From assembly GCA_029881655.1 (NCBI GenBank), contig JAOUME010000005.1:1-46522 (forward strand): a stretch of DNA of 46,522 nucleotides, in the 5' to 3' direction. Position numbers and translations under genes: made by a program. The DNA is from Deltaproteobacteria bacterium. Its GTDB lineage: Bacteria > SAR324 > XYD2-FULL-50-16. Position 1 is the stretch's first letter; each line of letters opens with the position of its first letter. Under the pieces are notes generated by a model, which made no database searches, was not told where the DNA came from, and saw only the letters and a program-made list of their open reading frames with translations. Below, piece by piece: positions 1 through 46,522 of this stretch.

Positions 1-390
1 CAGACTTAATTCACCATTATCATCAAAATCGAGGCTGCCTTTATCACCCAACACAATGGTCCCTTCCGTTATTTCTTGATTTAAATACATTATTGGGTAT
101 TCGATAAACTTTTTTTGACCGCTATACTGCCATCCCAATTCCAAAACATTGCCTTGTAGATCCAATATCTCGATGCGGATACGCTCAGAGTTCGTGCCTC
201 CCAAATAAAGTGCTGCCTTTTGACTATAAAGAGGGTCATATCCATTAACCTTCAACTCAAGACGGGCATTCCGCTTAGAGGAAAGGAATCTTTGGGCTTT
301 GTAATGTCCAAAAAGATTGGATGCCGGAAAAGAGGGATCTTCTGAGTCGGCATTCACAGATTCTAAGCTGTTCTGAATGATCTTAAGCAT
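1..390 (-). CDS. Phage tail-associated protein, 3' end outside window (partial); not in ORF track
   Basis: ATG at 390-388, open to window edge: MLKIIQNSLESVNADSEDPSFPASNLFGHYKAQRFLSSKRNARLELKVNGYDPLYSQKAALYLGGTNSERIRIEILDLQGN... Confidence 0.75.
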   Translation of the reverse strand, partial: MLKIIQNSLESVNADSEDPSFPASNLFGHYKAQRFLSSKRNARLELKVNGYDPLYSQKAALYLGGTNSERIRIEILDLQGNVLELGWQYSGQKKFIEYPIMYLNQEITEGTIVLGDKGSLDFDDNGELSL

Positions 391-464
391 GAATTTTCCT
401 GAAAATTTAATGTAAAAGTCCATTTTTGGGTTATCAAACTCCATCCCCAATTTTCCAACAATTC

Positions 465-3122
465 CTAGTAATTAATATTACCTTGAGCTTGGTTTTTAGC
501 CCAGTTTCCTTCTAAAAGTGATGTCCATCCCACTCCTACATTGCCACTTAAAGCGCAACCGATCGGCTCGCTAAGACCGTTTTCACCCAAAAGCTTAATC
601 CCTACATCCTGGGCGGTCTGGGTTTTTACTATTTCAAGCTGATTGCCGTTGACGCTGACGAAACAGCTCTTGACACGGATACCACTGATCTGACTATCAG
701 TGTTTTCAGCATTTATAGTCATCTTAAGGGCGTTTGAGCTAACAACCGCACTATAAGCGTGAACCTCAATCGCTTCAATTTGATGCCCCTCAGACCAGTA
801 CATCTGAATTTCCACAACATTCCCCGACACCACCGCCCCATTTGTCGCTGTCTGATCAACGACATCAATCGCCTCAAAACCCCAATTAACCGAAAGAGTT
901 TCCTTTAGGACAACATAATTGTTACTTATGGTACCGCCTCCCAAATTACATAAAATACCCTTACGAGCCACAGTCTTACCTGTTTGAGGCGTTAGATATC
1001 CTTTCATAGCGATCCGGTTTCCTTCAATCACCGCACTAAGAGAGTTGGCTTCGACGGCTATATCTCTTTGCTCGAAAAAAAGGCAATCTCTAATAATCAG
1101 ATTGCCACCTTTGGCTTGGTGCAAAATTCCCTGTCCTTCATAAAAAAGACAACCAGTAACGCTCATGTCAACTTCTCTCTGCGGGTAGCCATCTCCAGCG
1201 ATTACAGGCCGGATTTGAGCGGAGGCATCGCTGGTGGTCAAAAAACGACAATCATTAATTCGTATTTGATCGATAAAAAGATCAAGTGCGTTTCCAAGAG
1301 TATAATTGAAAAGACAGTTGGATATTTCGATACTGCCGTTAGTTGGGTTGCCGCCCGTGGAATTTACAGCACTAATAAAGCTGTGGTATCCAGTTGTGGC
1401 ATCTTCCGAGAAACATAGATTTTCTATCAGAACCCTATGGGTGGTCTGGTCAAAACATAAAGCTGATTTGGCTGGATCGCTTAGTTCCATAACAATCATA
1501 CTATCGTAACGATTTTCACCTTTGATTTCCCAGGCATAAGATCCAAAATCGATCTGGGAGTCTACCCGATGTTGGCCTCGCTTTAAAAATAGATTACCGC
1601 CCCCAAAAGGTTTTAATGCCGAGACTGCTTCTGAGAGTGAAGTGAAATCACCCTCGGCTGGACTTTCAGCTGAAATAGTGTAGTATTTCTTCTGCTGAAC
1701 CGCCCCTTTGATCTCTTTGAAAACTTTTTCCACTGCTCCTCCTGCCTGTGGTGCTGGTCTTGTACCGAAATAATCACCTTCACCAACAACGGATACTTCC
1801 TCTGAATCAAAATCATACTGAATGGTCCGAGCATGAAGATAAACTGTGGTAGCTTGAAATAAATTGTTGTCTAAAAAATCAATCCTGGTTCCAGGTTTCA
1901 CCAGGCCATAATCAAAAGGCAACCTCAGACTCGCCTCAGGTCGATTGAGGATTTCAGCGATATCGCTGAGTTGCCCTAATATCAAGCTGTTATTCTCTTC
2001 CTGAGGAAAAACCTTGATGTCTTTTTGAAGCCCAAAGAACTGGTTGGATTCGACAAACTGACTTTTTTGCCTGGTCAGATACAAAGGCATGCCTTTCTGA
2101 TTTATTCCGTTTTCAAGATAACTCCACTGTGATATCAAACGCTTTACCGGTGATTTGTAACGATAACTCGAACTGAAATACTCAAAGTCACTGAGGCTTA
2201 GCGTACCATTGTCACCAAGCATATCAACTAGCACCAAACTGTTTCCCTTTATATAAAACATGTGAGAATAAGCCGCGCTGATCTGATCTAAGAAATCAAT
2301 TACTCGGATTTGTTCACTGACATAAAAACTAACTATTGGGCTTGGATTTCTCGCATATTGAGCTTCCAAAGTCAGGTTGAGGCGATCGATTCCGCAGGCA
2401 AAACTGAATATATCAAGCAGGGTTCCCCCGTAACGGGAAATGCCTTTTATCCTGACTTCTCCTACGGGTTTGGGCTCCAGAAGAAAATGATCCTCCTCAA
2501 CTGGCGCATCCTTGATGTTCGAATTGACCAAGACCCCATCGTCATAAACCTCAAGAGTCTCCCCTGCCATCAGTCCAGCTCGAAAGAAACGAGACTGGTT
2601 ATCTGTGTCACCCGGCTGCGGAATCATCCTGGGTATCAGGTGAAGAGCTTTGGGTGTAGTCTCCGATCCGAAATATAGCGGAATAACCCCGTTTGATACC
2701 GGATTTTGCTCCTCATCAATGATTTCCATGCCGATAGACGATTTCATCAATAAATCCTGAGGATATTCAGCCGGATAAAGCTTGTAGACCGACTGATCGG
2801 ACTGGATCGTGAAAAGACGTGCTGCGCAAATGAAAACCTCTTCCAGATCTCCGCTTTGGTGACGATAGGCGACTTTCAAATCCACTCTTAACGGTGGCGG
2901 CCAAACCAAAGCATCAGGTGTTATAGTGACCTCCCCGAAATTCACCCTCACATAACCTCCGAAAGACTCTGAAAGTTGGAGTTGAAACGAACCAGCACTA
3001 AGTAGCTTGGGCTCCCAAAAGCGTGTGACCCCATCCAAATCGAGAGAACTCGTTGGCTCTTTGGCAAGATAGAACCGCTCGGGTTCTTGCCCTATGCAAA
3101 TCACTTCCAATAATAATGTCAT
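465..3122 (-). CDS. Tail hub/tip protein fused to a C-terminal right-handed beta-helix (tailspike/pectate-lyase-like) domain
   Basis: 885 aa; N-terminal half tail-hub-like, then YYTISAESPAEGDFTSLSEAVSALKPFGGGNLFLKRGQH and repeated beta-helix rungs (IENLCFS, IEISNCLF, IRINDCRF, IIRDCLFF); follows tape measure. Confidence 0.7.
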   Translation of the reverse strand: MTLLLEVICIGQEPERFYLAKEPTSSLDLDGVTRFWEPKLLSAGSFQLQLSESFGGYVRVNFGEVTITPDALVWPPPLRVDLKVAYRHQSGDLEEVFICAARLFTIQSDQSVYKLYPAEYPQDLLMKSSIGMEIIDEEQNPVSNGVIPLYFGSETTPKALHLIPRMIPQPGDTDNQSRFFRAGLMAGETLEVYDDGVLVNSNIKDAPVEEDHFLLEPKPVGEVRIKGISRYGGTLLDIFSFACGIDRLNLTLEAQYARNPSPIVSFYVSEQIRVIDFLDQISAAYSHMFYIKGNSLVLVDMLGDNGTLSLSDFEYFSSSYRYKSPVKRLISQWSYLENGINQKGMPLYLTRQKSQFVESNQFFGLQKDIKVFPQEENNSLILGQLSDIAEILNRPEASLRLPFDYGLVKPGTRIDFLDNNLFQATTVYLHARTIQYDFDSEEVSVVGEGDYFGTRPAPQAGGAVEKVFKEIKGAVQQKKYYTISAESPAEGDFTSLSEAVSALKPFGGGNLFLKRGQHRVDSQIDFGSYAWEIKGENRYDSMIVMELSDPAKSALCFDQTTHRVLIENLCFSEDATTGYHSFISAVNSTGGNPTNGSIEISNCLFNYTLGNALDLFIDQIRINDCRFLTTSDASAQIRPVIAGDGYPQREVDMSVTGCLFYEGQGILHQAKGGNLIIRDCLFFEQRDIAVEANSLSAVIEGNRIAMKGYLTPQTGKTVARKGILCNLGGGTISNNYVVLKETLSVNWGFEAIDVVDQTATNGAVVSGNVVEIQMYWSEGHQIEAIEVHAYSAVVSSNALKMTINAENTDSQISGIRVKSCFVSVNGNQLEIVKTQTAQDVGIKLLGENGLSEPIGCALSGNVGVGWTSLLEGNWAKNQAQGNINY

Positions 3123-6100
3123 AAGAACATTGGCCTCCCACCCACCTGCCGATTTTCAGCCTCGACTCTCATTTCGTCAGAGACCAGTCTGATTCTTGAG
3201 TCCAGTCTGCCTCCATCCACCTCGACCTTGATTTCTTTGTTTTGGGATTCAAGCAGTCGTCTTAATAGTTGGTTTGTCTCTTTGAGTTCCCCGCCATTCA
3301 GCCCCATGCCCTTAACGGGGATTGACCGGCCATCCGGCAGAGGAACCACCGCTTCTGTGTTATGCAAAATCATAGGATAACCCGTTGACGGCCCTTCGAA
3401 AACACCACCAGTCGCTGCCTGAAGCGGCAATCCCAGGCTCTTTCGGTAATCGTTAATAAATACCTTGAGAATGCTTTCCAGGTTTGATATAAATTTCTCA
3501 AGACTACTAGAAACATAATTAATCTCTGACTGAATGTCTTGAATGTTCTTCTGCGCCACACCTTGATAAAACTGCGCTGTTTGGTCTAACCCTTCAAGGT
3601 ATTGTACAAGATTTTGGCTCTGGATTTCCTCACGTAAGATGCTTTGATCCAAGGAATTTGAAAACCGTTCAATCAATTCGGAGAAATCCTGGCTGCCCAG
3701 CTCATCAAATTTTAAGTTCGCAAGATTTATGTTATCTGAAAGATAAGCCTCAGACTCCCTTAGGCGAGCAAGACTCAAATCAAATAGTTCCTGGTAGGTG
3801 TTTGAACTACGATAACGTTTTTTGGCTTCATCCAAAAATCCTGGTATTAGACCCGCAAAATCCTCAATAGCTGATACCCGTTCTTCGGTTGTTCCATGAA
3901 GGGTTTTCTGGTAGAGTTCCTCAACCCTGTTTTGCTGAAATGCAAAATTCTCCGAAGGATTTAACTCTCCGCCCAGAATCTGCTGGATGCTCATTTGGGT
4001 CTTTTCAAACGCTCCTTTAAGGACACCCAGCATAGCTTTGGTTTGGGCGATCTGGGTCTCGTTTTGTTGAGTGACTTGAATCAAGGCGTCATACATCCCC
4101 TGCTGAAGTTTGAGGCTTTCTTTTGGATCGCCAGAAGGTAAAAAAGACGAAGACTTCTTTTCCAGTTCATCGAAACGGACCTGCCACTCGGACAGTCCCC
4201 AATCCTTGGTTTTGCGCGAAGTTTGCCAGTTTTGAAGTCCTTCTTTGAGCCTGAAAAGATCATCCGCTGTCTTGTCATGGATTGCGACTAAATTCTTGAC
4301 GTTTGAAAACTGCCGATTAATCAAAGAAGTCGCTTGCTCCAGATCTGTCTCATCTTGTGTAGGTTTGCCTAAAACTCTGCTGCCATTTAAGTCTTCAAAC
4401 GACCTTTTGTAGTCGATGAACTGTTTATGGCCTTGGTCTCTCTGGTCCAGGTAAACCCCGATTTCCGATGAAATCTCAGAAAACTGCTCGGCCACTTTCT
4501 CTAATTTTTCGGACAATTGTTTTAAGGCGCTAAAGATCTGTCGGTTAAGCCCCATAAAATCCTGTCCATAATCTGGCTTACTGTAATCAAGTGAATTGAT
4601 CTCATTTTTAAGTCTGCCAACCTCTTCCTCCCATTGATCACTTTCCCAACCTGATCGCTCAACCGATTTTTGATAATCAACCAACTCCGAGTGAAAACCT
4701 TTGGCCTGGTCTATTTCAAACTGCTTCTGATCCAGAACTTCTTTTGTAAACTCGATTTCCCTTTTCCTGAGATCGATGAGTTCTTCGGACAAACGGTTAT
4801 GCCGCTTTATATCTCTTTGTGAAGTGTTTTCGATGTTAACCGTAACCCGTCTGATTTTATCTTGTACCTTATCAAGCTGACTTAACGTATCTTTCTTGTC
4901 GCCGATCAGATCAACCCCTTTTAAAATGGTCTCGCGAAGGTCATCTTTCAAAAGATCCTTTTTCGCCTTAAGCTGATCAAGTTCCTGTTTCCTGGCCTTA
5001 ATGATTTTCGTCTGTAGCTCCAATTCTTCTTTTTTGAGTTCAAAATACTCCCTTCGGGCAATCTGTTTTTCAACAGGGTCTTTCAGGTCATACCGCTCAT
5101 TTAATCCCTCGATCTTTTGACTAACCAGCTCTAAAAGTTCCTCGTCAGACTTGCCCCATTGACTTAAAAGACGCTTTTGCTCGTTTAAAGTCACATTATA
5201 TCGGTTTGCGGCCTCCATGGCGCTCTTCAGTACTTCCTTTCTGAATTCCTGGCTTGACTCGCTAATTTTGACCAGTTCTACTTCCAGTTCCCTTAGCTGC
5301 CTGATATACTCCATATGGCTCAATTCTGGCGGAGCCTTATCGCCATTTTCGTCCACGGCGTTAAAATCCTGACTTTCGTATTTAAGAGTCAGGTCTTCTC
5401 TTTGCTGATAAAGATCGATGAGCCGACTCGCGCCTTTTCGATAATCACTGAGCTTAACTTCTAACGTACGGTTGTTCTCTGAGAGCGTCTTTAGAAACTG
5501 ATCGAATTCCTCTTTGATCCGGTTAAGTTCCCCCCCCATATAATCCCCTGATCCTCCCCTTCCGCTTGGTCTGAAGACCTTACCTGAAATAACGGCGTTG
5601 ATAGTATTGCTGATGCCATTAGCGGCAGATGTGAGGGTTCCACTAACTAGCCTTGCGGTCGCGTTAACCAGCGCCAAAGCCACCTGAGGCATGGCTTTGA
5701 TCAGCGCGTCTACCACCTTGGGTATGGCTTCCACCAGAGCATCGATTATCTTCGGCAATGATTCGGGTAATTTCTCAAGGCCGTTTAAAAAACCCTCAAC
5801 CGATTTATCCAGGTTTTCCGGGAAGTTGTTGATCTCATCAAAAAGAGATGTGAAACTATCTAAAATACTCATGGGCATCTTGATGATCGACTCGATACTC
5901 TGGTTGATAGCCAGGACCATTCCGAGTCCGCTTTGCGCGAACATCTCGCCCGCCTGATTAACGAGCGAACCGAAATTATCTCCTGATTTCTGAATCACTT
6001 CATTAATGCCCTTCTGATCAATTTTAGGTCCCTGATCACTTTGCGACTGCCTTATGGTAGCTACTCCCTGTAAAGTACTTTTCGAGTTAATGGAAACGTC

Positions 6101-6280
6101 AGAAAGTCTGTTTAAGTTTTGCAGACGGGTCGCTCCAGCATCTTTCATGGGTTTTTTAAAGCTACGGTTTAACTCACCGATCCCCTCTTTAAGGAGGTTA
6201 AGCTTTTTCCTGGTTTCATCAACCACATTGGTAAGCCCAATCAGGCTTTTTCCCAACCCTTCAGTTTTATCCGTCCGCAT
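3119..6280 (-). CDS. Phage tail tape measure protein
   Basis: 1053 aa, extensive coiled coil, central hydrophobic segment, C-terminal ATGGVFEGPSTGYPMILHNTEAVVPLPDGRSIPVKG motif typical of tape measure proteins; ATGA overlap with the next gene. Confidence 0.9.
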   Translation of the reverse strand: MRTDKTEGLGKSLIGLTNVVDETRKKLNLLKEGIGELNRSFKKPMKDAGATRLQNLNRLSDVSINSKSTLQGVATIRQSQSDQGPKIDQKGINEVIQKSGDNFGSLVNQAGEMFAQSGLGMVLAINQSIESIIKMPMSILDSFTSLFDEINNFPENLDKSVEGFLNGLEKLPESLPKIIDALVEAIPKVVDALIKAMPQVALALVNATARLVSGTLTSAANGISNTINAVISGKVFRPSGRGGSGDYMGGELNRIKEEFDQFLKTLSENNRTLEVKLSDYRKGASRLIDLYQQREDLTLKYESQDFNAVDENGDKAPPELSHMEYIRQLRELEVELVKISESSQEFRKEVLKSAMEAANRYNVTLNEQKRLLSQWGKSDEELLELVSQKIEGLNERYDLKDPVEKQIARREYFELKKEELELQTKIIKARKQELDQLKAKKDLLKDDLRETILKGVDLIGDKKDTLSQLDKVQDKIRRVTVNIENTSQRDIKRHNRLSEELIDLRKREIEFTKEVLDQKQFEIDQAKGFHSELVDYQKSVERSGWESDQWEEEVGRLKNEINSLDYSKPDYGQDFMGLNRQIFSALKQLSEKLEKVAEQFSEISSEIGVYLDQRDQGHKQFIDYKRSFEDLNGSRVLGKPTQDETDLEQATSLINRQFSNVKNLVAIHDKTADDLFRLKEGLQNWQTSRKTKDWGLSEWQVRFDELEKKSSSFLPSGDPKESLKLQQGMYDALIQVTQQNETQIAQTKAMLGVLKGAFEKTQMSIQQILGGELNPSENFAFQQNRVEELYQKTLHGTTEERVSAIEDFAGLIPGFLDEAKKRYRSSNTYQELFDLSLARLRESEAYLSDNINLANLKFDELGSQDFSELIERFSNSLDQSILREEIQSQNLVQYLEGLDQTAQFYQGVAQKNIQDIQSEINYVSSSLEKFISNLESILKVFINDYRKSLGLPLQAATGGVFEGPSTGYPMILHNTEAVVPLPDGRSIPVKGMGLNGGELKETNQLLRRLLESQNKEIKVEVDGGRLDSRIRLVSDEMRVEAENRQVGGRPMFL

Positions 6281-6315
6281 CCTTGACTCTTTTTGTTAAA
6301 GTTAAAATTATTTTC

Positions 6316-7094
6316 TTAAGTCTTTTGGTTCTGCCGAGCTGTTTTTTCAAGCAACCTCGGATAGATCTCTTTTTCAATGCATAGTATTTTTTCAAGTGAC
6401 TCACGGGTCTGACCCAAACATTCCAGCAGAGACATAACGGCTTCCAGACGGATGGGTGAAATTCCAAATCCAAGATCCCGTCCAAACTGGTTTAAGATCA
6501 TCCATAATTCAAACGGCTCGACGTTCTCCGAGAGTAGCGGGGGTTTTTGCGACTCATGACAAGGAGCTGTCTCAGCATCACCGTCCCACTTTAAACAGGG
6601 CGGGCAATCCAAATAGGCTTCCTCGCATTGATCGCAAGATACTTTGCCCTCCGGCGTCGAGCCGTACCAGTGGGCAAAGTCGATTAGTTTTTTCTTTCCG
6701 ACTCCATCTGATCTTTTTCCTCCTTAACCACCTTAAAAATAGCCTCGTCCAGCTTGTCCAAAATGGGTCTGGCAAACTCATCGTAATAATTCAAAAACAA
6801 AAGCTCGATTTGAGACGGGTCACAGGGAACTTCCTTGGATTTCTCATCCACCAGATTCCACTCCTTCCAGGTTTTCTTTGCCCGCTCCAGGTTTAAGGAG
6901 AAATAATCGGTCTCAGGGAAAAGAACCTTATCGCTGCCTTTTTTCTTCAGACCGCGCTCCATCGACATTCTTCCGGAGGTAAAACGCTTTTCCAACTCAA
7001 GATCCTCTTTTTTGTTTAAGGGACAAATCCTGACTTTAAGTCCCTCCTGCTCCACCTCGTATGACCGGACCTGATTCAGGTTTAATTTTAACAT
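6316..7094 (-). CDS. Tail assembly chaperone fusion (G-GT type) produced by predicted -1 frameshift at 6687-6693
   Basis: 0-frame ORF 7094-6684 ends ESERKN*; the -1 frame continues KKLIDFAHWYGSTPEGKVSCDQCEEAYLDCPPCLKW... into ORF 6612-6316; located between major tail protein and tape measure. Confidence 0.82.
6643..6693 (-). promoter_or_regulatory. -1 ribosomal frameshift signal: A_AAA_AAC + TAA + hairpin
   Basis: Minus strand AGA AAA AAC TAA; 8 nt spacer TAATCGAC; stem TTTGCCC (6678-6672)/GGGCAAA (6649-6643) with inner CGGC/GCCG. Confidence 0.8.
6684..7094 (-). CDS. Tail assembly chaperone (G-like, unshifted product)
   Basis: 136 aa ORF directly upstream of tape measure; RPILDKLDEAIFKVVKEEKDQMESERKN*. 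Confidence 0.8.
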   Translation of the reverse strand: MLKLNLNQVRSYEVEQEGLKVRICPLNKKEDLELEKRFTSGRMSMERGLKKKGSDKVLFPETDYFSLNLERAKKTWKEWNLVDEKSKEVPCDPSQIELLFLNYYDEFARPILDKLDEAIFKVVKEEKDQMESERKN

Positions 7095-7184
7095 ATCTGG
7101 CTCCGCGTGTATGGTTTGAATATGGGATTAATTGGAGACATTTCCCCGATTGACCCCATTATTAATTTATTTCAATGGCGCCCC

Positions 7185-8600
7185 TTACACGAAAACCAGG
7201 GCAAATGAATCCTCCAGTTCCTGATCGAGCGCGCTGAATTCCATTTGGATGTTAACCATCGGCTCGCTTACACTCAGCTTGGGAAGTTGTAGTGAGCATC
7301 TGGGCATCCACAATAGACAGCTTTGCCCCCCTGTTCCGTCTCCAAGGCGGATAAGGATGGACTTTTTATTATCATCCTGCTCGGCGTCAGCAAACAGTGC
7401 CAATTCGGAATTCTTGAACATTTGGGTTAATGAGCCTCCGATTTCGCGTCTTCCTGCGGCGTAGTCGCTGATTGGGTCAGGACTGATCTCGGCTTCAACA
7501 TATTGTATCTGGGCTTTGATGTTCATTTCGAAGTTAGTTGGCTTTTTCGCGAGTTCATCGATTTTCATTTGAGAATCTTCAGAGCGCACCGGACTTCCCA
7601 CGGCCGTATCCTCTGGCAGATAGCCTCCAATCTTTTTGTTGGTCCCCCAACTAATGGTGCAACTGGCCAGGGTTATGCTGTCGTTTGTGAGATCTACCGC
7701 CGTGACTTCATAACCCGACCCCAAATTACTATCTCCATCATCAATATTGTAAATTCTGGCTCCTACAGAGAAATACTTGGCCTCTCCGCTGGCAAGATTT
7801 AAAACCGCCGGGCTGGCCGTACCTCCCGTATAAGAGAGCATCTGGGCCTTGCCTGCCCTGCCCATCGAAATAAATCCGCCGCTCAGTTCAAAGCCCGGAT
7901 AGCCTTTGTTCTCAAGACGCACCCCCATTTCCGAGACCGTCGCTCCCGATGCAAAATAAACGATCTGATCTTGTTCGTACCAAAGCGAAAAGGAGGGCCT
8001 ATCCAGATTCTGGATAAAGGTCGGCGATGCCACCGCCAAAGAATCATTAAGTACCCCGCTGACAGCCACACTCTGACCGTAGCCCCGGGTAAGACCGGTG
8101 AAACTGCCCTCATCCAAGGCGGTATAGGTGATCCCCTCATAAAAAATCAGCTCTGGAACGTCCACCCCGTTATCTAGTTTAAAAACCCCCTTTAAAGGAG
8201 GACGGTCGCCCGTAAGCCCTTTAAAAGAAATCGTCAAATCACCAGTACCAACCGCGCCTGTTAAGGATGCGCTCCAGTTAGCCCTTTTGCCCTGAAGACA
8301 TTCAAAAAGAGCGGCACCCATTGGATCTTTGACCTCGAAGTTGACACTGAGATCAACTCCGGCAGGTCTAGCCAAAATCGGCAATTTCCAGCTCCCCGGG
8401 CGGTTTTTGTCCTTGACCTGATCTTTAAGGTTAAGACTGGGTCTGATCTCTGGGCTATCGGTGTAACTCGCCTGCTGAGAACAATCGATATGGCCAGCGC
8501 CGATCACGCAATCGGTTTGTGCCGGAAAAATAAGGTTCCCCGGTGTCGATTCCTTTACCGCGAAGACCTTTTGGAAAAATGGATTAATTAACTCTGTCAT
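7185..8600 (-). CDS. Major tail tube protein
   Basis: 471 aa, position between tail terminator and chaperones; beta-rich, VYVEAEISPDPISDY-type tail tube sequence. Confidence 0.7.
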   Translation of the reverse strand: MTELINPFFQKVFAVKESTPGNLIFPAQTDCVIGAGHIDCSQQASYTDSPEIRPSLNLKDQVKDKNRPGSWKLPILARPAGVDLSVNFEVKDPMGAALFECLQGKRANWSASLTGAVGTGDLTISFKGLTGDRPPLKGVFKLDNGVDVPELIFYEGITYTALDEGSFTGLTRGYGQSVAVSGVLNDSLAVASPTFIQNLDRPSFSLWYEQDQIVYFASGATVSEMGVRLENKGYPGFELSGGFISMGRAGKAQMLSYTGGTASPAVLNLASGEAKYFSVGARIYNIDDGDSNLGSGYEVTAVDLTNDSITLASCTISWGTNKKIGGYLPEDTAVGSPVRSEDSQMKIDELAKKPTNFEMNIKAQIQYVEAEISPDPISDYAAGRREIGGSLTQMFKNSELALFADAEQDDNKKSILIRLGDGTGGQSCLLWMPRCSLQLPKLSVSEPMVNIQMEFSALDQELEDSFALVFV

Positions 8601-8602
8601 TG

Positions 8603-9007
8603 TTATTCTCCCGTTGAAGTTGTAAAGGGAACGGCGACCCTATGATGAAGCCACCGTTGATTGTTTTTTTCCATAAAAATACTTTTGGGTTCCCCCAGAT
8701 AAAGCCCAGAAAGATTCTTTCTTCTTAAGAGACTTTCGGCCAGCCCCGCCAGTTCCGCGCCCCGTCTCATCCCATCTAGGGGACTAAAGACATCAGCTAG
8801 AATCTCGCCTTGACGGACACCGATTCCCTGAAGACCGATTTCCAGTACCTCGGTCTCACCAGGCTTTACCTGGAACAAAACCCAGGACTCCTCTAAAAGC
8901 GGTTGGGAGCCTTCACCGAATCCCGCGCCCCCAAAACTGTAATCGCAGTAATTCCAAACCGACTCGATGTACTGCTCGATCGTTTTATAAATAAGAATCA
9001 GCGTCAT
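8603..9007 (-). CDS. Tail terminator/completion protein (probable)
   Basis: 134 aa, MTLILIYKTIEQYIESVWNYCDYSFGGAGFGEGS...; syntenic position. Confidence 0.5.
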   Translation of the reverse strand: MTLILIYKTIEQYIESVWNYCDYSFGGAGFGEGSQPLLEESWVLFQVKPGETEVLEIGLQGIGVRQGEILADVFSPLDGMRRGAELAGLAESLLRRKNLSGLYLGEPKSIFMEKNNQRWLHHRVAVPFTTSTGE

Positions 9008-9089
9008 GCCATACCCTTAATTGTTTGCGGTTTAAATTAAACAGTCCAGAATTGATCAGTCATCAGACCTCTCAGCGATAAAACGTTTT

Positions 9090-9515
9090 TTAACCTGCCA
9101 GAACCAACTCATAAAGAACCCCCGACTCCATGTCCTGTGAGAAACAAGCCAGAACTCGAAATAAAATCGAGTTATAGTACAACCAGTCCTCCTTTCTGGG
9201 TACAAAGGGGGTCTCCGTACTGGTTGAAAGCTGCTCCCAGTTAGCCCCATAAGTGATCTTCCGATCTTCAATCGCTACCAGTACTTTTTTTTCGCCTCCA
9301 TAGAGCTCCTTGATCTCAAAGAGATTATTTTCTGACGCATTTTGGCTTAGAGGCAAAACCCGACAATAAAAGCCCAGTTTTAAACTTGAGAATTTCCCGG
9401 TCTCACTATCGTAAAGACCTTTCTGGCTTCTTCGAATTTCGCCCTTGAACGCCTTGGCCCGCGTCAAGGCCATGAGCGCCTCGGCTCTGCTGAATATCGC
9501 GCCCATCATCAGCAC
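9090..9515 (-). CDS. Head-tail connector/closure protein (probable)
   Basis: 141 aa; syntenic position; overlaps the upstream gene by 7 nt. Confidence 0.5.
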   Translation of the reverse strand: MLMMGAIFSRAEALMALTRAKAFKGEIRRSQKGLYDSETGKFSSLKLGFYCRVLPLSQNASENNLFEIKELYGGEKKVLVAIEDRKITYGANWEQLSTSTETPFVPRKEDWLYYNSILFRVLACFSQDMESGVLYELVLAG

Positions 9516-9988
9516 CTCACCAGTTTCCTGTTTGAACTCAGGGGATTTAAGAACCGCCTCATCAGCCCCTCGATCTGACTAAACCGATGACGTGGATCGC
9601 TCTTTGGAAAGTATTTCTTTTCCAGAGGACCGAGCTTGAAAGATTGCAATGCTCCCCCTGGCTCCAGATCAGGGAGGAGTTCCTCCTCAAAACTCTTTAA
9701 TGCCAACAAGGCAACCGAGTCCTTGACTTCTTTTGGGGTGGTTAAGACAATTCTGCCTTCTAAGTCCTCCACCCCGCTTCTGGGCCAATTTAATGGCTGA
9801 GAAGAATCCAGCAGATTTCCCTTGAGACGTCCCTGGTAGCTCTGCTCCATAAAGATCGTTGCCTTGACAAGAGCTGTTTCCTTCTCGGCGGTAGTCTTAA
9901 TATCCCAGTTGGGGTTATTCATCCTCTGATGAAATTCGTCGGCCTCAGCCACCGAAAGATAGCTGTCGGTTCCTACTTGAATGCTCAT
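9509..9988 (-). CDS. DnaT-like/head-tail adaptor protein
   Basis: 159 aa; MSIQVGTDSYLSVAEADEFHQRMNNPNWDIKTTAEKETALVKATIFMEQSYQGRLKG...LNWPRSGV pattern common in phage adaptors. Confidence 0.65.
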   Translation of the reverse strand: MSIQVGTDSYLSVAEADEFHQRMNNPNWDIKTTAEKETALVKATIFMEQSYQGRLKGNLLDSSQPLNWPRSGVEDLEGRIVLTTPKEVKDSVALLALKSFEEELLPDLEPGGALQSFKLGPLEKKYFPKSDPRHRFSQIEGLMRRFLNPLSSNRKLVRC

Positions 9989-10045
9989 TTACTTACCTCT
10001 CTGACTGTTTTTATGTCCCAAAGATGTCTTGGGCGTGTATTGACG

Positions 10046-10429
10046 TTAACGACGCTTTGTTTGATCGGCCAGCCCCTGTGAAAAAACATAAACCATCAGC
10101 GGTGCCACTAAAATAACGATCTCCTTTAAATCCAGTTCCAGTTCAAAAACCCGGTTGATCACCGGTATTAAAATGCCTATTAAACTCACCCACCATTTCT
10201 TGGACTGCCAAAAAGGCTTATCCAAAAGATCCAGCGCCAACTTTTCGACCAGCTTTTCATTGGCGGATTCACTTAAACCCAAGGCCTTCCCGATCTCAAC
10301 GGCCTTTATGAGTTTGTTCTTTGCTTGATACAAAATACCTCCTTGATAAATATGACTTAATCCGTTCCCTAAAGCTTTGGCCGCCATAGAGCCTAAAGTC
10401 CGGGACAACAATCCTGAAATACCGATCAA
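10046..10429 (-). CDS. Small membrane protein, holin-like candidate
   Basis: 127 aa; two predicted TM segments KKWWVSLIGILIPVINRVF and EIVILVAPLMVYVFSQGLADQTKRR. Confidence 0.45.
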   Translation of the reverse strand: MIGISGLLSRTLGSMAAKALGNGLSHIYQGGILYQAKNKLIKAVEIGKALGLSESANEKLVEKLALDLLDKPFWQSKKWWVSLIGILIPVINRVFELELDLKEIVILVAPLMVYVFSQGLADQTKRR

Positions 10430-10443
10430 CTTATGCTCCTTGG

Positions 10444-11214
10444 TTAAAAAACTCCCGATCCATCTGCCAAACGGTCGATCATTTCCTTGGAATACTCCAG
10501 TCCCTCCAGCTCAGAAAAACTCCCGAGACTTTGGGCATTAAAGCCTGAAAAATCAATCGCTCCGCTTGATCCTGATCCTGATGATCCCTCAAACAAAAAA
10601 GGCTTTTCCCTTAAAAGGTCCAGAGCCCATCTCTCAAAGCTTAATGGCTTGGAAGTCGCAGGGTCAATAATGACTTCCTCTTTCTCGTCTAGGGGTACGG
10701 GTCTTCCGTTAACCAGTTTAAAAACCCCACGTCCCAAATCCAGAACATCACCCAAGACTTCTGGCTTGAGTCTGCCAATCCGGCCCAAAGCTCTCCCGAC
10801 TTCCTGGTCGATCACTCGTCTGGCCAAATCCTTTTCCAAGCTCTCGTTCTGATAGCGGAACTGATCTAGCGATTGCCGCAATATCTGATTTTCCAGCTCA
10901 CTTTCCTGTTTGAGACGTTCAGTCTCTCCTTGAACCATTTTCTGAGCATCTTCCATGGACAGAAGCGTTCCTTGTTTTATCTCCTCGAGCCGCTGTTTCA
11001 TTCTTTGGTGTTCCTCAGGCTCTATCCCCCCATAATGTTCCTCCATATCTTTGATTTTTTTTAATAGCTCGATATTATTTTGCCGAAACTCGCTGATCTT
11101 CTCCCTGGATGGATCATCTTCAACCTGAAGATAAAAGACACCGTCTTCTTCCTTGTAATGACCCTTTAAGTCTTCTGGAAGATTATCGAGCGTTGTTAGT
11201 ATTTTTTTTAGCAT
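10444..11214 (-). CDS. Capsid scaffolding-like protein
   Basis: 256 aa, highly charged coiled coil; EKISEFRQNNIELLKKIKDMEEHYGG. Confidence 0.6.
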   Translation of the reverse strand: MLKKILTTLDNLPEDLKGHYKEEDGVFYLQVEDDPSREKISEFRQNNIELLKKIKDMEEHYGGIEPEEHQRMKQRLEEIKQGTLLSMEDAQKMVQGETERLKQESELENQILRQSLDQFRYQNESLEKDLARRVIDQEVGRALGRIGRLKPEVLGDVLDLGRGVFKLVNGRPVPLDEKEEVIIDPATSKPLSFERWALDLLREKPFLFEGSSGSGSSGAIDFSGFNAQSLGSFSELEGLEYSKEMIDRLADGSGVF

Positions 11215-11252
11215 TGGACCTCCGGTCTGCTGTAATTGTTTAGATATAGACT

Positions 11253-11438
11253 TTATCTTTTTGATTTAAAGTCTGATTTTGGACGGCCTCTTTTTTTGGG
11301 GACCGGGGTTTCACCCGGATCAACGACCTTATCCTTTGGCTCCTCCAAAACCGGCTGGTGCGTCTCAGGATTGAAGTTCTCCTGATTGATCCAGCGGAAA
11401 CCACCTCCATTTTTCACCCGGGTTATTTTTTTTCGCAT
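11253..11438 (-). CDS. Small basic protein with AT-hook-like RGRPK motif
   Basis: 61 aa, C-terminus PVPKKRGRPKSDFKSKR. Confidence 0.6.
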   Translation of the reverse strand: MRKKITRVKNGGGFRWINQENFNPETHQPVLEEPKDKVVDPGETPVPKKRGRPKSDFKSKR

Positions 11439-11574
11439 GGATTTTTCCTTTCAAAATACGGATGAGGACTCAACCTCACTCAAATCCCTCCGCCAATGAT
11501 TATGATATCGTTTTAACCCGGAGTCATGAAATTCAAGACCCCGGGAATATCCGTCAACTCCGGTTACGAACGCA

Positions 11575-12753
11575 CTAACCGGCTATACGAACGGCCAATT
11601 CCGGCCTGACCAGTTTGACACCCCATAAAGCATCCAACTCCCACATGGTCTGCTTGTACTGGTCGATGATCTCAAGTCGCATCACCAGCCCGGAATAGGG
11701 ATCTGAAATAGTAAAGGAATTAGGCCTTTGAACCAACTCGCTGACCCCTTCTCCCGGAGCGCGCATCGCCAAAGCGAAGGCATCCCTATGAAAGGCAAGG
11801 TTAACCACATGGCTCTGCTTGCATTGGATTTCCTCTGAACCGCTCAAAGCCACTTTCAATCCCGGCTCAATCGCAATGCTCACGTCCAATCCCGCGCTCT
11901 GTGAAACATCAGCCGTCACGACATAAGTCTGGCTGTCCCCGGCAATCGTGAGAATGTCACCTTGAAACAGGTTCAAGCCGTTTGTAGCGCCGACGGTGAC
12001 GCTGAGACTTTTGACTGCCAGCGCGTGGGGTGTAGCGGATTTAATGACGGTGGCGGTAGTGCCATCGCCTCCAACGGTGCCGGCGCTGTGAGTGGGAACG
12101 TCGTCATCGGCGAACCAGTCGATACCGAACTTGCGGCCAATCTCCCCTGTGATCTTGGTATCAGAGCTGCCGGTTTTCTCGGCGTCTGAAAAAGGCGCCA
12201 ATCCAAGCGCCTGCGCTTCAGCGTCAAAATCCAAAACCGCCCTTCTCTTTTCTCTGGGTGATTTCTGAAGATTCAAAAGCTTTCTGGCGTCTGTGGCGGA
12301 CTTTACCTCAATGCCGGTGCCAAATGGTGTAGTCCCGGCCGTCCCTACATAACCGTAAATGCCCTTGTACTCAGAAAAGACCGACTGGTTGATCTTGCTG
12401 GCCAATGCTTGAAATGCCTCTTCCATCTGCAGGGGTAAAAAATCCTTGTTGGCCGAAATCCGGCCCATCTCGCTATCGGTAAGACCAAAGTTGGCCTTCT
12501 TCCAATTGTTAAGGGTTACTTGCACCTTGGAAATATTGCTGTTTTCCGGATCTGAGGAAACCGCCGCGGGAACCACATCGGTGGCGGTTCTGGCCGAGGC
12601 GATCGGAATATCGATTGTGTCGCCTTTTTGTCTGGCTTCCCTGGAATAATCCAGATTGATCATTCGGGTCATCAAAACCCGGTTTCTCAAGACTCTCAAC
12701 CCCCTGGCCAAAATAGTCGGCACCAGGGCCGATACATTATTGCTTAATGCCAT
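11575..12753 (-). CDS. Major capsid protein, P22 coat-like
   Basis: 392 aa; MALSNNVSALVPTILARGLRVLRNRVLMTRMINLDYSREARQKGDTIDIPI... typical of the P22 gp5-like family; RBS-like AAGGAGA upstream. Confidence 0.85.
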   Translation of the reverse strand: MALSNNVSALVPTILARGLRVLRNRVLMTRMINLDYSREARQKGDTIDIPIASARTATDVVPAAVSSDPENSNISKVQVTLNNWKKANFGLTDSEMGRISANKDFLPLQMEEAFQALASKINQSVFSEYKGIYGYVGTAGTTPFGTGIEVKSATDARKLLNLQKSPREKRRAVLDFDAEAQALGLAPFSDAEKTGSSDTKITGEIGRKFGIDWFADDDVPTHSAGTVGGDGTTATVIKSATPHALAVKSLSVTVGATNGLNLFQGDILTIAGDSQTYVVTADVSQSAGLDVSIAIEPGLKVALSGSEEIQCKQSHVVNLAFHRDAFALAMRAPGEGVSELVQRPNSFTISDPYSGLVMRLEIIDQYKQTMWELDALWGVKLVRPELAVRIAG

Positions 12754-13048
12754 TTGTTCTCCTTATTGGTTATGATTTGATCGCGTAAGTTAAACGCGGC
12801 TTAACCTTACGGCCCTGCCAGGACCGGCTTTAAGATGGCTCCGCCCCTCAAAGGCTTTCTTTTAATGACGGCCTAAACCTTTTTAAAAGATTGATCTCCA
12901 AAATGATAAACCTTCTTTAAGAGGGACTGAAAAGGCCTTTATTACGCTCGCTTTATGATAGCGGGCTCAGTTTTGAAGCTTTTATCCCCTTTGGCTTTTT
13001 TTATTTTGGATATCCCTTTTTTATAGGGCTCAGGCCGTCTTACAGACC

Positions 13049-14428
13049 TTATTTTTGATGTTTTTTATCCTTTTCAGAGGTGATTTCCGTTTTATGTTCC
13101 AACTCGATCAGCTCTTTTTCCTGCTGCTTGGTCCGGTCTTCGGGCAGAATCTCACCTTTTTTAAAGTTAAAGATCAGACTGTCCCAGCTCATTGCTCCCT
13201 TTATCCACGCATCCATCAAGGCTGTGATCTCTTTTGCCTCCAGGGGGCCGCTTAGAAAATCGTTGTTCAGACTTAAACAGACCTTCCCTGTCTCCCCGCT
13301 CATCATCGCCCACCAATCAAGAGCCGAATTCACGGTTTTTGAGATGCTCCTGGCGAGTGACGCTAAAATCGAGTTCTCACCGATTCTCCTGAGGCGATGA
13401 GTCTGGGCGGCCTCCACGGCTTTTTTGGGTTCCTCCAAAAGTCTGGCTCCTAAAACGGCCATCAGATCTTGTTTTTCTTTCATGGCGTTTTCGAGCGCCG
13501 AGAGGCCCTGACCCGTAAATTCAAGATACCCTGCCTTGGCGTCCGGGTTCTCAGCCACCCATGCGGTCTGCGATCCGATCTTAAGCTCGGTCTCAGCGTC
13601 AAATCCAGCTACCCAGACGGTCGGAAGGGCTGTAAAATGCCGGCCATGCTCTAGATCAGCGCTGGTGCGGTAGTGACTGAGGTTCACCGATGCCAGGTCT
13701 GCCAGGGGCGGCTTAAACACCCGGGTGGTCTGATCACAGGGGTTGCAGAAAACAAAGGGTATAAAATCCAGGGGATTGCCTCTAATCCTAGGAATAAATT
13801 CCTCCACTGAACTGTATCGTTCTGATTCTTCATGGTAACGAAAAAGACTGACCCGGTAGCGGTTTTCCTCATCCATCCTCAAGACACGGTACTGAACCTT
13901 CTTCTTGGATGAGAAATAATCCTCACCGGCCTCCAAATAGTTCTCTCTTAAGACAACCAATTTGAGCCGCTCAAGACCGCCTTTTCTTTCGGCGCGCCAG
14001 TTGATAACGTTCTCCGCCGCATAGCCGCTTAGATAGGCTTTCTTTCCGTTTTGTGACTCCATATCCACCAAAATACCGTAGCGTCCGGTGGTGAGAACCT
14101 CGCTGACCACCCCCCTTAAAAAGGCCTCCAACCCCAACCCTTCGGAGCTGATGCTATCCAACTCCCGCAGAGCCTCAGGAGAGGCCATTATCTCTGGTTT
14201 CTTGCGGAAAATCGCTCCGGAGAGACCCTCCAAAGTTCTGGCGGTCGCGGCGTAAAAGAGCGCCCGGTCCCGGTAGGACAGGTACTCCATGTAACCCTGT
14301 CCCTCCAGAATCGGCAGAAACAGGGTCTCTTCCGCCTTAACAGCCTCCTCTCCCATGATGACCGCCCGGCATTTTCTCCAAAGCGGATAGGCTTTCTTAT
14401 AGTCTTCATGTTGGCTTTCGACTGGCAT
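13049..14428 (-). CDS. Phage portal protein
   Basis: 459 aa downstream of TerL with TAATG overlap; DUF4055-like portal sequence (YKKAYPLWRKCRAVIMGEEAVK...YLSYRDRALFYAATARTLEGLSGAIFRKKP). Confidence 0.85.
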   Translation of the reverse strand: MPVESQHEDYKKAYPLWRKCRAVIMGEEAVKAEETLFLPILEGQGYMEYLSYRDRALFYAATARTLEGLSGAIFRKKPEIMASPEALRELDSISSEGLGLEAFLRGVVSEVLTTGRYGILVDMESQNGKKAYLSGYAAENVINWRAERKGGLERLKLVVLRENYLEAGEDYFSSKKKVQYRVLRMDEENRYRVSLFRYHEESERYSSVEEFIPRIRGNPLDFIPFVFCNPCDQTTRVFKPPLADLASVNLSHYRTSADLEHGRHFTALPTVWVAGFDAETELKIGSQTAWVAENPDAKAGYLEFTGQGLSALENAMKEKQDLMAVLGARLLEEPKKAVEAAQTHRLRRIGENSILASLARSISKTVNSALDWWAMMSGETGKVCLSLNNDFLSGPLEAKEITALMDAWIKGAMSWDSLIFNFKKGEILPEDRTKQQEKELIELEHKTEITSEKDKKHQK

Positions 14429-15819
14429 TAAAATCCCTTTATTTTACGTTTGACAAGTTTTGGTTTATAGCTCAAAAGACGATAGCGTGTCTCGTCATAG
14501 ACATGATCTTCCATCCCCGTGTCGATATCGTCAGGCTCCTTTTCACAGCGTCTGAGAAGCGGGATGGTACGGATAAAATGGACACAGTTCGAAAAAACAT
14601 AGAGTCCTGGCAGTCCGTTTTTAGGCTCCAGAGAAGCCTTGAGATAGGCCCTGAGTTTTTCAAGGCCGGTTTTCCTGGAGCCGGGCGATTTATCCGACCG
14701 CTCCCAGCGTACCCCGACTCTGGTCATTTCCTCTGCGATGGAGTGGCCGTCTTCCAGATTGAATATCTGGTTATCAGCAGGTCCTGGACTCACCTTCAGC
14801 CCCAATTCCCTCTCGATTTTCAAGATCATCCAGGCCACTTCCCGAGCGAGCATTTTGGAACCCTGATTGGGAATACCGTTCCAGCCATAGTACTCTGAAA
14901 TCCGAAACAGAGTTCCTCTGGGATAGGTCCGCGACTGACTATCGCTAAGCATGACGGGCGTGCCATCAGACTCTGCCCACCAGCCTACCGAGAAGGGTCT
15001 GGCCGAACCCCAATCGAAGGAACGGTTGACCCTCCAACTAGCGGGAATCTTAAAGGGTGTGACCACATGCTTTTTCCTGTCCCAGAGATCGTCCAGCGCG
15101 CCGCCCGCCACAATGTCCCAATTCCCATACAGCCAGGCTCTTTTCTGATTTTGGTCGCTAAGGGAGTTGAGCTGCTTTAGATAATCGGGTTGAGCCTTTA
15201 GGAGCGTCTTGTTTTCTAAGATGCTGCCATGAATTCGCACGCGCCCCAGACGGTCCTTGTCGTAAATGATCACGCCCGGCGGAGTGGGGTCAACGAAACG
15301 CCTCTTAACCCAGTTGTGTCCGGGACCCCAAGGATTTGCCGTCGCGCGGTATTTCCTGGGAACTTTCGGGTCCGATGAGCGACAGCAAGCAAGCATGGAC
15401 TCGTAACATCCGGGATCAGGCCAGTTGGTCAACTCCTCCCAGCCGATCCAGGGATATTCGTGACCGTGATACTTCCAGTAGTCGTCAATGCCTGATATCT
15501 GTCTGAAAAGAAGCTCCTCTCCCGTAGGCCAGTGCCATTTCAACTCGTTTCGCAAGAAACGGATGCCTGAGAAAGCCGGAAAAAACCATTTCTTGGACTT
15601 GGCGATCACCTCGTCCAGCTGCCTCAAACTCACTCGAAACAAGACTCCCCGCCAGCTTGGCCCCAAACCCTGTCCCGCATGCTGAGCGAAATCCATCAAA
15701 AGCGCGTCGGTCTTTCCGGGGCCCCTTGAGCCTTCATAGAGACACTCAAAGACCGGACAAGACAGGAAACGCCTCTGGCTACCCTCTTGGGCTACCCAGA
15801 TTTTCCGCGGCATTTTCAA
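14428..15819 (-). CDS. Terminase large subunit
   Basis: 463 aa; Walker A-like YEGSRGPGKTDALL, Walker B/coupling YPWIGWEEL, nuclease acidic motifs FDWGSARPFS and PADNQIF. Confidence 0.92.
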   Translation of the reverse strand: MKMPRKIWVAQEGSQRRFLSCPVFECLYEGSRGPGKTDALLMDFAQHAGQGLGPSWRGVLFRVSLRQLDEVIAKSKKWFFPAFSGIRFLRNELKWHWPTGEELLFRQISGIDDYWKYHGHEYPWIGWEELTNWPDPGCYESMLACCRSSDPKVPRKYRATANPWGPGHNWVKRRFVDPTPPGVIIYDKDRLGRVRIHGSILENKTLLKAQPDYLKQLNSLSDQNQKRAWLYGNWDIVAGGALDDLWDRKKHVVTPFKIPASWRVNRSFDWGSARPFSVGWWAESDGTPVMLSDSQSRTYPRGTLFRISEYYGWNGIPNQGSKMLAREVAWMILKIERELGLKVSPGPADNQIFNLEDGHSIAEEMTRVGVRWERSDKSPGSRKTGLEKLRAYLKASLEPKNGLPGLYVFSNCVHFIRTIPLLRRCEKEPDDIDTGMEDHVYDETRYRLLSYKPKLVKRKIKGF

Positions 15820-16375
15820 TCTCGATTAGGCCTTCCTGATTTATTAGCGTCTCTTTCTGCCAACTTTCGGAATCAGTCTGAGTCCCCGGTACCACCAGCA
15901 CTCCATGGTGAGTCTGTCCGAAATAACCCTGAGGCCTTTTTTCGCGGTCCAGCCCCAGAGCTTTCCTCTCTCCGTTATGGATCTTCTCCAGAGTATCGGC
16001 CGCCGTCTTTAGGCATTTAATCAGATTTTGACCCTGAAATATTTCCCGGTCCGTCAGTACCTTCTCGTCTTTTAAGTCCCGCCTCAATTTATAGGCGTAA
16101 CGCATCAGGAGTTCCCTGATCAGGCAGCTTCCCTCCAGATAGAGCCTGCTTAAGTCGCCCGCGTTCTTCAGGGTGGTTTTTTGAAGCTCCCTTAACGCCT
16201 TTTCCTCGGTTTTCCTGACCATCATCTGATGGTGTCTCTGGTAAATCCAGCCGTGCTTTTTTGCCAGACAGTAGATGGTTTTCCGGCAACAGCCGTGCTT
16301 TTTGGCGATTTCCTTTTGAGTTACCAGCCCCGCTTCATACTCAGCCTTGATTTTCGCGAGTCTTCGTTGATCCAT
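15779..16375 (-). CDS. Terminase small subunit
   Basis: 198 aa, N-terminal HTH (LAKIKAEYEAGLVTQKEIAKKHGCCRKTIYCLAKKHGW); overlaps TerL. Confidence 0.85.
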   Translation of the reverse strand: MDQRRLAKIKAEYEAGLVTQKEIAKKHGCCRKTIYCLAKKHGWIYQRHHQMMVRKTEEKALRELQKTTLKNAGDLSRLYLEGSCLIRELLMRYAYKLRRDLKDEKVLTDREIFQGQNLIKCLKTAADTLEKIHNGERKALGLDREKRPQGYFGQTHHGVLVVPGTQTDSESWQKETLINQEGLIEIENAAENLGSPRG

Positions 16376-16521
16376 ACCCCCTCTTAAATGATTGACTTAC
16401 TCTTTTGACTGGACGAAAAAATACCGCCGGAATTTTTATAAATAGCGCAAAAACTACAAGCGGGTTTAAACGAGGTTAAACCTGTTCTTAAAATTACTCT
16501 TTTTAAGATTGATGATTAAAT

Positions 16522-16770
16522 GGGAGATGGTTTTGGCCAGACGGCCATAAAAAACGGGAGATGATAAGCGGTAGATCGAACAAAAACCAAGCGGAGTCGC
16601 GCTATTGCGCCAGACTCAATGAAAAAGATAAGTCAGTCCCTCTTAAGGCATCGCCTTAAGATCAAGACAAAGCCCGGCCGCGGAAGATAGTCTGACTGAA
16701 CAAAATTCGTTAAATAAACAAAATTTTGTTTTTAATCGGTACTGCTTTGGGAGATTTTTCGGGAGATGAT
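16522..16770. repeat. Dispersed short repeats GGGAGAT(GAT) in ORF-free region upstream of terS
   Basis: GGGAGATG 16522-16529; CGGGAGATGAT 16555-16565; GGGAGATTTTT from 16749; CGGGAGATGAT 16760-16770. Confidence 0.6.
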
Positions 16771-17106
16771 CGACTGGGAGTAGCCGTTCCCGCGTAAAGA
16801 ATTATGATGAGTTGTTAATTATTATTATACGCCGGCTTATCTGGTTTGTCAAGCGAATTTAAGCAAATTTAATCATCTCGCTTTATATTGCCACTGAGGC
16901 TGATTTTATAAGCCCAAAAACGCTAATAACAGTCTAAAAACCAAAAAAACCGCGCTTTTTTTAAAAAACTCTCCGGCAAACCCTTTACCAATGAGCGTTT
17001 GTATTTTCATCTTGCTTTTAACTGCCTGATTTCGTATCTTTGTCTTTCTAAAATGGCAAAGAATGTTTTTAATAAAAGCCAATAAAAACTTTATAAAGGA
17101 ACCGAC

Positions 17107-18216
17107 ATGAAAATTAAAGTCCTTATCGTTATCCTTTTTTGCGCTATGATCTTGGCTCTTGGGGCCTGCGATAAAAATGAAGGAGCACAACAGGAAGAAC
17201 CGCTTAACAGCGCCGCGCTGATCACCCTGAGCGATTTTGCGGTAACCCCGACCCCTGTAGACAAATACTCTCTAAGCACAAGGGTTAACTTGAACAGCCA
17301 GTTTTATAACGACCTACCTTTAATCGACATATCAACTGATGCCACCACAGACGCATTGTTAGATTGCCCGGCTATTCAGGCAATCTTAAACACTCCTTTT
17401 GAATCAGACGGCAACGGGGCCTACAGGCTTTCAATACCAGATGCCTCATTGGCCGATTGCATAGATTTATCGAGCTATGAGCAATTTGACATGACAATCG
17501 ACATACAAGCGAATGTCAGCTATTTATTTGAGGATATCCGGCTCCAGGACAAAAACGGCAACCCTGTTTCTCTGGAAGGAAAGACCGTGCCGGAAACCTT
17601 GAGTGACAGGGTGATGTCTTATAAATTCCGCTCCAATTTTTCTTCATCGACAAGCATAAGCGCTAACATAATGGGTATCGATTATACCAGCGATAGTGTC
17701 TCCACCGGCAAATGGATGACTTCCGACGCGGAAACATCCTGCGTTTTGGATGATCAGTACCGCTTTGAGAGCTGTCAGGAGCAATTTACGAGCTATCTTG
17801 ACATGGAGGAAACCATCGATGGGGTTAAACAACCCAGAGAAACCTACAGCGATCTCGAAATCCTAAGCTATAACACCGGACTTGAGACTTCTTTAGATGG
17901 GATTTATTTCACCAACGGCCAAATCGATTTCGAAATTCAAAACTGGAGCGGAACCATGACTTATGATGGAACCCCCGATACAGCGCCGACCTATAGCGCT
18001 ACAGACGGCACGACCACGGTTTGCGGAACCTACGGACTTTTCAACCAGGGCAGTTGCGCGACTCCCAAACGACTCAACCTGGCTCCAATTCCGTCAAGCG
18101 TCACCGTAAAACAGAGCTTTAAATCCCTGTTTATCAACGCGTTATTAAATGGGCCTTTGAATCCGAAGCATCTCAATAAACTGCATGAACGGCTAAAACA
18201 GAGCGCAGGTTTATAA
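17107..18216 (+). CDS. Predicted lipoprotein, function unknown
   Basis: 369 aa; signal peptide with lipobox MKIKVLIVILFCAMILALGAC; RBS AAAGGA upstream. Confidence 0.8.
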   Translation: MKIKVLIVILFCAMILALGACDKNEGAQQEEPLNSAALITLSDFAVTPTPVDKYSLSTRVNLNSQFYNDLPLIDISTDATTDALLDCPAIQAILNTPFESDGNGAYRLSIPDASLADCIDLSSYEQFDMTIDIQANVSYLFEDIRLQDKNGNPVSLEGKTVPETLSDRVMSYKFRSNFSSSTSISANIMGIDYTSDSVSTGKWMTSDAETSCVLDDQYRFESCQEQFTSYLDMEETIDGVKQPRETYSDLEILSYNTGLETSLDGIYFTNGQIDFEIQNWSGTMTYDGTPDTAPTYSATDGTTTVCGTYGLFNQGSCATPKRLNLAPIPSSVTVKQSFKSLFINALLNGPLNPKHLNKLHERLKQSAGL

Positions 18217-18275
18217 AGGAGAAAAAGGCTTTATCAAAACCATAAAGGGGGGTAAAATTTTCCCTTAAAAATCCA

Positions 18276-18347
18276 GTCCGTTTGACCTTACGGACTTATT
18301 GCCCTAAGATGGCTCCGAAAGAGGCTTTCGTCCGAAAACGAAGCCTC
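18276..18347. repeat. Intergenic double hairpin element
   Basis: GTCCG-N10-CGGAC (18276-18295) and GAGGCTTTCGT..ACGAAGCCTC (18321-18347). Confidence 0.6.
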
Positions 18348-18494
18348 GCCACCTTCCTTAAAACTAGAATTGAGCGTTTCTATCTGATTTTATTATCCTA
18401 ACGGACTTAACAGAAGCTATCCTGTCATCATATCATTATATTTCAATATGTTATATGCTCACCCCCGCCTCATCAGGGGCAGTTTAAGGGGCTC

Positions 18495-19370
18495 ATGATC
18501 TCCGGAACGATCCTTGATGAGACGAGCCTGACGGTTCGGGGTCTGAAGCTTTCAGCCCTGATCAGCCAAGGCCCCGCGTCCAATCCGCTTATCTGCCTTC
18601 ACGGCTGGCTTGATAATGCCGCCAGCTTCGAAGGGTTGGCCCAGTTCCTAAGCCCCTTCCGGCTGATCATGCTGGACCTGCCCGGTCACGGTCTGAGCCA
18701 GCACCGTCCCGGCGGGTCTTATCATTTCGCTGATTATCTCATCGATGTCGTGGCGGTGGCCGATCTTTTGGGACTTGAACGCTTCAGCCTGCTGGGCCAT
18801 TCTCTGGGAGCCAACATCGCGCTTCTGACCGCCGGACTCATCCCCGAAAGGATCAACCAGCTCTTTCTCATCGAAGGCATCGGCCCCAGCGCGTCGAGTC
18901 CGGCTGAAAATCTGATCCGCTTAAGAACCCATATCAAGCAGGGACAGAGTCCGTTGTACCAGACCTCCAGCCTGTACGAGAGCTTCGATGCCGCTCTGAA
19001 GGCCAGACTCGCATACGGCAGACTAAGCGAAGAATCCGCCACAAGATTATTAAAACGGGGGCTTGAAAAGACAAAGGAAGGATTCCGGGTCCGAAGTGAC
19101 CCGAATTTAAAAAAAAACTCACCGCTTTATCTAAACTGGGTTCAAATCAGGACTTTTCTAAAGGCGGTTAAGGCTGAGAGTCTGTTTATAAGCGGCAGGG
19201 ACGCTAAAATCCTCAAGCCCGCCGAAACGATCCGAAATGCGAAACAACTAAACCGTTTAAACCAGCTGGTTCTGCCTGGATTTCATCATCTTCATCTGGA
19301 TGATCCCGAACCTACGGCCAAAGCTATCTTGGACTTTCATCAAACCAACGATTATTATACATCGTTTTGA
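18495..19370 (+). CDS. Alpha/beta hydrolase
   Basis: 291 aa; oxyanion LHGWLDNAASF, nucleophile elbow GHSLG, DLPGHGLS, C-terminal His in PGFHHLHLDDP. Confidence 0.88.
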   Translation: MISGTILDETSLTVRGLKLSALISQGPASNPLICLHGWLDNAASFEGLAQFLSPFRLIMLDLPGHGLSQHRPGGSYHFADYLIDVVAVADLLGLERFSLLGHSLGANIALLTAGLIPERINQLFLIEGIGPSASSPAENLIRLRTHIKQGQSPLYQTSSLYESFDAALKARLAYGRLSEESATRLLKRGLEKTKEGFRVRSDPNLKKNSPLYLNWVQIRTFLKAVKAESLFISGRDAKILKPAETIRNAKQLNRLNQLVLPGFHHLHLDDPEPTAKAILDFHQTNDYYTSF

Positions 19371-19378
19371 CTAATAAA

Positions 19379-19651
19379 CTATTTCTTGTATTGTTTATGC
19401 TTGATGGCTTTCTTGGATACGTATTTTTTGGTCTCCAGTTTTTTCCGCTCCACGATCCGCCCTCTAGTCAGATCATATGGCGATAGCTCTACCGTTACCT
19501 CGTCTCCCGCAAGAACCCGAATCTTAAACTTCTTCATCCGCCCTGAAAGATGGCCGATGATGACGTGCTCGTTTTCGAGCTTGACCCTGAAAATCCCTTT
19601 GGAAGATTCAACCACGATACCCTGAAACAATAATTTATCTTCCTGACTCAA
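19379..19651 (-). CDS. infA: Translation initiation factor IF-1 with basic C-terminal extension
   Basis: 90 aa; GIFRVKLENEHVIIGHLSGRMKKFKIRVLAGDEVTVELSPYDLTRGRIVER matches IF-1; tail KKLETKKYVSKKAIKHKQYKK. Confidence 0.93.
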   Translation of the reverse strand: MSQEDKLLFQGIVVESSKGIFRVKLENEHVIIGHLSGRMKKFKIRVLAGDEVTVELSPYDLTRGRIVERKKLETKKYVSKKAIKHKQYKK

Positions 19652-19719
19652 ATCTCTCCTTGAAATTTCATTGTTAATGGCATCATCGTATTTCCTATGA
19701 CGCGTTTATCACTCTGTCT

Positions 19720-20184
19720 TTAAATCTTTTCAAGACGGATTTTGATTTTACCGTCCCCGATTTCCAAACAAGCTATGCTTGCTGTTTTACCATATCTTTC
19801 TGGTCCGGCGCTTCCAGGGTTAACATAAAGCACACCATCTCGGCTAAAACTCATCGCCTCATGCGTATGCCCCGATACGACACAGCTGATTTCAGCTGTT
19901 TTCGGGTCCAAATCCAACATCTCCAAATCATGAATCAGATAAAACGCATGCCCCCCGATTTCAACCATATCCGTTTCGGGAAGATTTTCTGCCCAATGAC
20001 AAGAGTCGCAGTTGCCTCGAACCGCAGTCAAGGGAGCCAACTCCTTTAATCGCTCAAGCACTTCCAGGGAGCCTATATCTCCAGCATGTAAAATCAGGTC
20101 AGCGTCTTTCAAGAAGTAAACGGCTTCCTCACTTAAAAGACCGTGTGTGTCAGAAATTAAACCGATTTTATATCCTTTCTCCAT
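19720..20184 (-). CDS. YfcE/MJ0936-family metallophosphoesterase
   Basis: KIGLISDTHGLL, ILHAGDIGS, VRGNCD, VSGHTHE, NPGSAGPERYG motifs; preferred ATG at 20184 (track ORF extends to 20229). Confidence 0.9.
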   Translation of the reverse strand: MEKGYKIGLISDTHGLLSEEAVYFLKDADLILHAGDIGSLEVLERLKELAPLTAVRGNCDSCHWAENLPETDMVEIGGHAFYLIHDLEMLDLDPKTAEISCVVSGHTHEAMSFSRDGVLYVNPGSAGPERYGKTASIACLEIGDGKIKIRLEKI

Positions 20185-20447
20185 CGTACAGGAAAACTCC
20201 GTTTTGATCTCATAGGAACTAATGCCCAACCTAAGACTATAAATAGTTCTTAAGCTTCAAATCTTTTTTCAGTCAATATTTACTATTTTTTTAATTTTGT
20301 ACAGTGATTTGTGATCAAATGAGTTTAGGACTTTTTTTTTTGAATAAATTCCGCTAAAATAATCAAAATTTCTTCAAATCTTGCATAAATATAAATCTGT
20401 TTGAGTATTTCTACCAAAATTAAATCAAACTCCATTAATCTAGAGCT

Positions 20448-21181
20448 ATGAGCGAATCCGAGCAGGCAATTTATCTATTTTTAGATAAAAATCCATTTTC
20501 CAGACTCAGCGACCTTTGGAGGATTTTCCCTGACATGCCAAAGGGAACCCTCGCGTTGTGTTTTTCAAAATGGATGGATAAAATGAGAGCTCAGCAACAA
20601 AGGCAATTAAAGGAAATCCTCGCGAATCAAGATGAGCCGCTCTCAAATCCATTAAACCGCCATTTAGAGAAAGAGGATCTTCCTAGTGGAGATTCTTTAA
20701 ACAGCGCAACCACAACAAAAAGCGCCGAGAGTCTAAAATCAAAACAAGCAGGAACACCAATCCAAACTCGAAAGTCCGAAACAGATTCAATTGAAGCGGA
20801 TCAGGCAGAAAACACCAATAAGACACTGGACAATGCAAAAAAACAGCTCAGGGATAATTCAGATCAAGACAATTCATCATCTCGCATACCGAAGGCAAAT
20901 CTGCCACCGGCTGTTGCTAAAAACAAGCCTTTTTTCTATTTCTGCTAGAGCATCAAAACGAGCTCCAGGGTTTAATCCGACTTTTTCAGAAATCGGGTTC
21001 TCTACCTAACAGCCCCGCTTTTAATGATATTGAGATCACGAATACAAAAAAAAGAACTTATGAGATCAATCAAGACGTTTACAAACAGTTCACCAAATCT
21101 TGTAAAAACCTTAAGATAACCCAAAAAAAAGCTATCAATTTGGCGATGTTGGATTTTATCCATCGACATAAATCAAATTGA
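20448..21181 (+). CDS. Putative DNA-binding protein joined by a -1 frameshift (programmed or mutational) at T_TTT_TTC 20930-20936
   Basis: 0-frame ORF ends AKNKPFFYFC*; -1 frame open 20921-21181 without an ATG near its start gives FFLFLLEHQNELQGLIRLFQKSGSLPNSPAFNDIEITNTKKRTYEINQDVYKQFTKSCKNLKITQKKAINLAMLDFIHRHKSN*. Confidence 0.65.
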
Positions 21182-21199
21182 TTATTTGTATTAATTAAA

Positions 21200-22750
21200 T
21201 TATATTTTATCCCTTATCCTTTCTAAGCTATTTGCCGTAATTTCAATAAGAGGATGATTTTTAGAAAATGTCTTTTTTGAAATATTGTAAGCTCTGTAAA
21301 AAAACATCTCTGCTTCCTTATATCGTTTTTGTGATTCGTATAAAGTCCCAAGGTTGTTCAGGTTTTGTATAACAACTGGATGGTAGGGACCAAACTCTTT
21401 TTCAGCCAGTTTTAGGGATTTTTGGTAATAGGGTTCAGCTTTCTGGGGACAACCTGTTTCCTCCATGAGTTTTCCAAAATTATTAAGAGTCCGAGATAGC
21501 AACCCTAACTCTGGAACCATAAACTTACCTTGAATTTTTAGTGACTTCGCATAAATATTTTCTGCTTCGTCTGTATTGCCTCGAAGTTGGTATAATTTCG
21601 CCAAGTTGTTCATTGACACTACAATGGTTTCAAGGGTGATATTGGGTGGTTCTTCCTTTTGCCAAATTTTAAGAACCTGTTTAAAATATTTTTCTGCCAA
21701 CTTGTGTTTCCCCTGATTTTGACAAATCATTGCCAATTCATTTAGGCAGATTGCCGTAAGAGGGTGATCGGAACCATACATCTCCTCTGATAACCTTAAA
21801 GCGAACGTAACACTTTCAAAAGCATTTTCTAGTTCTCCTAATAAGATATATAGTCCCTTCAGTTGGATAAGGCAGTGTATATGAACGGGATATTTCTCGC
21901 CATAATACTGTAAAGTTAACCTAAGTGCTTCTTTTAACAAACCCACCCCATCCAAGTATTTTTCTTTGGCAATACTGATACTAGACATGTTGTATAAAAC
22001 CTGTACAATCAAAGGATAAGCCTCCCCCTGCTTCTCTTTAGTGATTTTAAGAGCTTCCCGATAATGCTTTTCTGCTTCTTTGTACAATCCTTGCTCTTGA
22101 AAAACACTTGCCAATTCAAGCAATATTTCAGCATTTAACATTCCTTGGGGATCTTTTGTCGCTAAAATCAAACTCAGTTTTTCCAACCAAAACCCGGCTT
22201 CGATATAATTCCCTGTTAGAGTGGCCATTACACCAGCCGCGTGAATATTTCTTGGTTCATCACTGCAAAAAGTTACCGCTCGACGGAACTGCTCCATCGC
22301 CCTTTGAAAATCAGATTGCATTTCCGCCAGACAGCCTAATAGAAAAGCGACCTTTGAGGCTTGATTGCTACTGTAAAATAAGATCCGCTCCATGATCTGC
22401 TCAGCCGAGTGACTTTTGCCTGATTTTAAACATTTTACAGCCTCATCAATAACATTATCTTTGTTACCTTCTTTCATTTCCTCAAGGATCTGTCTAATTT
22501 CCAGCAAACATGATTTAAAATCGATTAAACTTTCCTTAAGATGGATGCGGCGGCAGAACAAATTACTTAATTCTTTTTTCAATAGATTATATTCATTTAT
22601 ATCTTCTGTTTTTTTCTGACGATTCTTTTTTTCAACCTCGCAATTCTTTAAAAAAATGAGGTAATCCTCTTCGGAAAAATCAAACGTCTCCAATTCATTT
22701 TTCTCAGCTCTATTGAAATACCTTGATCTGTAAAATCGGACAATTTCCAT
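21200..22750 (-). CDS. Tetratricopeptide repeat protein (kinesin-light-chain-like TPR)
   Basis: 516 aa; repeated LAxxYxxQGxYxEAExxYxxALxIxxKxxGxxHPxxxxxLNNLxxL units. Confidence 0.9.
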   Translation of the reverse strand: MEIVRFYRSRYFNRAEKNELETFDFSEEDYLIFLKNCEVEKKNRQKKTEDINEYNLLKKELSNLFCRRIHLKESLIDFKSCLLEIRQILEEMKEGNKDNVIDEAVKCLKSGKSHSAEQIMERILFYSSNQASKVAFLLGCLAEMQSDFQRAMEQFRRAVTFCSDEPRNIHAAGVMATLTGNYIEAGFWLEKLSLILATKDPQGMLNAEILLELASVFQEQGLYKEAEKHYREALKITKEKQGEAYPLIVQVLYNMSSISIAKEKYLDGVGLLKEALRLTLQYYGEKYPVHIHCLIQLKGLYILLGELENAFESVTFALRLSEEMYGSDHPLTAICLNELAMICQNQGKHKLAEKYFKQVLKIWQKEEPPNITLETIVVSMNNLAKLYQLRGNTDEAENIYAKSLKIQGKFMVPELGLLSRTLNNFGKLMEETGCPQKAEPYYQKSLKLAEKEFGPYHPVVIQNLNNLGTLYESQKRYKEAEMFFYRAYNISKKTFSKNHPLIEITANSLERIRDKI

Positions 22751-23046
22751 TTTATCCTTCCTTTAAACGGAATTATATTCCTTTAACACAAGCCGTCTAT
22801 CCGTCATGGACGGCTTTAATGTTATTATCAACCTCAATAATTATATTATAATTTATATATTTTAATTTATTAATTAGATGTTATACCTAATATCAAAAGT
22901 ATTTATACCTAAAACCTTTAATCATATACACAGCTAATCGCATATCGTTTGACTCAACCAAAAAATGATTATGGATGACATCATCAAATAAGATTGAGTT
23001 GCTTAGTTATCTTTCTGATTATCTTTGATTCTTAGGAGTTTTAAGG

Positions 23047-23905
23047 TGATCCTCCTCCGATTTGATAGACATCTTAAGTTCAAATAACTTATGAACAGGA
23101 GCTGTTCAAATGAAGAAGAAACAAAAACGACAAAGTTTTTCCAGAGATTTTAAACTTGAGGCGATTCAGTTAGCTCAAAGTTCCAACAGCCCTAAAACTC
23201 ATGTTGCAGAGAAATTGGAATATCAGATGTTACACTTTACAAGTGGTGTAAAGCCTACCAGAAAGAGCAATCTCATGCTTTTCAGGATACAAAGCCAACC
23301 ACAGATCAGCAAAGACTGCGAAATTTTCAGCTCGAATCAGAACGCGTAAAAGAAGAGCGAGATATATTAAAAAAGGCCGTGGCGTTCTTTGCAAGGGAGT
23401 CAGAGTGAAGTTCGCCTTTATTCATTCACAGCGTAAGAGATTTGACCTTTCACGGCTTTGTCGATTGTTGAAAGTTTCGCGCAGTGGTTACTATTGCAGG
23501 CTCAAAGACCCTATAGGGAAATAAGGTCGCCAAGATCAAATTCTAAAACCTGAGGTTTTTAGGGTTTTCACTTAGCACAATCGTATTTATGGTTCTCCTG
23601 GAGTTCAATAAGCTTCTGGTGACTTCCTGCAAGATCTTGCAAACCATGGGATTTGATGCTCAATGAGTCGAAAAAGAATTGCTGGGATAATGCCGTAGTT
23701 GAAAGTTTTTTTCCATTCAATGAAACAAGAATGTTTGCACCATCAAAGATTTGCTACCAGAAATGAAGCTAGAAATAGTATTTTTGAATATATTGAAGGG
23801 TTTTATAACCGTCATCGGCTTCATTCAACTTTGAGGTATAAATCTCCAGAGGAATATGAAATGCTGATGGCTAGCTGAGGTGTCTACTGTACTGGGGGAA
23901 GATCA
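23047..23905 (+). mobile_element. Decayed IS3-family insertion sequence with terminal inverted repeats
   Basis: IRL TGATCCTCCTCCGATTTGATAGACATCTTAAG at 23047; reverse complement of right end TGATCTTCCCCCAGTACAGTAGACACCTCAG ending 23905. Confidence 0.85.
23110..23878 (+). pseudogene. IS3-family transposase orfA/orfB remnant, multiple frameshifts and internal deletion
   Basis: OrfA MKKKQKRQSFSRDFKLEAIQLAQSS then, in another frame, LYKWCKAYQKEQS...ILKKAVAFFARESE*; OrfB pieces VKFAFIHSQRKRFDLSRLCRLLKVSRSGYY, NCWDNAVVESFF, HSMKQECLHHQRFATRNEARNSIFEYIEGFYNRHRLHSTLRYKSPEEYEM. Confidence 0.9.
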
Positions 23906-24032
23906 AAAATATTTTTAATCATTTTATTCCCTTTTAAAAGAGCGGAAACTAAAACGCGGTGACAATAATAAACACTGTTCTCCTCAAAATCCAACCTAGA
24001 AAATCAACTGACACCCAATCAAACAATCTATC

Positions 24033-25097
24033 TTATGGCTCGCTATGAAGTTCCTTGATCATAATAAGATCATCAAGCTTATTATGAAAAACCTCCACCA
24101 GTTTCGGGTCGAAATGAGTTCCCTTATCCTTAACGATCAAATCCACCGCTTCTTGAATCGGCCAGGCTTTTTTATATGGCCTCGTCGAAGTCAAAGCGTC
24201 AAAAACGTCCGCGACCGCGCAAACCCTACCAACCAAAGGTATTTCTTCGCCTTTGAGTCCATGGGGATAACCCGATCCATCCCATTTTTCGTGATGGGAA
24301 ATGGCAACATCCTGTGCCATTTTCAAAAGAGGGGAAGAATGACCTTTGAGCATCTCTCCACCAATCGCCGCATGGGTTTTCATGATCTCCCATTCCTCAG
24401 CGTCAAGTTTCCCTGGTTTAATAAGAACCCTGTCAGGAATACCAATTTTCCCAATATCGTGCATAGGGCTCGCGTTTAAAAGCAATTCTGCCTCACTTGG
24501 GAGCATACCCGCGCCCAGACCAATTATCTGGGACATTTTGCTCATACGGATGATATGCAAACCGGTTTCATTGTCACGGTATTCCGCCGCCAGACCTAAT
24601 CGGCGTATGATCTCAAGCCGAGTCTCATTTAATTCCTGGGTTCTTTCCTGCACCATCTTCTCAAGGATATCCTTCTGGTTGCGTATCTGGTTTTGTGAGT
24701 GCCTAACTTCGATAACGTTACGGATTCGGCAAAGCGCCTCAACCCTGTCAAAGGGCTTGCTTAAAAAATCCCTGGCCCCGCTTTCCAATGCCTTGAGCAT
24801 AGTGTCCCTATCCTGTTGCGCCGTTAAAATCAAAACCGGCGGAATGTCCTCGGCATCGAAATCTTTGATCTGCCGCAAAACTTCAAATCCATCTAAATGC
24901 GGCATATTGATATCCAAAAGCACGACATCCGGCAAGTAGCCCGGATAAAGCTCAATCACGTCCCTGGAATCCGAAATCCCCAAAATCGAGGTATAACCCT
25001 GCTTTTGAAGCATCTGTTCCAAAAGCTGAACGTTCTCTTCCTTGTCATCCACAATCATGATTCTTGCGTTTAACAAATCCTCATGCGAAATCATCAA
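24033..25097 (-). CDS. Response regulator with HD-GYP domain (putative c-di-GMP phosphodiesterase)
   Basis: REC: MIVDDKEENVQLLE, PDVVLLDINMPHLDGFEVL; HD-GYP: SPMHDIGKIGIPD, ISHHEKWDGSGYPHGLKGEEIP. Confidence 0.95.
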   Translation of the reverse strand: MMISHEDLLNARIMIVDDKEENVQLLEQMLQKQGYTSILGISDSRDVIELYPGYLPDVVLLDINMPHLDGFEVLRQIKDFDAEDIPPVLILTAQQDRDTMLKALESGARDFLSKPFDRVEALCRIRNVIEVRHSQNQIRNQKDILEKMVQERTQELNETRLEIIRRLGLAAEYRDNETGLHIIRMSKMSQIIGLGAGMLPSEAELLLNASPMHDIGKIGIPDRVLIKPGKLDAEEWEIMKTHAAIGGEMLKGHSSPLLKMAQDVAISHHEKWDGSGYPHGLKGEEIPLVGRVCAVADVFDALTSTRPYKKAWPIQEAVDLIVKDKGTHFDPKLVEVFHNKLDDLIMIKELHSEP

Positions 25098-25118
25098 ATC
25101 TCCATTTGTTAAATTACG

Positions 25119-28100
25119 TTAAACCAAATAGTTATCAAGAACAGCCATAAACTGCTGAATGTTAATTGGTTTTGTGATATACTGATCAAACCCGGATTCC
25201 AGCCCATACTTAATATCATTTGGCATGGCATTGGCTGTGACTGCGACTATCGGAATATCATGGGTTTTCTCATTCGCCTTAAGTCTCGACAGGATTTCAA
25301 AACCGTCCATCCCTGGAAGATTGATATCCAAAAGAATCAGGTCCGGAGTTTTCTCAAAAGCAAGCTCAAGCCCTTTCATAGGCTCAGTCGCGGTAAAAAG
25401 AGATATGCCATGTCGTCTCTCTATCAATCTGGTCACCAGTTTCATATTGGCTGGATTGTCCTCCACATAAAGCACGCTTTTCTCTCCAACCGATTTCAAA
25501 CCACTTTGACGATAAATGCCTTCAAGTTTCACCTGAAAATCTGGTCGAGAGGTGTTTTTTAATTCAAAATAAAAAAGGCTCCCCTCACCCAGCTTACTTT
25601 CAGCCGAGATATTACCTCCCATCAGCTCGACTATTTTTTTAGTGATCGTCAGTCCGATACCCGTCCCCTCGATGCTCGAAGCCTCATTGCCAAGGCGGTT
25701 AAAGGGCTCAAACAAAAAAGCCATATGAGCATCGCTGATACCATTTCCGGTATCCTTTACAGAAATCCGGCATTTATCCTGCGGCATTAAATCACAATAC
25801 ACTTCAACCTTGCCCTTTTTACGGTTGTATTTCACGGCATTGGAAACCAAATTCAACAAGACCTGCTTTAGACGGACGCGATCGGCCAAAACATAGGTTT
25901 CCAGGTTTTCCTCGTTGATATACAGACTGATTCCGTGTTTTTCCGCCAACGGATTAATAATAGCTATGACCTCCTCGACAACCGATGAAAGCTGGACAGG
26001 TTCCATGGAGATTTGAAGCCGACCCGATTCGATCTTTGATAAATCCAGAATCTCATTGATCAACTCCAATAAATGATAGCCTCCTTTTAATATCTGGCTC
26101 AAATTATCTCTTTGAAAGTCGTTTAGAGGATCATCCTCATCCGATTCCAATAGCTGGGCAAATCCAATGATCGAGTTTAGAGGTGTTCGTAACTCATGGC
26201 TCATACTGGAAAGAAAGACCGATTTCGCCTGATTGGCTCTACTTGCCTCTTCAAGTGCCTCTTTCAGTTCGCTTTGAACCTGTTTGAGGTGATCCAGATT
26301 TTCCTGGGAAGAGATAAAGTGGGTTATCTCACCCTGATCGTTTTTTACAGGCGAAATCGATGCCAATTGCCAACATCTCGTCCCGTCTTTTCTGAGGTTG
26401 TGAAACTCGCCTCTCCATTGCTGGCCGGATAAAATGGTTTCCCATAACTCCTTGTAATCCTGTTGATTCAGATTATCCGATTTCAAAATGCGCGGTGTCT
26501 TGCCGAGAGCTTCCTGTTCGCTATATCCAAAAACTTTTACAAAAGTAGGATTGACATACTCGATCACCCCTTTTTCGTTGGTGATTACAACCGAATTCGG
26601 GCTTTGCTCAATTGCCCTAAGCAGTTTCTTGGCTTCCGCTGTTCTTTGTTCGACTCGAATTTCCAGCTCCTCTCTGGATTTAATCAATTCATCTTCAATC
26701 GTCTTTTTAAGCGTGATGTCATGCACCGTACCAATCATACGGATTGGGTGATTTTCTTCATTCCTAAAGACTTCGCCTCTTTCCTCCACAATCCTGATTT
26801 CACCGTCTGGTCTTACGACCCTATGCTCAAAATGATATAAAGACTCTCCAACCAGGGCATCTTGGACTCTCTGATTAAGTTTTGCGTGATCATCTGGATG
26901 GACGCTTTTCAGAAAAGCCTCGAAGGTCGCTTCAAACTCTTGAGGTTCCAATCCAAATATCTTATAAATCTCATCAGACCAGCTGAGCGTATTATTGATG
27001 ATATCCCAATCCCAACTACCGATATGCGCGATCCTTTGGGCAGTCGCGAGGTTTTTATCACTGATGCTCAACTTCTGAAGCATTGCTTCTGATTCGCTAA
27101 GATCGTTGCCAGTCAGAATAAAACTTTGAATTCCGCTTTTAAAGCTTGGCATTCCCGTTACAGTAAGGGAGAACTTCCTTAACTCCTTTTGACTACTGAT
27201 TAGGTCCGTCTTTAAAATAAGGCTGTTACCCGCTTGAAGATCTAAGAAAGTACGTTTATCCTCAAGCTCGGGAATTTGATCCAAGATTAAATCCTCCAAT
27301 TTCGTTCCGAGTACCTCCTCGCCGTAGCCCAGCTTGTCCTTGACCATCTTGTTGATCAACGTGACCTTTGTCTTTCCCAGATGTAACAGGTTTGAATCCC
27401 GATCAAACTCGGTCACGATCAATAAGGTATTGAGTGATTGAAGCAGTTCGTTGAGATGAGATTTGGAAACTGTCGAGCTCTCCAGCATTTCGTTCATGTG
27501 ATTGAACTTTTCAGCAAGCCCTGCGATTTCCCTGGTCCCACTGGCTTCGACCCTGGTATTAAAATGCCCCTCAGATATTCTCTCAACTCCAATAGCTAAA
27601 TTTTTTAAAGGCCTGGATATAGAGTTCGCAAAATACATCCCCATCACCAAGGAAAACAAAATAATGACGACAAAAATTAACACTGTTTTTTTTATGGGAC
27701 CGACCAACCCGGAAAAGGCTTCGGCCTCATCTATCTCGGACAGAATTATCCACTGAAGTCCGGTGATTTCTAACTTCGAAAAGGAACTTAAGACATCCAC
27801 CCCTCTATAATCTTTTATGACGCGGGTGTCAGTCACCCCCTTAAACGCGCTGCGACTGCCCTCGGTATCGATTTTTTGAAGTAGGATCGTCCTGTTAAAA
27901 TTTCTGATCTGCTCAATTACTTTCGGATCGGTCTTAAGTATTTTCAACTGAGAAAAATACCGCTCCTTCTCATCGAACAAGAATCGGGAATCACTTCTCA
28001 TTAAAAAGTCCTGCCCAACCAGATAGGTCTCCCCTGTATTTCCAAGGCCTTCCAATTCCCATCCTCGGTTGCTCGTCATGATTTTATTAATCTCATCAAT

Positions 28101-28880
28101 TGGAATTCTCGCGACCAGATAACCTATCGTCTTATTTTGACCTTTGATCGGCACGGCCATAAATGCGGACGGCTCCAGCAAATCCGGCAAATAAGATTCA
28201 AAATCCATCAAAACCACATCTCTATCCCCCTTCCTTAATTCCTGTATCGATTTTGCCAAACCACTATCACTGAGAAACTTTTCAGATACCCTCCTTCCAA
28301 AATCGATATTCTTTTGAGCTGAATAAACCACCCGACCACTCAAATCGATCAGATACAAATCAGCCAATCCCATTTGCCTTAAATGATATTCAAAATAAGG
28401 CTGGTATCTAATCATATATTGATGATATAGATTTTCGTCTGTTTTAAACGCGTCGTGAGCGATCAGGTAGCGACTCTGGAGATAAAGTGCCGTTTGATCC
28501 TTTGGGTAAAGTTCCTTGAATTCCACATCGCTCAAACCCATTTTCTTCAAAGCCGGTAAAAATTCATCCTGGTAAAAAGCTCTAAGGAACTCATCAGACA
28601 GGGGGGGGAATTCGTTTAAACTCTTTGCCATCTCTTTAAGAGCCGTGATAGTTTCCATCCCCCTGCTTAAAGAAAGAATATCTTTTTTAAATAACTCAAA
28701 CTGTCTCTCAACACGTTCTTTCTTTATTTTTCTGATTGTACTCAGTTGGTTAAAAGACTGTTTTTTTATCTCTTCCCTAGCAGATTGCGTCATTAGCCAA
28801 GTACCAAAAAATCCTGAAACCGAGGCGATGAGCACAATACTAATAAAAATCCTGAATCCAATTCCCTTAAACATATTCAA
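25119..28880 (-). CDS. Hybrid sensor histidine kinase (periplasmic sensor, TM, HAMP, PAS, HisKA, HATPase, REC)
   Basis: 1253 aa; N-terminal TM and second TM TVLIFVVIILFSLVMGMYFA; HAMP; PAS/PAC; FLSSMSHELRTPLNSIIGFAQLLE; GTGIGLTITKKIVELMGG; C-terminal DLILLDINLPGMDGFEIL. Confidence 0.94.
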   Translation of the reverse strand: MNMFKGIGFRIFISIVLIASVSGFFGTWLMTQSAREEIKKQSFNQLSTIRKIKKERVERQFELFKKDILSLSRGMETITALKEMAKSLNEFPPLSDEFLRAFYQDEFLPALKKMGLSDVEFKELYPKDQTALYLQSRYLIAHDAFKTDENLYHQYMIRYQPYFEYHLRQMGLADLYLIDLSGRVVYSAQKNIDFGRRVSEKFLSDSGLAKSIQELRKGDRDVVLMDFESYLPDLLEPSAFMAVPIKGQNKTIGYLVARIPIDEINKIMTSNRGWELEGLGNTGETYLVGQDFLMRSDSRFLFDEKERYFSQLKILKTDPKVIEQIRNFNRTILLQKIDTEGSRSAFKGVTDTRVIKDYRGVDVLSSFSKLEITGLQWIILSEIDEAEAFSGLVGPIKKTVLIFVVIILFSLVMGMYFANSISRPLKNLAIGVERISEGHFNTRVEASGTREIAGLAEKFNHMNEMLESSTVSKSHLNELLQSLNTLLIVTEFDRDSNLLHLGKTKVTLINKMVKDKLGYGEEVLGTKLEDLILDQIPELEDKRTFLDLQAGNSLILKTDLISSQKELRKFSLTVTGMPSFKSGIQSFILTGNDLSESEAMLQKLSISDKNLATAQRIAHIGSWDWDIINNTLSWSDEIYKIFGLEPQEFEATFEAFLKSVHPDDHAKLNQRVQDALVGESLYHFEHRVVRPDGEIRIVEERGEVFRNEENHPIRMIGTVHDITLKKTIEDELIKSREELEIRVEQRTAEAKKLLRAIEQSPNSVVITNEKGVIEYVNPTFVKVFGYSEQEALGKTPRILKSDNLNQQDYKELWETILSGQQWRGEFHNLRKDGTRCWQLASISPVKNDQGEITHFISSQENLDHLKQVQSELKEALEEASRANQAKSVFLSSMSHELRTPLNSIIGFAQLLESDEDDPLNDFQRDNLSQILKGGYHLLELINEILDLSKIESGRLQISMEPVQLSSVVEEVIAIINPLAEKHGISLYINEENLETYVLADRVRLKQVLLNLVSNAVKYNRKKGKVEVYCDLMPQDKCRISVKDTGNGISDAHMAFLFEPFNRLGNEASSIEGTGIGLTITKKIVELMGGNISAESKLGEGSLFYFELKNTSRPDFQVKLEGIYRQSGLKSVGEKSVLYVEDNPANMKLVTRLIERRHGISLFTATEPMKGLELAFEKTPDLILLDINLPGMDGFEILSRLKANEKTHDIPIVAVTANAMPNDIKYGLESGFDQYITKPINIQQFMAVLDNYLV

Positions 28881-29114
28881 CCCGATAAATGATTCGAATA
28901 CTTTTGAAAAGACATTGTTATTTTTATTTTATAAAAAAGATGATATTTATACAATAAAATAAATCAGTTAAAAGCTTATCAAATTTACCAAATTCAGCCT
29001 GAAATGAGTGATTTGATTTGAAGATATAGCTTTAATCTGATAAACAAGATTTAAACTATAAGGTAAGCAATAGAAATATTTATTAACGATCCGTTTATTT
29101 TGCTGGAGGGTGAT

Positions 29115-29780
29115 ATGGGGACAAACAAAAAGGTCGGTATGATCTTTTCTGGATGCGGGGTTTTTGACGGTACCGAAATTCATGAAGCGGTCGCCTGTAT
29201 GCTGGCGCTGGAAAGGGAAGGGCTTGAGGTCGTTTACCTTGCTCCCGACATAAATCAACTGCATGTGGTCAATCACGTGACTGGAAATATCTCTCAGAAT
29301 GAGACGAGGTCGGTGTTGGTTGAGTCTTCAAGAATCACAAGAGGTAAAATTGAGGTTTTGGAGCCTGATAAAATGGATGAATTGGACGGTGTCCTTTTCC
29401 CTGGTGGTTTTGGCGCGGCAAAAAACCTTAGCGATTATGCCCTAAAAGGAGACCAAATGACGATTGATCCTGTTCTGGAGACATGCCTAAAGAGAATCAT
29501 CCAGCAGAAAAAACCCATTGCCGCCCTTTGCGTTTCTCCAGTGATTCTGGCTAAAATGCTGGGAGATTCGGCTCCCTTATTAACCCTTGGCTCAAACGGT
29601 CCTGACGCGGAAAATCTAACCAGGATGGGAGCTCAGCATCAGGTAACCACCCATGAGGAAGTCGTCGTCGATACGCGATTAAAGATCGTGACCGGCCCCT
29701 GCTACATGCTGGATGCCAGCATCTCCAACATCTTTAATGGAGCAGAAGCCGTTATAAAAAAATGGATCCCAATGCTTTGA
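29115..29780 (+). CDS. elbB: ElbB/DJ-1-superfamily glyoxalase-like protein
   Basis: KVGMIFSGCGVFDGTEIHEAV, LFPGGFGAAKNLSDYA, PIAALCVSPVILAKMLG; start at ATG 29115 preceded by GGAGG. Confidence 0.9.
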   Translation: MGTNKKVGMIFSGCGVFDGTEIHEAVACMLALEREGLEVVYLAPDINQLHVVNHVTGNISQNETRSVLVESSRITRGKIEVLEPDKMDELDGVLFPGGFGAAKNLSDYALKGDQMTIDPVLETCLKRIIQQKKPIAALCVSPVILAKMLGDSAPLLTLGSNGPDAENLTRMGAQHQVTTHEEVVVDTRLKIVTGPCYMLDASISNIFNGAEAVIKKWIPML

Positions 29781-29909
29781 CGGGCTGGTAAAAACCTAAC
29801 CCACGTTTCTTAAGCTGGTTATTGTTTGCCTTTTGTCAGCGTCAACGCTAAGGTCAGATCAAATCCATCGTTTGTTTCATACCACCTTTATATGCAACCC
29901 GTTTTATTT

Positions 29910-31172
29910 ATGACGAATTTTAGATTCCTTCACAGTGCCGACAATCACCTCGACAGTCCTCTACGAAACTTGGAACGATATGACGGCGCGCCGTCCGATA
30001 AGATACGCAATGCTTCCCGTGAAGCTTTTGAAAAGTTGATCGATTTGGCCATCGCCGATGAAGTCTCATTCCTACTGATCAGTGGGGACCTTTATGACCG
30101 GGATGTCAAAGATCATAAGACCGGTCTCTTTATAGCTCACCAAATGAGTCGGCTGAACCAACAGGGCATCGGTGTTTACATTATCCGTGGCAATCACGAC
30201 GCGGAAAATCAGATCGCCAAAAGATTAAGCCTGCCTGATAACGTACATCAATTCGGTCATAAAAAACCTGAGACTCACTTTATCCCGGAATTAAAAACAG
30301 CCATTCACGGCCAAAGCTTTGCTGAGCGTCAGGTTAAAGCAAACCTCGCTAAAGATTATCCCAAAGGCAAAAAAGATTATTTCAATATCGGAATGCTCCA
30401 CAGCAGCCTTTCCGGTTACGCACCGCACGAGCCTTACGCGCCATGCTCCCTGAGTGATCTTATGGAAAAAAATTATGATTACTGGGCGCTTGGTCACGTT
30501 CACGGGTTTGAAATTGTGTCTCAAAAACCTTGGGTTGTTTTCCCGGGTATCCCTCAGGGTCGCTTCATCAAGGAAACAGGTACAAAGGGCTGTGTTATGG
30601 TTGAAGTTCAAGATAATAAGGCCGTTTCAGTCCGGCATTATCCTCTGGATGTCTTACGCTGGTTTTTGATCGAAGCTGACATCACGGGTGCTGAGACAGC
30701 TCGGGAGGCGGTGGAAAAGATTTATTTGATGGTGCAGGATAAGTTAAATGAAAACCCGACGCTCCCCTTAGCGCTACGGATCATTATTACTGGTTCTTGT
30801 GAGGCTCACCGCGAGTTTCAAACCGACGGGGATTTATGGTCAGCCAATTTAAAAAGTGAAATCAACGATCTTAGCAGTTCCAGGGTATGGGTTGAGAAAA
30901 TCCGCTTCTTAACTCGGCTCCCCTTAAACATTGAAGAACGTAAAAAGGCCCCTGATATCTTGGGTTCTTTTTTACGCTCTTTAGACCTAATGGAGCAGTC
31001 AGATGATTCTCTGGAAACTCTTTTGAGTGAGTTTTCCGATCTAAATAAAAAGTTGCCTAGGGAACTTGTCGAAGAAGGTAATCTTCTCACACAAAACAGG
31101 GATGATGTCGTGGAACTTTTAGTTGAGGTGAGGAATTTTCTTACCGCAAAACTGATAATCCATCAAAACTAA
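29910..31172 (+). CDS. YhaO/SbcD-like metallophosphoesterase (DNA repair exonuclease family)
   Basis: FRFLHSADNHLDSPL, LISGDLYDRD, IRGNHDAENQ, LGHVHGFEIV; preferred ATG 29910 in frame with track ORF 29826. Confidence 0.88.
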   Translation: MTNFRFLHSADNHLDSPLRNLERYDGAPSDKIRNASREAFEKLIDLAIADEVSFLLISGDLYDRDVKDHKTGLFIAHQMSRLNQQGIGVYIIRGNHDAENQIAKRLSLPDNVHQFGHKKPETHFIPELKTAIHGQSFAERQVKANLAKDYPKGKKDYFNIGMLHSSLSGYAPHEPYAPCSLSDLMEKNYDYWALGHVHGFEIVSQKPWVVFPGIPQGRFIKETGTKGCVMVEVQDNKAVSVRHYPLDVLRWFLIEADITGAETAREAVEKIYLMVQDKLNENPTLPLALRIIITGSCEAHREFQTDGDLWSANLKSEINDLSSSRVWVEKIRFLTRLPLNIEERKKAPDILGSFLRSLDLMEQSDDSLETLLSEFSDLNKKLPRELVEEGNLLTQNRDDVVELLVEVRNFLTAKLIIHQN

Positions 31173-31173
31173 A

Positions 31174-34100
31174 ATGCGGATTGACGAACTGAATATTCGG
31201 TCTTACGGCGTCTTTAAAGAAAAACGGCTGGATTTTTCCAAGGGTAAGGAGGGCTTCCACCTGATTTTAGGAAATAACGAAGCGGGGAAAAGTACCGCTT
31301 TAAAAGCAATCCGCGGTTTATTTTTCGGGATCGCTGAGAAGCACAAACTCGACTTTCTTTACGATAAAACCCAACTCCTCATCAGTGCTAAGCTTTGTAG
31401 CGACAACCATCCAGCAATTTATATTTCTCGCAGAAAGGGACGAGTTAACACGCTTTTGGACAAGGATGGCAACGTCCTTGAAGAAACTGTATTGCGAGGA
31501 TTTTTAAACGGTGTCGACAAAGACCTCTTTGAAGGGCTTTTTACCAGCAATCACATGGAACTCAAAGCCGGAGGTCAACAGATTTTGGACAGCCAGGGCG
31601 ACGTTGGTAAAAGTCTTTTTTCAGCTGGCATGGGCCGCACTAATATACTGGCTATATTAAAAGAACTCGAAGAAAATAAGAATACCCTATTCAAACCTCG
31701 CTCAACCAAAGCAAAGCTTTCTGAGAAAATCCTCCAGTATAACCATGCAAAAAAAGACAAGGAATCGCTTGAACTCTCAAGCCGAGAATACCAGACCCTT
31801 TTGGAAGAGCGAGACCAGCTATTATCTGATCGTGCGGAAACAGACCGAATGTTGCAGGCCAAGACCGAAACCAATTCAAAGCTCGATCGTATTTTACGGG
31901 CACTCAAACAAATCCCCAGATTAGAGGAACTAAGAGGCCAATTAAGCTTTTATTCAGGTCTTCCGGAGTTACCCGCTGACTTAACTGAGAACCGATTCAC
32001 AATCAAAGAATCATTGGAGCGCAGTCGTAGCCTCATTAAAGAAGGTCAGCATCAAATCGAATTCCTTAATGAAAAAATCAGTTCTCTAACAATCCCAGAA
32101 AAGATTTTATCTCGAAGCTCGGCGATCGAGGAACTCAAAGAGAATTTGGCCACTCAAAAAAACGCTCGCAGAGATCAGGAAAAATTAAAAATTGAATCCA
32201 GCCAATTCCAGATGAACGCAAAGGCGATCATCAAAGAGCTCCCTGATGATCTGCCTTATGAGGCCGAGTTGGATAAAATGGAGCGCTACCGACTCGATTT
32301 CAGACAGAAAATGAAAATTCAACAACTCGCCGATGAGCGATTTAACCTGGACCAGGAAATCCTGTCCCATGAAAAAGAATACCATCACTTCAGTGAACGA
32401 GTCCATAAACTTAAAGCAGAACAAAAAAACATCAATGGGGGACTTGATCTGACCCATCTTAACAGTTCCATCAGGCTGGCTGAGCAGCAGGGTATGCTTG
32501 AGGAACAGTTGGAGAAAACCCAGCGGTTTTTTTTTGCCGAACAAGAACGAGTCGAATGTCAAATCCGTCAACTCCCCAACTGGAACCACGGTGTCGCCGA
32601 ACTGGAGACCCTGAGCTTGCCATCCATCGAGACCATCAACCGTTTTGAAGAGGCTTTTTCCCCTATAAGAAGCGAACTCAATCAGCTCCTCCACGATAAG
32701 GAACGATTCATCAACGAAGAAGGAGAACTAAAAAACCAATTGGATGAATTGCGTTTAACCGCTGACATACCGATAGAAAATGAGTTAATACAGTTAAGAG
32801 CCTATCGTGAAATAGGCTGGAGTTTGATTAAGGATCGATTGAATGGAGAAAAGGAAAAAAAGAAAGCTTTAAAGGAATTTTGTGGGAACAACTCCCTGAT
32901 TGATACTTACGAAAAAGCCGTCGATAACTCAGATCAGTTTGCCGATCGGCTACGCATGGAAGCCGGACAGATTGCGCGGCTTGCCAAGTTGAAAACTGAT
33001 TTTCGAATCAAAGTTGAAAACAGAGAGCGAATCGAGAGATTGCTCAAGGATACTTTAGAGCGTCAAAAAGTGATTCAACATCAATGGCTGGCTCAATGGA
33101 AAAAGCAATGCATTGAACCCTCAAGTCCCAAGGAAATGATCCGTTGGACTCAAGATGTCAAAGCTATTCTCAACCAATACCAAACCATTAAGGAAGCCAA
33201 GCGCACGATTGGGGACATAAAGGAAAAGATTTTTCACCATATCAACGAAATCAGCAATTGTTTGAAAGAATTAAACTACCGTCTCCGAGATGACTCCTTG
33301 ACCTTGACAAAGGCTTTGGACTTGGCCCGAGATTTCTCTGATAAGGAAAACCGTAAAAATCTAGAATTACAAAAGATTAAATTCGCTATTAAGGAAACTG
33401 AGAACCTGTTGGAAAAGTCCCGCGAAAATATCTCAAACGCAAAAAACAGATTATTGTCTTGGGAATCCAAGTGGACTGAAGCAATGATGAGCCTTGGTTT
33501 GGGGGTTAAAGCTCAGCCGCAGGAAGCTATCTTGGTCTTAGGAAAACTGGATACACTGTTTGGTATCTTTGACGAGATGCAAAAGCATCAGACCCGAATC
33601 TCGGAAATTGATCGCTTTACTTTAGAATTGACTATCGCGGTCGATAAGGAAATAGACCAAACGGCTGAAGATCTAAAAGGCCTTGAGTTTTCCGAGGCTA
33701 TATCCCAACTGCAATCTAGACTTAAAAAGGCCGAACAGGACCAACTTTACCTTCGGGAATGGGAAGAGCAAATCCTTGAGTTAAAGGAGAAAATCAGAAT
33801 TCAAAAGCATTTAGCTGAGCAAAGCCAAGAAAAGATCAACGGCTGGTTAGAAAAACTCGACTGTAATGAGGATGAGTTTGATGAAAAAGTAAGGCTTTGT
33901 CAGAAACGAGATCTTATATTAAATGAGCTGAGGAATATCGAAATAGCTTTGCGAGAACTGACGGGCGCGAAAATCGGTCTGGAAGATTTTCTTTTTGAAT
34001 GTAAAAATTATGAACTGGATAGTCTTCCGGGTGAAATTGAGAAAACGAACCGGGAATTAAATGAACTAAAGGAAAAGAACAATCGGTTAGAAAGAGAAAT

Positions 34101-34686
34101 AGGCCAGAAGGAAAACCAGCTCGACAGCATGGGTAGTCAGCCTCCCGCAGCTCAAAAAGATCTTGAGATCCAATCATTGGGAGCGCAAATTATCGAACTG
34201 GTATCGCAGTACCAGAAATACCATTTGTCCTGGTATCTTCTTAAAAAGGAAATCGAGGACTACCGTAAAAAAAGTCAGTCTCCCGTCATTAAGGAGGCCA
34301 GCCGGTTCTTTAAGGATTTGACCCTTGATTCATTTGTTGCCCTGGAGACCGATTTCAACAGCAATGACATGCCTGTTTTCGCAGGAGTACGTCAAAATGG
34401 GCAGAAGGTCTTAGCCGAGGGAATGAGCGATGGAACTTTGGACCAGCTTTATTTAGCGCTTAGACTTTCAAGCCTTTTATATTATCTTAAAGAGGGCGAA
34501 TCTCTACCACTGGTTTTAGATGATATATTGATAAATTTTGATGATTTACGATCAAAAGCGGCTTTTAAACTTCTTGGTAAGATCTCCAAAAGAAACCAGA
34601 TTTTATATTTTACACATCATCCGCATCTGAGAAATATCGCGGAAAAAAATCTCGACTCCTCGGTTTTATTTGTTCATGAACTTTAA
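31174..34686 (+). CDS. YhaN/SbcC-like AAA (SMC-type) ATPase
   Basis: 1170 aa; Walker A LGNNEAGKSTALKAI, long coiled coil, LAEGMSDGTLDQLYLALRLSSL signature, LPLVLDDILINFDDLRS Walker B. Confidence 0.9.
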   Translation: MRIDELNIRSYGVFKEKRLDFSKGKEGFHLILGNNEAGKSTALKAIRGLFFGIAEKHKLDFLYDKTQLLISAKLCSDNHPAIYISRRKGRVNTLLDKDGNVLEETVLRGFLNGVDKDLFEGLFTSNHMELKAGGQQILDSQGDVGKSLFSAGMGRTNILAILKELEENKNTLFKPRSTKAKLSEKILQYNHAKKDKESLELSSREYQTLLEERDQLLSDRAETDRMLQAKTETNSKLDRILRALKQIPRLEELRGQLSFYSGLPELPADLTENRFTIKESLERSRSLIKEGQHQIEFLNEKISSLTIPEKILSRSSAIEELKENLATQKNARRDQEKLKIESSQFQMNAKAIIKELPDDLPYEAELDKMERYRLDFRQKMKIQQLADERFNLDQEILSHEKEYHHFSERVHKLKAEQKNINGGLDLTHLNSSIRLAEQQGMLEEQLEKTQRFFFAEQERVECQIRQLPNWNHGVAELETLSLPSIETINRFEEAFSPIRSELNQLLHDKERFINEEGELKNQLDELRLTADIPIENELIQLRAYREIGWSLIKDRLNGEKEKKKALKEFCGNNSLIDTYEKAVDNSDQFADRLRMEAGQIARLAKLKTDFRIKVENRERIERLLKDTLERQKVIQHQWLAQWKKQCIEPSSPKEMIRWTQDVKAILNQYQTIKEAKRTIGDIKEKIFHHINEISNCLKELNYRLRDDSLTLTKALDLARDFSDKENRKNLELQKIKFAIKETENLLEKSRENISNAKNRLLSWESKWTEAMMSLGLGVKAQPQEAILVLGKLDTLFGIFDEMQKHQTRISEIDRFTLELTIAVDKEIDQTAEDLKGLEFSEAISQLQSRLKKAEQDQLYLREWEEQILELKEKIRIQKHLAEQSQEKINGWLEKLDCNEDEFDEKVRLCQKRDLILNELRNIEIALRELTGAKIGLEDFLFECKNYELDSLPGEIEKTNRELNELKEKNNRLEREIGQKENQLDSMGSQPPAAQKDLEIQSLGAQIIELVSQYQKYHLSWYLLKKEIEDYRKKSQSPVIKEASRFFKDLTLDSFVALETDFNSNDMPVFAGVRQNGQKVLAEGMSDGTLDQLYLALRLSSLLYYLKEGESLPLVLDDILINFDDLRSKAAFKLLGKISKRNQILYFTHHPHLRNIAEKNLDSSVLFVHEL

Positions 34687-34709
34687 AAATCAAACACGAA
34701 AACATTAGG

Positions 34710-34795
34710 GCCTAAGCCAAATCGAAGCATGAATGGCTTTTCCCGCTTGCCGTTCAAGTCGTCCGTATGATCATAAAACTAGTTTGGCCTTAGGC
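34710..34795. terminator. Long inverted repeat between convergent genes
   Basis: GCCTAAGCCAAA (34710-34721) pairs with TTTGGCCTTAGGC (34783-34795), one bulge. Confidence 0.5.
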
Positions 34796-34857
34796 AATGC
34801 GGTTTGTTTGATGAAATTTAGTTTTTTACATCTAAGAAATTTAATTTATTGTACGAT

Positions 34858-35598
34858 TTATTTGATTAGATAAATCAAGTATTCCTGGTTCCCCTTTTTT
34901 TTTCCTTGGATAGGTGATGGAATCGTTTTTACGACCTTGAAACCGGTTTCTTCAGAAAAAGCAGTGATTTTGTTCAAAACCGTCTGCCTTATTTGAGCGT
35001 CTTTGACGACTCCACCTTTTTGAATTTGATCCTTTCCCGCTTCGAACTGTGGTTTTATCAGCGCAATGACGCAACCACCGCACACCAGAAGATCATAACA
35101 GTTTTTTAGTATTTTAGTAAGAGAAATGAAGCTGACATCAACGACAATCAGATCGACAAAACTCCCGATATCTTTAAGGCTTGAGTATCGAAAATTAGTT
35201 TTTTCAAGACTCCTAACCTTGGGATGCGTCTTTAATTTCCAATCCAGTTGGTTATACCCTACATCAACGGAAAAGACGTAAGCCGCTCCGTTTTGAAGCA
35301 GGCAATCAGTAAATCCTCCGGTCGAAGCACCCACATCCAGCGCTATCAGGTTAGCGACTGACAGTTCGAATTTGACCAATGCTTCCATGAGCTTTAAACC
35401 TCCGCGACTGACATAACCGCAAGAGGGTTCGATAATTTCGATAGAGTCATCAGGATTGATCAATGTTGAGCATTTTTCAAGTATCACTTTATTGACAAGC
35501 ACTCTTTTTTCAACGATCAATTCCTTTGCTTTCTCCCTACTTTTGACCAATCCTTTGTCAAGAAGCCATTTGTCGATTCTGGTTTTTCTTTTTTTCAT
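34858..35598 (-). CDS. tlyA: TlyA family rRNA (cytidine-2'-O)-methyltransferase / S4-domain protein
   Basis: S4: RIDKWLLDKGLVKSREKAKELI; ALDVGASTGGFTDCLLQNGA; IVVDVSFISLTKIL; LIKPQFEAGK. Confidence 0.94.
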   Translation of the reverse strand: MKKRKTRIDKWLLDKGLVKSREKAKELIVEKRVLVNKVILEKCSTLINPDDSIEIIEPSCGYVSRGGLKLMEALVKFELSVANLIALDVGASTGGFTDCLLQNGAAYVFSVDVGYNQLDWKLKTHPKVRSLEKTNFRYSSLKDIGSFVDLIVVDVSFISLTKILKNCYDLLVCGGCVIALIKPQFEAGKDQIQKGGVVKDAQIRQTVLNKITAFSEETGFKVVKTIPSPIQGKKKGNQEYLIYLIK

Positions 35599-35723
35599 CG
35601 AATCTTTTGTTGTACTCCTTGAAAGATTTCAAATCCATTGCCATTGCTTAAATAGTTAGAAAGAGGTTAATTTAAGTTTCCCTTAAGCCATGCAATCTGA
35701 CAATCCATTATTTGTCATCTTTT

Positions 35724-36929
35724 ATGTTTAAAAATATTATCAATAGTATCCCTCCCGAGACTCTTAAGGCGTTAACGTCGATTACCAAAACTTACCATGA
35801 GGCGGGTTATCAGTGTTATCTGGTTGGTGGGAGTCTCAGAGATCTTTTATTGGGTGAAATGCCATGTGATTTCGATTTTACGACAGATGCGCCTTTAGAC
35901 GTAACCAAAAGACTTTTTAAAAGGGTGATACCCGTTGGTGAGTCCCACGGAACTCTTTCAATTCTATTAAACCGTCAGTCTTTTGAAATCACTCGTTTTA
36001 GAAGAGATATCCAAACATTCGGACGTAAGGCAATTGTCGAATTCGGGACCAGCATCGAGGAAGACCTTTTAAGACGTGATCTTAGAATCAACGCTATGGC
36101 CTATGATATTCTTGGAAATCGTTTAATCGATACTCAGGGTGGGGTCAAGGATATTGAAGATAAATTAATCCGTTTTGTGGGCGATGCCACCATCAGGATT
36201 AAAGAAGACCATCTCAGAGCAGTGCGGTTCGTACGTCTCGTGGCCAAAACCAAACCTCTCGGTTTTACATTTGATAACGATGAAATGCGGAAGGTTATCA
36301 AGACATTTGATTCGTCATACCTTTCGGTTGAAAGAATTTACTTGGAATTCCAAAAGATGTTCATAGCGCAAACAAGTGATTTTGATTTTTTGTTCTCTTA
36401 TCTTCACGAGCTCGGCCTTTTTTCCCGATTTTTTAAAAATCCCAGTATAGCCAGATTGGTTTTGCTCAAAGTCATTAAGTCAAAAAGTCTTTTGCCTCTG
36501 TTTTACAATTACCGTGAATTTCACTCCCTAAAAGAAACCGCGAAGGATCTAAAGATTTCCAAACTGAACCAAAAACAAATCGAACTGGTCAGGGAATTTG
36601 AACAGGAATCTTTTACAACACCTGAGTCCATTAAAAGGCTTATCTTTAGAGGGTCATCTCTTGAATTAAATTTTATAATTGAAGCATTTCATCAGATCAG
36701 AGGCCTGGATTTAAGTGGTCCTATTCAGCAGGTTCTTGATTCGAATGAACCGATTTTGCTCAAAGATATTGAAATTGATGCTATGGACTTGGTAAGCCTT
36801 AATTTCCCCGCTAAAATCAGAGGAACTGTTTTAAAACTATTGCTGGTGGAGGTCTGGAAAAATCCTGCGAAAAACGAGAAGGAATGGCTAGTTACTAAAG
36901 CTCAAGAGCTTTTAATTTCATTACAATAA
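35724..36929 (+). CDS. cca: CCA tRNA nucleotidyltransferase / poly(A) polymerase family
   Basis: CYLVGGSLRDLLLGEMPCDFDFTTDA, GESHGTLSI, EEDLLRRDLRINAMAYD, RAVRFVRLVAKTKPLGFTFD; ATG 35724. Confidence 0.88.
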   Translation: MFKNIINSIPPETLKALTSITKTYHEAGYQCYLVGGSLRDLLLGEMPCDFDFTTDAPLDVTKRLFKRVIPVGESHGTLSILLNRQSFEITRFRRDIQTFGRKAIVEFGTSIEEDLLRRDLRINAMAYDILGNRLIDTQGGVKDIEDKLIRFVGDATIRIKEDHLRAVRFVRLVAKTKPLGFTFDNDEMRKVIKTFDSSYLSVERIYLEFQKMFIAQTSDFDFLFSYLHELGLFSRFFKNPSIARLVLLKVIKSKSLLPLFYNYREFHSLKETAKDLKISKLNQKQIELVREFEQESFTTPESIKRLIFRGSSLELNFIIEAFHQIRGLDLSGPIQQVLDSNEPILLKDIEIDAMDLVSLNFPAKIRGTVLKLLLVEVWKNPAKNEKEWLVTKAQELLISLQ

Positions 36930-36931
36930 AC

Positions 36932-37660
36932 CTATGCGCTCCGATTAATATGATCGTATTCATCGACCAAGGATTCAAGGTAGGCAAGGTTATTGAGCGT
37001 AATGTGGTGTTTTTCTATCTTAATAATGTCAGTTTTTTCCATTTTCCCTAAGACTCGAACGACCGTTTCAGTCGTTGTTCCTGCCATGGCGGCTATTTCT
37101 TTTCTGGTCAACGGAATTTCCAATTGAAACAAATCATTTTTTTTATATCCTATTTTTTCAGTAAGGTTCAATAGAATTTTTGCGACTCTGGTTTCAATCC
37201 TTGTCAAAGCCATTTCAGGTACCTTTCTTTCCATCTGGTAGGTTTTATGACAGATCAATTTTAAGAATTTTTTATATAATATGGGATGCTTGTCCAGATA
37301 TTCAAGAAAAGGCTCCTTGGGAATTTCAACCAACGTCACTTCGCCCTCACAAACCGCCCTGGCTAGATACTTCTGATCAATAAAAATGGCAATCACACCG
37401 AAACAATCTCCCTCAGTTACTATCCTAAGGATCATCTCCTGTCCGGGTTTCAAACTTCTGACAATCTTGACCATCCCCATATTAACAAAAGAGAACATCT
37501 TCGGAACATCGCCCTGAAGAAAAACTGTTTCATTTTTTTTCAAGGTTCTAATCGTCGTCAACTTTGACAATTCCAATAAAATATCGTGACTTAACCCCTC
37601 GAAAAGATGAATCGTCTTCAATGAGGCCACCCTGGTTTCGTGATCAATTGTGATGTTCAT
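36932..37660 (-). CDS. Crp/Fnr family transcriptional regulator
   Basis: cNMP-binding fold LFEGLSHDILLELSKLTTIRTLKKNETVFLQGD; HTH LTRKEIAAMAGTTTETVVRVLGKMEK; no N-terminal FNR-type Cys cluster. Confidence 0.93.
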   Translation of the reverse strand: MNITIDHETRVASLKTIHLFEGLSHDILLELSKLTTIRTLKKNETVFLQGDVPKMFSFVNMGMVKIVRSLKPGQEMILRIVTEGDCFGVIAIFIDQKYLARAVCEGEVTLVEIPKEPFLEYLDKHPILYKKFLKLICHKTYQMERKVPEMALTRIETRVAKILLNLTEKIGYKKNDLFQLEIPLTRKEIAAMAGTTTETVVRVLGKMEKTDIIKIEKHHITLNNLAYLESLVDEYDHINRSA

Positions 37661-37774
37661 CGCCTTTTGGTATTAAGTAAGCATTTGCCTTAGGCTCTCT
37701 CCTTGTCTTTAATCCTTAAAATGAGACCTTTAGATCTTGTATAATTCATAGCACAGGTATAATGAAAAATCACT

Positions 37775-37788
37775 ATGATTTTTATCAT
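37775..37788. promoter_or_regulatory. Candidate FNR/DNR-type operator ATGAT-TTTT-ATCAT
   Basis: Perfect TGAT-N4-ATCA palindrome upstream of the crp/fnr gene. Confidence 0.45.
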
Positions 37789-37804
37789 GTTTTTAATTTT
37801 ATCA

Positions 37805-38464
37805 TTACAGGGTCTTAAGTTGGAGCTCAAGTTTATCTAAATCCAGCAAATGCTTAATCCTCTCATCACCTGTAGCCTTGTGACATTTTTTGCACTGCTT
37901 GTGAATTTGATCCTTGATCATAAAATGGCTGGACGGGTCACCTTCCTGGGAATGTGAAGGGTGACATACTTCGCAGATGTTAGGGGGACCACCGACTTTT
38001 TTCCAATCTATATTTAATAAAGGAGAGTGATAATGGCTAGGACGTTCCAAACTCCAAAAGATTTCACTATGACATTTTGTACAGCCGCTTTCCCCTACCG
38101 GTCTGGTGGTCTTATTCAACGGTTCATGGCTTTCGGTTAAATAAGCTATAGCGTTTTTAAGTCCATTGATCTGCGCCCAAAGCTTACCAGTGATATTTGG
38201 TCTGCTGTGGCAGTCAATGCAGCGAACCTGCTTTTTTGCGTGTAGAACAGCTAAAGAGATGTTTTTCGCACCTAGGGTTTCATCATAAAATCGATTTTCA
38301 GGCTGCACGTGGCATTTTGTACCACAGAAACTGTCTTTGGATTCAACGAAATTGCTGACAGTGAAACTGACGGCCAGCATGATCAATGTAAGGAATATAA
38401 AGAGGATAAAAGGAATGCTGATACCTTTGTAACTCGATTTGTCTAATAAAGTGGTTAGTCTCAC
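37805..38464 (-). CDS. NapC/NirT-type membrane-anchored multiheme cytochrome c
   Basis: 219 aa; N-terminal TM FILFIFLTLIMLAVSFTVSNFV; heme motifs CGTKCH, CIDCH, CTKCH, CEVCH, CKKCH. Confidence 0.88.
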   Translation of the reverse strand: MRLTTLLDKSSYKGISIPFILFIFLTLIMLAVSFTVSNFVESKDSFCGTKCHVQPENRFYDETLGAKNISLAVLHAKKQVRCIDCHSRPNITGKLWAQINGLKNAIAYLTESHEPLNKTTRPVGESGCTKCHSEIFWSLERPSHYHSPLLNIDWKKVGGPPNICEVCHPSHSQEGDPSSHFMIKDQIHKQCKKCHKATGDERIKHLLDLDKLELQLKTL

Positions 38465-38558
38465 AATCCTACCGCTTTTATAACAATTATTTTCATAAAA
38501 TTACAAACCGAGTTACAAGGTATTTCTGGAAATGTTTGTTCCAGTATATACTAAACTC

Positions 38559-40121
38559 CTAACACTTAATTAAGGAGCCTCTTCTGGTATAATACCACCA
38601 GTTTAATATCAAACAAATAAAATAGAACACCGCAAATCCATACAGAGCGTACTCAGGTGTTCCAGCTTTTGTTTGCTCACCCAGAACCTTTGGAATAATA
38701 AAGGCACCGTAGGCTGCGACAGCCGATGTCCAAGCCAGGACAGGACCTGCCTGTTCAGCGTTGAACATAACAGCGATTGAGCGGAAAGTTGACCCATTAC
38801 CAATTCCGGTAGCAGCAAACAAGATCACTAACAGAATCATGAACTGTGGGAAATAAATCTCTGGATTCGGTACATGGTACGCCTGGTTCATATAATAAGC
38901 TACACCAAGAGCCGAAAGAATCATAACAATCGTAATCCACTCGGTTACGATAGCCCCGCCGACTTTATCTGAAAGCCAACCTCCGACAGGTCTAATCAAA
39001 GCCCCGACGAAGGGTCCCATCCAAGCCCAGGCAAAAACACTTGGACTGTTTGGGTTTAGACCCATATTGTTGCCGGCCGCATCATGAATATAACCAAAAA
39101 CGACTTTAATACCCAAAGGCACAGCGGCCGAATATCCAATAAACGAGCCAAATGTCATAGTGTAGATAACCGTCATGACCCATGTCTGCTTATTATTGAA
39201 GATCAGATAGGTTCTTTTCAAAACCGGTTTGATCGGTCCTGGTATCTGCCTCAATAAAAACACGGTTAAAAAGATAACCACAGGCAAAACCACCCACTTG
39301 GTCACTCCGACATAGAGAAGCAGCCAAAGTCCAAAGATCGACGTGATGAATCCGACGATCAACATAGCGGAAATTTTAATCATAGCGCTAAAGGTATTCC
39401 CATAATTCGGGGAAACAGCTTCAGTCGTAATGTTATTCATTCCAAAAAAACCAGCGATCCCGAGGACAATCAAGACAGGCACCCAAACAAAACCAGCGTT
39501 TTGAATAAACGAAGAAACTCCTGCTTTTTTGAAACCAGCCAACCCGATAACAGGGTCACCGCCCAATGGTCCAAACAATGAGAAAGTCATCACGAAGGGT
39601 ACAACAATCTGCATAGTAGTCACACCAAAATTTCCCAGTCCGGCATTCAATCCGAGAGAAGTCCCTTGAACTCTTTTTGGATAAAAGAAACTGATGTTGG
39701 ACATCGAAGAAGCAAAGTTACCTCCTCCAAATCCAGTCGTAAGAGCTAAAAACTGAAACACGATCAAGGGTGTCGTCTGGTCCATCAATGCGATACCAGT
39801 TCCAAAAGCTGGAATCAATAACAACGAAGTCGTATAGAAAATCGTGTTTCGTCCACCAGCGACGCGAATCATAAAAGTACTAGGTATTCTTAAAGTCGCT
39901 CCTGTTAGTCCGGCAATCGCGGACAGCGTAAAGAGTTGTGAAAAATCAAAGGTAAAACCCAAGTTTTTCATCTCAACGGTAATAATACCCCAAAACAACC
40001 AAACAGCAAATCCACATAACAAGCTTGGAATCGAAATCCAAAGGTTTCGGTTTGCAATACCTTTTCCTTTAGTTTCCCAAAACTCGTTATCTTCTACTCT
40101 CCAATCTGTAAGATCAGCCAT
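38559..40121 (-). CDS. narK: NarK-type nitrate/nitrite MFS transporter
   Basis: GGNFASSMSNISFFYPKRVQGTSLGLNAGLGNFGV nitrate signature; ATG 40121 with RBS GGAAAGAT (track ORF starts 40169). Confidence 0.9.
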   Translation of the reverse strand: MADLTDWRVEDNEFWETKGKGIANRNLWISIPSLLCGFAVWLFWGIITVEMKNLGFTFDFSQLFTLSAIAGLTGATLRIPSTFMIRVAGGRNTIFYTTSLLLIPAFGTGIALMDQTTPLIVFQFLALTTGFGGGNFASSMSNISFFYPKRVQGTSLGLNAGLGNFGVTTMQIVVPFVMTFSLFGPLGGDPVIGLAGFKKAGVSSFIQNAGFVWVPVLIVLGIAGFFGMNNITTEAVSPNYGNTFSAMIKISAMLIVGFITSIFGLWLLLYVGVTKWVVLPVVIFLTVFLLRQIPGPIKPVLKRTYLIFNNKQTWVMTVIYTMTFGSFIGYSAAVPLGIKVVFGYIHDAAGNNMGLNPNSPSVFAWAWMGPFVGALIRPVGGWLSDKVGGAIVTEWITIVMILSALGVAYYMNQAYHVPNPEIYFPQFMILLVILFAATGIGNGSTFRSIAVMFNAEQAGPVLAWTSAVAAYGAFIIPKVLGEQTKAGTPEYALYGFAVFYFICLILNWWYYTRRGSLIKC

Positions 40122-40278
40122 AATCTTTCCTTTTTGAAAATAAAAGAACATAAAAAAACATTCCGCCAATGATTAAATCAACGGGATCATAAAAAAACCA
40201 TTTAAATGGTCATCCGAAGCCGGTCCGGTAAATAATAATAAAGCCGGCTTCGTTTTCGGGATGGATAACGACTACTCG

Positions 40279-41826
40279 TTATTCATCCGCAAAAGCTCCC
40301 TCAGGTTCCCTCAAAATGAATAAGCAAAACAGGAAACTGATCGCCGCACCTAAGGCAATGATGTAAAAAAATGTTTTTGAGTCAACCATGGAATAGATGA
40401 CAAGGTATACAACTGCGCCAACGTTTCCATAAGCACCCGCCATACCAGCGATTTGACCGGTTTGACTCTTTTTGATCATCGGAATGACAGCAAAAGTTGC
40501 TCCCTCCGCGCCCTGTACAAAAACAGAGCAGGATATGGTAATAACAACAGCGATAATTAACCACCACATACCTTCAAACTGGGGTATGATAGACCCTTCC
40601 GGTCCGTATTTTCCAATCAGCGCCATAAGGAAGAACCCTATCGCGATTCCAACCATATAGACCATCATCGTCAGTTTTCTACTGTTCATGTGATCAGAGA
40701 TAAAACCTCCTAATGGCCTGGCAAATAAGTTTACCACCGCAAAAGACGCCGCTATCATACCTGCGCTAGTCGGAGTCATACTGAATACGTTTTGGAAAAA
40801 CATCGGCAACATAGATACAACAGCTAGTTCCGCTCCAAAGTTCGCGAAATAAGTTGAATTCAAGGCCGCGACACTTCCCCAATGGTATTTCTCAGACTCG
40901 GGCACTCCGGCTCTTAATACTGGCAAGTTGACCTGAAGCGTCTTCAGTACGTGCGCAATATAAATTAACGCCAGTAGAGCATATATGATATAGACAACAG
41001 CAGGCGATATTAAAGGCATCGCTTCCGGGGTTCCTTTATTGATTACGACATTACCAATTCTCCATGCCAGAATCCCCAAAGCCCCAATCAATGGAAAAGA
41101 CCATACCAAATACTGAATCAGATCTAACCACGAACTTACTTCCATAGGCTGCGCTTTCTTGGCTTTCACAAAATGATAGGCTTTCGTCGCACCATCTCTT
41201 GGAATATCAGTCACTAAGAAGTAGTAAACAATTCCGTAAATAAAGGAAATTCCACCGTTAAAAGCCAACGCGTATCTCCAACCGTCCTCAAATGAACCAA
41301 AAACAGACAGCGCAATCCAAGGAAGTGTCATAGCGGCAGCCGCAGATCCAAAATTACCCCAGCCCGCGTAAAATCCTTCTGCTCTTCCAATCACCTTGGG
41401 CGGAAACCACTGAGCGACCATTCTGATACCGATCACGAATCCAGCGCCAATGACACTAAGAACCAATCTTGAAACCATTAATTGAACGAAAGTAGTACCG
41501 AAAGCGAAGAAAAAAGCAGGTATCGCCATGGTAACCATGAGGATAGAAAATACGATTCGAGGTCCGAATCGGTCGATCAGGGCTCCGATTACAATCCTCC
41601 CGGGAATTGTAAGAGCCACGTTGCAAATGGCCAATACTTTGATGTGGTCCTTGGTCATCCAATCAATGCTTTTTAGCATCGTTGTCGCCAAAGGAGCCAT
41701 ATTGAACCATACGTAAAATGTAATAAAAAAGGCGATCCATGTCCAATGCAGAACCCTGATATCCTCCCTTCCTAATTCGAGTAATCCTAACTTTGATGGT
41801 GCTGTTGATGACATTTGTTGCTCCAA
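40279..41826 (-). CDS. narK: Second NarK/NNP-family nitrate/nitrite MFS transporter
   Basis: IGIRMVAQWFPPKVIGRAEGFYAGWGNFGSAAAAM; NVFSMTPTSAGMIAASFAVVNLFARPLGGFISDH. Confidence 0.9.
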   Translation of the reverse strand: MEQQMSSTAPSKLGLLELGREDIRVLHWTWIAFFITFYVWFNMAPLATTMLKSIDWMTKDHIKVLAICNVALTIPGRIVIGALIDRFGPRIVFSILMVTMAIPAFFFAFGTTFVQLMVSRLVLSVIGAGFVIGIRMVAQWFPPKVIGRAEGFYAGWGNFGSAAAAMTLPWIALSVFGSFEDGWRYALAFNGGISFIYGIVYYFLVTDIPRDGATKAYHFVKAKKAQPMEVSSWLDLIQYLVWSFPLIGALGILAWRIGNVVINKGTPEAMPLISPAVVYIIYALLALIYIAHVLKTLQVNLPVLRAGVPESEKYHWGSVAALNSTYFANFGAELAVVSMLPMFFQNVFSMTPTSAGMIAASFAVVNLFARPLGGFISDHMNSRKLTMMVYMVGIAIGFFLMALIGKYGPEGSIIPQFEGMWWLIIAVVITISCSVFVQGAEGATFAVIPMIKKSQTGQIAGMAGAYGNVGAVVYLVIYSMVDSKTFFYIIALGAAISFLFCLFILREPEGAFADE

Positions 41827-41914
41827 TATATATTAAAGGCGGCTTAATAAACTCTTTGGAGTAATTTACTCATCCCAAAAATAAACGTTTTTTTAACGAT
41901 CCCCCCTTGCTAAC

Positions 41915-41951
41915 AAAAACATCCAACGGTTCGTTAAATACCGTTGGATGT
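41915..41951 (-). terminator. Intrinsic terminator after narI
   Basis: Minus strand ACATCCAACGGT-N9-ACCGTTGGATGT (perfect 12-bp stem, 41919-41951) followed by TTTTTG. Confidence 0.85.
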
Positions 41952-41969
41952 TATCTCTGAATATCTAAA

Positions 41970-42650
41970 TTAACCTTGGCCAGGCTCGCTATACCAAACG
42001 ACAACCTGATTTGGTCTCGCAAAGTATTGCCATGGAATCGACAGAAAATGCACCAGCCTTGTGAAAGGAATCAACAAGAAGATGGTGTAAGCTCCGAATA
42101 TATGAAGTTTCATAATAAACGGCATGCTTTTTACAAATCCGATCTCTGGTGTACCCATAACAAGCGACCAAAGATAAGGAGACATAGAACCAGCAAACCA
42201 GTTCGAACCCCAGCGGAAGAAAATTGCCGTGTAGATTCCTAAGATAACTTGCGCAAGCAAGGTAAATAACAAAATAATATCCATGATGGTGGTGACTTTC
42301 TGCACTCTCATGTCATAAACTCGCCTGACGATTAAGACGCAAAGTCCCCAAAGTGCGAAAAGCGCAAATGCCAACGCGGCACCCTCAAGGATATAAAGTC
42401 GGACAGGGCTTCCGTTCCATGCCAGTACCGCACGTGGAAACCACCAGCCAATCAGATGGCCCAGGAATAAGAATATAATTCCATAATGCCATCCGGCCGC
42501 ACCCCAAAACAGTTTCTTGTTTTCCAAGAACTGCGATGATAACGCTGAAAAAGAAAATCGATTTGATGTATACCGGATAATGGTGATTGAGATCGCTAAG
42601 ATCACAGCCACATAAGGGTATACACCATAAATAATATGTTCAAAGGTCAT
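41970..42650 (-). CDS. narI: Respiratory nitrate reductase gamma subunit
   Basis: 226 aa, five-TM cytochrome b; HYGIIFLFLGHLIGWW, KLHIFGAYTIFLLIPFTRLVHFLSIPWQYFARPNQVV. Confidence 0.95.
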   Translation of the reverse strand: MTFEHIIYGVYPYVAVILAISITIIRYTSNRFSFSALSSQFLENKKLFWGAAGWHYGIIFLFLGHLIGWWFPRAVLAWNGSPVRLYILEGAALAFALFALWGLCVLIVRRVYDMRVQKVTTIMDIILLFTLLAQVILGIYTAIFFRWGSNWFAGSMSPYLWSLVMGTPEIGFVKSMPFIMKLHIFGAYTIFLLIPFTRLVHFLSIPWQYFARPNQVVVWYSEPGQG

Positions 42651-43216
42651 TGTGCTTCCTCCTTTTGCTTAAATTCTTCGACACAATAAATGAGATAAGA
42701 TTCTAAAGACTTCAAAACGTGCCAATAAGGATTTTGCTCCTGATTGTCCTTCCTTCTAAGACCTTTAAGCATTTTGCTTAACGCAGGCATCAGACAGTCG
42801 TTAATCATGTCCATAGCGGTATCTTCGAAAAGTTCGATCTCAGCCAGAAATTTCACCAAAATGGCGAAATGATCTGGCAATTCGTTTCCCCAATCAAAAT
42901 TAAACTCTCTAAATTTAGCTTTCAACCCGATTATAAATTCGCTCCTTTTAAACCCTTCACCAAAGATCTGGTGTCCCGCATAAATGTAGCATGTCGGACT
43001 GATATCAAAATTTGTCGAGTAAATTTCTTCCATTCGAGAAAGGGTATGATCCTCAATGTAACCCAGAAAAGGATTAAATTCTTCTTCAATTTCCGGATTG
43101 CTTTTTGACAGCGTGCTTGACAAGCCTTTCGCTGTCTCGTCTAAATCCTGACTTGGATACTCAAGCAACCTTGAGTACCCAAGTAGAATCATCTTGGAAT
43201 CTTGAACTTGAACCAT
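42647..43216 (-). CDS. narJ: Nitrate reductase molybdenum cofactor assembly chaperone
   Basis: 189 aa NarJ-like; ATGA overlap with narI; operon position. Confidence 0.9.
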   Translation of the reverse strand: MVQVQDSKMILLGYSRLLEYPSQDLDETAKGLSSTLSKSNPEIEEEFNPFLGYIEDHTLSRMEEIYSTNFDISPTCYIYAGHQIFGEGFKRSEFIIGLKAKFREFNFDWGNELPDHFAILVKFLAEIELFEDTAMDMINDCLMPALSKMLKGLRRKDNQEQNPYWHVLKSLESYLIYCVEEFKQKEEAQ

Positions 43217-44730
43217 TATAGTCCTCTTTTAACCCCTTTTCTTGGACCAAAACCTGTAGCCGCTTTATAAGCGTAAGGCTGACCCATGTAAGTATCGATG
43301 TCACCGTCGATCGCGGTTTGATACTCTCTATGTAATGGGGGCACGACAAAACGCTCGTTGTATGTTGGAATCGAGATCATTTTGAAAATATCCTCGGCTA
43401 CTTTCTCGGATATTCCAGCCTGACTCATCGCATCCAGCATTTTCGATTTGTCGAGATCGCCGACTTCCTGTTGCCTTTTGTAATATCTTACAGCCAGCAT
43501 TCTTTTGAAAGCCTTAACGATCAATTCCTCATTTCCTGCCGAAAACAAAGAAGCAAAATACTTCAATGGCAGACGGTTCTTGTCGATCGCGCCAAAGAAC
43601 TCGGTATTGTCAACTTCAAAGGTATTGCCCTTCTTCACAGCTAATACAGGCAGCAAAGGAAGAACATAATACAATTGAGGCACGGTTCTGAATTCCGCAT
43701 GCAATGGCAACGCGATTTCCCAGTCTTTAACAAACTTGAAAACGGGAGATTTCTGAGCCGATTCAATAAACGACATATGCACGCCGTCCTTTTGAGCCTG
43801 TTTGATAATAGCAGGGTCTTTCGGATCTAAAATCATCGCTTTCTGGTTGTTCACCAGGTCTTTTTCCTCACTAGCCGCAGTCGCTTCGATTTTGTCAGCG
43901 TCATAAAGGACACCGCCCATGTAGCGAATTCGACCAACGCAGGAATGGAAACAAGCCTGTGGCTGTCCGGTCTCAATCCTCGGATAGCACAAAATACACT
44001 TCTCTGATTTACCTGTTTTCCAATTGTAGTAAGACTTCTTGAATGGACAGGCTGATACGCAGAATCTCCATCCTCGACAGACATCCTGATTGATCAACAC
44101 GATCCCGTCTTCTCCACGCTTATACAAAGCGCCGGATGGACAAGAAGCCACACAAGCCGGATTCAGACAATGGTTACAGATTCTTGGCAGATAAAAGAAC
44201 GCGATTCTCTGAAATTCAAAGATCGCTTTCTGCTCATCAGGGCTCAGTTTCAAAATACCTGGATCTTTCCTGGCGTAAAACTTCGTACCACTCAAGTCAT
44301 CATCCCAGTTCGGTCCGGCCTCAATCGTGTCGATATGCTCTCCGGTAATCAGAGAGATTGGCCTGGCTGTTGGCTGGGTGTCTTGCGGTGGTGAATCAAA
44401 CAGATCCTCGTACTTGTAAGTCCAAGGCTCATAATAATCATCAATCGTTGGAAGATGTGGTTGAAAGAAGATATTGGTATATCCTCTCAACTTTCCGGTA
44501 GCTCTAAGTCTAACGGTGTTGCCCACTTTTTCCCAACCACCTTTGTATTCGTCCTGATTCTCCCAAGAGCTTGGATAACCCGTACCAGGTTTGGTTTCAA
44601 CATTGTTCCACCACTGGTACTCAACTCCGGAGCGGTCAGTCCATAGATTCTTGCATGCGACACTGCAAGTATGGCAACCTAAACATTTATCAAGATGGAA
44701 AACCATCGATACTTGTGCCCGAATATTCAT
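43216..44730 (-). CDS. narH: Respiratory nitrate reductase beta subunit
   Basis: CLGCHTCSVACKNLWT, CNHCLNPACVASCPSGALYKR, CRGWRFCVSACPFKKSYYNWKTGKSEKC. Confidence 0.97.
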   Translation of the reverse strand: MNIRAQVSMVFHLDKCLGCHTCSVACKNLWTDRSGVEYQWWNNVETKPGTGYPSSWENQDEYKGGWEKVGNTVRLRATGKLRGYTNIFFQPHLPTIDDYYEPWTYKYEDLFDSPPQDTQPTARPISLITGEHIDTIEAGPNWDDDLSGTKFYARKDPGILKLSPDEQKAIFEFQRIAFFYLPRICNHCLNPACVASCPSGALYKRGEDGIVLINQDVCRGWRFCVSACPFKKSYYNWKTGKSEKCILCYPRIETGQPQACFHSCVGRIRYMGGVLYDADKIEATAASEEKDLVNNQKAMILDPKDPAIIKQAQKDGVHMSFIESAQKSPVFKFVKDWEIALPLHAEFRTVPQLYYVLPLLPVLAVKKGNTFEVDNTEFFGAIDKNRLPLKYFASLFSAGNEELIVKAFKRMLAVRYYKRQQEVGDLDKSKMLDAMSQAGISEKVAEDIFKMISIPTYNERFVVPPLHREYQTAIDGDIDTYMGQPYAYKAATGFGPRKGVKRGL

Positions 44731-44755
44731 TTTTTTTCCTCCACATTCAATTTGG

Positions 44756-44783
44756 GGTGGGGGAGAACGGGTTTCCCCCCACC
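44756..44783 (-). repeat. GC-rich hairpin between narG and narH
   Basis: GGTGGGGG..CCCCCCACC. Confidence 0.65.
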
Positions 44784-44805
44784 TTTTAAGTTTTGGGACA
44801 ATTAA

Positions 44806-46522
44806 TTAGAACTGAGGTTTACCCTTTAGTTTTCTAACCAAAATATGGGTATCTCGGTTCACTCCAGTGGGTCCCCAATAGTTAAATCCAAATGTAAACT
44901 GACCATAACCACCCATCAACAAGATAGGATTGAGTCTTGTCCGGGTTAAGCTATTATGAGTACCACCTCTCGTCATACCTCTGAGTGGTGACTTTGGAAA
45001 TGAGATCGTTCTCTCAGGCGCGTGATAGAAAATACAAACACCTTTTGGAACTCTCGCGCTCACAACGGCTCGGGTTACCACGACACCATGGTCGTTGTAA
45101 GCCTCGATCCAGTCGTTATCCTGAACGCCGATATCATCCGCGTCAGTCTCACTCAGCCAGAATGGTTCCTGACCTCTTGAGAGCGTTAACATCCTCAAGT
45201 TATCATAATAGGTTGAATGGATATGCCATTTACCATGTGGAGTCAGGTAGTTCAACATTACACTACCATCCAGTTTCTGCTGCTTAACGATATCTCCGTA
45301 TTTCATCGGATCAGCCTTTGGCTTGAAAGTCGGCAGATGCTCGCCGAAAGCCAAATAACCCTCATGATCGAAATAGTAAGACTGTCGTCCTGTCAGAGTT
45401 CTCCAAGGCTTAAGTCGGTCAACGTTCATGGTGAACGGTGAATAGGCCCGACCATTGTTGCAGATTCCTGACCAGCAGGCACTGGTTAGAGTTCTTCTTT
45501 GTTGCGCCTGGATATCCTCATGCTGCATGTAGACTTCTGCATTTCCGGCACCAAGGTCCATCATAGGCACACCTGTTTTCTTCTCATCAGAGGCAAAAGC
45601 CAGCATTCCGGCCTCTCCGTTGGTTTCAGGCGCCGTTCTCATGACAATGTTAATGGCTCCGAGAACATCTCTCATGGAAGGATAAATCTCTCCATTGATT
45701 TCCTCGGTATTCATCTCATACAACAGTTTGTCATAAATGGTTTCCTGATTCCAATTCACGCCGTGAGCGCCGATGACACCACGCGCGCTTCTACCGTAAG
45801 TAATGTACTTATTGTAGATTTGAGTGTAGTCTCTGGTGATGATTTTCATACCTGGTCCAGTTTTACCCGGGATCAGATCACATTCACCCTTGCCCCAGTC
45901 TTTAACGGTAGCCTGAGAAACTTCTGCCGGGCTGTCATGACCAAGTGGGGACAATACCAAATCTCCCATAGGCTCTGGCAGATGCTTTTGAGCCAGTTCA
46001 CTGGTCTTCAGCGCGAAACACTTAAAGATTTCCCAGTCTCCCTTGGCTTCCCATGCGGGAGGCGCGCATTCTGAAAGTGGATGAATGTAGGTATGAAGAT
46101 CGGTTGTGTTGATGTCGTTCTTCTCATACCAGTGAGCGGCTGGAAGGACGATATCCGAATACAGAGCCGATGTGTCCATCCTGAAGTTCAAGTCAACGAT
46201 CAGATCCATTTTACCAACTGGAGCTGGGTCTCGCCATTTGACTTCTTTAAGATGGGGTTGAGCTTTCTCGTCTGCGATCGCATTTGAGTGCGTGCCCAAA
46301 TAGTGACGGAAAAAATATTCCTGTCCCTTGGCACTGGCGTTGATCGCGTTACCTTTCCAGATAACCCAGGTTCGAGGCCAGTTCTTTTCGTTATCGGGAT
46401 CTTCCGATGCCAAAAGCAGACTTTTGCTCTTGAGAAGATCAACAGCGTAATTGATGACTTCACCGTCAGACTTGGCACCCTTGGCCTTGGCTTCCTTAAC
46501 GATTTCGATACTGCTCTTTTCA
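44806..46522 (-). CDS. narG: Respiratory nitrate reductase alpha subunit, C-terminal part (5' end outside window)
   Basis: Frame is open to window edge: EKSSIEIVKEAKAKGAKSDGEVINYAVDLLKSKSLLLASEDPDNEKNWPRTWVIWKGNAINASAKGQEYFFRHYLGTHSNA...; track start 46413 is only an internal TTG. Confidence 0.96.
   Translation of the reverse strand, partial: EKSSIEIVKEAKAKGAKSDGEVINYAVDLLKSKSLLLASEDPDNEKNWPRTWVIWKGNAINASAKGQEYFFRHYLGTHSNAIADEKAQPHLKEVKWRDPAPVGKMDLIVDLNFRMDTSALYSDIVLPAAHWYEKNDINTTDLHTYIHPLSECAPPAWEAKGDWEIFKCFALKTSELAQKHLPEPMGDLVLSPLGHDSPAEVSQATVKDWGKGECDLIPGKTGPGMKIITRDYTQIYNKYITYGRSARGVIGAHGVNWNQETIYDKLLYEMNTEEINGEIYPSMRDVLGAINIVMRTAPETNGEAGMLAFASDEKKTGVPMMDLGAGNAEVYMQHEDIQAQQRRTLTSACWSGICNNGRAYSPFTMNVDRLKPWRTLTGRQSYYFDHEGYLAFGEHLPTFKPKADPMKYGDIVKQQKLDGSVMLNYLTPHGKWHIHSTYYDNLRMLTLSRGQEPFWLSETDADDIGVQDNDWIEAYNDHGVVVTRAVVSARVPKGVCIFYHAPERTISFPKSPLRGMTRGGTHNSLTRTRLNPILLMGGYGQFTFGFNYWGPTGVNRDTHILVRKLKGKPQF

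Follow-up and report, generated by a model that had tools for sequence, protein, structure and literature searches.

A putative G/GT tail assembly chaperone gene with a -1 frameshift site in a prophage of a Candidatus Lambdaproteobacteria lineage

The 46,522-nucleotide stretch of DNA analysed here (the window) was found to contain, on its minus strand, a locus that very probably encodes, through -1 programmed ribosomal frameshifting, two tail assembly chaperones of the gpG/gpGT type, a reading that draws on sequence elements, gene order, and the conserved heptamer and -1 frame. The G-type gene (6687 to 7094, minus strand; 136 codons, 136 aa) was identified from the ORF list, a structure model, and the matches of its relatives to phrog_313 and phrog_8233, and it is followed by a TAA stop codon at 6686 to 6684, at the end of the ORF running from 7094 to 6684. 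Its 3' end was read directly as ...ATG GAG TCG GAA AGA AAA AAC TAA..., in which the in-phase slippery heptamer A_AAA_AAC (6687 to 6693, minus strand) abuts the stop codon, as the first-pass annotation had reported. From the heptamer, the -1 frame remains open for 125 codons (6316 to 6693, minus strand; stop codon at 6318 to 6316) and carries the T domain. The predicted G-T fusion computed from these frames is 259 aa (136 + 123), in agreement with the earlier estimate of an open frame to 6316 and a product of about that length. AAAAAAC by itself is frequent and was counted 43 times in the window.

In the proposed mechanism, most ribosomes would terminate at the TAA codon and release the 136-aa G protein, while a minority would slip one base back on A_AAA_AAC, assisted by a downstream hairpin, and so make a GT fusion of 259 aa. 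On the model of phage lambda, the tape measure protein would be coated by G and GT, the T part would recruit the tail tube protein, and G and GT would both leave the finished tail. The slippage and its efficiency, like its stimulation by the hairpin and the function of the pair in tail assembly, are inferred from the elements described here. The peptide spanning the junction is more likely to be ESERKN-LIDF than ESERKK-LIDF, the form initially predicted, because the A-site Asn is decoded prior to the tandem slip.

The position of the locus was observed directly from the gene order, which reads terminase, DUF4055 portal, P22-like coat, tail terminator, tail tube, G/T, and tape measure. The tail terminator (8603 to 9007, minus strand) matched phrog_179, the tail tube-like or minor tail protein (7185 to 8600, minus strand) matched phrog_290, and the 1,053-aa tape measure protein (3119 to 6280, minus strand) matched phrog_5493 and phrog_305 (tail length tape measure). 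The G and T frames thus sit between the tail tube gene and the tape measure gene, the standard place for G/GT chaperones, of which most long-tailed phages make a short and a long form. Across long-tailed phages, this pair of genes has broadly kept its -1 frameshift (PMC5009743), as the first-pass annotation had stated for such chaperones upstream of the tape measure gene. Over positions 1 to 17100 of the window, phage structural genes extend from the contig edge to approximately 16.4 kb and host-like genes begin at approximately 17.1 kb. A TTTTTTC heptamer at 20930 on the plus strand, which has a longish -1 frame, is surrounded by host-like genes and was taken as a chance occurrence.

A hairpin (6641 to 6680, minus strand) identified from the sequence and by RNA folding lies 6 nucleotides downstream of the heptamer. 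Its 9-bp stem is formed by the arms ACTTTGCCC (6680 to 6672) and GGGCAAAGT (6649 to 6641) and continues into inner pairs, CGGC/GCCG. The hairpin with these inner pairs had been noted previously, but the stem of 7 bp and the spacer of 8 nucleotides then given were corrected by the addition of two pairs. The fold of the 65 nucleotides 3' of the heptamer had a stability of -25.2 kcal/mol (z = -3.7), and none of 200 shuffled sequences was equally stable. A search of the window against Rfam gave no match. When the relatives described below were folded, a strong hairpin was also present in loci G003, L023, L026, and ctIqW946, whereas the hairpins of G001, L022, and L030 were no more stable than those of shuffled sequences (that of L030 being weak or absent) and those of MAR10, G042, and G285 were weak or absent. 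In the comparison with homologs, a slippery heptamer was kept in all eleven loci, and the hairpin was strong in some and weak or absent in others. We infer that the heptamer adjoining the stop codon is the shared signal and that the hairpin would at most act as an enhancer in particular lineages.

Eleven homologous loci were compared with the window: four MAG prophages (G001, G003, G042, and G285), five IMG/VR contigs (L022, L023, L026, L029, and L030), and two GenBank phages (Vibrio phage MAR10 and ctIqW946). All eleven have a slippery heptamer no more than 8 codons from the stop codon, of the type A_AAA_AAC, A_AAA_AAA, A_AAA_AAG, G_GGA_AAC, or U_UUU_UUG, and in most of them the conserved T domain lies directly 3' of the heptamer in the -1 frame. 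The heptamer position and the downstream frame, on whose conservation the first-pass annotation had staked its reading, recur across these loci, as does the gene order. G001 and G003, Candidatus Lambdaproteobacteria MAGs of the same family, were reached via the tail tube protein in a family-level genome search, and in both the G/T gene comes next after the homologous tail tube gene. The named relatives put the host of the window prophage close to Candidatus Lambdaproteobacteria. The gene ends are TCG AAA AAA AAA TAG in G003 (A_AAA_AAA) and CAA AAA AAG TAG in G001 (A_AAA_AAG), and the -1 frame of each is homologous to the window T frame from the first residue past the heptamer. A T-domain profile built from the window, G001, and G003, with the heptamer playing no part as a search criterion, was by itself sufficient to recover G042 (G_GGA_AAC) and G285 (A_AAA_AAC), in both of which the heptamer abuts TAA; a scan of IMG/VR with a T profile gave no match.

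The coat protein, together with the family-level genome search, served as the bridge from the window to its relatives. Used directly as a query, the window G protein had no match in phage records, in IMG/VR, or among GTDB genome contigs, and the window tail tube protein had none in IMG/VR or phages. Among the IMG/VR coat-protein relatives with a G homolog, the heptamer lies 0 to 8 codons 5' of the stop codon. It is A_AAA_AAC in L022, L023, L026, and L030, as well as in L024, nearly a copy of L023, and U_UUU_UUG, a less usual slip site for a G/T gene, at L029:5210, 2 codons before the stop codon of a G homolog (profile E value, 2e-7). L025 and L027/L028, which have the coat protein in common, do not count as counterexamples, as no G/T homolog was found in the stretch examined. 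G_GGA_AAC abuts the stop codon in MAR10 (L042:14100) and ctIqW946 (L043:7831, minus strand). In the records of these two phages, the heptamer gene precedes a tail chaperonin and no joined CDS is annotated.

One scan covered loci selected for heptamers and was hence biased toward finding them. The least biased support therefore comes from the G042 and G285 loci found with the T profile, from the syntenic G001 and G003 loci, and from a background count, in which the DNA examined had 644 ORFs with a length of 100 codons or more, and 10 of these ended in XXXYYYZ abutting the stop codon. The -1 frame was open for at least 90 codons in 8 of these 10, and all 8 were tail chaperone genes.

The window G and T proteins had no significant family match in Pfam or PHROG because they are too diverged. 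The T and G domains of relatives matched Pfam PF23812 (Phage_TAC_18) and the PHROG tail assembly chaperone families 8233, 3817, and 313. Relative to the PF23812 cutoff of 27 bits, the T domains of L022, L023, L026, and L030 scored above, those of G003 (20.0) and G001 (18.2) scored below, and that of the window had no match. The phrog_8233 family is represented as one protein crossing the G-T junction at position 139-140, and in a profile-profile comparison, the window-type and virus-type T profiles aligned from the heptamer onward (E value, 1.5e-5; probability, 80%). The structure models of the window proteins were of modest confidence (pLDDT, 67). The AlphaFold model of the G domain matched tail assembly chaperones in BFVD; the T model had no significant match, and sequence and fold searches of the PDB returned no significant match. 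Membership of the window proteins among the chaperones is thus suggested by their relatives, by gene order, and by modest models.

Just past the frameshift site, the window T domain contains the motif C20-x2-C23-x6-C30-x2-C33. A Cys-rich motif of this kind (CxxC...PPC, mostly followed by another Cys) occurs at 6595 to 6636 of the window (minus strand) and also in L038, L039, L047, and L048, and it is absent from the T domains of L022, L023, L026, and L030. Weak Zn_ribbon_6 matches were obtained for the T domains of G001 and G003. Judged from sequence, it is conceivable, at somewhat less than even chances, that the T domains of the window, G001, G003, G042, and G285 carry a zinc-binding Cys-rich ribbon and that the frameshift would thus add a metal-binding module to the chaperone. 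This zinc-ribbon-like insertion, possibly zinc binding, is the one less usual detail of the locus in this lineage, and no description of a Cys-rich insertion in the T domain was found in a brief literature search.

The arrangement could also be read as two separate genes with no fusion, the second protein being made by translational coupling or from the internal TTG codon (6610 to 6612, minus strand) that opens the mechanically called ORF from 6612 to 6316. The first-pass annotation was correct that this ORF is listed, but a separate T protein beginning there is not favored, even though GAGG (6624 to 6621) provides a fair Shine-Dalgarno-like match 8 nucleotides before it. The stretch from the heptamer to the first start belongs to the conserved T domain, so a protein beginning at TTG 6612, which itself lies within that domain, would lose conserved residues; the invariant C20 and C23 lie upstream of it. 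In addition, the conserved protein sequence starts at the heptamer itself, and relatives differ in where the -1 frame first offers a potential start codon, at 18 to 258 nucleotides past the heptamer. We consider separate genes very improbable, and because the T frame is without a conserved start codon, the locus is best read as producing a fusion through -1 slippage.

The same fusion might instead be produced by RNA polymerase slipping on the A run rather than by the ribosome, as the runs of 6 A's in the window and 9 A's in G003 could both serve as slippage runs. The relatives with G_GGA_AAC at the same place have no long homopolymer, however, and the combination of a heptamer in phase and a hairpin 6 nucleotides downstream of it is the ribosomal arrangement, which leaves transcriptional slippage a small chance, slightly better than that of separate genes. 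That one original ORF was split by an indel, through decay or mis-sequencing, might be imagined for a MAG contig with a perhaps incomplete prophage, but the same frame relation and heptamer position recur in eleven other loci, sequenced phages included. As relatives keep the split frame, decay is excluded for practical purposes, its probability being negligible and the lowest of the three. Ribosomal -1 frameshifting remains the preferred reading.

Taken together, these results correct the annotation to one frameshifted gene instead of two and widen the range of conserved G/GT frameshifting to include prophages of a Candidatus Lambdaproteobacteria lineage. The homologs also form a short series with different heptamers (A_AAA_AAA, AAG, or AAC; G_GGA_AAC; U_UUU_UUG) at a fixed place. 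The general picture of G/GT frameshifting is unchanged.

This type of frameshift has long been known. The heptamer of phage lambda gpG/gpGT is G_GGA_AAG, unlike the A_AAA_AAC that abuts the stop codon in the window. The two systems resemble each other in their location before the tape measure gene, in a -1 shift close to where the first gene ends, and in a long minority fusion (PMC5009743). In E. coli, A_AAA_AAC slips less than A_AAA_AAG (PMC5009743), which counts against our reading of the window. Compared to the families PF23812 (Phage_TAC_18) and PHROG 8233, 3817, and 313, the window T domain differs by its extra Cys-rich insertion. AAAAAAC sites are published for two phages. Caulobacter phage phiCbK, which belongs to another phage group, has AAAAAAC at its pre-tape-measure chaperones gp93/gp94 and, like the window, a DUF4055 protein (PMC3556154); the chaperone slip site of Colossus is GGGAAAC (PMC3556154). 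In Acinetobacter phage vB_AbaS_Loki gp12/gp13, an extra gene separates the chaperones from the tape measure gene, unlike in the window, but AAAAAAC directly adjoins the stop codon (PMC5313236), as it does here.
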